A DNA stretch of 64,000 bases from assembly GCA_949517355.1 (NCBI GenBank), contig CATDIL010000001.1:124001-188000 (forward strand), read 5' to 3'. The DNA is from an uncultured Mycoplasmatota bacterium. Its GTDB lineage: Bacteria; Bacillota_I; Bacilli_A; Mycoplasmatales; Mycoplasmoidaceae. The position numbers and the translations under genes were made by a program. The notes under the pieces are model-generated. The model did no database searches, was not told the DNA's origin, and saw only the letters and a list, made by a program, of their open reading frames with translations. Positions 1-64,000 of the stretch are shown here, in pieces. Each line of letters begins with the position of its first letter. The stretch's first letter is position 1.

Positions 1-1
1 T

Positions 2-262
2 GCAAAAGCAATTCAAGATTATATTAATTTTGCTTCTCACGGTTCACATGAAGACGTTATTCCTGATTTAGTACCGCTTCCATGATTATGAAAACTTGGT
101 TTTAACGCAGTTTCAGGTTCAATATCTCCAAGTTCTGTTAGTGTTACATTAACTGCCCACTTAAGCACTATAGCTAATCTTGTTATGGCTGTTTTAATTG
201 GTGGAGAAATTGTTGGTGCTGTTCCTGGAATTAAAGGAATTATTCAATTTGTAAAAGAATAA
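2..262 (+). CDS. C-terminal end of an unidentified protein (partial)
   Basis: The frame is open from the window edge to TAA at 260-262 (about 86 residues), with two TGA codons read as Trp in the stretch PLPWLWKLGF. The end is rich in small and hydrophobic residues (VMAVLIGGEIVGAVPGIKG) and could be a membrane or surface-associated tail. I do not recognise the family and the N-terminus lies outside the window. It runs convergently toward rpsB and shares a terminator with it. Confidence 0.6.
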
Positions 263-279
263 TAAAATAATCAAAAATA

Positions 280-308
280 AAAAAACACGCTTGATTAGCG
301 TGTTTTTT
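280..308. terminator. Bidirectional intrinsic terminator
   Basis: An 11-bp perfect stem (AAAAAACACGC / GCGTGTTTTTT) encloses a 7-nt loop (TTGATTA). The flanking A and T runs make it work on both strands, serving the partial gene on the left (+) and rpsB on the right (-). Confidence 0.85.
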
Positions 309-324
309 AAGTTTTATAGAAGAA

Positions 325-1359
325 TTATTTCTTTTCTACGGGTTTTTCTTCATTAGATTTTTGAAAACTTCTTCCAAATTTCTTGTGAGCAATGAAACCT
401 TGATCAAATTTCTTCTTAGCTATTTCTGGAAGGATGATTTCTTCATCGCTCTTACCTACTATTAATTGAGGTTCATTTAAAGCTTCACAAATAGCATCAT
501 TTAAGATTGTTAATATTAAATACACAGTTCTAATAGATGTTGTGTTAGCTGGAATAATGAAGTCAACTAATTCAGGGTTGGCATTAGTGTTTGCAATAGC
601 AACTACTGGAATTCTTAATTTACGTGCCTCTTCAACAGCATTGTGTTCCACAACTGGATCACATACAACAATTGCTTGTGGTAAACCACGCATCGTTCTG
701 ATACCATTTAAGAATTTAGACATTTTTTCTACTTCTTTTGACATCATTAATTGTTCTTTTTTAGAGTAACGTTTAATTTCACCTGACATTTGAAGAGAAA
801 TTAAATTATTTAACTTGTCAATTGACTTAGAAATAGTCTTAAAGTTTGTTAAAGTACCACCTAATCATCTTTGGTTAATATAGAATGATTTACTACGAGT
901 AGCTTCATTTTTTACTAAATTTTTAGTAAATTCACCTTTAGTACCAACGAATAGAATTCTTCCACCGTCTCTAGTAATATCTCTTAAGAAGTTGTATGCA
1001 CGGTCTAAGAAAATAGTTGTTTTTAATAAATCAATTACTTGATTTAATCCAGATTTACTTGGGTAAATAAATGGTCTCATTTTAGGATTTCATCATTTAG
1101 CAGACATACCAATGTGACAACCAGATTCCATTAATTTAGATGCAGAAATTAATTTTTTAATTCCTGCTTCTTTGTTTGATTCAAAGAATGAATTAATCTT
1201 AGATTCAATTGATTTTTGTGTAACAAAAAAATCTTTTGACGAATTTGCATTTGGTTTCTTGTTTTCAGAAGCAGCCTTTGTAGGCTTCTTTGCTTTTTTA
1301 ACTTCTGTTTTAGCTTTTGCAGTTTTTGTTAAAACTGATTCATCTTTTGTATTTGTCAT
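325..1359 (-). CDS. rpsB: 30S ribosomal protein S2, N-terminally extended
   Basis: S2 binds the 30S head/platform junction. The frame is continuous over 344 residues once in-frame TGAs are read as Trp. The S2 core begins with LMESGCHIG, then WWNPKMRPFIY, and continues through RILFVGTKGEF, KSFYINQRWLGGTLTNF, VVCDPVVEHNAVEEARKLRIPVVAIANTN and the usual C-terminal region. About 75 Lys/Ala/Ser-rich residues precede the core, which normally lies near the protein start. The ATG at 1359 has an AAAGGT Shine-Dalgarno-like site just upstream. Downstream is the terminator at 280-308. Identity is secure. The extension is real in this reading, though its function is unknown. Confidence 0.97.
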
Positions 1360-1390
1360 CGTTAACCTTTCAATGTAAATTTATGTGTTA

Positions 1391-2080
1391 TTAATCTTTT
1401 TTTAATTCACTAAATGGAGTTTCAATTTGTTGAGATCTACCAAAGAATTCAACTTCAACAGAAGCTGTTCCTTTTTCAAGATCAATGTTTCTAATAGTAC
1501 CAACAGTTCCTGCGAATGCCCCAACAGTAATTTGAACATTTTCACCAATTTTTAAATCAGTTGTATAAACTGGTTTTTCAACAACTGGTTCAACTGCTGC
1601 AACATTTTCCACTTCTGCTTTTGGCGCTTCTTCAGAAGCCGCTTGTACATTTGTGTTAACGTTGTTAAATTCACTAATAGTAATTGGAATAGGCATTGCA
1701 CCTTTACCGCTACTACCTACGAATCCCATTACACCATTGGTGTTACGGATTGTATATCAAATATTTTTATCCATAATCATATTAATGAAAATATAACCTG
1801 GAAATTTATTTGCAATTTTAGTACGAATTTTTTTGTATTTACCATCTGGAGTAGTTTCTCATTTAGTAGTCTTAGTATTCTTCATTGATTTAGGCAATGA
1901 AGGATCATTTTTTGAAAAAATTTCTTCTTTTACAATAGTACGTTTAAAGATTTTAATTTCTTTAACGTGGTCTTCATATCCAAAGTTACGAATTTTTTCA
2001 ATAAGAGTATCCTTAATTGAGTCTTCTTTACCAGCAATAGCTGTGATGATAAATCATTGATACATTGAATTTTGATCCAT
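1391..2080 (-). CDS. nusG: Transcription termination/antitermination factor NusG
   Basis: NusG binds RNA polymerase and modulates elongation, pausing and Rho-type termination. The 229-residue product has an N-terminal NGN domain (MYQWFIITAIAGKED, later NKFPGYIFINMIM and NTNGVMGFVG). A low-complexity Ala/Glu/Val linker at about residues 125-170 joins it to a C-terminal KOW domain (IGENVQITVGAFAGTVGTI). The linker is longer than in Bacillus NusG. The start is fixed by a strong SD (GGAG) 6 nt upstream, lying beside the secE stop. It is the last gene of the rpmG-secE-nusG string. Confidence 0.95.
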
Positions 2081-2089
2081 ATTTTACTC

Positions 2090-2356
2090 CTATACTAGTG
2101 CGCTTATTTGATCAAACGCTAAGAAAACTACTACAAATAATGCAGCGATAATAATTGTTATTAAAAAATCTTTGACAAGTTTAGATTTTGTAGGTCAAGT
2201 GATTCTTTTAAATTCTTTACCTAAACCAAAGAATCATTTTTTCATAACGTATGAAAATTTCTTCTTTGGATCTTTAGGCTTGTTTCTTTTTTCTGCTTTT
2301 CTTTGAGCTTTTTCAGCTTTTCTTTGTGCTATTAGCGTTTTCTTAGATTGATCCAT
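2090..2356 (-). CDS. secE: Preprotein translocase subunit SecE
   Basis: SecE clamps SecY in the Sec translocon. The 88-residue product has a Lys/Arg/Ala-rich cytoplasmic N-terminus, then the family motif KEFKRITWPTKSKL and one C-terminal transmembrane helix (FLITIIIAALFVVVFLAF). This is the usual single-span form of Gram-positives. Both motif tryptophans are TGA codons. It sits between rpmG and nusG as in most Firmicutes, and its stop is 9 nt before the nusG ATG. Confidence 0.94.
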
Positions 2357-2377
2357 AATGACACATAAAACTAAGAA

Positions 2378-2536
2378 TTATCTAGATTCCTTGTGTAAAG
2401 TTGTTTTTTTACACTTAGGACAATACTTTCTTAGTTCAAGTCTCTTTGCAGAGTCTTTGTTAACTAAGATGTGGTAATTACGAGAATTACATTCTTCACA
2501 TACCAATATTGCTTTAACTTTCATATTCTTAGACAT
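2378..2536 (-). CDS. rpmG: 50S ribosomal protein L33 (zinc-ribbon form)
   Basis: The 52-residue product is MSKNMKVKAILVCEECNSRN... ending HKESR. It keeps the four cysteines of the Zn-binding L33 type (CEEC...CPKC) and basic tails. It belongs to the rpmG-secE-nusG gene string. Its ATG directly follows a hairpin plus T-run, and the best SD (GGGAGGAG) overlaps that hairpin (see 2537-2565), so translation or read-through may be controlled there. Confidence 0.95.
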   Translation of the reverse strand: MSKNMKVKAILVCEECNSRNYHILVNKDSAKRLELRKYCPKCKKTTLHKESR

Positions 2537-2565
2537 TTAAAAAAGGAGCTTTTGCTCCTCCCGTT
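2537..2565 (-). promoter_or_regulatory. Terminator-like hairpin overlapping the rpmG Shine-Dalgarno
   Basis: On the minus strand the order is GGGAGGAGC-AAAA-GCTCC-TTTTTT-AA-ATG. A 6-bp stem with a tetraloop and U-run ends 2 nt before the rpmG start. The 5' arm contains the only good SD. It can act as the terminator of the 2611-3201 gene, as an attenuator for rpmG-secE-nusG, or as an SD-sequestering structure. Confidence 0.65.
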
Positions 2566-2610
2566 AAATGTATTAGTATTATATACATTTATTTATATAT
2601 AACACATTTT

Positions 2611-3201
2611 TTATAATTTGGAAATCAAACGATCTTTAGCCTTCTTAATAAATGTTCTAACATCATTGTAATATGTGTGTTTAGGAATATTCAATTTTTT
2701 AGTTATATGTTTGCTAGTTTTACCTTGTAATAACATATTAATAATTTTCACCGTTCTTTTCTTTTTATATTTCTTAAGAAATAAATAGAAGTCTTCATTT
2801 TCATTAATATCGTTAAAAAATGTTTCAGGTGTGTTGTAATCAATATAGTGATTTTCACAATCACTTTTAATCTTTCCTATTACTCTACAATATCCATTAT
2901 GTTTTCTCTGGATTTTAACAAGTTCTGTTAATAACTGAAATTTACAATTATTAAATAATAACCTTCTAAAAGAAATTTTGTGTTTTAACTTAGTATATGT
3001 TTTTACTGTTTTATATAATTGTGAATAAATTAAAGCATTAAGATCAATTAAATCTCTTATATTTTTATCACCCAATATTGCTTTGCAATATTTATGAAGT
3101 TCAAGTTTGTATTTTGCAAAAATAATATTTTTATAATTCATATCACTTTTGAACCTACTAATATTAACTGGGCGTTTAAGATCTATTTCATTCTTTAACA
3201 T
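2611..3201 (-). CDS. Divergent sigma-70-type factor at the sigH position
   Basis: The 196-residue, very basic protein has a region-2-like middle (DLIDLNALIYSQLYKTV ... FRRLLFNNCKFQLLTELVKIQRK) resembling the sigma-H core-binding and -10 helices. It ends in a region-4-like helix-turn-helix (RTVKIINMLLQGKTSKHI then IPKHTYYNDVRTFIKKAKDRL). It lies just upstream of rpmG-secE-nusG, the position sigH occupies in Bacillus, so synteny and domain order agree. Sequence similarity is faint, as with other mollicute sigma-like proteins. It is the last gene of a four-gene unit starting at 5041. It could instead be a phage-type regulator. Confidence 0.62.
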   Translation of the reverse strand: MLKNEIDLKRPVNISRFKSDMNYKNIIFAKYKLELHKYCKAILGDKNIRDLIDLNALIYSQLYKTVKTYTKLKHKISFRRLLFNNCKFQLLTELVKIQRKHNGYCRVIGKIKSDCENHYIDYNTPETFFNDINENEDFYLFLKKYKKKRTVKIINMLLQGKTSKHITKKLNIPKHTYYNDVRTFIKKAKDRLISKL

Positions 3202-3202
3202 A

Positions 3203-3673
3203 TTATGTGTTACTTAATGAAATTTTAAATTGATCATAATAATACTTTTGATATCCAGTACTTGGTATATACCAAACCAAGTCAATTAAAACAGTATCTT
3301 TATTTGAATTAATCCTATAAGACAATTCAAACTTGTATTTATTTATTGAATATTTAAATTTTTCAATGTTTCCAACAATATTCTTAATAATTGCTTTTAT
3401 TTCTTCTACAAATTTTGTCTCGTTTATTTCTTTTGAATATTTGTCTTGTTTTACATATATTGAAATGATTTTTTTAAGATCTTCATTTTTTGACAAATAA
3501 TATGAAATCTTATAGTGTTCATAATTATCTCCTCTATTCATTGGTTTTCTTTCTTTTGGTTCATCTGAATTATTTTTATTTATCAAACTTAATCCGATCA
3601 TTGCTGTGCTACCAATTAATACTGTAGACAGTCCACCAGAAATTAAACCAATAGTTTTCTTAGATATTTTCAT
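3203..3673 (-). CDS. Small membrane-anchored protein of unknown function
   Basis: The 156-residue product has an N-terminal signal anchor (residues about 8-32, TIGLISGGLSTVLIGSTAM...) and no lipobox Cys. A soluble, charged, Tyr-rich domain (KISYYLSKNEDLKKI...) follows, presumably outside the cell. Its ATG overlaps the upstream gene's stop by 1 nt (TAATG), and its stop is 1 nt before the sigma-like gene, so translation is probably coupled. I recognise no family. An anti-sigma or partner role is conceivable from context only. Confidence 0.7.
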   Translation of the reverse strand: MKISKKTIGLISGGLSTVLIGSTAMIGLSLINKNNSDEPKERKPMNRGDNYEHYKISYYLSKNEDLKKIISIYVKQDKYSKEINETKFVEEIKAIIKNIVGNIEKFKYSINKYKFELSYRINSNKDTVLIDLVWYIPSTGYQKYYYDQFKISLSNT

Positions 3674-4716
3674 TAAAATGTTACCTCCTTAAAATAATTA
3701 ATATTGTCAATAAAAACTTCCATTACTTGTAGTTTTTTGTTTTTATAATCGTTATTGCCTTTAAAACTAAAATTGTTTATAAACTTTAAAGTTTTTATTG
3801 CATTTTTATAAAGAATTTTAATGGATATTTGATAATATCCTGTTGTTGCTAATGGGCAATAAAACCCATTGACTCCATCATTTTGATTTTCTACTTTTCC
3901 ATTTGATTCATTAAAGTATGTACAAAAATCATAAGTAAATTCTTTTGTAGAATCACCATATTCAGGTGTTGTAACTTCATATGTTAATTCATTTTGTTCA
4001 TGTCCATATACTTGATATATAAAATGTACTTTTTTAGACAATATTGTGTAGTAATCTTCAAATTTAATTGTTAATAATTTTTTAATAGGCTCATCAATTT
4101 GATCTGTTTCATTATTCATTGAATAATAAATAATTTGATCTTCACTATAACTACCTAACACAGAATTTAAATAATACGAGTTTGATATATTGAACACAAT
4201 GTCTTTATTGTCTTTTTCTTCGTAATTTGAATATATGAATTTTATTTGTATTTTCTGTTGGTATATTTCACTAATAAATTCGTTATACTCATATTGATCT
4301 AAACCAACATCAGCTTTGTCTAATATTGCATTATCTATATTCAAATTAAAGTTTAATAAGATCGAATAATTGGTCAACGGATCTTGAAACAATTTTGAAT
4401 CATTTGTATCAATTTCAAAGGCACACGTATATTTAGTGCAATAGTCTTTTTGAGTCACTCAATCAGGAGCTTTTTGTTCAGTTTCTGCATTTATTGAAAT
4501 GTCACTAATTTGAGTAAACTGTGTTGATAAATTTACATTAAATGTGTTTGTTGGTAAAAATAAGTTATTAATTAAATAAAAATTAATGTCAAAATATCAT
4601 TTATTCTCCACGATTTTTAAGCTTCCATCAGATCCATCAATATATAACCATTTAAATTGATTAACAGGGTTTTCACTTAACCTTTTAACATAATATGTTG
4701 ATGTAGTATTTATCAT
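3673..4716 (-). CDS. Unknown 347-residue protein, probably beta-rich
   Basis: The frame needs TGA=Trp to join its N-terminal third (MINTTSTYYVKRLSENPVNQ...) to the rest. The protein is Asn/Tyr/Asp-rich with alternating hydrophobic strands (for example FNLNIDNAILDKADVG and YQISIKILYKNAIKTLKF). It has no signal peptide, transmembrane helix or known catalytic motif. A start at 4716 follows the upstream stop by one base. A GTG at 4458 is a weaker alternative because open coding continues well upstream of it. It is the second gene of the sigma-like operon. Function is unknown. Confidence 0.65.
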
Positions 4717-4717
4717 A

Positions 4718-5041
4718 TTATCTGTAATATTTAAAGAATTCAGACAATGCTATTTTCAACTTTGAATAAAAGGTTGTTCTTGAGCAATGATATTGATCGC
4801 TGCTTTTTTTATCAAAAAAGCATTGAGTAATTATTCTTCTGCTTTCGTTTGATAATTCTGTTGAGATCGAATCAATCAAGTTAATATAAGATTGATACTC
4901 TTTTATTCTCTGTTTTTCTCGCTTATTTAATTTGTCAGGGGCAATTAGACTAAGTTTGAATTTGTAAATCTTATATAACAATGCAATTTCATTGATTTGC
5001 TTTTTGTCTTTTTTAAATTGAATTTTTGAATAATTTTCCAT
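4718..5041 (-). CDS. Small HTH-like regulator, first gene of the sigma-like operon
   Basis: The 107-residue basic protein has a central helix pair (LNKREKQRIKEYQSYINLI). Its C-terminus, SDQYHCSRTTFYSKLKIALSEFFKYY, looks like a helix-turn-helix of the sigma region 4 or phage late-regulator type and recalls the small MG284/MPN403 group of mycoplasmas. The start is set by one of the best SDs in the window (AAAGGAGGAAAAAA before ATG). It leads the 5041-2611 unit. Its role in regulating that unit is inferred. Confidence 0.6.
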   Translation of the reverse strand: MENYSKIQFKKDKKQINEIALLYKIYKFKLSLIAPDKLNKREKQRIKEYQSYINLIDSISTELSNESRRIITQCFFDKKSSDQYHCSRTTFYSKLKIALSEFFKYYR

Positions 5042-5132
5042 TTTTTTCCTCCTTTAAGAAAATATACAAAAAAATTCAAAAAAATTTTATTACCAAAATT
5101 AAAATTTTTATATAAAATTTTCCAAATTTAAT

Positions 5133-5170
5133 AAATCCAGAATTTTGTTAAAATAACAAAATCTGGATTT
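5133..5170. repeat. Long inverted repeat upstream of the sigma-like operon
   Basis: AAATCCAG-AATTTTGTTA pairs with TAACAAAA-TCTGGATTT, giving a stem of about 17 bp with one bulge and a very short loop. No strong U-run follows on either strand. It lies between the metK terminator and the gene at 5041, so it is either a second terminator or an operator/5' structure of that operon. Confidence 0.6.
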
Positions 5171-5189
5171 ATATGTGTATATGTGTAAA

Positions 5190-5217
5190 TAAATAAAAAT
5201 CCTCTGTAAGAGGATTT
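5190..5217 (-). terminator. Intrinsic terminator of metK
   Basis: A 9-bp stem (AAATCCTCT / AGAGGATTT) with a 3-nt loop is followed on the minus strand by TTTTTATTTATTT, immediately after the metK stop. Confidence 0.8.
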
Positions 5218-5219
5218 AA

Positions 5220-6356
5220 TTACTTAATGTTTTTCTTTAAAAGAATAACTTTGTCTAGTTTTTCTCAAGGTAAATTTAATTCATCCCTACCAAAATGTCC
5301 ATAAACTGATAGGTTAGAATAAACATTCTTCTTCATGTTAAGTTTTTGAATGATAGATTTTAAATCAAAATCAAAAGATTTCTTTATTGCATTCAGAATT
5401 TTTTCATCTGAATATTTTGCAGTTCCAAATGTTTCGATATAAATATCTGATGGATGGGGTAAACCGATATTAAAGCCTAATTGAACTTCGCAACGTTCAG
5501 CTAATCCTGCGGCCACCACATTCTTTGCAATGTATCTAGCAAAATATGCACCAGTTCTATCTACTTTTGTATAGTCTTTACCACTAAATGCTCCACCACC
5601 ATGTCTAGATGCACCACCATATGTGTCCACAATAATTTTTCTACCAGTTAATCCTGTATCTCCAAACGGACCACCGATGATAAAATCGCCTGCGGTATTT
5701 ACTAGTTTTTTGAATCCTGTGCTAAAACCATATTTCTTTGCAACAGGAATCATTACTTTAGATTCAACAATCTTTCTAATGTTAGAAACATCTTTAGAAC
5801 TAGTATGTTGAATTGACATTAACATACTATCGATTGATTTTGGTTTGTTATTAACATAGTTAATACAAACTTGAGATTTCATATCATATTTAGCACCAGG
5901 AAGTTTTTTTGCATTAATTAGCTTTTCGGTTTCCTTGCATAAATCGTGAGCAATAGAAATCGGTAAAGGCATATAGTTTTTTGTTTCATTAGTTGCATAG
6001 CCAAAAACAATACCTTGATCTCCTGCACCGATAACTTGGTTTTGTAAGCTGACTAAATTATTAATATCAGTAGACTGTTTATTAATGTTAGATAAAATTG
6101 TAAAATCACATTCATCATAACCTAAAGGTTTTAAAACACTTCAAGCAATTTGAACAACGTCTGCATAACCTTTAGTAGTTATTTCACCACCGATAACAAT
6201 TAAATGATTGCTTGCAAAAACTTCACAAGCAACGTGACTATTAGGATCTAATTTTAAACAACAATCTAGGATTGAATCAGCAATTTTATCACATATTTTA
6301 TCTGGATGACCAACACCTACTGATTCACTAGTAATTTTTCTAACAAAGCTTGACAT
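5220..6356 (-). CDS. metK: S-adenosylmethionine synthetase
   Basis: MetK makes SAM from methionine and ATP, the methyl donor for TlyA and the DNA methylase found in this window. The 378-residue product has all landmarks: [20 protein letters not shown] near the start, [36 protein letters not shown] (P-loop-like), [19 protein letters not shown], and the C-terminal [16 protein letters not shown] (6366-6371) lies 9 nt before the ATG, inside the tsaD stop region, suggesting its own leaderless promoter. Confidence 0.97.
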
Positions 6357-6365
6357 ATTTATTAA

Positions 6366-6371
6366 ATTATA
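6366..6371 (-). promoter_or_regulatory. -10 box of metK (TATAAT), leaderless type
   Basis: TATAAT on the minus strand with 9 nt to the metK ATG. The tsaD stop codon TAA is embedded in it. Confidence 0.6.
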
Positions 6372-7332
6372 TACAGTCTATCGAAAGATTCGCATCGTTG
6401 ATTAATAGCAATGCATATGCAGCAATCATTGTAGCATTATCACCACAATATTTAATATCAGGAATGATTAGGTTTTTAAATTTTTTAGATAGTAAATATC
6501 TAAGTCTTTTATTTGCAGAGACCCCTCCACCTATTACAATATTATTTACTTTGTATTTATCAGAGTAATACTCTAATTTTCTAATTAATTCTTCACAAAT
6601 TCACTCTAAAGATGAAGAGGCAACCATTACTTTATCAACCTTTTGGTTCTTCATCTTTGTTGAATTAACATAATTTAATACGTGAGTTTTTAATCCTGAA
6701 AAACTAAATTGTTGTTTTAGAGGTAAATGATTTATCATTTTTAGATTACATTTTGATTGGTCAAAACATTTATCAATGCTAATACCTCCTGGGTATGGTA
6801 AATTAATAGCGCGTCCTATTTTATCCAATGTTTCACCTACTGCATCATCTGTAGTTTTGTTTAATATTTTAATTTTGTTAACAGATTTAACTAGATAAAT
6901 TGATGTGTGACCACCAGAAACTACTAATGATAAAAATGGGTATTTAATCTTTTGTTTTTTACCAATGCAAAACGAAAAAATATGTCCACACATATGATCA
7001 ACAGGAATTAATTTAGCATTTGTTAAATAAGCAACAGATTTTGCAAAAGTTTTACCTACATGTAATGAACCTGGTAAACCAGGTTTAGCAGTATATGCAA
7101 CATATGTAATGTCTTTATAGTTTAATTTAGTTCCTTTAAATACATCTATTAAACATTTAGCAATTGAGTCTTCATGACTTCGAGAAGCAATTTCAGGAAC
7201 AATCCCTCCAAATTTAACATGCTCACCTAAAGAAGTCTTGGTTGATTCTTTAACTAATTTATTATTTTTTACTAAAGCAAGCGATGTATCATCGCATGAA
7301 GTTTCTATTGCAAGTAAACAGGCGAGTTTCAT
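6367..7332 (-). CDS. tsaD: tRNA threonylcarbamoyladenosine transferase TsaD
   Basis: TsaD is the catalytic core of t6A37 modification on ANN-decoding tRNAs. The 321-residue product begins [19 protein letters not shown]. It carries the metal site HMCGH, the ASKH-fold loops [14 protein letters not shown] and [22 protein letters not shown], and near the C-terminus [13 protein letters not shown] and GDNATMIA. Its ATG overlaps the potD stop by 1 nt (TAATG), so it is translationally tied to the pot operon. metK follows 10 nt downstream. Confidence 0.96.
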
Positions 7333-8672
7333 TATAGTTTACCTTTCATAATATTAAATGCTCAATGCATATTAGATTTAACTAACTCGCTTGAAATGTT
7401 TTCTTCAATATAGTTAATATCAGAAACTTCTGATGGATCAATGTTATAAATGCGTTGTAATAATTTTATTGTTTGGGAATCTTCTGTAACATCATCTGCA
7501 AAAAAACTATCATTATCATCCATTACATAATCACAAACTTTTCTTAATGGTGATGTATAAGCTACAAATGAAAAATTATTCATTGAATCATATTTATATT
7601 CATCACCATCTTTTTGTCTAATGTCTTCTCCATAACTTGTACCAGATAAACATAGTTGATTAACAATGTCATGCATTTTTTTAAATTTAATTGAATTAGA
7701 TTGATCTTTTTTATTTAACACAACCATATCTAATGCAATTAATGTTTTGTCAAACTTACAAAAATGAAATTCATTTGGATCGGTAACATCTTCTGTTCCA
7801 CCACCTTCTGCGGCATACAAAAGATCTCCATTATATGCAATAGCAGAACTTGCTCCATGTGGATAATGTTTAGCTAACGTAGAAATGATTTGACCAGAGT
7901 CAGTATTAAAATATGTGTAGCCTTCTTTAAAGTGTTTGCCAAGATTAGAATAAATGTTTGTAAAATCTTCTATAGTTTCAACGTCTTTTGGCGGATTTAC
8001 ACCATCATAACTTATAGAATTACAAATTCCATAAACACTACGCGCATCACTAACTACTGCAATTCTACGTTCTTTGCTTGGTGTAAATCTTGCATCTATT
8101 GGGTTATAAGAATCAATCAAATCAAATGTTGTTTCTCAGTTTGTTGCAGCATCTAATTCTGGAATTGATTTTCCTTTATATGCAAATGAAAATGATTGTA
8201 AAAAATATGGAATACCATAATCTAAAATTGATTCATTTGTTGAGTAATAACCTTCTTCACGATATTTTTTATCTAATTTAGTAATTAATGTATTAATTGT
8301 TTCGCTAAAAATATTAGATGAAATTGCATCAATACCATTTCGAATGATTGAACCATCTTCTTTTTTTATATTAAATTTTGTTCAATCAATTTTAGCTAAT
8401 TGATCATTTCTTTTTAAATTTAATAGTTCGTATGTAGAAGGAACTGCAAAATCATAGTATTTAGCAAACTTATTTTCTATTTCTTCGTTTGTTTCATAAG
8501 GCAAGAATGAAATATTAGGATGTTTAATTCTTAAATTTTGCATTACTTCATCAGACATATAGCTTTCCGAATTTGCAAAAACAATTCTTTCAGATCCACA
8601 ACTTGTAGCAGTTATTGGAATTAAAGAAATTACAGGAATAATTTTAAACAAATTTAAGAATGCCTTTCTCAT
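7332..8672 (-). CDS. potD: Spermidine/putrescine-binding lipoprotein PotD
   Basis: This is the substrate-binding component of the polyamine ABC importer. The 446-residue product has a signal peptide ending in the lipobox ITATSC (Cys about residue 23). A periplasmic-binding fold follows, with FLPYETNEEIENKFAKYYDFAVPSTYELLNL, the stretch typical of the PotD N-lobe. The start MRKAFLNLFKI is chosen because the open frame upstream only overlaps potC. It is the last pot gene, 2 nt after the potC stop. At about 450 residues it is longer than E. coli PotD (348), as usual in mycoplasmas. Confidence 0.88.
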
Positions 8673-8674
8673 AT

Positions 8675-9487
8675 TTATTTCTTTTTCCTCTTTAATATTG
8701 CAACAAAGAACATTACAACAAATGTAGCAAGAATAATGATTGCTCCAAAAGTTACAACTCACGCTTTAATACCCTTACGTGTTGAATAAATTGCTGTGCC
8801 AATTGTTTGAAATGATCCGTTAACTAAATTAGTAATGATAAAGTCATCTAAAGACATTGCTAACACAATAGCAATTGATGACAAAATAGCAGGAAATAAA
8901 TATGGAATAACTACTTTAAAGAAAGTTTTTATCTTAGAATACCCCAAATCATAACTTGCTAAAATCAAATTATTATTCATCTTAACCATTCTTGGATAAA
9001 TAGCAATAATAGCATATGGTGTACAGAATGATATATGAGCTAACAATACTGTAATAAAACCAAAACTTGCGCCTAACGGGATTACAGTTGAAGCAAACAA
9101 CAATGACAAACTTATACCTGTAATAACTTCAGGGTTAACTAATGACAGCCTTGTTGTTATCATAATAAATCCTTGATGTTTTTTATTGCTATTTCATATA
9201 CCAAAACAAGTAATAACCCCTAAAATAACACATACAGGAGTTACTACTACACTTAATAAAATTGAATTTAATAGACCATTGATAAATTCATTGTTTTGAA
9301 ATAGCATTAAATAGTTAACAGCATCTGGACAACCAAAATTTAAATTAATATTACCACGATCTGTTTGCCCATTAAAACTAATACAAACAATAAAAATTAA
9401 AGGAATGTAGATTATTGCAAGAACAATAAATACATAAAACCTTTTAAAAAAATTAGCTACTTTACTTTTTTGGAAGAAACTTTTCAC
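8675..9487 (-). CDS. potC: Polyamine ABC transporter permease PotC
   Basis: The 270-residue inner-membrane permease has six predicted helices. The binding-protein-dependent permease EAA-type loop appears as ASYDLGYSKIKTFFKVVIPYLFPAILSS, followed by the PotC-like LAMSLDDFIITNLVNG. It starts with GTG, whose G overlaps the TAG stop of potB (TAGTG), implying re-initiation by the same ribosome. It pairs with PotB to form the channel. Confidence 0.92.
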
Positions 9488-10296
9488 TATTTTTTCCTCC
9501 TATTGTAAATGAATCTACCAAAAATAAATAATATGTATCCTGCAGTTATTAACAACAATAGAATTAAACTTAATGAAGATGCACGAGCTAATGAAATTTT
9601 GCTTGTTAATGCTAACCCACCTTCTTCCATTAATATGTCAGAGATTAATGATCCGTTTGGATTTGCGTTTAAAAATTCAGGTACAGCAACAGTTGTAAAT
9701 GAAGGCAAGAATACTAGTGTAATTCCTGAAAATAAAGCAGCTTTTGTATAAGGAATTACTACATTCATAAATGTGTCAAAATTACCTCTTCCTAAATCCT
9801 TGCTTGCAAAGATTAATGATTTAGGTAATTCAATTAGTGTATTGTATAAAGGTAAAATCATAAATGGAGTATATAAATACACTAGACCAACTATTGTAAA
9901 AAATTGACCTCTAGTTGAGTTTTCATAACCATTTAAAAAATCAAAAAAAGTTTTAAGACCAATTAATTTAACTAAAAAGCTAGTTCAGATTGGTGCAGTT
10001 ATCATTAAAATAACAATTGTTTTTGCTTTCATCGAACAATTAAATGCTAAAAAATAAGCAAATGGATAACTTATCAAAATAACAACAATTGTTGTGATAA
10101 TTGCATCAAAGAAAGATATTGCAATCTTTTTTCATACAAATGTGTTTACATAATTTCAGTTATCAATTATTGAAAATCCATTTACTGGAAGAAATGAAAA
10201 AATAACTATCATTAACATTGGTACTATTAAAAATAGTAATGTAATAATTACGTATGGTAGAGTTAATAAAAATTTTCTAGAAAATTTCTTATTCAT
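9487..10296 (-). CDS. potB: Polyamine ABC transporter permease PotB
   Basis: The 269-residue permease has an N-terminal helix (LLTLPYVIITLLFLIVPMLM) and the EAA loop ASKDLGRGNFDTFMNVVIPYTKAALFSG, typical of PotB. TGA=Trp is needed to join the N-terminal half. Its ATG lies 8 nt inside the end of potA (overlap 10289-10296), and its TAG overlaps the potC GTG. Confidence 0.92.
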
Positions 10297-11932
10297 CTTT
10301 GCCTAAATTAATATCATAAAATTCATTTTCATATTCTTCTTTAATAGGAAGAACATGCAAAACTTTTTCAGGGAATCTTATGCCAACTGTGTCTCCTACT
10401 CTTACTAATTTTGTTGTTTTAAATACAATTGGAGTTTTCTTGTAAAAACATTTTCCTTCAAACATTTCACCCTTATATACAACAGAAGTAATTCTTGTTT
10501 TAATGTAACCATCTTGTGGTCTTACTAGCAAGACGTCTTCAGGTCTAACCATTAATCTTACTTCATCATTCTTTTTGACTTGTTTCAAATTAGCAGAATC
10601 ACGACAAACGATTGCTTTATCAAATAATCTAACTCTTGATTTCCCTAAATAAATTCCATTAAAGAAATTAGCTTGACCAATAAAATTTGCAACTCATTCA
10701 TTTGCTGGAGTATCATAAATTGCCTTTGGAGTTCCAACTTGTTCAATCTTTCCCTTAGACATTACAACAATCTTATTTGATAAAGATAATGCTTCTTCTT
10801 GATCATGTGTAACCAAAATAAATGTTAGCTTTAATTGATTGTGCATTCTCTTCAATTCATTTTGCATTTCAACACGAACTTTGGCATCTAATGCTGATAA
10901 TGGTTCATCTAATAAGATGATATCTGGTTCAATAACAAGAGCACGTGCTAAAGCAACACGTTGTTTCATACCACCAGATAAATCTTCTGGATACAAATTT
11001 TCTTTTCCTTTTAATCCGACAAGATTAATCATATTCATAGCAATCTTTTTAATTTCTTGCTTAGTTAGCTTTCTTGTGGTATATTTTTTTTCATAATTTT
11101 CTCTAACTAGATCGTCATAATTAGATCAATGAGAATTTCATTGGTCTAAATCGTTGTATTGGTATCATAATTTAGCAATCTTCTTGTCAAGAGGTTTTTT
11201 GTATTCAAATCATTTTTGAAGATTAATAATTTTCTTCTCATAAATATTTAATCCTTTAGTATCATAGTTAACAGGACTTTTTGAATTAAAAATAGTTCTG
11301 TTTCACTTATTAAACAATCTCTTCAATCAATTGATTGCAGACATCTTCTTAATTTTAACTACACCGTATTTCTTTTCCATTTGAGTTAGATAACTATCTA
11401 ACTTGCTAATGTATTGTTGATACTTCATTCCTCTAATAACTTGAACTTCAGGATATTTAGAATAAAGTTTTTCCAATGAAGCTATTTCTCTTAAAATTTT
11501 TCTTTGTGTTTTTTCGTTCTTTTTAATTTTACCTTCTGCTTTTTTAACAGCTTCTTTATAAGCTTTTTCAACTTTTTTTCTTTCTACATTAGTAATACCT
11601 TTTAATGGCTTACGCATTTGTTTCAAACCATATGAAACATTTTCCAATACAGATAAATTTGGAAATAATGCATAATCTTGAAACACTGTTGCAGTGGGAC
11701 GTTTGTTAATTGAAACATCTTTGATATCAACATTGTTAATTAAAATTTTTCCACTTGTTGGCATTTCAAAACCAGCAATCATTTTGATTGTCGTAGTTTT
11801 ACCGCATCCTGATGGGCCTAAAAAAGTTACGAATTCACCTTTTTGAATATTCAAATTAAAATTTTTAATCGCTACATAGCCGTTTGGGTAAGACTTGTTA
11901 ATGTCTACCAACTTTAAAAAAGTTTTTGCCAT
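10289..11932 (-). CDS. potA: Polyamine ABC transporter ATPase PotA with internal insertion
   Basis: This 547-residue ATPase energises polyamine uptake. It has Walker [10 protein letters not shown], the Q-loop [11 protein letters not shown], then about 190 inserted residues rich in Lys and aromatics (coiled-coil-like, about positions 110-300). The signature [15 protein letters not shown], Walker [13 protein letters not shown], the H-loop [13 protein letters not shown] and a C-terminal TOBE-like domain follow. The insertion sits between Q-loop and signature and is also known from mycoplasma PotA. It is the first gene of potABCD; four in-frame TGA or more fall in the insertion. Confidence 0.93.
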
Positions 11933-11933
11933 A

Positions 11934-13646
11934 TTATTTTCTTAAAATTTTTTGTGAAATTGCATCACTTACCAAAATACTTGGTTCTGATTTTATAACA
12001 TTATTTGCTGCATCTTTAACAATTTGTTTTGATGTTGTTAAAGTAAAAGAATTAGGAGTGATCTTTAACATTGATAAATCATTCTCTTCGTCACCTAATG
12101 TCATAACATTAAATATATTTATATTTAAGTAATTTGCTAAAAATTTTACAGCATTACCCTTACTTACATACTTAGCATTAATTTCAACATTTGTCTTTGA
12201 TGAAGTAGTGAATGTTAAATCTAATTTTGTTTTGTTAATAAAATAGTTGGCAATTTTTATGTTGTTTTCTGGTGAATCAGCATAGATTACAAATTTGCAA
12301 ATATTTTTGAAATCAAAATTTTTATCGATTTCAGTAAAATCTTTTGGATATCAATTGTTCTTTGTAAAATTCTTAGAGAAAGAAGCTAATCTTTCTTGAA
12401 CAAAACTTAATTCATATCCCATTAATTGTGTATTAAGACCATTTCTAATTCTTTCAACATCTAATATTCTGTGAACATAGCAACCTACATGTCCATATTT
12501 ATTAGATTCATTTAATTTTTTAATGTGAGTGAAAACAAGTTTTGATAATTCATAAGGAATCGTCTCTTTATATAAATAGTTTCCTGACTTGAATTCGTAT
12601 ATAACTGATCCATTATTCGCTATAGCAAAGCAACGATTTTTATTTCTAATACCAATTTTATTAATGATCATTGTGATATCATCAACGTTTCTGCCAGTTG
12701 CGATACTAAAATAAATATTCTTTTTATCAACACATTCAGAAACTTTATTAGCAGCTAATTTTGAAACTTCTTTAGTATAGTTTTCAAGCAATGTTCCATC
12801 CAAATCTGTTGCAACTAATTTAATGTCATTCGCATCATTCAATATATATTGATTAATTACATCTGCTACTGCATTTCTCTTGTGATCTATATAGTGGGCA
12901 GCATATTGAATAACATCTTTGTTTTTTGGTTTAATAGCAAATGAATTTCTAACTTGTTGAAAACCTGGCACATCATTAAAGCTATCACCCATAAAAGCAA
13001 TATCTTTTTTGTTGACTTTAAATTCTTTTTTTAAGAAATCAACAACATAACCTTTGTTAATTTTTTTATTGTTAATTTCAATCAAATGTTTAGATGACAA
13101 AGAAAAGGTCAATACATTTCCAAATTGTTTTTTTAGTTTTTCAAGAACACTAGCAATTTTAGCTTTGCTAAAAGACATGACATTAATCTTGTAAGAAGAT
13201 ATATCAGACTTTTCATTTAACTTTTTTATATTTAAATTTTTAAAAAGTTTATTAATAACAGGAAATCTATAACCGTAAACAGCTACACTGCCAATTTGTC
13301 TACTTTTTTCTGTATAAAATCAAGCAGTTAATTTTTCACGTTTAACAATAGAAAGTATGTCTCTACATAGAGATTCATTAATAAAATTTTTATAAGATTT
13401 ATTTAATTTCTGGTCATAAATGTATGCACCATTAAAACATGCTAAATATCTTAATTTTTTATTAGCATGTTTTTCTATTTGATGGAAATAACCAAATGCA
13501 GAAACAGTTGATCGACCAGTAACAATTACAGGTGTACCTCCAAGGTTCATGTAATTGGTAATTGCATCTAAATTTTTGCTAGTAATTTTCTTCAATTTAG
13601 TTAGAAGAGTTCCATCTAAATCAATTGCAAGAATTTTGCTTTGCAT
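11934..13646 (-). CDS. Tandem fusion of two Cof-type HAD phosphatases
   Basis: This 570-residue protein contains two complete HAD-IIB hydrolase domains. Domain 1 has motif I AIDLDGTLLT (about residue 8), motif II VTGRS, and motif III/IV KGYVVDFLKKEF with FMGDSFND. Domain 2 has motif I ATDLDGTLLE (about residue 285), SIATGRN, and KGNAVKFLANYL with LGDEENDLSML. The join QYILNDANDIKLVATDLDGT lies inside one uninterrupted frame, so the fusion is not an artefact of TGA read-through. Cof proteins dephosphorylate sugar phosphates or nucleotides; the substrate cannot be told. Divergent from hrcA. Confidence 0.9.
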
Positions 13647-13714
13647 AATTTATAATTTAACTATTATATTAATAATATAAAAAATATTATTAAAATAAGT
13701 ATATATTATTAAAA

Positions 13715-14728
13715 ATGAAATTAACGGCAAGGCAAATAGAAATTTTAAAATTGATAATTGATCGTTATACATTTACAGCTGAACCAGTTTCAAGTAAAGA
13801 ATTAGTTCAAAAATTTTTACCTGATCTTTCATCTGCAACTATTAGGAATGAAATGGCTACACTTGAAAAATTTGGTTTCTTAGAAAAAACTCATACATCA
13901 AGTGGTAGAGTTCCATCAATTAAAGGTTATAAGTATTATGAACAAAATATTTTACAACCAGAATTGTCAGCTAATATCAAAAATCAATTATGTAAGGTTT
14001 TTGCAAACAGAAATTTAAGTATTGATTCAATAATTGACCAATCTGTTTCGATTATGAATGAAGTTTTAAAACTTCCTTCTATTGTTACTAAATTTAATTC
14101 AAAAGATCTTTTAAAAAGATTTGATTTAATTCAATTATCAGACGATTCAGCAATGGTTTTAATTGTTACATCAAATGGAATGGTTAATAAAAATACAATC
14201 AAATTTGATAAAAAACAACAATTACAAGATATTAGCACATGTATTAGAGTGTTTAATGATCGTTTAGTTGATACTCCCCTTGATGAAGTTCAATCAAAAC
14301 TTTCTGTAATTAAAGAAATTATTCGTAACAAAGTTCATGAATATGAATTTTGCTTACAAGAAATCATTAAGAAAATTTTCTCTTTTAATGAAATTAGTGT
14401 TCCACAAACAAATGTTTATGGAACAAAATGATTAACTACTCAACCAGAATTTAAAAACATTGATAAATTAAAAAACATTCTGACTATGTTAGAAGATTCT
14501 AACATCTGAAAACATATTTCCTACAACCAACAAAATGAAGGTAAAACAAAAATTACTTTTGGAGATGAGATAGGAGCTAATGGCGTTTCTGTAGCTTCTA
14601 CCATGATTAATTACAATAACCAAAAACACCAACTATCTGTTGTGGGCCCAACAAGAATGAATTATGCTGAAGTAAAAGGTATTTTAAAATTTATTAAAGA
14701 TGAAATTGAAAAAATAGATTCAAAATAA
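13715..14728 (+). CDS. hrcA: Heat-inducible transcription repressor HrcA
   Basis: HrcA binds CIRCE operators of chaperone genes. The 337-residue product has the N-terminal winged helix (TARQIEILKLIIDRYTF... PVSSKELVQKF ... SSATIRNEMATLEKFGFLEKTHTSSGRVPS), the hallmark of the family. The C-terminal GAF-like part ends SVVGPTRMNYAEV. No CIRCE-like inverted repeat is seen in front of it or elsewhere in the window, so its targets lie outside. The next gene begins 1 nt after its stop. Confidence 0.95.
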
Positions 14729-14729
14729 T

Positions 14730-15311
14730 ATGAGACTAAAAAAAGAAGCTCTTACTTTACAAAAGAAAATTAAGAAAAGCTTGCTAAAAAGCAAAATTTA
14801 TAAGAAACAAAATGTTGATTTTTATTCAAGAATAGCAACTATGTATATGAGAATGTATATGGAATTTCAACACATTCATACTTTTTACTCATTAACACAT
14901 AATCGTAATTATTTTCCTATTTTAACTGAATTTAAATTAAATCCTGAAAATGAACAAAAATCTGTTCCTTTGCTTTTTTCGTTTCAAAAACAATCTGACT
15001 TTACAGAATCACATTGAATAATTAATAATAAAAAAATTAATGAATTTTTAATCTACACAAGAGATTTTGCTTTTAATGATAAATTAAGTAAAAAACATTT
15101 AAATGTTTTGCTAAATGATATTGTTTACTTATTTGTGGAACATGTAAAATATAAAAAAATTAATTCTTATAAACAAGTAACTGAAGAAAAAGAAAATAAC
15201 TTTACAAACATCTTAGAAATCAAAAAAGATATACAAAAAAATATACAACTATTCATGCCTAGATTTACTAACACTTTCATTGTATATTTAAATGTTTTAT
15301 TAGATATTTAG
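14730..15311 (+). CDS. Conserved-looking hypothetical protein after hrcA
   Basis: The 193-residue product has a basic N-terminal helix (RLKKEALTLQKKIKKSLLKSK) followed by helical, Tyr/Phe-rich sequence. There is no signal, membrane segment or known motif. The position directly after hrcA (where grpE is common) invites comparison with GrpE, but I see no GrpE signature. Its stop is 1 nt from the stop of the convergent nagB. Confidence 0.6.
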
Positions 15312-15312
15312 A

Positions 15313-16086
15313 TTATTGAGCAATAAGAGAAGCTGCTTGATAATCTACAAAAATTGACACATCTGGATGGTAGATTAATGCAGTAACTGGTCATTGAGGA
15401 TTGTATTTATTTTTAAACAACTTAGAAATAGCTTCGGCTTTATTCTTGCCTGTTGCAATTAAAATAATTTTTTTAGCACTCATAATGGTTTTAATTCCCA
15501 TAGTAATTGCTGCTGAAGGAACATTTTCAGGTTTATTATCAAAAAATCTTGCATTTGCTTGTTTTGTAGAATCAGTAATTTTTACCAAATGAGTTTTTGC
15601 ATTAAATGGTGTTCCTGGTTCATTAAAGGCAATATGACCATTTACTCCTAATCCTAACACTTGTAAATCAATACCACCAAATTTATTAATTTCATCATCA
15701 TATTGTTCAATTGTTTGTTTGCTAGGAAAATGAGTATTTGATTTTAAGATGTTAACATTGTTAAATAAGTTAACATCCATAAAATTTCTATAAGATTGAT
15801 CAAAATACTTTTCATCAAGATCTACATATTCATCCAAATTGAATGAAACAACGTTAGCAAAAGAAACCTTCTTCTCTTTGCAAGCCTTTACCAATTCTTT
15901 ATATAGAGGAATTGGAGATGAACCAGTTGCTAAACCTAAAACAGCATTAGGTTTATTAACAATCTGTTCAATAAGGATTTTTGATGTTCTTTCACCAATT
16001 TCTTTTTCATCTTTGCAAATATATAATTTGCATTGATGAGTTTTTTTAAATGCTATACCTAAACCAATTTTCTTAAAAAAATTCAT
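15313..16086 (-). CDS. nagB: Glucosamine-6-phosphate deaminase
   Basis: NagB converts GlcN6P to Fru6P and ammonia, feeding amino sugars into glycolysis. The 257-residue product shows LGLATGSSPIPLYKEL, FNLDEYVDLD, LGLGVNGHIAFNEPG (with the catalytic His region) and AITMGIKTIMSAKKIILIATG. About 17 extra residues (MNFFKKIGLGIAFKKTHQ) precede the normal start CKLYICKDEKE. An AGGAG at the right distance supports the longer form. Its SD overlaps the nagA stop, giving a nagA-nagB operon. Confidence 0.95.
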
Positions 16087-16099
16087 ATTTATATTTCTC

Positions 16100-17230
16100 C
16101 TATTTTTTATAAATTAATTTACCATTTTTGTATGTTTCGTATAAATTTAATTTAGAATCAACAATAACAAAATCAGCTAAATAATTTTCTTTTATTATAC
16201 CAAGTTTATTATCTAACTTTAAGTTCTTTGCTGCGTTATAACTAGACATTTTAGTTAACTCACACAAACTACAATGAGTTGCTTCTAAAAATGTGTGCAA
16301 ATGTTCAATGTATGGTTTAACTGAACCAGCAATTGTGTTATCATCTTTTAATCTAGCAATGTCATCAAACTTATGAATGTTTAGTGTACCTAACATATAA
16401 TCACCTTCTGGTAACCCTTTACATGATAATGAATCAGTAATAATGATAATTCTATCAGGTTTAACAATATCATAAGTGTTCTTTAAAACAAGTTTGTTTA
16501 CATGGAAACCATCTGAAACTAATTCACAATTCATTGGTGTATCTAAAAATGCCATATTAACAATACCAGGATTTCTATGATCAAACTTTGACGTTTGATT
16601 ATATAAATGGACAATTCTTGATGCACCATTTACAAGAGATTCCAACGCAACATCTGCATTACATGCAGAATGACCAATTCCAACAACATAGTCTTTGCTT
16701 ACTTTTTTAATTAATTCAAGATTATTTCTAATTTCAGGAGCAACAGCTAAAATCTTAATGAATTTATTTTCTCTTTTAATTGTGTCTAACACTTTAGTAT
16801 TAATTTGACAAATTAAAGTTTCATCATGTGCACCTTTCTTTTCTTTTGAAATGAACGGCCCTTCAATGTATCACCCTTTAACTAACCCTTCTTTATCTAA
16901 AGCATTAAATTTTTTTCAATTTTTAGAAATAGCATAAAGATCTTTAATTGAACAAGTCACCGTTGTCCCTATAACGGTTGTGACACCTTCACTACCTAGA
17001 TTATTTAAATAATCTTTAGCTTTTTTTAAGTCATTACGAGCCAAGTTATTGAAGTCCCAGCCATAACCGCCGTGAGTATGAGAATCAATAAATCCAGGCA
17101 TCATATATTTAATGTTAGCAGCAGGTTTATTTGATATTTTTTTAATTTTAGATATTTTGTTACCTTTGATAACAACATCTGCTAGATAAATATTGTCAGG
17201 GGTAACTACGTTAATTCTTTTAAATTCCAT
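16100..17230 (-). CDS. nagA: N-acetylglucosamine-6-phosphate deacetylase
   Basis: NagA deacetylates GlcNAc6P for NagB. The 376-residue amidohydrolase has MPGFIDSHTHGGYGWDF (metal His pair), YIEGPFIS (metal Glu), VGIGHSACNADVAL, RIVHLYNQTSKFDHRNPG, LVSDGFHV and IIITDSLSCKG (catalytic Asp). A TATAAT 8 nt before the ATG overlaps the end of the permease gene, suggesting an internal leaderless promoter. nagB follows 13 nt later. Confidence 0.95.
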
Positions 17231-17235
17231 ATATA

Positions 17236-18759
17236 TTAATTATATTTTTTATGCGTGTAAGGAACCAACATAATAATTAAGAAAACAAATAGAACAACAA
17301 TAGTCATAATTGCACTAACTAAATTTTGATTTCCAGTATCACCTTCATACATTCCTTTTGAATAATAATTGCAAACCAAACCAAGGTTTACAAATGTTTC
17401 AATTAAAATCATTAGTAAACTAAAACATACAATTATTGTTGTTGCATATGCTGCTCAAACAAAGTTTTTATCATTTGCTGTTTTAATCTTGTTAGTTTTT
17501 CTATTTCTCAATGCACCAATAATAGAAATAACAATGCAACCAAAAACTAACGCTGATGTTCAATTAGCCATTAAATCAACAAAAGAATATAACTTGCACA
17601 CATGAACATTCAATCCAATATTAGATGCTTGATATGCATTAGTATCAATGTAACCTAACGAACCAACCAACGTACACAATAAGAACATTGTAAAAAACAT
17701 ACAATAAGAGTATAAACATCCTACTAAATGAGAGTTAGGAGTCATTTTGTTTCTAATTTTATTTGAAGAAATAACTTCATTTTTATCAATCAACTCTTCA
17801 TAGTAATTTGTTGAATACAAAGAAAAACCATTAATAATTCCTCAAATTCCAATAGCAACTATTAATTGCATTGTTTGCAATAATCAATAACAATTCTTTT
17901 CTTCAAATCATTCTTTCAATCCTTCAAGTGATCCCTTACCACTAATCATCAATGATATTGATATTAATATGTCAATACATGAAACAGTTAATAAACCAAT
18001 AAGCATTGCCTTTGCAGATTTTTTTGGTTCATTCATTTCTGTTTGCAATCCTGCTGTACTATAAAATCCATCAAACACAAAGAAAATTGACGGAATGGAA
18101 ATAAATATTCCCAACACAGGGCTTAGCTCATTAAACAATGGAGTTTCAGTTTTAACTGGTGTATATTCGTTTATATGGTGAGTATCACCAACATATATAT
18201 AACCAATTAAAATTGCAAAAATTAGTGGAAGAAATTTAATACAAGTAATAATTTTATTTTGAATATTTGTAGCTCTTGTTGACATTCCTGAAGTCAAAAT
18301 AAATCAAGAAGAAATTAATAAAGCAATTAATGCAACATAATATCAATCAAGTTTTGCAAAACCACTATTTGGAAATGCTTGTTGAATTGTACATATTGAA
18401 TAATATGGCATAACAAAGAAATTTATTGGTAAATAAATATATGCCATAAATTTTTTACCTATTTGATACAAATAGTTATTGCAAAACGTTTTGATTCATC
18501 CAATAATTCCTAGTTTGTTTTTTGTTGATGTTGAACATAATTCTGTTAAGCACAACCCCAAACAAACAATGGCAAAAATTGCAATTGCTCATGCAATGAT
18601 TGCTAAATAAATCATTCCTTGAGTATTTTTTAATATTTCATCATTTTTAAGAAAAATACCAGCACCTATAGAGGAGCCAATAACAATTAAAATTGCTGAT
18701 ACGAAACTAAGTTTATTTTTTTTAGAAACAACAGCTTCTTGATTTTTTGATGAAAGCAT
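17236..18759 (-). CDS. Amino-acid permease, APC superfamily
   Basis: The 507-residue membrane protein has about 12 hydrophobic spans. The N-terminal motif FVSAILIVIGSSIGAGIFLKN is the helix-1 GSxIGAGIF signature of amino-acid/polyamine/organocation transporters. FFVFDGFYSTAGLQTEMNEPKKSAKAMLIG matches the conserved helix 6-7 loop. Substrate is not predictable. It lies upstream of nagA with its stop inside the nagA promoter. It shares a 30-bp divergent promoter region with the gene at 18790. Confidence 0.9.
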
Positions 18760-18789
18760 AATAAGTATTATAAATATAATTAATTTATT
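18760..18789. promoter_or_regulatory. Divergent leaderless promoter pair
   Basis: Thirty bases separate two ATGs. TATAAT on the plus strand (18775-18780) is 9 nt from the right-hand ATG. TATAAT on the minus strand (18767-18772) is 7 nt from the left-hand ATG. Neither start has an SD. Confidence 0.6.
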
Positions 18790-19437
18790 ATGGAAAATAG
18801 GATTGAAAAGTGAAGACTATATCGTCAAGAAATCCTAAATGATGGTTTAATGCTAGACAAATTAGCAAATGAATCATCAACTATTTCAAAATATAAACAA
18901 AAAATTGACGAATTAAATCCTAAAATTCTTAAAGACATGCCTCAAACTGAGACTCTTGCTAATTTAATTTCAATTGATAAAAAAGATTATCAAGATTATG
19001 AAAGTTTAAAAGAGTTTGCTAGTTTAATTGATGAACAAAAAATTCAAACAAACATTAATGAAATTGATAAATATGTTCAAAACAATGATTTTGTTTCAAT
19101 CTTAGATGAAGATGGTAAAAAGATTTCTTCAAATTGATTATCCGATGATAAAAACCTTAAATCATTACTTAAAACAGGTAAGTCTTTAGACAATTTATCA
19201 ACTACGTGAAATAATTTTCAATCTTCTTCAAAAGATCAATTAGATCGTTTAAATAAGTTGATTCAAAACAAAAAAATCTATGATGAATTTCAACAATATA
19301 AAATTACTCCAACCAAAGATGAAGAAGAAAAACAAACACCATTTAAAACTTTATTTTTCGTCACATTAGGTTTGTCTGTATTTTTTCTAATCATAATGTT
19401 AATTCTTTTGATTTTTGTTTTGATTTTTTATGTGTAA
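18790..19437 (+). CDS. C-tail-anchored coiled-coil-like protein of unknown function
   Basis: The 215-residue product is a long hydrophilic helix-rich region (for example LANESSTISKYKQKIDELNP and DQLDRLNKLIQNKKIYDEF). A single C-terminal transmembrane helix (LFFVTLGLSVFFLIIMLILL...) suggests a tail-anchored cytoplasmic protein. Three in-frame TGAs code Trp. It overlaps the cmk start by 8 nt. I do not recognise the family, and the function is unknown. Confidence 0.7.
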
Positions 19438-20086
19438 AAAGATATATCAAATAGCAATTGATGGACCAGCAGGTAGTGGTAAAAGTACAATTGCTAAACA
19501 AGTTGCAAAAAGATTAAACTTCCAATTTATTAATACTGGCGGTATGTTTCGTTGTTATGCAATTGCATTGCAAAACACAAATTTAGATGACTCAAATGAA
19601 GTTAAAAAAGTTTTAGAACAATCTAAAGTTACATTGCAAGAAGATAAATTATTTTTAAACAATAACGATGTTACTGAACTTGCAAATTCAGCTTTCATTA
19701 GTAAACTAGCTAGCAAAATTGCAACTATGAAAATAGTTAGAGATACATGTTTAGTTCAACAAAGAGAAATTGCATCTCAACAATCTTGTGTTATGGAAGG
19801 ACGAGATACAACTAGTGTTGTATTACCAAATGCTACTCTTAAAATTTTCTTGATTGACAATATTGATGTTCGTGCCAAAAGAAGATGAGAACAATCAGGC
19901 AAGATTGATTCTTTAGAAAATGTTAAGAAAGCTTTAATGGAACGTGACTATCAAGACACTCATAGAAAAATAGCTCCATTAATTAAAACTCCTGGTTGTA
20001 AAGAAATTGATGGTTCTTATAACACAATTGACCAAACAGTAAATCTTATCATAAATTTGTTCAATAAGGAGATTGGAAATGTTTAA
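19430..20086 (+). CDS. cmk: Cytidylate kinase
   Basis: This enzyme phosphorylates CMP and dCMP. The 218-residue product starts [26 protein letters not shown] (P-loop), then [41 protein letters not shown] (nucleotide-binding EGRDI-like motif) and RAKRRWEQSG. The last part lists lid residues [12 protein letters not shown]. The cmk-der arrangement with an 8-nt overlap is typical of Firmicutes and mollicutes. Confidence 0.95.
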
Positions 20087-21413
20087 GGTTGCAATAGTTG
20101 GTAAACCAAACGTTGGTAAATCTACACTTTTTAATAGGACAATTCTTAAAAAGAAATCAATCGTTAGTGATACACCAGGTGTCACACGTGATCGTATATA
20201 TGGGCAAGCCACATGATTAGGTAAAGAATTTACTATTATTGATACAGGTGGATTAACAAATGATAAAATGATTTTTCAACAAAACATTGAAAATCAAGTC
20301 TTGTTTGCAATTAAAGAAGCATCAATCATCATTTTTTTAGTTTCTGAAAAAGACGGAATCAATAAGGATGATTTTTATGTTGCAAAGTTACTTAAAAAGA
20401 ATAAAGCAAAGAATGTAATATTGGCTGTTAATAAATCCGAAAACAAACAAGGCACATATGAAAGACTTTATTACTCATTAGGTTTTGGTAAGCCTTATTA
20501 TGTTTCTGCTGAACATTCTATTGGTATAGGAGATCTATTAGATGTTGTTGTAAAAAACTTCAACCCTTCAGCAAATAAAATTGAGCTTGATAAAACTGCA
20601 TTTTGTGTAATTGGTAGACCTAATGTTGGTAAATCAACATTAGTGAATTCGTTAGTTCATGAAGAGCGTGTAATTGTTTCAAACATTGCTGGAACTACTC
20701 GTGATTCAATTGATTGTAATTTTAAATATGATGGAAAAGATTACACAATCATTGATACAGCAGGTATTAAACGTAAATCTAAAATAACTGATCATATTGA
20801 AAAATTTGCTTTATCACGTACACAAGATGCAATTTCTAGAAGTAATTTAATTTTGTTAGTTTTAGATGGTAGCGAAGACTTTAACGAACAAGATGAGATC
20901 ATTGGTGGATTAGCATTTGATGCTAATATTCCAACAATTATTGTTGTAAATAAATGAGATAAGATTAAAAATAAAACCTCTAAAACAGTAACTGAATTTA
21001 CAAAATTAATTAGAAATAAATTTCATTACATTACTTGAGCTCCTGTTATTTTTATTAGTGCTAAAGATAATCTAAAAGTTACTGCTATTTTTAAGACAAT
21101 TGAAAGAATAAAACAACAATTAAAAATTTCAGTTTCTACTTCAATATTGAATGATGTATTAGCAAAAGCTGAAATTTTAAACCCTCCTCCAAAATTTAAA
21201 GGAAATAGATTTAATATTTCATATGCAACTCAAGTAAAAAGTCAAATTCCAACGTTCGTTATATTTGGAAACGATCCTAAATATGTTCACTTTAGCTATG
21301 CAAGATATCTTGAAAACCAAATTAGAAATTCTTTTGGTTTTACAGATGTACCTATTACAATATATTTTAAGGACAAGAATTCTCGTATAAGAGGAATCAA
21401 GAAGGATAGATAA
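20079..21413 (+). CDS. der: Ribosome-assembly GTPase Der (EngA)
   Basis: Der is a 50S assembly factor with two tandem GTPase domains. In 444 residues, domain 1 has [25 protein letters not shown] and NKSE. Domain 2 has [25 protein letters not shown] and NKWD. A C-terminal KH-like domain ([29 protein letters not shown]) follows. The domain-1 G4 motif is NKSE rather than NKxD, a mild departure. It overlaps cmk by 8 nt and gpsA begins 1 nt after its stop. Confidence 0.97.
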
Positions 21414-21414
21414 T

Positions 21415-22401
21415 ATGGCAAAAATAGCAATTCTAGGAACAGGTGCATGAGGAACAGCATTAGCAAATGTTTTGTTAAAAAACAAACACGAAGTTTTAAT
21501 GTATGGTATTGATGAATGTGAAAATAAAGATTTAATTAAAGGTCTAAACACTAAATATTTTGGTAATAAAAAAATGGTTAAAGCACCAATTGCTACAATT
21601 AACCCAAATGATGTTATTAACTTTAGACCTTCATATGTTTTAATTGCGGTACCAAGCTTGTATATTGAGTCAACAGTTAAAAAATTTGTAAAATTCTTAA
21701 CAGCTAAACCTGTATATATCAATGTTGCTAAAGGCTTTAACCCCGAAACAAACAACGTTTGATCAAGATCTATTAAAAAAATAATTAGAGGTTTCTCTAA
21801 AGGTTTTGTTTCTTTGTTAGGACCATCATTTGCTGTTGAAGTATTTAATAACCAACCAACAATGGTTAACTGTGTATCTACAAAAGCAAAAATTGCTAAA
21901 CTTGTTGCTAATTTATTTAACAATCAAACATTTAAGTGTGTTGTTACAACAGATGAAAGAGGTGCAGAAATTATGGCTTCTCTTAAAAACGTTATGGCTA
22001 TTGCTCTTGGGTTAGCATACGAATTACATACATCTATTAATACACGTGCAGCTATGCTAGCAGAAGCTACTAAAGAAATATCTACTATTGTTGATAAACT
22101 AGGCGGCAATGTGAAAACCATTGCCAACTTTTGTGGAATAGGTGATATTTATCTAACTTGCACTGATTCTAAATCAAGAAACTTTTCATTTGGTAAGTCA
22201 ATTGCTCAAAATGGATTAACAAAAACTCTTCAAATTAATAAAAAGACTGTTGAAGGTTTCACAGCGACTAAAATTGCTTATGAAATTACAAAAGCAAATA
22301 TGATAGATGCTCCGGTTTTAGAAGAAATTTATAAGGTATTATACAAAAACCAAAATCCAAAGCATTTTGTAAAAAATGTTATAAAAAAGATTATTAAATA
22401 G
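21415..22401 (+). CDS. gpsA: Glycerol-3-phosphate dehydrogenase [NAD(P)+]
   Basis: GpsA links glycolysis (DHAP) to sn-glycerol-3-phosphate for phospholipids. The 328-residue product has the Rossmann motif ILGTGAWGTALANVL, then NVAKGF, LLGPSFAVEV, LKNVMAIALGLA (catalytic Lys), GIGDIYLTCTDSKSRNFSFG and VEGFTATKI. It follows der by 1 nt and precedes hup. Confidence 0.97.
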
Positions 22402-22444
22402 CAAAAACAATATAATATATTACATAAGGAGAAATAAGAAAAAT

Positions 22445-22729
22445 ATGTCAAAACCATTAACAATGAATCAAATCATTAAAAAAATTTCAGATCAAACTGA
22501 TCTTCCTACTAAGAGTGTAAAAGCTGTATTAAACTGCTTAAATGATGTAGCTTGCAAAGAAGTTAAATCAAGCGGAACTTGTAGAGTATGCAACTTAGGA
22601 AAATTAAAATTAATTAGCCGTAAAGCTAGAATGATGAGAAACCCTCAAACTGGAAAACAAATTAAAGTACCAGCTAAAAAAGTTGTTAAGTTTAGAGTTT
22701 CTAAAGCATTAAAAGAAGCAGTTCTTTAA
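22445..22729 (+). CDS. hup: HU-type nucleoid DNA-binding protein
   Basis: The 94-residue HU/IHF-family protein contains LTMNQIIKKISDQTDLPTK, the beta-arm turn with MRNPQTGKQIKVPAKKVVKF, and the RVSKALKEAV end. An AAGGAG SD precedes the ATG. It has cysteines in the body (CLNDVACKEV, CRVCNLGKL), unusual for HU but not disruptive. It is followed by the 44-bp terminator repeat and the restriction-modification cassette. Confidence 0.93.
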   Translation: MSKPLTMNQIIKKISDQTDLPTKSVKAVLNCLNDVACKEVKSSGTCRVCNLGKLKLISRKARMMRNPQTGKQIKVPAKKVVKFRVSKALKEAVL

Positions 22730-22746
22730 TAATTAGATAAAAATTG

Positions 22747-22790
22747 ATTAATAAAATACCAACACTGTGATTAAGTGTTGGTTTTTATTT
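22747..22790. repeat. 44-bp direct repeat, copy 1 (hup terminator)
   Basis: This segment matches 24996-25039 at 43 of 44 positions (22766 T versus 25015 C). It contains the terminator ACCAACACT..AGTGTTGGTTTTT and flanks the restriction-modification cassette with copy 2. Confidence 0.9.
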
Positions 22791-22818
22791 ATAAAATTTT
22801 TAAATAATTTATATAATC

Positions 22819-22866
22819 ATCATCATGCAAATGATGATTTTATCTAATATATATATATATATATAT
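22819..22866 (+). repeat. GCAA-tetraloop hairpin followed by an (AT)10 tract
   Basis: ATCATCAT-GCAA-ATGATGAT (22819-22838) is an 8-bp stem with T-rich tail. Ten AT dinucleotides follow at 22847-22866. The AT tract lies in the presumed promoter region of the methylase gene and is a candidate length-variable site. Confidence 0.6.
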
Positions 22867-22904
22867 AAGGTTTTAAAAAAGTTGTTGTTTTTTTATGGAG
22901 GTAC

Positions 22905-22932
22905 CTTCTAGTTTTTTACTAGAAGTTTTTTT
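22905..22932 (+). promoter_or_regulatory. Terminator-like hairpin abutting the methylase start
   Basis: CTTCTAGT-TTTTT-ACTAGAAG plus T7 ends at the base before the ATG at 22933. A GGAGGT lies just 5' of the stem (22897-22902). It could attenuate or gate expression of the restriction-modification operon. Confidence 0.6.
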
Positions 22933-23547
22933 ATGCAAAAAAGAGAGTATAAGAAAATTACTTCCAATCCAAAAACAACTAAAAACAATAAAACATTTAT
23001 CAACATGAATCACAAAAATGATGAATGTTATACGAGGAAATGCGAATCTGATAAATTAGTTAAATTTTTAATAAGGAATAAAATAATAAAAAGATCTCAA
23101 CGAATATGGCTTCCTTTTAATGATTATGGTAGTAACATACATAAATCGCTAAAAGAAAATGGTTTTAGTAATTTAAAAATAACAAATGATGACTTCTATG
23201 CTATTAATGATAGAGATTTTGACATTATTTTATCAAATCCTCCTTTTTCTGGAAGGAGCAAATTATTTACAAGATTAATGGAAATAGATAAACCCTTTAT
23301 ACTACTTCAACCTATCATGTTTTTTAACAATGGGACTTGCATAAGGATTTTAACAAAAAATGGAGCAAAGTTTGGTGGCATATGTCCAAAAAACAGGATG
23401 ACATTTGAAAGAAATATGGGGTTTTTATTTCCAAAAAATAGCATGGGATTCATTGTAAATGGTGTTGAGAAGGAAAAAACAACTGCATTTTATTCTTTTT
23501 GACTTTGTTTTAAAACAAAAATTACTGGTTTTACTGATTTAGAATAA
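22933..23547 (+). CDS. Adenine-specific DNA methyltransferase, EcoRI-methylase-like
   Basis: The 204-residue product has MNHKNDECYTRKCESDKLVKF, IWLPFNDYGSNIHKSLKENG and ILSNPPFSGRSKLFTRLMEI-KPFILLQP. The NPPF motif marks N6-adenine (or N4-cytosine) methylases. The overall order (ND-EFYT, W.PFD..SNF, SNPPFS, KPF..L) matches the EcoRI-type/phage adenine methylase family. The start is at 22933; 23005 (MNHKN) is a possible alternative. Both TGG and TGA encode Trp. The endonuclease starts 1 nt after its TAA. It presumably protects host sites from that enzyme. Confidence 0.82.
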
Positions 23548-23548
23548 T

Positions 23549-25000
23549 ATGAAAATTGAATTCTTTAATAAAATAGGCGACACTTGTTTCAGAGTGGGAA
23601 ATCAAATTAATGCATATCTTTCTTTCTCAAAATGATTTTTAAGTTTTATAGAGGAAAATAATACTGAACCAACAGATAATGATTTTAAAAAATGAACAAA
23701 TGATTCAGGAATTTATGATTATGGATCAGATCCAATTAATAGATTAAATTTTGTGAAAAGAATTTGTATAGATGTTTACAAAATTATTTTTAAAGATAAT
23801 AATGGTAAGTATCATATGAATATTAATGAAAAAAAATTAAAATATTCTCTACTCAATACTTTATCTGACCCAAAAAATAAAGATCAATCCTGTACTGCTT
23901 TTAAAGAAATGCTTGAATTTATGAAGAAAAATCCAAAAAAAAATAATGCTAAAAAAATTTTTTTAGCATTTGCAATTTACGAACCTGGAGATGATTTTTC
24001 AAAAATGTATGATGATGAAAAAATCTTGGAAAAAGCTATAATTGAAAAATATCCAGATAACGTTGATGTTAATATCATTTATAGAAAAAACTTTTTTTCA
24101 AGAAAACCGTCAAGTTATTTAAAAGAAATTTCAAATAGAATTCTTCTTGATAAAAATAATTTTAATATTTCATATGTTGAATTTAAAAAACTTAAAAAAA
24201 CTTATTTAAATTCTTTTGAAAGTATAGAATCTTTTAATACGTTTGTTCGCTCCAATTCACTTATTCAGATAGCAAGAAGCATAATTTTAAATTCAAAAAA
24301 ATCTTTGCTAACAGGAGATTATTTTGATTTATTTAATAGAGTGATGTGGGGACTTACGCTTAGTAAATCAAATGGAAAAAATACAGAAACATATCTTAAT
24401 GAAAATCTAGGAATAGATGAAAAAAATAAATTTTATTTAAAAAATGAGCAAATAGAGCCAAAACGGTTTCCTTATTCTGAAATTCAAATAAATATAATGC
24501 TAGACAAAATTCAAAATGGTGATTATAGCTTTATAAACACTGATGAACATTTTTCTTCTATACCAAGAGCAGATGTTGCAGAGTATCTTGTAAACTTAAA
24601 ATTTTGTTATTTATTAAAATTAACAATAAATGAAGCAAAAAAATTCATTAATACAAATCTTGATGTGCTTTTTTATCCGACGTCACATGCGACTGGTGGA
24701 AAGGCTGACATGTTATACACAAATGATAAAATAAACATTAGCATAGAGACAACTATTCATAATACATGCTCTTCAATTTGTAATCATGAATCATATCCGT
24801 GTATTTCGCATCTTGAAGAATGTGAAAAACCAAAAAAATCGACTTGTTTGTTTTTGATTCAACCATTAGGTGATCATGAAAAAATCAAGAGGTGATTTGA
24901 AATAGTAGGAAAGGGAGTTCTTCAAGGTTACCACAATAGAGCTTTTGAATTTAAAACTTTAAATTTTAAGCAGTTAGCTGCTTTATCATCATTAAATTAA
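23549..25000 (+). CDS. Type IIS restriction endonuclease, AlwI-like family
   Basis: With TGA=Trp the frame runs 483 residues from ATG 23549, beyond the in-frame GTG at 23753. The C-terminal third has the PD-(D/E)XK-type core LDVLFYPTSHATGGKADMLY...ISIETT and ESYPCISHLEE...CLFLIQP. This pattern (T-HA-GG-.-D, E-T, E..P...HL) matches AlwI/MlyI/N.BstNBI-type enzymes. The N-terminal part would carry target recognition; the target is unknown. Trp codons are three TGA and one TGG, so the gene is adapted to the mollicute code. Its stop lies inside copy 2 of the flanking repeat. Confidence 0.72.
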
Positions 25001-25039
25001 TAAAATACCAACACCGTGATTAAGTGTTGGTTTTTATTT
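24996..25039. repeat. 44-bp direct repeat, copy 2 (shared terminator)
   Basis: This is the second copy of 22747-22790. It holds the endonuclease stop codon, the ACCAACACC..AGTGTTGG hairpin with T5, and the recU stop codon (25034-25036), acting as terminator for both convergent genes. Confidence 0.9.
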
Positions 25040-25522
25040 TACAAATGGTAAATAATCAATTATTCCTGGAAAAGAAATTTCAATTAATTGACATTTATCT
25101 TTAATAAATTCATATTTAATTCTATTAGATTTGTTGTTTTGTTTTCACTCAAGGATATGATCAATAGATATTAGATAAAATTGTTCAAGAGAATTGAAAT
25201 ACACAATAACAAATGCAATCCCACCATGTCTTTTGTTATTAATTAAATGTCTTAGTTGGTGGTGCTTGATTAACGAAAGATCAAAGTTATTATTATTTGT
25301 TTGTTTAACTTCGAATTCAATGTGTTTACCTTTATAAATTCCACAATAGTCAACATATGACTTTGCTAATAACTTACCTATTATGGTATTTTCATTAAGA
25401 GGCTTAATTATTTTTATGGGTATGTATCTTTTTTCAATTAAGGCAATGTCACGTTCATAATAATAAGAATTAGTTCTATTAACTAACTCTTCTGCATACA
25501 TGCCGCGATTAGCATTGTTCAC
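25034..25522 (-). CDS. recU: Holliday-junction resolvase RecU
   Basis: RecU cuts Holliday junctions with RuvAB, which is encoded 3 kb away. The 162-residue product has NRGMYAEELVNRTN, the nuclease core VDYCGIYKGKHIEFEVKQT (D, E and K of the PD-(D/E)XK site) and LIKHHQLRHL. It starts with GTG in a TAGTG overlap with the upstream membrane-protein stop. Its 3' end reaches into the repeat flanking the restriction cassette. Confidence 0.93.
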
Positions 25523-26289
25523 TATCTTCTAAACCTTAAAACAAGAGATGTTATAGTTCAGAATAGACCAACAAAGTCTATTAACAATCTATAACCAAAA
25601 AATAAACTTAAATTATTGAATGCTCTTGAGTCAGCAATTTGTGCAAATTCACTAGTTTTAGAGATCATTCACACATCATAAGAAATATAACCCATAAACA
25701 ACAAACAAAAGACTCCCATAATTAATGAATAATATCATTGAAATCCTGCATATGAAGCACCAGTTGATAACATAATGATCATTGGAATAAACATTAAAAT
25801 CATTAATACAAATGTTACAATTCAACCAATACTTAACATTTTCATTAGACTAAATGCAGCATTAGCGCTCATGAAATATCCAATAATGGCACATAGAATA
25901 AACATTATTCCTGAAACTCCAAATATTAAAATTAATGTTCAAGAATCTTGAGCAAATAATGAAAACAACATACCAAACCCTATACCTTGAGCTAAACAAT
26001 ACAACCCAATTCAGAATATGATTTTACTTGTTTTCTGATTCAATAAATTTCTAAAGACTAACATTGAACCAAACATAGAAATAAAGATTAAAAGAATACT
26101 AATCATATAAAGAGAGTTAACTACAGATAAGTTGCCTTTTTCATATATTTCATATTCAAATAATTTTCCAAATCCTAATCCAATTAAACAAATTAATAGG
26201 AATGATAGTCCAGCAATCAAAAAACTTCTTGTTAATATAGAAGATTGAGTTTGGCTTACTACCTTATATTTTGCATTTAAATTTTCCAT
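25522..26289 (-). CDS. Seven-helix membrane protein, Bax inhibitor-1/YccA-like
   Basis: The 255-residue protein has about seven transmembrane helices. It opens MENLNAKYKVVSQTQSSILTRSFLIAGLSFLL and contains FGMLFSLF and YFMSANAAFSLMKMLSIGW, with a C-terminal DFVGLFWTITSLVLRFRR. Size, topology and the late Asp resemble the BI-1/YccA (UPF0005) family, linked to calcium leak in other bacteria. That assignment is by pattern only. A good SD (AAAGGAG) precedes the ATG, and it is co-transcribed with recU. Confidence 0.72.
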
Positions 26290-26337
26290 TTAATACTCCT
26301 TTGAATTAATTTAAATTATACTATTTAATAAATATTT

Positions 26338-27072
26338 ATGAATAAAGTTAGACTTGATAGTTTTTTAGTAACAAGTAAACTTGTTGAATCTAGAAACAAG
26401 GCACAAGACTTAATTAAAGAAGGAAACGTGACTGTTAATGGCATTATTATTAACAAGCCTAACTTTATGGTTACTAATAAAGATAAAATAACAATTAACA
26501 ATAATGATGATTATGTTTGCAGAGCGGCTTATAAACTTGTTCATGCAATCAATGAATTTAAAATTGATTTAAAAAATAAAGTTGTGTTAGACATTGGTTC
26601 ATCAACTGGTGGATTTACACAAGTTTCTTTAATGAATAAAGCTAACAAAGTATATTCAATAGATGTAGGAACAGACCAAATGCATCAATCTTTAAGAAAT
26701 AATTCTAAAGTAAAATTATTTGAGCAAACTAACTTCAAAAACATTAAAAAAGATATTTTTGAAGAAAAAGTTGATTTTGTTTTGTGCGATGTTTCTTTTA
26801 TTTCTTTGATCAAAATTATTGATAAGTTGTTAACGCTGTTTGATTATTCATATAATGGTGTATTTTTAGTCAAACCACAATTTGAACTAGAAAACATTAG
26901 AATTAAAAATTTTAATGGTGTTGTTACAAATGAAGAAACAAGAAAAAAGATAATCCAAAAAATCGAAAACACATTGAATAAAAATCATTTTAAGATTTTA
27001 GGCTTATGTGAGTCCCCTATATTAGGTCGTAAGGGTAACAAAGAATATCTAATTTATGTCAAGTACAAATAA
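26338..27072 (+). CDS. tlyA: TlyA-family rRNA 2'-O-methyltransferase
   Basis: The 244-residue product has an N-terminal S4 RNA-binding domain (VRLDSFLVTSKLVESRNKAQDLIKEGNVTVNG). An FtsJ-like SAM domain follows: VVLDIGSSTGGFTQVSL, VYSIDVGTDQMH, VDFVLCDVSFISL and VFLVKPQFEL. The family methylates rRNA cytidines (16S C1409, 23S C1920); some members act as hemolysins. It overlaps dinB by 17 nt. Confidence 0.93.
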   Translation: MNKVRLDSFLVTSKLVESRNKAQDLIKEGNVTVNGIIINKPNFMVTNKDKITINNNDDYVCRAAYKLVHAINEFKIDLKNKVVLDIGSSTGGFTQVSLMNKANKVYSIDVGTDQMHQSLRNNSKVKLFEQTNFKNIKKDIFEEKVDFVLCDVSFISLIKIIDKLLTLFDYSYNGVFLVKPQFELENIRIKNFNGVVTNEETRKKIIQKIENTLNKNHFKILGLCESPILGRKGNKEYLIYVKYK

Positions 27073-28243
27073 AAAAGTAATTATTCATATTGACATCAAT
27101 GCATTCTTTGCATCATGCGAAGAAGCTAATAATCCATCGTTAAGAGGTAAACCTATTGTGGTTGGTGGAATGACTAAGCGCTCTGTTGTAGCTAGTCCAA
27201 ACTATGAAGCTAGAAAATATGGAATTAAAGCTGCGATGCCTATTTTTATGGTCAAAAATCTTTGCCCAGAAGTGGTTGTTGTTTCACATAAATTTGAACT
27301 TTATGAATCTTATTCTAGACAATTTATCGATTTGTTACTAGAACATATTTCTAATAAAATAGAATATGCATCTATTGATGAGTGTTACATGGATATTACT
27401 AACTTAGTAACCACTACTAACACTCCACTAAAGATTGCTCAAAAGATTCAAAAACTAGTTAAAACCAAATTAAGTTTAAATGTATCAATTGGTATATCTT
27501 ACAATAAATTTTTAGCAAAAATGGGAAGTGACTATAAGAAACCAATGGGTATTACTCAGATTTTTTCTCAAGAAGATATAAAAAAGATAATTTGACCTCA
27601 ACCGATTGGCAATATGTATTTTGTTGGTAAATCTTCTGAAAAAAAATTAATTCAAAATGGCATAACAACAATTAGAGATTTAGCAAAATGTAAGGACCTA
27701 TCTTTGCTATCATCAATTTTTGGAAGTAACAAAGATTATTTTATTAATAACGCTAATGGTATCGGAGACGATGAATTGGTCTACTCTTATGGAGAACCTA
27801 AATCAATCAGCAAAAGCAGAACATTGTTAAATGATACAAATGATTTTAATGAAATTAAAATCTATATAAAAAAATTTGCTCAAGAAATATGTGATGAATT
27901 AAATTATTACGATTTAGAGGGTAAGACCTTATCTGTGTTTATTAAAAGTCCAAAATTTATTTTAACTTCTAAAAACAAAACTTTGCCAAAACACATTAAC
28001 GATCAAGAAATGATGTATGTTTATTTTTTAAATATGTATACAGAATTTTTTTCTAATAGAAAGATTCGCTTAATTGGTGTTGGTATTTCAAATTTAAAAA
28101 AAATTTATGAGAGAGAAAATAATTTGTTTGATCAATCACCAAAACTAAAGACAAAAGTTAATAGTATTAAAAAAATAATTGATGATGTAAATAATAAATT
28201 TTCTATGAATATTTTGAAAACAGCCGATAAACTTAAATCTTAG
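27056..28243 (+). CDS. dinB: Y-family DNA polymerase IV
   Basis: DinB carries out translesion synthesis. The 395-residue product has IHIDINAFFASCEEANNPSLRGKP and VASPNYEARKYGIKAAMP (first catalytic Asp and steric gate). YASIDECYMDIT supplies the catalytic Asp-Glu pair. VSIGISYNKFLAKMGSDYKKP, an HhH fingers region and a little-finger domain follow. A TGA Trp interrupts the naive reading frame at 27595. Its 3' end overlaps the convergent ruvB by 11 nt. Confidence 0.96.
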
Positions 28244-29150
28244 CTAAGAAGTTTTTACCGTTGTCTGTTAAACAACGACCTTTACTAGTTTTGTTGATAT
28301 ATTTTAATTGAATTAAATACGGCTCTATTTTTTGTTCAATTGTGTTTTCATCAATCATAATGGCATGAGAAATTGTTTTAATTCCTACAGGTGAATTAAA
28401 TTCATTTAGAGATTCTAAATATTTTAAATCTAATTCATTAATTCCGTTCTTAATAATACCTAATCGTTTTAAAATAGTTTTTATAGAGACTTTATCATCT
28501 ATTGTTTTAAAATCTTTTACTCTACGAATAATTTTATTAGCAATTCTTGGTATACCTTTAGAGTTGGCTGCTATTAAATCTTTGTCTTTGTCTGAAATTT
28601 CAATTTTATATTTTTTACAATAAAAATTAATTATTTCTAAAATTTCTTCTTTACTATAAGGGCCAAAATAAATAATAATTCCAAATCTTTCTTCAAATGC
28701 TCTTGGGATCTTACCTAAATTAGTTGTAGCTCCAACTAATGTAAAATGAGGTATTTTAACTCTTGTTAATTTTGAGTTAAAATCTTTTCCTAAGTTTATG
28801 TCAATTGCAAAATCTTCAGTAATTGAATACAACAATTCTACAACTTGTGGATTTATTGCATGAATTTCATCAATGAATAGGACGTCTTTTTCATGCAAAG
28901 ACAAAACAATATTAATAATATCTGTTGGTTTTTGAATATTTCCACCTTGCACAATTTTGATTTTTTGATTTAGTTCATTAGCAATTATTAAAGCTAGTGT
29001 TGTTTTGCCAGTACCTGCTAAACCATAGAATAAACAATGATCAAGTGTTGTATTATTTTTCAAAGAAGATTTTATGTAAACAGAGACATTGTCCTTTATC
29101 TCTTTTTTACCTTTAAACTCAGAAAGATTATGCGGTCTTACTAATTCCAT
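28233..29150 (-). CDS. ruvB: Holliday-junction branch-migration ATPase RuvB
   Basis: The 305-residue product has LVRPHNLSEFKGKKEIKDNV, Walker A GLAGTGKTTLALIIANEL, Walker B VLFIDEIHAIN, sensor LVGATTNLGKIPRAFEERFGI, and a C-terminal winged helix ending SKGRCLTDNGKNFL. It forms the motor with RuvA. Its start overlaps the ruvA end by 23 nt, indicating coupled translation. Confidence 0.97.
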   Translation of the reverse strand: MELVRPHNLSEFKGKKEIKDNVSVYIKSSLKNNTTLDHCLFYGLAGTGKTTLALIIANELNQKIKIVQGGNIQKPTDIINIVLSLHEKDVLFIDEIHAINPQVVELLYSITEDFAIDINLGKDFNSKLTRVKIPHFTLVGATTNLGKIPRAFEERFGIIIYFGPYSKEEILEIINFYCKKYKIEISDKDKDLIAANSKGIPRIANKIIRRVKDFKTIDDKVSIKTILKRLGIIKNGINELDLKYLESLNEFNSPVGIKTISHAIMIDENTIEQKIEPYLIQLKYINKTSKGRCLTDNGKNFLAKI

Positions 29151-29727
29151 CTGCTTTTATTGCAATGTATTTAATGGCATTTGAAACAAGATCTGACAAA
29201 TCAATTGAAGTATCACCAATAATTTCTTTATTACTAATGACATCTTCAATTTCGTTCTTTTGATAGCCCAACGATTCAAGAGCACTAATAAGCTCTGAAA
29301 TTTTAGGATTTGTTTTTAATCCTTCTTTAGAAGAAATTTCAATGTTGTCAATCATTTGTCTTGCAACCTTTTCATTAATTGATTGACATGCACTTAGCCC
29401 TTTAACATCTTTGCTTAAAATCATATTTTTGATTAATGACAAATCGTTTTTCAAAATTTGAATTGCTGTTTTTGGACCAATGCCGTTTAGAGATAGCAAT
29501 TTTAAAAACATTTCTTTCTGATCATAGTTAACAAAACCATAATATTCTTCATTAACAGAATTTTTATTTGTTAAAGAAGTGTGTTTATGTAAATAAATTT
29601 TTCTTACTTTACCTAATTCAAATAATTCTGAGTTAGTAACATTTATTACATATCCAGTCCAATTGCTTTCTACAGTAATACTTTTTTTATTTAATGATGT
29701 AATTTTTCCAATAATGTATGAAACCAT
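29128..29727 (-). CDS. ruvA: Holliday-junction DNA-binding protein RuvA
   Basis: The 199-residue product starts MVSYIIGKITSLNKK (OB domain). It contains LLSLNGIGPKTAIQILKN (HhH) and a C-terminal UBA-like domain (ISELISALESLGYQKNEIEDVI) that regulates RuvB. I chose the ATG at 29727, which has AAAGGAAAAAAT just upstream, over the longer open frame to 29772. Confidence 0.95.
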   Translation of the reverse strand: MVSYIIGKITSLNKKSITVESNWTGYVINVTNSELFELGKVRKIYLHKHTSLTNKNSVNEEYYGFVNYDQKEMFLKLLSLNGIGPKTAIQILKNDLSLIKNMILSKDVKGLSACQSINEKVARQMIDNIEISSKEGLKTNPKISELISALESLGYQKNEIEDVISNKEIIGDTSIDLSDLVSNAIKYIAIKADGISKTA

Positions 29728-29798
29728 ATTTTTTCCTTTCAATGATATAAAAATAGAACTATATAAGTTCAAATTAATTTTGCAATATACAACCCAGA

Positions 29799-30800
29799 TT
29801 ATTTAGGCTGTTTTACTTCCTCGTTAGACTTTTTAAGATTTAAACAAGTTTGTTTAATATCTTCAAAGACATCAAGATTATCCAATAACGTTTTCTTTGT
29901 AGCGTCTTTACCTTGTCCGATCTTTTTATCTTTGTAATAATATCATGCTCCTCTTTTTTCGATAACATTCATTTCAAGAGCATAATCAATTATTTCCATA
30001 GTATGATCAATTCCTTCATTGAAATAAATTTCAATGTAAGCCCTCATTAAAGGAGGGGCTAACTTGTTTTTAACAATCTTTGCACATGATTTAATGCCAA
30101 TGCAGTCATTTCCTCTTTTAATTAATTCTGCACGTTTAAGTTCAATTCTAATTGATGAATAAAATCTTAAAGCACGTCCTCCTGTAGTTGTTTCATTGTT
30201 GCCAAACATTACTCCAATCTTTTCACGAATTTGATTAATGAAAATTATTGTAGTGTTATATTTTGCAAGTAGTGTTTCAAGGATTCTTAATCCTTTTGAC
30301 ATAAGTCTTGCATGTAAGCCGATAGTCTGGTCAGAAATTTCTCCATCAATTTCAGCTTGCGGCACAAGAGCAGCTACTGAATCTATTATGATCAAATCAA
30401 TCATTCCTGTTTTTACTAAAGCTTCAATCAATGCAAACGCTTGTTCTCCTGAATCTGGTTGAGCTAACAATAGTTTTGATAGATCAATACCATTCACTTC
30501 ACAGTATTTGGCATCTAATGAATGTTCTACATCGATGTAAGCACACTTGCCATTAATTCTTTGGCAAGAGGCAACCGCTTGCATAGCAAGAGTAGATTTA
30601 CCAGAAGATTCATTTCCATAAATTTCAATGATCTTTCCTTTAGGATATCCTCCAACCCCTAATGCATTATCTAATTGCAAACTACCTGATGGGATTACAT
30701 CCACATTACCTGCATTTTTTGAAAAGCTTGAAATACATCCTTTGCCAAACTGTTCTTGAATCTGCTTAATAGCTTCATCAAATATTTTTTGTTCGTTCAT
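29799..30800 (-). CDS. recA: Recombinase RecA
   Basis: The 333-residue strand-exchange ATPase has Walker A GNESSGKST (Asn where Pro is common), YIDVEHSLDAKYCEVNGID, Walker B LIIIDSVAALVPQAEIDGEI, loop L1/L2 LHARLMSKGLR and FINQIREKIGVMFGN.ETTTGGRALRFY. The C-terminal tail is short, Lys/Glu-rich. The start at 30800 is preceded by GAAAGGAAAA; an in-frame ATG at 30839 is less likely. No SOS box is evident, but a 22-bp palindrome lies upstream. Confidence 0.97.
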
Positions 30801-30888
30801 TTTATTACATTTTCCTTTCAACTTTTTATTTTTTTTCATAATGGAACTAACAAAATACTATATTAGTATAAAACTTAATTCCTGATGT

Positions 30889-30910
30889 AATTGCATTAAT
30901 TAATGCAATT
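30889..30910. repeat. 22-bp perfect palindrome upstream of recA
   Basis: AATTGCATTA-AT-TAATGCAATT reads identically on both strands. It lies between the small gene ending at 30940 and the recA promoter (TATACT/TATAGT near 30855-30870). It is an operator or terminator candidate; no U-run adjoins it. Confidence 0.65.
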
Positions 30911-30939
30911 CATGTTGATTAACACAACGAATAAACTCA

Positions 30940-31218
30940 TTATTCAGTCTTCAGATTATTGACTCTTATTACATTATCAAGTCTATTTTCTACATTAGTT
31001 AAACGATAGTCAATTTTATTAAGGGTGTCAAAAATTCGTCTTTCCATAATTGCAGCTCATTTTGGTTGTTCTTCGTGCACATAATATGGATTACTCTTAT
31101 GAGCAACTATAACATTATCTTTGACAAACACATTTGAATCTCTATATTCAGTATTGTTAATAAATTCTTTTAGAGCCTCTCATGTATTCAATAAAATTAT
31201 GTCTTGTTCTTTAAACAT
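30940..31218 (-). CDS. Small coiled-coil protein, family with the 59.4-kb gene
   Basis: The 92-residue product MFKEQDIILLNTWEALKEF... contains two TGA-coded Trp. A leucine-zipper-like C-terminus, IFDTLNKIDYRLTNVENRL-DNVIRVNNLKTE, predicts oligomerisation. The ATG has AAGGAC upstream. The last 14 residues (NRLDNVIRVNNLKT) closely match the tail of the protein at 59444 (NRLDNLVKKNNLKE). The style recalls mycoplasma DUF16 proteins, but I cannot assign it firmly. Function unknown. Confidence 0.65.
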
Positions 31219-31243
31219 TTTGCAGTCCTTCTTGTGTTTTTTT

Positions 31244-31273
31244 GAAGGCAACAAGTGTAATATTTGTGCCTTC
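31244..31273. repeat. Hairpin in the recA-metG intergenic region
   Basis: GAAGGCA-A-CAA ... TTG-TGCCTTC forms a stem of about 10 bp with one bulge. The rest of 31219-31433 is AT-rich with no gene that I can see. It may end transcripts or lie in the promoter region of the minus-strand small gene. Confidence 0.5.
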
Positions 31274-31433
31274 ATATATATACCTATGATTCTGATAGGC
31301 TATTTTTGTAAAAAATATTTTTAACTTATTTAAAAATAGTAGTATTTTCAATGTTTTATGAATAAAAAATTTTTTTATTTTTCACTCATTTTTTTTACAA
31401 AATAAAAAAATCATCAATCTGAATGTTTTAAAT

Positions 31434-31451
31434 ATAAGTGTTACTTATAAT
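31434..31451 (+). promoter_or_regulatory. metG leaderless promoter with overlapping inverted repeat
   Basis: TATAAT (31446-31451) is 7 nt before the metG ATG with no SD. ATAAGT-GTT-ACTTAT (31434-31448), a perfect 6-bp dyad, covers the 5' half of this -10 box and could be a repressor site. Confidence 0.6.
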
Positions 31452-31458
31452 ATTTATC

Positions 31459-33018
31459 ATGGGTAATAAAAAAGTATATATTACAACTCCGATATATTAC
31501 GCATCAGGAAATCCTCATATTGGTCACTCTTATACTACCATCTTAGCTGACAGCTTAGCTCGTAGTAAGAAACTAATTGGTAATGATGTTTTCTTTTTGA
31601 CTGGTATGGATGAACACGGTCAAAAGATTTTTGAAAAAGCTCAAAAAGAAAATAAGCAACCTCAACAATTTGTTGATGAAATTGCAACTAAATTCCAACA
31701 ATTATGAAAAGATTTAGATATCAATTACAATGTGTTTGCAAGAACCACTAGCAAACAACACTGCGATTTAGTAGAAAAAGTTTTTCAAATCTATACAGAA
31801 AAAAACTTTATCTACTTAGATAACTGAGAAGGCTTGTATTGTGTTCAATGCGAAGAAAACTATACAAAATCTCAAGCTGTTAAGCATGAAGATGATGATT
31901 GTCTTTATTGTAAAGTAGGACATAAATTAAGTTACAAAAAAGAACAATCATATTTTTTAAAAATTAGTCAATTTGAAAATTGATTAAAAGAATATTTAAT
32001 AAATCATCCAACATTTATTTATCCAAATAATAGACTAAAAGAACTAAACAATAATTTTATTAATCAAGGATTAACTGATTTGTCAATCAGTCGTACTACT
32101 TATGATTGAGGAATTAAAATTCCTAATGATGATAAACATGTTGTTTATGTATGAATAGATGCTTTAATGATCTATTTGTCAGGTTTAGGTTATTTAAGTA
32201 ATGATGATAAAAATTATCAACATTACTGAAATGATAAATCTTGTGAAATCATTCACTTAATGTCTAAAGAAATTACAAGATTTCACTGTATCTATTGACC
32301 AATTATGTTGGAAATGTTGGATATAAGAAAACCAACTCACATCATTTCTCATGGTTGAATCATTACAGATAAAGGTAAAATGAGTAAGTCTTTAGGTAAT
32401 GTTATCGATCCTTTTGAATACATTCAAAACTATGGTTCAGATGCTTTAAGATATTTCTTAGTTAAAGAAATCTCTTTAGAAAATGATGGAGTCTTTTCTA
32501 AAAATCTATTTATTAACTGCTTTAACAATGATTTAGCTAATAACTATGGAAATTTAGTTTCTAGAACAATTGGTATGTTAACAAAATACTCTAACAAAGT
32601 TGTTAACAAACCTGATAACCAATACTTTGATAATAATGATAATGAATTAATTTCATTTGCTAAAGCAATAATTTCTAAATGTGTTGAACACATTAATAAT
32701 AATAAACTACAGCAAATGATTATTGATATCATGACTCTTGGTGATCATGCTAATAAATATATCGAAGACAAAAAACCATGAGTTTTATTTAAAGAGAATA
32801 AGACTAATGAAATCAATGCTTTCTTATATACATTAATAAACGTAGTAAGAATCATGACTTTCTTTTTATCACCAATCTTAACAAAAGGCACCAAACAAGC
32901 AATTAGTCAATTGAATTTATCTAATGAACAACTTTCTATTAATTTAATTGATAAGTTTGAATTGCTTGATAAACATACAGTTAATGAATCTTCTCCTATT
33001 TATTTAAGAATTAAATAA
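31459..33018 (+). CDS. metG: Methionyl-tRNA synthetase
   Basis: The 519-residue class I synthetase has [19 protein letters not shown] (HIGH box). The knuckle [10 protein letters not shown]...CLYC may bind Zn. The KMSKS loop is [16 protein letters not shown], followed by the helical anticodon-binding domain. It lacks the C-terminal tRNA-binding dimerisation domain of longer MetRS. Numerous TGA Trp codons split the naive frame. The start at 31459 is favoured because TATAAT lies 7 nt upstream; the GTG at 31438 would precede the transcription start. Confidence 0.97.
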
Positions 33019-33054
33019 TTACTCATATTTAGTTAAATTAAGGTAAAATATTGT

Positions 33055-33456
33055 GGGGATGTCAAGGCTTCGACATGAATAATTGACTACCAAATGCAGT
33101 GGGGTTTGCCCCTTATAGCTCAAGGTCTTCTTAAATGCAGACAACAACAATGACAACGTTAACATGGACGAAGCATTCATGATTAACCAAATGTCAAACC
33201 AAAACCTTAATTTAGCATATTTAGCTTAATTTAACTTTGGAATAGGTATTAGTGTTTGCTATTTACATTAATACATTAACATAAATAGCTATATTCTTTG
33301 ACTCCGATAAGAAGAATTAATCCTATCGGATTAGTTAAACATAGGTTTGTTTTATTACCTAATAATGTTTAATGAATGCTCTAAATTAAAACTAAACTGT
33401 AGACTTTGATAGAAGGTTATTTGTGGAAACGGGTTCAATTCCCGTCATCTCCACCA
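33055..33456 (+). ncRNA. ssrA: Transfer-messenger RNA (tmRNA)
   Basis: The 5' end GGGGATG pairs with the 3' CATCTCC before ACCA, which is encoded. GTGGAAACGGGTTCAATTCCCG is the TΨC arm. The tag frame resumes at GCA (33137) and ends TAA (33227-33229). It gives 30 residues beginning ADNNNDNVNM and ending NLNLAYLA, long as usual in mycoplasmas. A strong terminator follows. Confidence 0.95.
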
Positions 33457-33461
33457 TATAG

Positions 33462-33489
33462 AAAACACCAGGTTAATGTCTGGTGTTTT
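33462..33489. terminator. Bidirectional terminator between ssrA and pheT
   Basis: A 10-bp stem AAAACACCAG / CTGGTGTTTT with an 8-nt loop and T-run serves tmRNA (+) and pheT (-). Confidence 0.85.
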
Positions 33490-33490
33490 T

Positions 33491-35812
33491 TTACTTTCTA
33501 ATTTCGCAATGTAATGTAATTAGTAAATGTTGTAATTCTTTCATCATTAGGTCTATTTCTTCAGAAGAATATACTTTATCATTCTTAAAGTAAACTCTTA
33601 ATGTGTAAGAATACTTATTTTCATCTATTTTAAATAGATCAATATATTCATATGAAGAAATAAATGGAAGTTTTTGAAGACTCTCTAAAACTTGCATTGT
33701 ATCAATGTTTAATGTTGATACATATGAGATATCTTTGTATACAGTTGGTAGTTTGCTTGCATATTGAACATGGATATCTTGTGGTTTATATAACTTGAAT
33801 AATAAATTTAAGTTTATGGTAATAAAATAAATTGGTTTATTGTCTAAACTATAAGACTTTAAACAAGAATTTCTAATTCTACCAACATAACCCACTAATT
33901 GTCCTGAACAATAAATTGATAAAGTTTCTTGTTGGTAATAAATGTTTGATTCTTTAGCTGGGAAATAAGAAAATTCAATATTAAAAATTTTAGCTAAAGA
34001 ATTAATAATTGATTTTAATGAAGAAACATTGTAAAAAAGATTAATTTTGTTAACCTTATCTAAATTAATTGATTGCTCACTAATGCAAGTTAAGTTTCAT
34101 TCAATATTGTTTTGAGTGTAAATTTTTTGAATTTCAAAAATTGGTTGAATTTTATTTTTGTATGAAATGTTATATTTATAAATTTCTAATAATGATTCAA
34201 TTAAATTCGTTCTTCAATATTCATGATTTGAATTTAATGGATTAGCAATTTTCATGTAATCTTTAATATTGAAAATATTAAATGTGTCTAATGAAGATTT
34301 ATTTACTAAGTTATATGATTTAACTTCAGTAAAATAATTTTCATTCATTAATTTTTTAACTTCATTAATTTTGTTGTATTCAATGTTTTGATTATTTAGA
34401 ATTGGTGATAAGTTAACACTAATTCCACTTGCTTTATTAATATCAACAACCTTTAAAATTTCTTCATAAATATCTTGTCAGATTTCAATATCAAGTCTGT
34501 ATGGAGGAACTATAATTTTATCATCTTTAAACGAATATCCATATTGTGTTAGCTTAGAAGTAATTTCTTCTTTAGACACATTAACACCTAAGAATTTATT
34601 TGCATCAGCAAAATCTACTGGAACAACCTTTGACTCTTCAAACTTTAAGTTTTTGTAAACTATTTCAGCATTTTTAAATTGACTTAATGATTTTTCAATG
34701 TATCAATTAGACAATGGTTTAGATAATCTTCTACCAGAATCTAAATATAAATCATGTCTAACCATTGATGCTCTAACAAATCTAAAATCATAGTTACCAA
34801 TTTCTACTAAGAAATTTTTTGTGTTATTGTCTGGTTTATATTCATCAAAAGCTGCTACACCAGCTAAACCAACTGGATTATTTTTGTTGCTAACAACAAG
34901 ATCTTCTTTAGAAATTTGAAGTTCTTTATTGTTTAGTTTAGCTTTAACATTAGTGTTAGATAATCCTACATTAACGCTTAATCCCACCTTGTCATAGTCA
35001 TATACAACAATAGAAACATTATTAAATAATGAGATTAAAGCAAGTTCATCTAAAAGATTGTTTATCGGAACAATACCGTTGTTCATTAAATAAGATTTAA
35101 TTTGTCAATCAGATTCAGTAATTGAATTAACTTTAAGTTTTAACAGAAGTAAACCTTTGCATGTAGAATCTAATGTAACCTCTAGTTTGTTAGTGTTAGG
35201 TGTGTTGTTAACTGGTAAAGTGTTTTGATAATTAAAACCAAAATAGCCACTTAATTCTTGACAAATAGAATAGATACTGTTTAAATCGTTTCTATTTGAT
35301 GGTAATGATAAATCATAAATCGTATCGTCTAGATTGATATATTTGAATACATCAGTGTCACCTATTTTAGCATCGTCTAAAAGAATGATATTTGTAGCTT
35401 CTACTGGACTTAAGTAATCTACAAATGAAGTTAATTCACTATAAGCACAAATCATTCCTTGAGACAAAATTCCGCGTAATTCTTTGTACTCAATTACTCT
35501 ACCATCTACCATCTTGGCACCTTGTAAAGCCACGATTACGTATTTATTTACTTGTAAATTTGTAGCACCACAAACAATTGTATGAGTGGTTCCGTTAACA
35601 TCTAATTGAACTTGACAAACATTAAGTTTGTTTGCATTAGGATGTTTTTCTAAACCAATAATCTTACCAATAACTAAGTTATTTACTTGTTCATGATGAA
35701 TAACTCTTTCTACTTCACATCCAGAGTTATTAAAAGCTTTAGCGATTTGTTCATCACTAACATTTTTTAATTCTGGAATTATCTTACATAAAGCTTTTTT
35801 AGAAACAATCAT
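33491..35812 (-). CDS. pheT: Phenylalanyl-tRNA synthetase beta subunit
   Basis: The 773-residue subunit is split by many TGA Trp codons in naive reading. It begins with MIVSKKALCKIIPEL, then the EMAP/tRNA-binding domain (LVIGKIIGLEKHPNANKLNVCQVQ and IVCGATNLQ), PSNRNDLNSIYSICQELSGYF (B1) and GLAGVAAFDEY (B3/B4 edit site). The C-terminal anticodon-binding domain ends at FKNDKVYSSEEIDLMMKELQHLL. It follows pheS by 1 nt. Confidence 0.96.
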
Positions 35813-35813
35813 A

Positions 35814-36830
35814 CTATTTTTTAAATTGATTTAGGATTTTGAAATCATTTGAATATAAATCTCTGATATCAGTGATTCTATATTTAATCATTGCTAATCT
35901 ATCAATACCCATGCCTGCTGCTAATCCGGTTTTAATATTTATATTAGCATTCTTCATAACATTGAAATGCAACATTCCTGCACCTAATACTTCAATGAAT
36001 CCTGAATTTTTGCAAATACTACATCCTTTCCCGTTGCAATAAGGACATGTAACGTCTACTTCAAACGAAGGTTCAGTAAATGGAAAATAACTTAATCTAA
36101 ATCTAGTTTCTACTTTACTGCCAAATAAATATTTAAGTAATTCATGAATTAATCATTTTAGGTTAAGTAAAGACAATCCATCTTTAATTCATACAATGTC
36201 CACTTGGTTAAATTGATGTGAATGTGTAGCATCATCATCGTCTTTACGATAAACATTGCCAAAAGATAAAACTCTAATATCTTTAGATTTGTTGTTGTTA
36301 ATAACTCTTGCCGTTGTAGCAGTACAATGAGTTCTTAACATATCACCATTGTCTAAGAAAAAAGAGTCATTTCCTTGACGAGCAGGATGATCTTTAGAGA
36401 TATTTAATAGATCAAAATTTTCAACACTTGTAACTATTTCATCACCATATTCAATTCTAAAATTCATTTTTTTAAAAAAAGAAATGATCTCGTTAGCCAT
36501 TAAATTTAACGGAGTCAAAGTTCCTTTTTCAAAATTAGCTGTGTTTAAATTGATGTCATAATTTAAAAAATAGTTTTTAGATTCAACTAATTCTTTAATT
36601 TCTTTTATTTTATTTTCTACAACTTCAGTAATTTTATTTTTTAATGAATTAATTAACAAACCAAACTCTCTTTTTTGTTCATTGGGAGTAATCTTTAATT
36701 CACTATATAAAGGAGTTAAATATTTTTTAGTAAAAATATTACGAACCTCAATTGCTTGCTTTTCGTTATCAATATTTTTTAATTGATCATTTAATTTATC
36801 AATTAGCTGGTTTATTTTAATGTCTTGCAT
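35814..36830 (-). CDS. pheS: Phenylalanyl-tRNA synthetase alpha subunit
   Basis: The 338-residue class II catalytic subunit has an N-terminal coiled coil, LRTHCTATTARVI, SFGNVYRKDDDDATHSHQFNQVD (motif 2) and YFPFTEPSFEVDV. CPYCNGKGCSICKNSGFIEVLGAGM is the usual cysteine-rich stretch, and the motif 3 region is TGLAAGMGIDRLAMIKY. It sits 2 nt after ispG and 1 nt before pheT. Confidence 0.97.
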
Positions 36831-36832
36831 TA

Positions 36833-37876
36833 TTAGTAATTATTATATATATTAATAAATTGTTTAAGTGCTTCGTTAGTGCTAAATACACCAAAATCTT
36901 TACAATCTTTAATTAACATTACTTTATTTTTAGCCACACCATAAACACCAATGTTAGCATGTTTACATTCACCAATACCGTTTACTGAACAACCCATAAT
37001 AGCAATAGTTAATTCTTTAGGATTAGTGTTAACATATGTTTCGATTTTATTTAGTAGCTCAACAAGATTGTATTGACATCTACCACATGTAGGACAAGCT
37101 ACTACATTAGTAAGGTTTTGTTTAATTCCTGCAATACTTAATAATTTCTTTGCTACAATGGGTTCATCTAATGGACTACCAGAAATTGAAATTCTAATGG
37201 TATCTCCGATTCCTTGTTTTAATAAACTATATAAACCAATAGTGGATTTCATAGTAGCATCAATTATGCTGCCAGCTTCAGTTACACCTAAGTGTAATGG
37301 ATATTTAATCTGTGATGCCGCTTTTAAATAAAGATCTTTTGTTAGAAAAGCATTTGATGATTTTAAAGAAATTACTAAATTAGTGAAATTATTATTTTCA
37401 AAAAATTTAATTCATTCTTTAGCACATTTGATAATATTGCTAACTGTTGGTTTAACGTTTTTCTGTAAAGATCCTGTATTAATCCCGATTCTAATAGCAG
37501 CTTTGTATTCGTTGGCTATATTAATAATTTGAATTAATTGCTTTTTATTAGAAATATTGCCAGGATTGATTCTAATTTTTTTAGCCCCTAATTTAATAGC
37601 TTCAATAGCATATAAATAGTTGTAATGAATATCAGCGACTATTGGGCAATCTGCTTTACTACAAATTTCTTTAAGACCTTTAAGGTCTGATTCATCAAAA
37701 ATAGCAACTCTAACTAATTCGCAACCATTTTTAACTAATTGTTGAATTTGTGATAAAGTATCACTAACATTTGATGTTTTAGTGTTGGTCATACTTTGAA
37801 TTACTACTTTGTTTTGCCCACCGATGATAATGTTACCAACATGAGCTTTGCTTGTTTTATTTCTTAAATAAAGCAT
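36833..37876 (-). CDS. ispG: 4-hydroxy-3-methylbut-2-enyl diphosphate synthase
   Basis: IspG (GcpE) is the penultimate enzyme of the MEP isoprenoid pathway, an Fe-S reductase. The 347-residue product has VVIQSMTNTKTSNV, GCELVRVAIF, ADIHYNYLYAIEAI, KIRINPGNI, LGVTEAG and GDTIRISISG. The cluster ligands appear in ACPTCGRCQYNLV and IMGCSVNGIGE. TATAAT 7 nt upstream suggests leaderless expression. It heads the ispG-pheS-pheT unit. MEP enzymes are rare in mollicutes. Confidence 0.95.
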
Positions 37877-38049
37877 TTAAAAAATTATAACTTCATTTGG
37901 TTATGATATTTCTAAATTAATGTATAGTCATCCAATATCAACATATGCTATATGCTTCTAATAACATTATTGAGATTGCTAGCAAATCGATTAAAACATA
38001 TCTGCCAACAAAGTATTTTAATGATTTACCTTTTAATCCTTGGGTTAAA

Positions 38050-38940
38050 TTATTCTTCCCCCCCCCAAGTTATGTATTGGTCATATCTGTTAAATCCGTT
38101 TTCTGAGGAATAATAACCTAATCAATATTCAAAATTGGTAAAAAACTTTGTTAAACCATATGTCATTTTTCTAGATTTGATTAAATGATATCCAATTCAA
38201 TATGATGATGTAATTAATAATGCAAAAATAAAATCTAAGAAATAATGAACCTTTAGAGTAAATGTAGCAAAACAAACACTTAAACAAAATAATACCATTA
38301 ACGATGTTGATATTCCCTTAGTTCATGAAATAGCTTTAGTGTTATTAACTTTAACATTAAATCCTAACGTATGATCTTCATTATCAAAATAATTAAAATC
38401 AATAATTGCATATGTTAATACTAATGTATTACTGCAGTGATCTGAAGGAAAACATGAATAATGAGACATGCCAAGTAAAGTAGTTTGTAATGACTTATAT
38501 AATCATTCATCATTCCCTGATGCAATTATTGCGTTAACTTGTGACAGTCCATAATCTTCAATTGTTTCAGAAGACACAGGATAAAGAATGTTTATTGCAA
38601 AATTTGTTGAATAGACAACGATTGCAATAGCAATCAATTTTGAGAACCTTCTTTTACCATAAACAAAATAAATAATCATAGGTATTACGATTCATGATAC
38701 ATTACCTAGTTTATAAAATATAAGGAAACCAACATAGATTGGTATTTTCCTATCAATTGATAAATCTAGTGAATGTAGCTTTCAGTTTGTTTTTGTTTCA
38801 AATATTTTTTGAAAAACACTACCAATATTTCACTGATTAGCAGTAATAGTGTGAAAAAGTAATCCAAATAAAATTGAAGCAAATAACAGATTATGAATTT
38901 TTAAATAGTCTTTTAAGCAAAATTTATTAACTTTGAACAC
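38050..38940 (-). CDS. PAP2-family membrane phosphatase with G9 tract near the end
   Basis: The 296-residue product has several transmembrane helices, CFPSDHCSNTLVLTYAI (PSxH motif of PAP2 phosphatases) and FTLKVHYFLDFIFALL (second catalytic His and Asp). The family removes phosphate from lipid phosphates. The likely start is GTG 38940, with no clear SD. A run of nine G on the coding strand (38058-38066) precedes the stop, ending ITWGGEE. With eight G the frame would continue 43 codons past the tract to 37917, adding a hydrophobic segment (YVLIDLLAISIMLLEAYSI). Confidence 0.8.
38058..38066. repeat. Homopolymer C9/G9 contingency tract
   Basis: Nine consecutive C on the plus strand in very AT-rich DNA, inside the PAP2 gene, where a one-base change switches its C-terminus. 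Confidence 0.8.
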
Positions 38941-39114
38941 AATTTGGTAATAGCGGCCAATTAACCGATATTAAAAATTATAGTTGTGTTTTACTATTAA
39001 ATAAAAAAATACTAGGTTTAATTTCATTTGTGCGTGAATAATCAGAACTTAATAGGAGTACAACTTTAAGAAGACTATTTTTTAACTTAATTTTATGTGG
39101 ATAAAATATAAAAA

Positions 39115-39146
39115 TTGTTCCAAAAAAAAAAAAAAAAGAGTATTAT
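39115..39146 (+). promoter_or_regulatory. Lipoprotein promoter with A16 spacer tract
   Basis: TTGTTC (39115-39120) resembles a -35 box and TATTAT (39141-39146) a -10 box. Between them are 20 nt of which 16 are a pure A run (39122-39137). The -10 is 7 nt before the ATG at 39154. Tract-length change would alter -35/-10 spacing, as in variable mycoplasma lipoproteins. Confidence 0.6.
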
Positions 39147-39153
39147 TACTAAT

Positions 39154-41473
39154 ATGTATATGAGAAAACTTTTAAAAAAATTTTTATTATTTTTAGGCTC
39201 TAGTTGCATTATTTCTAGCGTAACAAATGTTACTTCTTGTTCAATTCGTAACGATAAACAACTAGAAAGCATTTGTATTAAATATGATAATTCGTTTGAT
39301 TCACCAACTATCGTTGGGTATATTGGTGTAGATGAAACAATAGATGATAAATTGTTTTCTACAGTTGCCAGTCCATCAGGCGCACCTAATGATGCAACAT
39401 TTACAATTGAGGATGGAACTGACTCAAGAATTAAAATTGGTGGCACAAACAATAATCAATTAGTATGAGGAAATTTTGCTCAACCAACTGATATTACTTT
39501 TAAAGTAATCGCTACATCTAACATAATTCCTACTGTGTTTGGTGAAATTGAAGTAACACTAAGCATTCAACAACGACCAAATCCTACTTCTATTAAATTA
39601 GGGTATTCAGGTGAATCAACAAATTTAGTAGCAACTATTAAAGATACAACTAAATCAATTGGTAAAATTTCCTCTCAAGTTATACCTTCATATGCTCGTC
39701 CCGAGGTTAGATATGAAATTAGAAATAACGATAGTTCAGTTGATATCTCATTAGATTCAGATGGATATATTACTTGACCTCAGTTTCAAACACCAACAAA
39801 TCAAGATATTCATTTTGATGTGGTTGGTACTGCAATTTATGGCGACGCAACTAATTCAATATCTTTTACATTGAAAGCCATTTATGCTCAAACTGCATCA
39901 GTTGAATTATCTTATTCATCAGAAAACAAGAACCTACGTGGGTACATCGGTGAAAGTGGAAATACAGGAACTGACAAATTATCTACAGTAGTAAAACCAA
40001 ATAACGCAGACCAATCTGTCACTTATGAAGTAAATATTGCAGAAGAATATAAAGATAGTGTGCAAATTGGTTCAGGTGGTCAGATTGAATGGTCAAGGAT
40101 CAATAACACTATTAATTCTATTCCTTTTTCTGTTGTAGCAAAGAGTACTGCTGATTCTTCAAAAATTAGTGATCCTATTAATTTTGACTTAGAAATTACA
40201 AGAAGAAATCCAACAAGTCTTAGAGTTAACTATTCTGAAAGCACAAATTTGGTAACTACAATTTTAAATCAAACAAAATCAACTGGTACATTATCTGTAG
40301 GTGTTGAACCGGCGTTGGCATTCGATGATTGTGAATGAATTATCAATGATCCTAATAATTTAGGAATACAAATTGATGAAAATAATTACATTACATGAAA
40401 TGCATTTAATGAACCTACAGATCAATCTAAATCATTTAGCATCCAGGCTAGAGCAACACATGGTGAAGCACTAAGTAATGTTGTTAATTTTACAATTAAA
40501 GCTGTATATCAACCATTAGCTGTAAATATACTATGAAAAAAATTCATCATCATTGATTCCTGTTGCTTCTGGTATCAACGGACAATCATCTACTATTAGT
40601 GATTTATCAGCAATTGTCAACCCTAAACCAGGAACAGATCAAGATGTAATTTGATCAATAGATAATACACGATACTTTTCAATTAATGAAAGTGGAATTA
40701 TTACTGTAAAAAATACATTCCCTGAAAATACTACTATGAGATCCACAATTACTGCAACATCTAAAATTGATTCTACTGTTTTTGCAACAACAGAATTTGA
40801 ATTCACATCAATCCCAAACAATGTATATCCATATGAAGATATGGAAATTAATTCTAATGGTAAATTAGTAAGCATCGACATTGACAAAGCATCAGAATAT
40901 ACTGAGTTTGTTTTTCCTACTGAAGTCACAGAATCTGATCAATCTATTGCTCAAGCTTTAAATAATGTATCAAATGCTCCAACAAAAGTTAGTTTTGCTA
41001 AAGGATCTAAATTTACAAATACATATCGATTTTTATGATACGGTTGTTTAGAAATTGATTTTTCAAATTGTGAAGATTTAGAAATTTTAGATGAATTTAA
41101 TTATAGAGGTGACCCTGAAGATCCTAATGTTAAATTGCAAAAAATAATTCTCCCTGTAAATATTAAATATTTTAGAGGTGTAACAATTAAAACTTGCCAA
41201 GATCTTTACATGATTGTTTGAGATGGTGCTGGAAAAAATACTCCTTGTCAATTGAATTTAAGTCCGTCAGAAGATGAACCACACATAGATCCAACTGGAT
41301 TTGAATTTACTTCTACACGCTGAATTAATTCAACTGATTCTGCTAAAGGAAGATTTGTGATTCAAAACACAACTAGCGGATATCAATCATCTAGTTTAAT
41401 GGAACAATTTGTCAATTGTATATACACTGACTGTCACTATACATTTACAAACTCTCATTGATCAGCTGTTTAA
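39154..41473 (+). pseudogene. Ig-like/LRR surface lipoprotein, frameshifted
   Basis: The start MYMRKLLKKF leads a signal peptide ending in a lipobox (VTSC, Cys about residue 30). Five repeats of about 95-100 residues follow, each opening like SIKLGYSGESTNLVATI or SVELSYSSENKNLRGYI and holding a GYITW or GQIEW turn, typical of bacterial Ig-like domains. The C-terminal part (FSNCEDLEILDEF, LQKIILPVNIKYF) is like BspA leucine-rich repeats. The frame breaks at an A7 run (40536-40542). Upstream reading stops at TAG 40597; downstream coding resumes one base shifted and runs to 41473. It is either a pseudogene or reversibly switched. Confidence 0.8.
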
Positions 41474-41592
41474 TTGCATAGATCTTGTTGCAATTTCTTA
41501 ATTATTAATGCCACTTATCATGGCTTGTGTCATTTTCCCATATTTACTCCAAAGTGGCGTAAAATAGGTTTTACAGTCTAATTAAAAATAAA

Positions 41593-41618
41593 AAAAATCC
41601 ATGTAAGTATGGATTTTT
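41593..41618. terminator. Bidirectional terminator at the end of the tRNA cluster
   Basis: AAAAATCCAT / ATGGATTTTT form a 10-bp stem with a 6-nt loop between the lipoprotein gene and the minus-strand tRNAs. The rest of 41474-41592 shows no gene. Confidence 0.85.
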
Positions 41619-41635
41619 AAATTATAGTTTTTTAA

Positions 41636-41709
41636 TGGAGCGGGTAATCGGAATCGAACCGACATCAATAGCTTGGAAGGCTATGGTTCTACCACTGAAC
41701 TATACCCGC
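41636..41709 (-). tRNA. tRNA-Gly(UCC)
   Basis: GCGGGTA...TACCCGC acceptor, anticodon loop CTTCCAA, T-arm GGTTCGATTCC, encoded CCA. Last gene of the five-tRNA cluster. Confidence 0.95.
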
Positions 41710-41715
41710 TTAAAA

Positions 41716-41801
41716 TGGTGCTGAAAGAGGGACTTGAACCCTCACGGTATTGCTACCACAGGATTTTAAGTCCTGTGCGTCTACCATTCCGCCACTTCAG
41801 C
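41716..41801 (-). tRNA. tRNA-Leu(UAA)
   Basis: 86 nt with a long variable arm, anticodon loop CTTAAAA, T-arm GGTTCAAGTCC, encoded CCA. Confidence 0.95.
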
Positions 41802-41806
41802 ATAAA

Positions 41807-41881
41807 TGGTGTCCCACCGGAGAATCGAACTCCGGACCCCTTCATTAAAAGTGAAATGCTCTACCGCTGAGCTAGTGAGAC
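41807..41881 (-). tRNA. tRNA-Lys(UUU)
   Basis: 75 nt, acceptor GTCTCAC/GTGGGAC, anticodon loop CTTTTAA, T-arm AGTTCGATTCT, encoded CCA. Confidence 0.95.
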
Positions 41882-41885
41882 ATAA

Positions 41886-41960
41886 TGGCTGGGTAGGTTG
41901 GATTCGAACCAACGCATGTCAGAATCAAAATCTGATGCCTTACCGCTTGGCTACAACCCA
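41886..41960 (-). tRNA. tRNA-Gln(UUG)
   Basis: 75 nt, acceptor TGGGTTG/CTACCCA, anticodon loop TTTTGAT, T-arm GGTTCGAATCC, encoded CCA. Confidence 0.94.
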
Positions 41961-41963
41961 AAC

Positions 41964-42048
41964 TGGTGGACGAGAGTGGATTCGAACCACTGAAACCGGA
42001 GGTGGCTGATTTACAGTCAGCTGCGTTTGGCCGCTTCGCTACCCGTCC
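41964..42048 (-). tRNA. tRNA-Tyr(GUA)
   Basis: 85 nt with a long variable arm, anticodon loop CTGTAAA, T-arm GGTTCGAATCC, encoded CCA. First gene of the cluster; an AT-rich promoter region (42049-42154) precedes it, with TATAGT near 42060. Confidence 0.95.
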
Positions 42049-42154
42049 GTAATAACACTATACTTATGAAATATAGTATTAAGATTATATTAATAAATTA
42101 TTTAAAAATTAATAATTTTGTAACTTTTGAACAAGTGATATATAAAAAGTCTAA

Positions 42155-42637
42155 TTAATTCTTAATTTTTTCTATTTTAACTTTATATGGATCTTCAACA
42201 CCGTGAACTTCAGCTGTTGTACCTATAGTTTTGTTTAAAATAGCTTTTGCCAATGGTGATTGGTTGGAAATTTTGTTTAGATCTGGATCAGCTTCAACTT
42301 CGCCTACAATTTCATAAACAAAAGATTTCTTTTCAGAAAAATCATAAATTTCAACCTTTGAACCAATTTTAACACGAGCGTTTGAATCCTTTGGTTGGTC
42401 CTCAATTACTTGTGCATAGTTCAAGATTTCTTGAACTTCTTTAATTCTACCTTCAATTTCAGCTTGTTGGTTTTTAGCTGCATCATAATCTGCGTTTTCA
42501 GATAAGTCACCTTGTTCACGGGCTTCTTGAATTAGTTTAATAACAGCAGGACGTTTAACATCAATAAGCTCACGTAATTCTGCCTTTAATTTATCTATAC
42601 CTTCTTGAGAAAGCAAATACTTCTTTTGTTCTTCCAT
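42155..42637 (-). CDS. greA: Transcription elongation factor GreA
   Basis: GreA rescues backtracked RNA polymerase. The 160-residue product has an N-terminal coiled coil (QEGIDKLKAELRELIDVKRPAVI, REQGDLSENADYDAAKNQQAEIEGRI with the acidic tip DLSEN-DY). The C-terminal FKBP-like domain (VKIGSKVEIYDF, SPLAKAILNKTIG) completes it. There is no in-frame TGA. Upstream (42638-42722) is AT-rich without a gene. Confidence 0.97.
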   Translation of the reverse strand: MEEQKKYLLSQEGIDKLKAELRELIDVKRPAVIKLIQEAREQGDLSENADYDAAKNQQAEIEGRIKEVQEILNYAQVIEDQPKDSNARVKIGSKVEIYDFSEKKSFVYEIVGEVEADPDLNKISNQSPLAKAILNKTIGTTAEVHGVEDPYKVKIEKIKN

Positions 42638-42722
42638 AACCTGATTATTTTATTTATTAATTATATGTAATATATAAAAATAATAAAAAATTATTAATTT
42701 TGACTTAGTATTAAATAGTTTA

Positions 42723-43739
42723 TTAATTTCAAGTCTCAGGCAAACCCAATGTTCTTAAATAATCTATTAATTGACTTTTAGTATAACCATCACTTGCATT
42801 TGTTAATTCAATTGTACCAGTGATTCCTGATAAATTTGCAAATGATACCATTGCATATTCTTTATTTAAAGATGGATTTTTAGAAAGACCATCAAATGTA
42901 ATCTTATGCAATGCATTGCATTTGTAAAAACAATGTCGAATACTAATAATAGAAGACGGAAATGTAATATGTGATAAATTAGAACAACTATGAAAAGATA
43001 ATTCAATGTTTTGCAAACTTTTTGAATTAGACAAATCAACTTCTTCAATAAAAGAATTGTTTAAAAATGAAGAACTAATCGAAAGACATTCTGAAAAATA
43101 TTCTGTTTTAAATTTAACCATATTCTGAGAAATATTGTCATTTTCAGAAAATGGTTGTATATGAGTATCGCCTTCACCTATAATAGCAACATTTTTAGGA
43201 ACATAATAAGTCGTACATTCAGTATGTTCAAGTGCTTTTTCGTTTAGACCAACAATACCTTGTAAATTTGGAAAATGTGGATCATGAACCGTTTTATAGC
43301 AATCTAGCGGTAAACAATTGCTATCAAAATTTGAAATATGAATGATATATTCAACTTCATTAGATTTATATGATTCTTCATCTATATGGTTAGCAGGATA
43401 ACATCAAAGCTTAAACACATAAGTTGTTAAATCGTCGGAATCAAATTGATCATTTCATCTAAGCGTATGATCACTAAATGTAATCTTGTTAGTTTCAGGA
43501 AAAATTGAATGTTGGATGACCACATCTTGTGAAGAGGTGCTTGGTTCAACTCTTGTATTGAAGTTTATGTATATTGAAGAAGAAACTCCAGGCTCAATTA
43601 TGATGTTTTTAGCACCATAAGTTGAAATTATACATTTTTCTTTTTGTTGACCACAACTGGATGAAACAAAAGGAATCATAGTAATCATTCCCAATCCACA
43701 AGCAATACTTACAATTTTTTTAATTAATTTATTATCCAT
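42723..43739 (-). CDS. BspA-like leucine-rich-repeat lipoprotein
   Basis: The 338-residue product has a signal peptide with lipobox PFVSSSC (Cys about 29). A middle domain resembles those of the 39-kb lipoprotein. C-terminal LRR_5/BspA-type repeats follow: FIEEVDLSNSKSLQNIELSF, CSNLSHITFPSSIISI and CNALHKITFDGL. Such repeats mediate adhesion in other host-associated bacteria. In-frame TGAs are Trp. It is intact, unlike the related gene at 39154. The gap 43740-43839 shows no gene. Confidence 0.88.
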
Positions 43740-43839
43740 AATTTTTTTCTACATTTAAAATTATGTGTATAAAACTTTATTTCGATTAGTATTTTTTAGT
43801 GAATTAACTAGTAATAAAGATTTATAAATATATCGCATT

Positions 43840-44706
43840 TTAAAATAAAGAAAGAAATTCTTCACCTTTGCTAAAAATAGATTCAAATTCTTTGTTATCT
43901 TTAAATATTTTAAATTGCTCTAATTCTCTATAAAAAGAGTGATTAAAGTAGGAACGAAAATTTTTTGATAAGAAACTATTGTCATTTTTAATAAATTCAT
44001 AGGCTTTTATAAAATTATGAAGAAGGTCTTCTGCCTTTTTAACTGAAAAACCATTGCTAGTTATAGAACCTTCTACTCCAGTACTATAAAAATAATTTTT
44101 TGTATTCCTTACAATAAATGAATTAGCTTTTGATAAACAAGCTATATTGTAAAAAGTATCTTCTGAATATAAATTTTCTTCAACAAAATAAATTGAATTA
44201 TTAATTAAAAAATCTTTTTTGTATGCCTTAAGTCAAGCCATTTTTGAAATACGTGATATTAAATTAAAATTATTAGCTTTTGTTGGCTGAGGTAAATTTG
44301 GTCAGCTTTCATCAAAGTAATATTTTTTCTCAGGGGTTACAGCATAAAAACTAAATCAATAAAAATCAATATCAGGATATTTATTAAAAATATCTTTAAT
44401 GTCTTGTAAAGCGTTAAACGCTAAGTAATCATCTGAATCTACAAAAATGATTATCTCTCCGGTTGCGTTTTTAATTCCAACATTTCTAGTTGGACCTAAT
44501 CCAATATTTTTCTTATTTGTAATTAATTTAAATTTCTGGTTATTTAGAACTCATTTCTTAACAAACTTTGATGTTGTTGTTGATGATGAACAATCATCAA
44601 CAATAATACACTCAAAATCTTGATTTGTTTGATTTTGAATTGATTCTAAACATTTGATTAAATGTTTTTTTGGAGTGTTATAACAAGGGACAATTATGCT
44701 GATCAT
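43840..44706 (-). CDS. Family 2 glycosyltransferase (paralogue A)
   Basis: The 288-residue GT-A enzyme has MISIIVPCYNTPKKHLIKCL, FECIIVDDCSSS (nucleotide-sugar Asp), GLGPTRNVGIKNATGEIIIFVDSDDYL (DxD) and a variable C-terminal half. Many TGA codons hide it from standard ORF calling. The tail AYEFIKNDNSFLSKNFRSYF is shared with the protein at 46036. Such enzymes usually build surface glycolipids or polysaccharide. It lies 1 nt after trigger factor on the same strand. Confidence 0.9.
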
Positions 44707-44707
44707 T

Positions 44708-46009
44708 TTATTTTGAATCAATAATTATTTTTTCTATAAGTTTTCTTTGAATTAATTGGGTTTGTGAAAGAGAGTATTCATCAGCATATTTAGTTTTAAC
44801 GACTTCTGGTGGAAGATTGTATTTATTAGATAAACTGTTAAGGATTAACTTATCATCGTCTTCTGATAATTGAATTTTTAATTCATCTGTTAATTTGTCA
44901 ATTGCAAAAAGCATATTGATGTTTTCAATTGCTCTTTTATCAATGAATTTATAAAAATTATCCATTGTAATTAATGACTTATCGTTTGCAACTAAAATTT
45001 GCAAAGAAATATTTTTAGATTTAGCATATTGAGAGTATTGCGAAAATAAAATTGCTCTCTGTCTTTCAAAAGTAGCTTCTGGAATAAAATCTAATTTTGT
45101 TTCATTTTTAAAAATTGAAATAAGTTTTTCTTGAGCTTGTTGTATTTGAACCTTACTTTTTTCAATTAAAACTTTATTCTTTAAAAATTCTTTAAATTGA
45201 CTTACAGTATGAACGTTTTTTATGTTGAGTCTCTTTACAGATTCATCGTTTAACACAATATCATTAGAAATAATTTCTTTTACTTTAACAGTATATGTAA
45301 CGGTTTTATTTTGGAATTCTTCCAAATAATAATCAGCAGGCATTTTAAGATCAAAAGTAATTTCACTATTTGGTTGTAAACCAATTAATTTTTCTTCAAA
45401 TCCAGGCAAAAATTCATGAGATCCAATTTTTAATCTATAGTTGGTTGCAAATGATCCAGGAAATGGTTTGTTATCAATTTTTCCTTCATAATCAATCTTA
45501 ATTGAACTATTATTTCCTACAATATTTATTTTTTGTGCAGTTGCACCATATTTGTTTAAAAACATTGTTATTTGGTTTTCAATCTCAAGTGGTGTAACTG
45601 TTGGTTTTATATACCCTTCAAGTGCTTTTTTATAATCACCAACAATTACATTTGGTAAAAGATCAAATGTATATCTAATAGTTACTTCTTGATCATTAAT
45701 TTTTAAAACATCAATACGTGGCACGTCTTCAATCAAATTTTGATTAGCGATAGCATCGCTTTCAATCAATTGTTTATATGTAATATTACATATTTCATTA
45801 ACACCTTCTGCATAAGCATTAGATTGTTTAATTCTTTGTAATGCAACATTAAAAGGAATATGACCTTTTCTAAAACCTTTCGCATTTCCAATTTTAGAAT
45901 ATTTAGCCACTAATTTATTTAAAACATTTTTTCATTGTGATTTGTCCGCAGCAACTTCAACAATCAAAACATGTTTATTATCATCATTGCTTTTTTGCAA
46001 AATAACCAT
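44708..46009 (-). CDS. tig: Trigger factor
   Basis: Trigger factor is the ribosome-associated chaperone. The 433-residue product has an N-terminal ribosome-binding domain with the signature region KIGNAKGFRKGHIPFNVAL. The FKBP-type PPIase domain (SSIKIDYEGKIDNKPFPG, IGSHEFLPGFEEKLIG, YTVKVKEI) and a helical C-terminal domain follow. TATAAT lies 9 nt before the ATG and overlaps the -10 of the divergent glycosyltransferase. Confidence 0.95.
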
Positions 46010-46035
46010 ATTTTGTTTATTATAATAACGATACA
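46010..46035. promoter_or_regulatory. Divergent promoters with overlapping -10 boxes
   Basis: Only 26 nt separate the tig and glycosyltransferase ATGs. Plus-strand TATAAT at 46021-46026 and minus-strand TATAAT at 46019-46024 overlap by 4 nt, each 9 nt from its ATG. RNA polymerase could occupy only one at a time. Confidence 0.65.
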
Positions 46036-46941
46036 ATGTCTAAGCAATATAAATTAAGCGTAATAATTCCTGTTTTTGACACAAACGTTAACTATTTAGA
46101 AGAATGTTTTTTATCTATTGATAAACAAACATATCAAGACTTTGAAGTTATCTTAGTTAATGATTGTAGTAAAAAATTTGCTACAGCTCAATTTATTAAC
46201 CAATACCCTAAAACTCATGAGAAATATAGGGTAATTAATTTACCTCAAGGTTTTGGACCGGGAAATGCAAGAAATGTTGGTGTAGAAAACTCTACTGGTG
46301 AAATTATTGTTTTCATAGATTCAGATGATTATTTAATGCCTAAATGTTTTGAAGTTATTAATAATACATTTAATCAATGACCTGATCTTGACTTCTTGTC
46401 ATTTGAAATTAAAATTTTAATGAGTAATGGTGAGTTGTATGACCCAACAACAAATAGAGTTTTTTCTAGTACTCCAACCAATGTCTCAGAAAACCCAAAT
46501 TTTGCTAACACAAGATGTTCAGTGTGAGCAAAAGGTTTTTCTAAAAAATTTCTTATTGACAAAAATATCTGATTTAAAAAAGAAGATATGTATATGGAAG
46601 ACTTATATTACCATATGTTACTTCTTTCAAAATCACAAAAAACTATCTATATTAATGATGTTTTATATATTTTGAGAGAGACAGTTAATTCACGTGCTTT
46701 ATCTGAATTTAATGCAAAAAAAGCAAATGATATTTTTCATTGTTACACAGAAGCATATAAAGAAATTAAAAATGATAATAGTTTTTTATCAAACAATTTT
46801 GCTGAATATTTTAAAAATTCTTTCTTTAGCAAAATTGATTATATGTCTAGGTTTTGTAATTTCAAACAAACAAATGATTACAAAAAACTAGTAAATGAAG
46901 CAAACAAGTTTCTTTTTAGCTTAACTAATACAAAAGCTTAA
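46036..46941 (+). CDS. Family 2 glycosyltransferase (paralogue B)
   Basis: The 301-residue product has YKLSVIIPVFDTNVNYLEECF, FEVILVNDCSKK, GPGNARNVGVENSTGEIIVFIDSDDYL and MYMEDLYYHMLLL. It shares the fold and the tail AYKEIKNDNSFLSNNFAEYF with paralogue A, on the opposite side of tig and opposite strand. The donor and acceptor sugars are unknown. Confidence 0.92.
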
Positions 46942-46969
46942 TATCATTATTAAAATATAATTATTTTAT

Positions 46970-47374
46970 ATGTCTTGTGTTTTTTGTGATATTGTAAATA
47001 AAAAAATTCCAGCATTTGTAGTTGCTGAAAATAAGAATGCTATTGCATTTTTAGATATAAATCCAATTGCTGATGGACACACTGTTGTAATTAGCAAAAA
47101 ACATTATGCTAATTTAAGAGAATGCCCAGATGAAGTTTTATCTGATATGATTAAGCTTTCTAAAGAAGTAGCAAACAAGATTTCAGAATCTAAATTAAAA
47201 CCTTGAGGGTTTAATTATTTATCAAACGACCAAAAAATAGCAGGACAAGAAATTATGCACATTCATTTTCATGTAATACCAAAATATGGTAAACATGAGG
47301 GTTTTAAATTTGGTATTGGTACCCATTATGTAGACGAAGTCAAAAAAGTCTATGAATTATTAAATAAAAAGTAA
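46970..47374 (+). CDS. HIT-family nucleotide hydrolase
   Basis: The 134-residue product begins MSCVFCDIVNKKIPAFVV and has DGHTVVISKKHYANL and the catalytic triad HIHFHVIPKY. HIT (Hint-like) proteins hydrolyse aminoacyl- or dinucleotide adenylates. TATAAT is 8 nt from the ATG. Its stop is 3 nt from the convergent rarA stop, with no room for a terminator between them. Confidence 0.94.
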
Positions 47375-47377
47375 TTG

Positions 47378-48610
47378 TTATTTTTTAATTTCTTTTCAAT
47401 ATTTATCAAGTTTTTGTTCATTTATTGAATATTTACCTGGTTTGTAATATTTTTTATTATTTAATTCTTTAGGTAAATAATCTTGTTTAACTCAAGTGTT
47501 GTTATAGTCGTGTGGATATTTATATCCAGTTCTTCCTAATTTACTAGCTGATTTATATGATTGATCTTTAATGTGTGCAGGAATGTTATGTGCTTTACCA
47601 TTTTGAATATCTTGAAACGCTGAATCAATTGCCATATATGCTGAATTTGATTTTTGAGACAAACATATTTCAATAACAACAGTAGCAAAGATTTGTCTGC
47701 ATTCAGGCATTCCAACTTCTTTTGCTGCATTAACAGCATTTACCACTCTTGAACATAATTGCGGATTGGCTAATCCTACATCTTCGTAGCAACATGCTAT
47801 TATTCTTCTGCAAATTGACTCTATGTCTCCCGCTTGTAATAGCCTTGCTAAATAATAAATAGCAGCATCCGGATCAGATCCTCTCATTGATTTATGGAAT
47901 GCAGACTGTAAATCATAATATTCATCTCCATAATCAGCTGCAACTACATAAGATTGTTGCATAACTTCTTTAAGAAGTTTATCATTAATTGTTTTGCCTT
48001 TGTATAAAAAGTTTAAAACATCAACAATATTAATAGCACTTCTAATATCACCATTTGTTTGAATACAAATTTTCTTTAAGACTTCGTCAGGAAGCTTAAT
48101 ATTTAATTTGTATCTTTTAAATGTTTTCTTTAATCCTTCAAAAGCTTCATCAACAGACACAGGTTGTAATTCTAAGATTTGAGAACGACTACGAATAGCA
48201 GGATTTATTACAAAGTAAGGATTCTCTGTTGTAGAAGCAAACATATAGATAGTTCCGTTTTCAAGATAAGGCAAAAGGATATCTTGCTTATCTTTATTTA
48301 ATCGATGAATTTCTTCAAGGATGATAACATATCATCCTTTAGATAATTTTGCTGTCTCAATAATTTGAATAAGTTTTTCTTTCTTATCAATTGATGCATT
48401 AAATACTTGATAAGGAACATTAAGATCATTTACTAGTGCATAACTGATAGAAGATTTACCAATTCCAGGATAACCATAAAAGATTAATGAATAAAGAGTT
48501 TTATTCTTAACCATTTGTTTGATTAATGAATTATTATTTAACAAATGAGATTGACCAATAACTTGATCAATTGTTTTAGGTCTTAATACTGTTGTTAATA
48601 ATTCTCTCAT
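47378..48610 (-). CDS. rarA: Replication-associated recombination ATPase RarA
   Basis: This AAA+ clamp-loader-like protein (MgsA) acts at stalled forks. The roughly 410-residue product has LRPKTIDQVIGQSHLL, Walker A GYPGIGKSSISYALV, Walker B VIILEEIHRLNKDKQD, ASTTENPYFVINPAIRSRS (sensor/Arg finger). The conserved C-terminal SMRGSDPDAAIYYLARLLQAGD, CYEDVGLANP and YKYPHDY follow. The start at 48610 is preceded by TATAAT 9 nt upstream. Confidence 0.95.
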
Positions 48611-48659
48611 CAATTATTGATTATATCAATAATTATATATGTGATTTTTGCGGTTAAAT

Positions 48660-49193
48660 TTATTTTAATATCTGCTTAAGATCAGTAATTTTAACATTCA
48701 TCATGTTTAATCTCTTAAAAAGTTGCTTGTTATTACATTCAGATATGTTGTAATAATCTGTAATAATTTTTCTTTTTTGTTTTGTATTTAATTCTAATTT
48801 TTGATATTGTTCAAGAGTTAATGAATTATTTACTTTCTTAAATGATTTAAGATTTTTAAAAGCATTAATGATTTGTCTGTCAGAAGCTTCTGCCACTCCT
48901 GGTTTTTTAGTTCCTTTTGGCCTAGAAATAAATGCTTGTTGAAATTCGTCTAATTCACTTTGCAATTTTTTACGAATAGATTCTCCTGGACCATCAGGAT
49001 CTAAAAACAAGACAATGTCATTGTCTTTAGAAACTCTCTTAATAAGTTGTATTGTTTTTTTAGGTAGTCTAGAACCATTGGTCTCAATAGTTCTAATATT
49101 AAATAGTTGTTTTAATCGTTGAGTGTCTGTTTTACCCTCAACAACTACTATTTGTTTGATTGTTGGTTTATTTTTTTGGTTTTGATGGTTCAT
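48660..49193 (-). CDS. rnmV: Ribonuclease M5 (5S rRNA maturase)
   Basis: The 177-residue Toprim-domain nuclease has IKQIVVVEGKTDTQRLK (Toprim Glu), IETNGSRL and VLFLDPDGPGESIRKKL (DxD). The C-terminal FISRPKGTKKPGVAEAS is typical of RNase M5. The start MNHQNQ at 49193 overlaps the end of prs by 26 nt. Confidence 0.94.
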   Translation of the reverse strand: MNHQNQKNKPTIKQIVVVEGKTDTQRLKQLFNIRTIETNGSRLPKKTIQLIKRVSKDNDIVLFLDPDGPGESIRKKLQSELDEFQQAFISRPKGTKKPGVAEASDRQIINAFKNLKSFKKVNNSLTLEQYQKLELNTKQKRKIITDYYNISECNNKQLFKRLNMMNVKITDLKQILK

Positions 49194-50157
49194 ATAAGTT
49201 ATAGATTTTAGAAATTGAACCATTTTCTGAATAGTAAACTTCTATAACTTTAGCTAAATATTGTCCCAAGTCTACTACATGTAGATTTGGAATGCCACAA
49301 TCATATACAGATTCAATTGAGTTAGATAAATAGATGTTAGAAATAATTTTAGTATTAACAGCATCTGTTAATCTTTCAATTGCTGGTCCTGATAAGATAC
49401 CATGAGTTGCAATGATGTTAATTGTTTTAGCACCTTTAGACTTTAAAACTTTGCATGCTGCAACAATTGTTCCAGCAGTATCGATCATATCATCAGCAAT
49501 TAAGCAATCTCTTCCTTTAATATCACCTAATACGTTTAAGATTTCAGCTTTATTAGGTTCTGGTCTTCTCTTGTCTAAAATTGCTAATGGAACGTTTAAT
49601 GCCATAGCAATTTTTCTAGCACGTTTAACACCACCGTAGTCTGGAGAAACTACTGTTAAATTATTTAAATTAATTTTTTTAGTAGCTTCTTTAATTAACA
49701 ACATTGTTGCTCTTAAAGTATCTACTGGAACTTCAAAGAAACCTTGTGCTTGTTCAGAGTGAACATCAACAATTGCTACTCTAGTAGCACCTGTTTTTTC
49801 TAACAATGAAGCTAATAATTTAGAAGTAATTGGTTCACGACCAATTGTTTTTCTATCTTGTCTAGCGTATGCATAATATGGAATAATTACGTTGATTGCT
49901 TTTGCTGAAGCACGTTTAAGAGAATCAATAGCGATTAATAATTCCATAATTTTTTCATTAACTGGTTTAGATAATGATTGAACAACTGTAATTGCTCTAT
50001 TTCTTACTGGTTGTTCAGGTCTAACCATAATTTCTCCATCAGCAAATCTACTAGAGAAAGTTTTAATAGGTTTAACGTTTAAATTTTTACAAATACTTTC
50101 AGTTATTTTCTTGGCACCTGATAGGCCCATTACATAAATTTCTTTACTGTTTGACAT
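49168..50157 (-). CDS. prs: Ribose-phosphate pyrophosphokinase
   Basis: Prs makes PRPP for nucleotide salvage. The 329-residue product has MGLSGAKKITESICKNL, FADGEIMVRPEQPVRN, YYAYARQDRKTIGREPITSKLL, VVSPDYGGVKRARKIA, DCLIADDMIDTAGTIV (PRPP loop) and ATHGILSGPAIERL. TATAAT at 50179-50184 predicts a leader of about 15 nt, so the ATG at 50157 is preferred over the upstream 50193. Confidence 0.97.
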   Translation of the reverse strand: MSNSKEIYVMGLSGAKKITESICKNLNVKPIKTFSSRFADGEIMVRPEQPVRNRAITVVQSLSKPVNEKIMELLIAIDSLKRASAKAINVIIPYYAYARQDRKTIGREPITSKLLASLLEKTGATRVAIVDVHSEQAQGFFEVPVDTLRATMLLIKEATKKINLNNLTVVSPDYGGVKRARKIAMALNVPLAILDKRRPEPNKAEILNVLGDIKGRDCLIADDMIDTAGTIVAACKVLKSKGAKTINIIATHGILSGPAIERLTDAVNTKIISNIYLSNSIESVYDCGIPNLHVVDLGQYLAKVIEVYYSENGSISKIYNLYEPSKPKK

Positions 50158-50259
50158 AATACTAATATTAACACTTAAATTATACATTTTCAATGTATAA
50201 AACTTATGATATTTTAAATAAAATATTAGATTATTAGTTCAAACATTTATAATAATTTC

Positions 50260-50337
50260 GCCATTGCAATACACGTTGCGAACCTAGTGAGGCCAGAAAT
50301 GGAACAGCTATAAGCTTTAGCGGGTATGTGTAGTGGC
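50260..50337 (+). ncRNA. ffs: Small SRP RNA (4.5S-type)
   Basis: About 78 nt. The apical part AACCTAGTGAGGCCAGAAAT plus GGAACAGC fits the SRP domain IV pattern (internal loop with GGAA-type tetraloop and AGCAGC-like strand). The outer stem GCCATT...AGTGGC closes it. A TATAAT at 50248-50253 is correctly spaced upstream and a T-run follows. Confidence 0.82.
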
Positions 50338-50348
50338 TTTTATATATT

Positions 50349-50379
50349 AAAAAAGCCAGGGAGTTACCCTAGCTTTTTT
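50349..50379. terminator. Bidirectional terminator between ffs and rnpB
   Basis: AAAAAAGCCAGGG / CCCTAGCTTTTTT with a 5-nt loop; about 12 pairs with one mismatch. Confidence 0.85.
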
Positions 50380-50388
50380 ATTATGTTA

Positions 50389-50736
50389 ACACAAGTTATA
50401 AGCCATGTTCTGTATCTATTTCTAGACATTGATCATTTATCTACACTTTCGTGTCTAACTATTAGTTTGATTCCCTTTAGTTAGTTCCTCTACCAATTTT
50501 GAGTTTCTTGCTTATGGAGTTTACCGCGTTTCACCTCATAGTTTCCTATGAATTCGTCTCTGTGGCACTTTAGATGTTAAGTTCATATAAACCAATACTT
50601 AGACCTTAACAACGTCATCACCTTAACAACAAGGTGTTGGGATAGTGAAATCCCACATAAACATTTACAAGCATCACAGCTTGTGCAAGCATGGACTTTC
50701 CTCTATATATTACTATACAGCGATCAATTACTTGTA
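50389..50736 (-). ncRNA. rnpB: RNase P RNA
   Basis: Type-B-like RNase P RNA of about 348 nt. On the minus strand it has GAGGAAAGTCCATGCT near the 5' end and ACAGAACATGGCTTATAA near the 3' end, the universal P4 and 3' elements. ACAAGT at the 5' end pairs with ACTTGT at the 3' end (P1). TATAAT at 50742-50747 lies upstream. Ends are approximate by a few bases. Confidence 0.92.
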
Positions 50737-50772
50737 AGATGATTATACTTAAAATCCTATTTTTGTGTAATC

Positions 50773-52668
50773 TTAAGCTTCTCTATCTTTATATTTATAG
50801 AACGAAGAAATTAGTTTTATTGTTTTAACTAGTTCTTCTTTGTTGATGTAACAACATTGAATTCTCATTTTAGAGTGATCGCTCTTTTGTAATAAGAATC
50901 CATCACCGTTGCCTAATAATTTATTGGCCATAGATGAATTTAAAAAGAAACGAGATGTAACCTCATCAATTGTCTTAAAGACAAAGAAACTATCGATATG
51001 TTCTGGAATATCTGTGTTATAAGTATCGTTGTCTGAATTAGGAGTGTAAAGGATCACTCTAATACCAGATCTTTTAGCGTCATCACTTAATAGTTTAAGC
51101 AAGATGTCACGATTATTGTTAGAACTCTTAGCAAATGCTTCTGCATTAAATAAAACAACCATAATGTACGGAAGTTTTCCTGACATTTGAGTCTTATTGT
51201 ATTCATCTAAATTTTTAGTTTTTGTTTTTTCAAAAAAAGCTATTCTTTCATTAATTGTTTCATTTAACACTAAAAATTTATTGATTGTTTCATTTAATGA
51301 AGTTAAAGGAGGACATTGCAAATGGGGAAGAGAAGTGTATGAATCAAATACTTTTTCTTCACTTGGTGAACATAAGATTAAATTTAATTTATCAGGTGTA
51401 TTTAAATATAAACTTGATAAAATTAATGAACAAATTTGCATTACTGCACCGCTTCCTGGTTTACCTGTAATGTATACCATTGGTCCCTTGCTAAAGTCAT
51501 ATGTGATTGTTTGATTGTCATAAGTTGCACCGACAACAGCAATATTTGAATTTGTTTTATTTGAAATTAAAACTTCTTTCATTGAAACCTTACTAACATA
51601 TTTATTTTTAATTTCAATTACTAAATCATCTTTTTTAATAAAAAATTCTAAAGAATCAGATTTAAGTGCATCTAATAATTCTGTTTTAAAAAACATTATT
51701 TTTCTAACACATTCATCAGAAGTAATTTTAAAAGTTAATTCACTAAAAGCAGGCATTACTTTTAAACTCTTAAGAGGTAAGTTAATTTCTTTTTCTTCAA
51801 ATAACTTCTTAATTGCTTTTAATGATTTATTAATTCTTTCTTTGTTTTTGTGATAACAATCAGAACCTGAATCTGTTAAGAATGATAAAGGAGGGGTTAC
51901 TTGTTCTTCTTTTCCGGCTTCAATTTTAATTAATGAAGTGTCTTGACTTTCAATTTTCTTGTCTTTCTTATCTACTTTTAATTCATCATAGTTAGTTTCG
52001 TTCTTTTCATATTTACCACCCAACTTAATGATTAATCATTCTTTAAACTTGCTAAATAACTTAACATCTTTAAATGCAAACAATAAGAAGATTATTAAAA
52101 ACAATAGTATTGCTTCTAATATGAATAATGTTGTTCATTGCATTGTAAAGCAAATAGCTACACAAAACTCTGCAATTAAGCCTCCTGTTTGATAAACATT
52201 AATAAATTCAGAAAATCAAGTTTTATTACTAAACTTAGTTAAATAATGAAAGAATTGTGTTTGGTATGTCTCGATTGGAACAAAGAAATCTTTTGTAACA
52301 TCACTGTGGTTTCCAACTAATCATGATATAGCAGACGTTAAGATACAAACAAACAGCAAACTCAATACTTCTATTACTATAGAATTAACATTAAAGAAAT
52401 ATTTGTGCACATCTACTTTGAAAATTAAACAAAACAATATTACATAAATAAATGCATAAACAAAATATTTACTTACACCAAACAAATATTCAAAGAAAAT
52501 GTCATCTAAAAAACATCCAGTAAAAGGCAATCTTATTAAAGAAATTGTTAAAATCAACAATCCTACTAAACATAGGATTATCATAGTTAATCGATTAGAT
52601 TTTTGAAATTCCTTTAAAGCCTTTTCACTACTACTTTGATCAATGTTTGTTTTGTGAGTCAATTCCAT
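50773..52668 (-). CDS. FtsK/SpoIIIE-like protein lacking intact Walker motifs
   Basis: The 631-residue product has four N-terminal membrane helices, a charged linker and an FtsK-like motor domain. The domain is aligned by YDFSKGPMVYITGKPGSGAV, SLPHLQCPPLT, LNETINERIAFFEKTKTKNLDEYN, LPYIMVVLFNAEAFA and GNGDGFL. The Walker A consensus GSGK(S/T) reads GSGAV, so the ATP-binding Lys is Ala. The Walker B DE(F/L)AD reads NAEAF. No gamma domain follows. It is probably a pseudo-ATPase anchored at the membrane. It begins 3 nt after the RNase J-like gene. Confidence 0.8.
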
Positions 52669-52671
52669 AAC

Positions 52672-54354
52672 TTACTTAGAGAAAATTATAGTGGTAATCA
52701 CTAGCGGACGCTTATCAAACTTTTTCTCGAATTGTTTAGAAACAACCTTACGAACATAAAGTTTGAACTCTTTAACATCAAAGGTTTTAGCTTCTACTTG
52801 GCCTTTTAAATAAGTATTAAAGTTAGTATTTAACTCTTCATACAACTTATTTAAAATGTCTTCATTGATATCGGTGAAATTAACGACACCAACTGGATCA
52901 AAATTATATTTAATAATTTGTTTAGTAAAATTATCGATTAATAAATTAACTAATACAACTCCAGTTTCTTTCATTTGATCTCTTTCGAATATTGAAGAAG
53001 CTTCATTATCTAATGATCCTAATGAATTAATAAATTGTGGAGAAAGTTTTAAATATTTTTTACCTGTATAATTACCATTTTCAAATTTAACTTGTTCTCC
53101 ATTATCTAATAATAAAACTGAATTCTTGTTTATCCCCATACTTGATGTAAGTTTCTTATATGATTCAAGATTTAAATGTAACCCGCTTACTGGAATAATA
53201 TATTTTGGTTTTAATGCATTAATTAAAAATTTATGATCTTCGTTAGATGCTTTTGTAGGCAATATATTTTTTGGTATTTTATAAATCTCATTAATGTGGG
53301 CACGGTGCAAATTATCAATTAATGAAGCTTCTGATTTTTCATAGCCAAATAATGTATTATTTGCATATACAAAATTATCTGTTGGCAATAAATGAATTTT
53401 TTGGTCTTCTCCGTTTAACACTTTATCTAATTTACTAAAATATTTTTCTAATGATTCAACCAAAACCACAACAGCATTAGGATGTTGTTCCAATTGTGAC
53501 TCATTAATAATTTTTAATCCTTTGATAAAAAAGGTTTTGTTATCTTGCAAATGTTTAAAGGTATAAAAGAACGTTTTACCTGAAATACATACAGGTCTAT
53601 CTTGCGAAGCACACACTCCTAATAAAGATAAAATTCTAAAATATTCAAAATCATAACAAGAAACTATCACTCTTGAATCTTTATGTTCTTGAATAATTTC
53701 TGTAAAGTAATTAATTGTTTGAGTGTTTGGATAAGTGAATCCGCTTGATTCACCCACCAATCCAGCACCAACAATTAATGCTAAACATCTGTTACCATAT
53801 GTCGAAGCAATTTTAATGTAGTTATTAGAAAATAACGATCCCAAAGTTGAATTAACTACAAAATCATCTATATAAATGATTGCTCCATCTTTTGTATCAA
53901 ATACAAAACCAGTAGAATGAGGTATGTAAGACGATGTTTTAAACATCGTTATTATGGCTTTTCCTATTTGTAATGGTTTTAATAAATCTAATACTTTAAT
54001 GTTTAAGTTAAATGTAGTATTGTTGTTATAAAAAGCATTTTTAAAATAGTTATGAATAATGCAACTACCAATGTCGTTAGTATATATTGGAATATTAGGA
54101 ACAAATTTTTCTAAATATTGCAATCCACCAAAGTTTATGTAATTTGCATTACCGATAAAAATACCTTTAATGGAATTTTTGTTGCTAATAATTCAAGAGA
54201 AATCAGGAATTATTTTTTTAATTCCAAGCGAAGCGCTTGTTGGTAAAGATATTCCACAATTGATGATGTATATATCACCATCAATATTTAAGGAATAACA
54301 TGGGCTTTGTTTTTCGTCTAACCCACCGAAACCTAAGAAATCAATTTTTGACAT
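52672..54354 (-). CDS. RNase J-like protein with lost metal site
   Basis: The 560-residue product has RNase J architecture: metallo-beta-lactamase/beta-CASP domains (FLGFGGLDEKQSPCYSLNIDGDIYIINCG, then GAIIYIDDFVV and IVSCYDFEYFRILSL) and a C-terminal domain (LVNLLIDNFTKQIIKYNFDPVG ... KKFDKRPLVITTIIFSK). The catalytic HxHxDH appears as GNANYIN and the later PVHGE(Y/F) as PVSGL. Metal binding and catalysis are therefore probably gone. It may act as an RNase J2-like scaffold. Upstream in the operon of the FtsK-like gene. Confidence 0.82.
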
Positions 54355-54442
54355 AAATAAAAAATTTATTTTATATTAAGTTGGTTTGTATGTTTATTAT
54401 ATATAGAATTAATAAAGCAAAAAAATTTTTGTTTATTTTAAA

Positions 54443-54466
54443 TAAAAAACTCCTATATTAAGGAGT
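54443..54466 (-). terminator. Terminator of the phosphate operon
   Basis: ACTCCT-ATATTA-AGGAGT stem; on the minus strand it is followed by T6, just after the phoU stop. Confidence 0.8.
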
Positions 54467-54472
54467 CTTGAA

Positions 54473-55168
54473 TTATTTTTCGGCTTGTTTTGATTTCTTA
54501 GTAAAGAAAAAGTTAGATTCTTTAATATAAATAAAGTTTTCGGCAATATTAACTGCATGATCTACATTTCTTTCTACGTGTTTGAAAATAATAATAGAAC
54601 CGGTTAAAAAATCAGAAACTTGTTTTGCACTCATATTGTGAATGTACTTAGATAACAAATGCATAGTTTCTTGGTATTTAACTTGATAATTCTTTTGATA
54701 TTTAACTGCTAATTCATAAGTTTCAACTGCTTTTTTATTAATCAAACAATTAATTATTTTTTCAATGTATGTATATGAATCTTTAATTGAATCTAGTAAT
54801 AAACTAAAGATTTTATTATCAATAACCTTATGTGTATTGTAAAATCTCGCTGTACTCATAACATAGTCAGCCATTCTTTCTAAATCTGTAATAGAGTTAA
54901 GAATTGCAATAACAAATCTTAAGTGGTTGCCAACAGGTTGGTTTTTAGAAATTGTCCACATTGCATCATCTAGAATTTCAGCTTCATAATGATTAGATTG
55001 ATCTTCATATTCAAAGAATAATTCTAGTTTCTTTTTACTAATTGTCTTTTCAGCAGATAATGTTTTATAAAGTTCTTTTCAAGACAAAATAACATGTTTT
55101 GCAAAAGTTCTAAATTTTGCAAGTAGTTCATTTTCTGAAGTTTTTAATAATGAATAATTTGCTGACAT
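54473..55168 (-). CDS. phoU: Phosphate signalling/transport regulator PhoU
   Basis: The 231-residue helical protein begins MSANYSLLKTSENELLAKF and has two PhoU repeats. The helices LRFVIAILNSITDLERMADYVMSTARF and GSIIIFKHVERNVDHAVNIAENFIYI carry the conserved E-R-D/H metal-binding pattern. A strong SD (AGGAGGAAAC) sits 8 nt after the pstB stop. It ends the pst operon. Confidence 0.93.
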
Positions 55169-55176
55169 GTTTCCTC

Positions 55177-56133
55177 CTATCCAATCTTTCCTGATATGTA
55201 TTCCCTAGTTTTCTTATTATCAGGAGAAGTAAATATTTTCTTAGTTGGTCCTTTTTCTATCAATCTTCCTTGATAAAAGAACGCTGTATCATCACTGACT
55301 CTTTGTGCTTGAGCCATTGAGTGGGTAACAATGATGATTGTATAATTTTGTCTTAGTTGTAAAACTAACTCTTCAATCTTACTTGTAGCAATTGGATCAA
55401 GACCACTTGTAGGTTCATCCATCAATAATACTTCTGGTTTCAAAGCAATTGCTCTTGCAATACATAATCTTTGTTGTTGACCACCAGATAATGAAGTTCC
55501 TAAATCATATAAATTGTTTTTAACTTCATCTCATAGTGCTGCACCTTTTAACGATTCTTGAACAATATTGTCTAAAGTTTTTTTATCATTAATTCCGTGA
55601 GAACGTGGACCATATGCCACGTTATCATAGATACTCATAGGGAATGGAGATGGTTTTTGGAAAATCATACCAACACGTGTAGTTAACTCTAATGTGTTTA
55701 ATTTAGGAGAACGTAAATTAGTTCCATCATCAAAGAAAATATTTCCAGTGCTATATGTGTTTTCTATTTGATCATTCATTCTATTTAAACATCTTAAGAA
55801 GGTAGATTTACCACAACCTGAAGGACCAATGAAAGCGGTTACTTTATTTCTTGCTATTGATGTATCGATATCAATTAATGCATGTTTCTTTTGATTGCCG
55901 TATCAAAAATTAAAATTTTTAACTTCAAAAATATTATCTCTATTGAAATCTACTTTCTTAGTTTCTAAATCATGTTTAATTCTGTTTTTAGTATTTTTAT
56001 AGATGGCCTTTTGATTAGATGTAAGGGTAAAATAAGAAAGCCAAGATGAAACCTTGCCCATTCTTAATACTTTATTTACTTTATTTGCATCTCTTTGATC
56101 TTGATCAATAGAAGTTTTTTTGCTCTTAGCCAT
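55177..56133 (-). CDS. pstB: Phosphate ABC transporter ATPase PstB
   Basis: The 318-residue ATPase has Walker [20 protein letters not shown] (the PstB-specific continuation), [24 protein letters not shown], signature [15 protein letters not shown], Walker [13 protein letters not shown] and [13 protein letters not shown]. About 65 extra residues, Lys-rich, precede the ATPase domain ([15 protein letters not shown]...). Its ATG overlaps the pstCA stop (TAATG). Confidence 0.97.
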
Positions 56134-58187
56134 TATGTTAAATAAATATATCTATGTATTAATTGTATTTTATTAATAGAATTATTAATTATCTTTTCTT
56201 TAGAAAACAATTTTTTCTTATGAGTTTCGCCCTCTGGTGGAGGTGTCTTCCCTTTCTTTTGTAGTTTCTTTTGTTTTAAAACAAAGTAGTATGGGATTAA
56301 CACATGAGAAATAAGAATAATGATCAAAACAAGAATCATAGTAATGAACGCACATTCATACATTACTGATAACCCTTGAGAAATATCAGCTGTATAAATT
56401 TGATCATAAATTCTTGTAGTTAATGTTTGCCCAGAATTATCTAAAGCAATGCTTCCAGAAGAAGACAAACCACTAGTTAAATATAAAGGAGCAGTTTCTG
56501 CTAAAATTCTTCCAATAGACAAAACAACTGCAGTCGTAATGCCTTGTAATGCAGTTGGAAGAACAATCTTTCTAATTGTTTCTCATTTACCTGCACCTAG
56601 AGCTATTGAGTTTGTTCTTAATTCTTTTGGTACAGATTGTAATGCTTGTTGAATAGTTCTAATAAATGTTGGAAGAATAACAATGAGAATTGTTAATGCT
56701 CCAGCAATCAATGATTTACCAGCAATACCAGCGGAAGACATTCCACATGTTTGGATAAAGAAAATCAAACCAAACATACCAAATAAAATTGAAGGTGTAG
56801 CGCCTAAAGAATCAATAAAGAATAATAAAACTTTTTTAACTTTACCTTGTTTAGCAAATTCATTTAAATAAATTGCAATCATTAATGATAATGGTAATCC
56901 GATACCGATTGCTAAAACAATAATTAATAATGTATTAACAAATGCTTGTCCTGTTGTATTTTTTGCAAAAGAAAAGATTGTTGCATTATTACTTGCTACA
57001 GCAACTCCACCATACCCTAAAATATCAATGGTAATTCACAATAAAAATGACATTGTGATAATCATTGATACTCATTCTCATAGCATTTTTCATACTGTGT
57101 ATGAGTGAGTTAAAAACTTACCACCCTTGACTCTTTTATATAAATATGTGGAAATATCTTTACCATCAAAAGATTTAATTTTAAATATTTTTTTAAATCA
57201 AATTTTTAATGTATTAGGAACAATCATTAATCATTTTGTTATAACTCTAACAAACTTTTGATATCATCCAGACTTTGATGATTTGGGTTTACTAATACTC
57301 ATCACAACTGAATTTAAAATCATAATGAAAATAAATAAGAAAATACCAAATGCAAACAATAATCCTTGAAGAGCAGGGCCACCACCTTCAGCAAACATAT
57401 TTGCAGATATTAAAGCTCCTAATGTTCTTAAATTAGAAGATAATATTCCCCAAAACCCTTGATCAAAAGTGTTGTTAAATCCTTGTGATTGCAAGATCAT
57501 TGATACTGCCATTGTTTCACCAATAGCACGTGCTAAAGCAATAATAATACCAACATAGATACCACCTTTAACTTGTTTCTTAATAACTTTATAGATCGCT
57601 CTGGTTCTAGTATTTCCTAACACCATAGCTGCAGATATTAAATCGTTGTTGGCTCCATCTAATGAGTTAAGTGTTAACGATACCACTGTTGGCAAAATCA
57701 TAAACACTAACATAAATCCAGCAGTTAGCAAGTTATAAGAAGAATCTAAATTAAATATTTTTTTAATTAAAATTCCTAATGATTCAGAAGCAAACAAACC
57801 AAAGATAACTGATGGAATATCTGCTAATAATTCCACAGCTACTCTTGTTGGTTTTTTATATTTTTTAGGCAATCTATATTTAATAAAAATTGCTGTCTTA
57901 ATTCCAATAGGTCCAGCAAGAATAATGGCAATTAATGAAATTAAAATAGTGATACATAGAGGTAATCAAATAGATGCTTTACCTTTATTTAAATCAAATG
58001 TAGAAGTAAATAATATGTTTTTAAATCCATACTCTTTAAAACCAGGAATAGCAGCATAAATAATAAAAATTATCAAAGCAAAAAATACAAGAGCAAACAA
58101 TCATGATAGAGCACACGTAACAACATTAGACGTTCTATCCTGATTTACTTTTTTAGACATTAATTTTTTAGTAGAATTAGTTGCCAT
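56133..58187 (-). CDS. Fused phosphate permease PstC-PstA
   Basis: A single 684-residue frame carries both permeases. The N-terminal half is PstC-like (AVELLADIPSVIFGLFASESLG, GAMVLGNTRT-type EAA loop, ARAIGETMAVSMI). The C-terminal half is PstA-like (LPLSLMIAIYLNEFA, DSLGATPSILFGMFGLIF, ALGAGKWETIRKIVLPTAL, GRILAETAPLYLT). All ORF pieces share one frame and no TAA or TAG intervenes. The fusion is known in M. genitalium/M. pneumoniae relatives. It overlaps pstS by 11 nt. Confidence 0.93.
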
Positions 58188-59304
58188 ATTTAGCTCCAAA
58201 TCAGGTGTTGCCTTGTTGTTTTAATTTAATATCAAAATCAATTGTTAAGTTACCCATACTTTCTTTTTGTTTTTCAGATAAAGCAGCTCCACCGATATTT
58301 TTTCATTCACTAGCATCTAAATTGAGCAATCACAAAATAAAGTCAACTTCATTTTTTTCTTCAATTGAACACATTAAATTTAGTGGTCTGCATCAGTTAT
58401 ATCCTTCATTTAAATTACTTTCGTTGTCTTGAAAGAAAGGCATGCCATTGTAAGAAAATATACCGTAACCTTTCTTTTCAATCAAATCTTTATTTTCTTG
58501 AACAAATCCTGAAGAAAGATATACAACAGATCCTGGTGTGTTGCTCTTTTCAAACATATCTCATGCACGACTGTTAGCTTCATCTGTTTGATAGATTTTT
58601 CATCCATTACCATATGAACCTTCTTCAAATGCTTTTTTAGTTTTATCAGATAATTGGCTATCATTAAAATTAAGTCTAGAATCTGTATAGAACGCATCAG
58701 CTGTTCCTGATGTCATAGAACCGCCGGTTCTAACATAAGGAGTAATATTTACATTAAATTTATCCTTAAGACTTTGATCAGTAATAAAATCAGATAATTT
58801 TGGCTTTGCATTAGCATAATCACCTTCAGTAATTCCAGAAAATGCTTGATATAATTTTGCAATATTATTCTCGTTAATATCAAGAATTGTGTCTAAATTA
58901 ATTGACTCATCTATTGATTTTGGTGGAACATAAATTAAACATATTCCTTCTCACGCAACTGTGTAAGTTTTGATTTGGTTATTTTCTCACAAAACTCCCA
59001 AATCATCCTTTCTTTGGTTAACAATCGTATTGTATGGATCTTTTGAAGCATTGCCAATGTCAGTATATCCTTTTGCTACTTGTTCAATCCCAAAGCCTGA
59101 TCCACCAGCATCTACAGTGATATCTAAATCTTTATGTTCTTCCAAATATTTTTTAGAAAGCTCTTCCACAAACGGTTTTACACCAGAAGACCCAACTGAA
59201 GAAATTGTTGTTTTATTGCTTCAATTTGTAGAAAAAGAAATAACAAATGATAGTAAACCTAAACAACCAATTAATAACAAACTGTTTTTAATTCATCTTT
59301 TCAT
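58177..59304 (-). CDS. pstS: Phosphate-binding protein PstS
   Basis: The 375-residue solute-binding protein has an N-terminal hydrophobic segment (LLLIGCLGLLSFVISF). It holds a possible but very early lipobox (LIGC, Cys 14), so lipidation is uncertain. The PstS core shows ISSVGSSGVKPFVEEL, VDAGGSGFGIEQVAKGYTDIGNASKDPY, TVAWEGICLIYVP and GGSMTSGTADAFY. First gene of pstS-pstCA-pstB-phoU. TATAAT lies about 24 nt before the start. Confidence 0.93.
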
Positions 59305-59443
59305 GATGGCTATTTAAATCTAATCGCATACATTATAGATAAATAAATAATATTTATATATAAATATTAAAAAATTTATTTTTGTTTTATTTCAATATAA
59401 ATTGATTAAATTTTGGAAAAAATTTAAACAAATTTCAAACAAA

Positions 59444-59743
59444 ATGCGAACAGGTTCTTCATCGTTTTATCATATTATTAACAAAGATAATAATATGAAT
59501 TATAAATTTAGTTCTATCATTGAAGTAGGAAAACCGAAATGTTATAAAATCATTAAAAAATGCAATGATATAATAATATTACAACCTATGAAACAAAAGG
59601 CAAACAAACCAGGTAAGTCAAGTATAAAACAAAAGTCTTTAAGACAAATAGTCTTAGAAGGCTTTAAAAGACAAGAAAAATTTAATAGAAAAATTATTAA
59701 TCGTTTAGATAATCTTGTTAAAAAGAACAATCTTAAGGAATAA
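59444..59743 (+). CDS. Small coiled-coil protein, relative of the 31-kb gene
   Basis: The 99-residue product from ATG 59444 (an upstream TTG at 59402 lies against the -10-like TATAAA, so it is disfavoured). It is basic with SLRQIVLEGFKRQEKFNRKI, ending NRLDNLVKKNNLKE, nearly the same tail as the protein at 30940-31218. The N-terminal half differs. Coiled-coil oligomerisation is likely. Function is unknown; a DUF16-like family of mycoplasmas is one possibility. Confidence 0.6.
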   Translation: MRTGSSSFYHIINKDNNMNYKFSSIIEVGKPKCYKIIKKCNDIIILQPMKQKANKPGKSSIKQKSLRQIVLEGFKRQEKFNRKIINRLDNLVKKNNLKE

Positions 59744-59773
59744 CAAAAGACACACTTTTCCTTTAGTGTATTT

Positions 59774-60370
59774 TTAATATTTTGTTTTATTTTTAAGAGC
59801 GTATTTTAATGTAAGAGCGTCTGCATAGTCCAACGCAGAGTTAATAGGTAATCCTAATGCTATTCTAAATACTTGTGCATCACAAACTTGATTCACTATT
59901 TTTTTAATAAAAGCAGCAGTTGATTCTCCGTTTACTGTTCAATTTGTAGCAATAATTACTTCTTTTACTTTGTTTTGTTTAAGCAAATGCATAAATTTCT
60001 TAACAATATCTTGATTTAAATATTCTTTACTTTTAACATTAATTTCTCCATTAAGAATATAGTATTGGCCTGTATATCCGTTTGTTTCTTCGATTTTTTG
60101 TAAATCTTCTTGTGTAGAAACTACGCAAATTTTTGTTTTATCTCTTGATGGGTTAGCGCAGATGTCACATATCTCACCTGAGCAATAATTGTTACAAACT
60201 GAACAAATTTTGATTTTTTGTTTAGCTGTCATTATTCTATTAACGAATTCTTGAATAAATCTCTCGTCTTTTTTAACTAGAAAATGAGCAATCCTTTCTG
60301 CTTGTTTTTTGCCAACACCAGGTAAAGATTTTAATGCGTCTATTAAATAATCAAAATTTGAATCAGTCAT
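59774..60370 (-). CDS. recR: Recombination mediator RecR
   Basis: The 198-residue product has an HhH (ALKSLPGVGKKQAERIAHFLV), Zn finger CSVCNNYCSGEICDIC, a Toprim domain (ICVVSTQEDLQKIEETNGYTGQYYIL, VIIATN) and Walker-like ALGLPINSALDYADALTL. It loads RecA with RecFO. ybaB overlaps its start. Confidence 0.96.
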
Positions 60371-60675
60371 TAGAACAACCCACCCATGCCTTTTGGCATT
60401 GCTGATTGTGTAATAGTGTCTTTTTGTTGAGAAACAGCTTTAATTGCTGCATTAATTGCTTCAGTGACCATATCTTGAAGAGTTGTTTTGTCTTCGGGGT
60501 CAACTAAAACATCATTGATAATGATATTCTTAATTTCTAATTTACCAGTTAATTTAACAATTACTGAAGAATTTTGGTAATTATATTCAAATTCTTTAGC
60601 TTCAAAATCCGCAATCTTCTTGTTCATTTCTCTTTGCATTTTTTGAGCTTGTTGCATTAAATTTTGAAAGTTCAT
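60370..60675 (-). CDS. Nucleoid-associated protein YbaB/EbfC
   Basis: The 101-residue product MNFQNLMQQAQKMQREMNKK... has a helix-sheet-helix order with VKLTGKLEIKNIIINDVLVDP and a C-terminal GMGGLF. It binds DNA and is nearly always next to recR. Stop and recR ATG overlap by 3 nt. The usual dnaX is absent upstream. Confidence 0.95.
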   Translation of the reverse strand: MNFQNLMQQAQKMQREMNKKIADFEAKEFEYNYQNSSVIVKLTGKLEIKNIIINDVLVDPEDKTTLQDMVTEAINAAIKAVSQQKDTITQSAMPKGMGGLF

Positions 60676-60695
60676 ATTGTTAAAATTATAACTAT

Positions 60696-61025
60696 CTATT
60701 TTTTAAGTATTAAATTAAATACTAATGTAATTAGTAAAGAAGCAATAGGAGTAATGATAGCAATAGCAATAATTTTAATCCGATCAGATTTTGCTTCTTT
60801 TTCACTAATTAAAAATTCTAAAGCAGTTAATAGATTGATGGTTTCTTCATCAAGCGTTAATTTTTTAGAATCAAGTTGTAATTTGATATTTAAATATAGC
60901 GCCTTTAAAGAAGATTTGTTTTGCTTCTTATATTTTGTAATGTGTTTTTGAATTTCATTTGGAAACTTTGGTGTTTCTTTCCCAATACCCATTGGAAACT
61001 TATTTAATAAATCTTTTATTTTCAT
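60696..61025 (-). CDS. Small tail-anchored protein of unknown function
   Basis: The 109-residue product has a basic hydrophilic region (FPNEIQKHITKYKKQNKSSLKAL), helix LQLDSKKLTLDEETINLLTALEFLI, and one C-terminal transmembrane helix (IIAIAIITPIASLLITLVFNLI). It sits 20 nt upstream of ybaB, where dnaX often lies, but it is unrelated. Function unknown. Confidence 0.68.
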   Translation of the reverse strand: MKIKDLLNKFPMGIGKETPKFPNEIQKHITKYKKQNKSSLKALYLNIKLQLDSKKLTLDEETINLLTALEFLISEKEAKSDRIKIIAIAIITPIASLLITLVFNLILKK

Positions 61026-61086
61026 ACTTCAATTATAAACTTAGCATTTTCAAATAGTTATATTAATATAAATATAATTTTTAAGT

Positions 61087-62892
61087 ATGAACAATAATAA
61101 CTATACATGAGATTTAGAAGACATTTTAAAGGGTAAATCTCTTGATCAATTATTCAACGAATGAATTAAGATAGAAGAAGAAATTGTTAAGCAATTCCCT
61201 GATTTTTATAAATCATTAAACAATTTTAAGAAATGAATCAAAACTAATGAAAAATCTGAAATTATCTCTAATAGATTATCTAATTACATTTCAAATAATT
61301 ATCAAGAAGATTTGTCTAATCCAAAATGAATTTCTTACATTCAAAAGTTACAAGTAAAAGCTAATGAGTATTCTATTAAACTAAGTAGCTATGACAATGT
61401 TGTTTTAAAAAATGAAAAATTAATCCGTAGCTATCTAACAGATAAATCATTAAAAGAATATCAAAGAGCTTTTAATTTAATTTTTAAAACTAAAAAACAT
61501 TTATTATCAGATGTTGAAGAAAAATTACTATCAAAAGTTTCTATCACTAATGGTGGAGTAGATTCTGCTTTTTCTACTTTAACTGATAATGATATCAAAT
61601 TTAAAGACGCTATTAATTCAAAGGGTAAGCATATCCCTATTAAAACAGTGGCAGATGTTTCAAAATTACTTAAAAGTAATGATCGTGCCCTAAGAAAATC
61701 TACATGAATTAATTTTAACTCTGCTTATCATCAATTTGAATCTACTTTAACTCAAACTTTATATTACAATTACTTAACTTTAAATACTTACGCAAAGTTA
61801 CGTAAATATAAAGACTACATTGATGCTGCAGCTGATGCAGATGAAGTTAAAGAAGATTTAATTCTTCATATTTACAAGATGGTTGAAACATTTAAACCAT
61901 CAGAAGATAAATATTGCAAAAAAGTTAAGGCATTATTAAAGAAACAACTTGGTTTAAAGAAATTAGAACCATGAGATAAAACTGTTGATCTAAGTAAAAA
62001 ACAAGTTAAAGTTACCATAGAACAAACAAAAGAAATGGTTTTAGAATCTTTATCACCTTTAGGTGATGAATATGTTTCTAATATCAAAAAAGCTTTTGAT
62101 GAACGTTGAATTTCTTGATTGCCAAAACCTGGTAAACAAACAGGAGCTTATTCAATTGGTGGCACAAAAGGATTGGATAAATATTACATCTCAATGAATT
62201 TTGATGGCACATTGAGATCTGTTGGTACAATAGCTCATGAATTAGGTCACTCAATGCATTCGCTTTATTTTAATAAAAAACAAAAAGTGTATTCGGATTG
62301 TGCTATTTTCTATGCGGAAATCGCATCAATTGTTAATGAAACATTACTATCACTTTATCTTGTAGATAAATATGAAAATAATAAAGTAATGCAAAGAATG
62401 ATTCTTGATGAATTAATTCATAACTTTTTTGCAACTACTACAAGACAAATTATTTTTTCTAACTTTGAATACGTTGCAAATCAATATGTAAATGAATCAA
62501 AACCTTTTACAAAAGAATCACTAAGAGATCTTTACATTCAAATGATTAAAAAATATGAAGGATTAACCAAACAATCAGAAAAAAAATTAAGATCTGTTGT
62601 TCCTTACACATATAGTTTGTCAACTATCTTTAGAATTTCTCACTTCTATGTCGGCAACTTCTATGTGTATAAATATGCAATTGGTCAAATAGTTGCTATC
62701 TATGTTGCAAGCAGAATTTATGCAAAAGATAAAACTATGTTGAAAAAATATTTTGAGTTTTTATCAAGTGGATGCTCAAAATCACCACTTGAAACAATCA
62801 AAATATTAGGTGTTGATTTATATAGTGATAAACCTTATATTGAATCAAAAAAATTTATTGACAAAATGATAAATAAATTTTCAAAATTATAA
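61087..62892 (+). CDS. pepF: Oligoendopeptidase F (M3B zinc peptidase)
   Basis: The 601-residue product has the zinc site HELGHSMHSLYF with Glu in FYAEIASIVNETLLS. KPGKQTGAYSIGG and YTYSLSTIFRISHFYVGNFYVYKYAIGQ are typical of PepF. It degrades 7-17-residue peptides, supplying amino acids. TATAAT lies 8 nt before ATG 61087, leaderless type. A string of TGA Trp codons breaks naive ORF calls over the N-terminal 340 residues. Confidence 0.96.
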
Positions 62893-62907
62893 AAATATAA
62901 TTTAAGT

Positions 62908-63402
62908 ATGAAAATCGATCTATCTAAAATTTTTGAAATGCAAGCTGCATTAGATAAAACAATTCAAAATAATCATAATGTTACATATCCACAAATTTTT
63001 GAAAAACTAAAATTTGCTTTGTTAGTTGAAACTTGTGAATTAGCAAACGAAATCAGATTCTTCAAATTCTGATCTAATAAACAACCGTCACCTAAAGATG
63101 TTATTTTAGAAGAATATGTAGATGGTATCCATTTTATTACATCTCTTTGCTTAGCAAAGGGGTGTCCAAATTATGTTGAAATTGATGAACACTACGCATC
63201 TGCAAACAAAGAAGAATTAACTGAAATATTTTTAGACTTATCTAGTTCTATTAAAGGACTAAATACAATTCCTGAAATTATGAATTGATATAGAAATTAT
63301 TTAATTCTTGGTATTAAATTAGGTTTTAATATTTCAGAAATCTTAAATTCATATATTAACAAAAATAAAATTAATTTTCAAAGACAAGAAAATAATTATT
63401 AA
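62908..63402 (+). CDS. Dimeric dUTPase (MazG-like)
   Basis: The 164-residue all-alpha pyrophosphatase has FALLVETCELANEIRFFKFW (metal motif E-x2-E), ILEEYVDGIHFITSLCLAKG (second metal motif ExxD) and MNWYRNYLILGIKLGFN. It hydrolyses dUTP to dUMP and thereby limits uracil in DNA. TATAAT ends 6 nt before the ATG. Confidence 0.92.
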
Positions 63403-64000
63403 TGGATAAATTAGACATTGGATACCAAATTAAATATTTTTATCTTGATGGTAAGATGACTATGTATCGTCTTTACCAATCAAAATCTTGATATATCCAA
63501 GTTAAAGTTAATAGACAAGCTGAAATATCAGTTTATGCAAATAAAAATTTTACTGATAAAGAAATAGAACGTGAATTAACTACTACTTATAAAAGAGTTA
63601 TTTTGTGATATCAAAAACATAATGAACGTTCATTAATTAACTTAGAGAAGAACATTATTCATATTTTTAATAAAAAATATGTGTTAAAAAAAACAAACAA
63701 AAGATTGCCTAAAAAGTTTGAAATTTTAGGTTCAAATATTTACATTAATTTAAAAGATGAATCTGAACAAAAAGAAAAACTTGAAATCGTTAAGACAATT
63801 TATGATGCTTCAGTCACAAATTTCATTAAAAATTCTACAAAAACATGAGCCAATAAAATGGGGTTGCCTTTGTACAAAATTAAATTTAGATGATTAGTTA
63901 CAATGTGAGGCTGTTGCAAAAATACAAAAAAAGAAATTTTGTATGCTTATCAATTGGGTGCCTACTCAAAAGACGTAATAGATTCTGTTATAGTTCATGA
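63402..64000 (+). CDS. YgjP-type (M48) metallopeptidase, truncated by window end
   Basis: Coding is open from ATG 63402 (TAATG overlap with the dUTPase stop) to the window edge. The N-terminal part is a beta-rich YgjP/DUF45 domain. VTMWGCCKNTKKEILYAYQLGAYSKDVIDSVIVHE is the WG-C pattern leading into the HExxH zinc site, whose HE ends the window. It is probably a protease of unknown substrate. Confidence 0.82.

Follow-up and report, generated by a model that had tools for sequence, protein, structure and literature searches.

In mycoplasmas, insertions and deletions in the spacer between the -35 and -10 elements switch the promoters of the vlp genes of Mycoplasma hyorhinis, of maa2 in M. arthritidis and of vmm in M. 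mycoides (PMC2268961; for vlp and vmm also PMC10502178), and in the vlp family all members have a homopolymeric A-tract in their promoters (PMC10502178, PMC2268961). For the vlhA genes of M. gallisepticum, each promoter contains GAA repeats, whose number varies among orthologues while the flanks are conserved and whose ON state is at 12 repeats (PMC6258824). A T-tract located just upstream of the -10 region of the vpma promoter of M. agalactiae was also tested, and it showed no switching, the variation in that system occurring via Xer1 recombination (PMC2268961). A search on phase variation in uncultured gut mycoplasmas found no papers within the literature collection that it covered.

The 64-kb stretch of DNA analysed in this work (hereafter, the window) contains a run of 16 A residues in a candidate promoter of a lipoprotein gene, and the same arrangement, referred to below as the cassette, precedes further surface genes both in this genome and in related species. 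Similar to vlp, the A-tract is located in promoters of surface lipoproteins, between the -35 and -10 elements, and the window promoter is vlp-like in all testable respects; the parallel with vlp drawn in the preliminary description fits well where the mechanism is concerned (PMC10502178, PMC2268961). However, unlike the vlp genes, which cluster at one chromosomal region, the eight cassette loci of this genome are dispersed on four contigs (viz. C1, C2, C5 and C7) and their genes encode BspA-type leucine-rich repeat (LRR) and other lipoproteins as well as a glycosyltransferase, while switching is in this case inferred. Due to their dispersal and the LRR proteins that they encode, the cassette genes are considered to be outside the vlp gene family. 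The cassette resembles vmm and maa2 in that the length of the spacer between -35 and -10 would be the regulator, as it is of transcription in those systems, but the repeats in vmm are dinucleotides, whereas those described here are poly-A and occur in dozens of copies. What it has in common with vlhA is that the lipoprotein genes form a large family and that each promoter contains a repeat varying in number between conserved flanks; however, the vlhA repeat is a trinucleotide upstream of the core promoter, whereas the present one is a mononucleotide inside the core spacer. A homopolymer adjoining the -10 box of a lipoprotein promoter is also a feature of vpma, and as the T-tract there does not switch, this precedent counts against reading the cassette in terms of slippage, but vpma is a single promoter, unlike the cassette family. 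The proposed mechanism is one that is already known, and what is new is its unusually large and dispersed repertoire.

The A16 tract and its candidate promoter elements

Direct reading of the plus strand at 39115-39146 gives, in order, TTGTTC (39115..39120), a C (39121), the A16 homopolymer (39122..39137), GAG (39138-39140) and a -10 box, TATTAT (39141..39146), which matches TATAAT at 5 of 6 positions. The lipoprotein gene lies directly downstream, with ATG codons at 39154 and 39160, which open the signal peptide MRKLLKKFLLFLGSSCIISSVTNVTSC with the lipobox VTSC. The preliminary description, which had placed A16 between TTGTTC and TATTAT ahead of a lipoprotein gene (39115-39160), is confirmed by this reading, and its placing of the tract in the spacer of a promoter that controls a surface lipoprotein is supported, the signal peptide being of the lipoprotein kind and the boxes themselves being assigned from their conservation. 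The site was left uncalled by a generic sigma-70 consensus scan, because TTGTTC agrees with TTGACA at no more than 3 of the 6 positions.

The A16 tract is the only run of A or T longer than 9 in the window. There are 419 such runs of length 5, 228 of length 6, 80 of length 7, 10 of length 8 and one of length 9, and the next is the single run of 16. The number of runs of at least 16 expected per 64 kb is 0.017 under a Markov model of order 1 and 0 under models of orders 3 and 5, all of them trained on the window minus the tract. As a control for the layout, 319 runs of A6-9 in the window were considered, and only 2 of them have both TTG/TTC before the run and TATWW within 6 nt after it.

The usual optimum for the spacer between -35 and -10 is about 17 nt. 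If TTGTTC is taken as the -35 element, then the spacer at this locus is 20 nt, and the preliminary description noted on this basis that three fewer A residues (A13) would give the usual 17 nt, which would make A13 the ON state. This part of the proposal is not supported, as a second -35-like hexamer, TTCCAA (39118..39123, plus strand), adjoins the tract and gives a spacer of 17 nt at A16. The proximal TTG/TTC is kept in 43 of 52 cassette copies, in comparison to 22 of 52 for the distal TTG (raw counts, uncorrected for shared ancestry), and most of the other copies have TTGCAA or TTGAAA as the proximal hexamer, the window copy having TTC where most copies have TTG. In this register, the spacers over the 46 copies that were scored range from 16 to 22 nt. 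Due to the better conservation of the proximal register and the 17-nt spacer that it gives, A16 might just as well be the ON length, and ON or OFF cannot be called from sequence alone.

The cassette family in this genome, its sister species and the genus

In the whole genome (636 kb in 9 contigs), A/T runs with a length of at least 12 number ten. Eight of them show one layout (as against the 2 of 319 short-run controls), which begins with TTG or TTC, in some cases followed by a C, and continues with A14-19, G(A)nG, either TATA or TATTAT, and a start codon within about 50 nt. The remaining two are T runs on the coding strand, T16 (C1:7212-7227) and T25 (C1:123498-123522), both just upstream of promoter-like sequence; as the genes that follow encode a lipoprotein (T16) and a probable membrane protein (T25), these runs are also located at envelope genes. 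The cassette is limited to envelope genes in this genome, and its near-identical paralogous promoters have tracts of A16, A17, A17 and A19.

Orthologues of three of these promoters were compared with those of the sister species (G048, record CASPLF01). In the promoter of the glycosyltransferase, the tract is A14 in this genome and A15 in the sister species, with 0 indels in the 800 flanking bases compared; in the promoter on contig C7, it is A16 versus A17, with 1 indel in about 600 flanking bases. Thus, at two loci the repeat length differs between close relatives while the flanks remain constant, this being a comparison between species. At the window locus, a pure A16 is present in both species even though the flanks are only 79-88% identical; the GAG of this genome is GAAG in the sister species, making the spacer longer by 1 there, and TTGTTGC is found at its distal -35 position. 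The overall pattern looks like that of a hypermutable tract kept by selection.

Across the genus, at least 52 cassette copies with a -10 box are present in six species, 8 of them in this genome and 4, 10, 18, 11 and 1 in the others. The TAT start of the -10 box was the criterion by which the copies were selected, and the A/T positions 4-8 of the box are strongly conserved among them. The tracts range from A14 to A22, the consensus being TT[G/C](C)-A14..22-[C/G]AG-TATAAAT, and in most copies the start codon follows the tract at a distance of 29-33 nt. The cassette is nearly always located 13-51 nt before a lipoprotein gene, in most cases one with BspA-type leucine-rich repeats, and where a start could be read almost every gene encodes a signal peptide of the MNKK/MKNK lipoprotein type; the leucine-rich repeats were found in the genes of the family that were scanned (Pfam LRR_5, E down to 2e-43). 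A family 2 membrane glycosyltransferase is driven by one of the cassettes (C2:65667-65680, A14), and this gene is conserved in the sister species, where its cassette has A15 (C17). Due to this, a surface glycan may switch too.

The pattern TTGTTS-A10+-GTATA was found in 5 of the 36 genomes of the genus, whereas its base-reversed control gave 0 in all genomes, and when the -35 requirement was dropped the number rose to 7 of 36. Across the order, a stricter pattern was found in 7 of 320 genomes; the two that come in addition to the five of the genus are Mesomycoplasma-like, and one of these two would appear to be Mycoplasma sp. 'Moose RK'. A scan of IMG/VR with the cassette pattern gave zero matches. 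Further, in other species of the genus lipoprotein genes are preceded by long A runs whose flanking bases are different, and due to this the habit of placing poly-A before such genes may extend past this cassette. Among 15 Mesomycoplasma-like species, 14 have poly-A of 14-21 immediately before TATAAT, and the genes concerned are often orthologues whose tracts differ in length. When the vlp promoter was sought in these genomes, the poly-A/TATAAT promoters found were those of other genes, and none was identifiable as vlp. The record JAGAJR01 (RGIG8504) was considered as a same-species comparison and dropped, as it is 1.6 Mb in size, labelled Alphaproteobacteria, and gives only short matches of 73-85% to the window. 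It contains five copies of TTGTTGC-A12/13-N4-TTAGTATAGATAGT, upstream of signal-peptide genes where these are readable, and the A12/13 promoters of this gut proteobacterial MAG apparently constitute a poly-A family separate from the cassette.

Proposed promoter-spacer slippage and alternative readings

Based on the shared layout of the family, the one-A differences between orthologues and the clean flanks, slippage in the promoter spacer is the best reading of the cassette, and we consider it highly probable that the poly-A cassettes are slippage switches of surface-protein promoters. The slippage switch proposed in the preliminary description is in this regard very likely, given the 52 copies from A14 to A22 and the orthologues differing by one A, while the switching itself is what we infer. 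Points against it at the window locus are the failure of the consensus scan to call the site, the TTC in place of the commoner TTG and the frame break of the gene. If this reading is correct, then A16 would form the spacer of a sigma-A-type promoter driving the surface lipoprotein, and slippage of the DNA polymerase would alter the number of A residues, and thereby how far apart the -35-like element and the -10 box lie and how they are rotated relative to each other. Only at some tract lengths would RNA polymerase then initiate, and single cells would turn the protein on or off in a reversible and heritable manner, so that a clone would vary the surface that it presents towards the host. As the same cassette is present before other surface genes, in this genome as well as in the sister species, each cell would possess many independent switches. 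A more far-reaching proposal, for and against which we give about equal weight, is that in a subset of species of one uncultured mollicute genus much of the surface (lipoproteins and a glycosyltransferase) is under the control of one duplicated and dispersed cassette, whose copies act as independent single-nucleotide slippage switches, up to about 18 per genome, providing very many surface states without recombinases or gene conversion. A switch that has been described in a small number of cultured mycoplasmas of animals would have been multiplied into a dispersed bank of surface-gene switches in their uncultured relatives. Further, because the copies are many and alike and differ in length, the ON length should be derivable statistically from paired metagenome DNA and RNA reads, without culture.

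Among the alternatives, the one that best survives, although it is unlikely, is that the A-tract is a fixed constitutive element, viz. a stretch of rigid or curved DNA that stands in for a weak -35 and whose length drifts while expression stays constant. A precedent for this is the vpma T-tract, for which slippage-based switching was not found (PMC2268961), and the poly-A before TATAAT at orthologous genes across Mesomycoplasma-like species is also consistent with it. However, a fixed element of this kind accords poorly with the seven spacer lengths (16-22) found across otherwise conserved cassettes, and also with the restriction of the cassette to envelope genes in this genome. The spread in spacer length exceeds what sigma-A promoters usually tolerate. 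It is considerably less probable, and in our view can be given little credence, that transcription starts upstream and that the tract is part of a leader acting on translation or RNA stability. A-rich leaders can help translation, and a TAAAATATAAAAA stretch is present upstream of the window tract, but the TATAAAT box that immediately follows the tract is conserved across the 52 copies while the upstream flanks differ, and the start codon is about 30 nt past the tract. Lastly, although the GC content is 27% and A runs of 14 or more are present in 27 of the 36 genomes of the genus, the view that the tract is a chance or mutational-bias homopolymer of an AT-rich genome is already refuted by the gap in run lengths from 9 to 16, the Markov expectations and the enrichment of the layout among the long runs.

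The lipoprotein gene and neighbouring sequences

The lipoprotein gene (39154..40599, plus strand) more likely starts at the ATG at 39160 than at 39154, as the former aligns with the start of its orthologue in the sister species. Its frame runs through several TGA codons, due to which this genome is considered to use TGA for tryptophan, and it ends early; a frame break is located near 40530-40545, and the rest of the gene continues in another frame (40538..41473, plus strand). No family was matched by the first frame in a Pfam scan, and the distal part gave a weak match to the Ig-like Big_2 below the Pfam cut-off. The dN/dS value of 0.25 over the first 327 codons, relative to the sister-species orthologue, indicates that this part of the gene is under purifying selection. 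However, the orthologue is also frame-broken, at a different place, and as both are frameshifted the protein may never reach full length; either the lipoprotein is made in a shortened form, or this member of the family is decaying, or the breaks are assembly errors. The frame break weakens this gene as a model, but the promoter family is unaffected by it.

The neighbouring gene (38050..38940, minus strand), which encodes a PAP2-family membrane protein, is divergent, and hence no upstream gene reads into the A16 tract. A role for A16 as a transcription terminator was ruled out, based on this orientation and a negative search for terminator-like hairpins. A run of nine C on the plus strand (38058-38066) corresponds to G9 in the PAP2-family gene, close to its 3' end; the orthologue of this gene in the sister species has seven G and altered last residues, and this run is a second length-variable homopolymer adjoining the lipoprotein locus. 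A cluster of five tRNA genes (Gly, Leu, Lys, Gln and Tyr) and a tmRNA gene are located at 41636-42048 and 33055-33456, respectively, and the open reading frames listed across the tRNA cluster are spurious.

In the case of the A18 promoter at C2:2894-2911, the lipoprotein gene is frame-broken within its signal peptide, and due to this coding-level OFF states or decay would also appear to occur in the cassette family. Several contigs (C1 at both ends, C2, C5, C6, C7 and C8) break off within genes for LRR lipoproteins, which have long repeats in common. Several LRR frames are without a recognisable signal peptide, and these are possibly silent donors for recombination.
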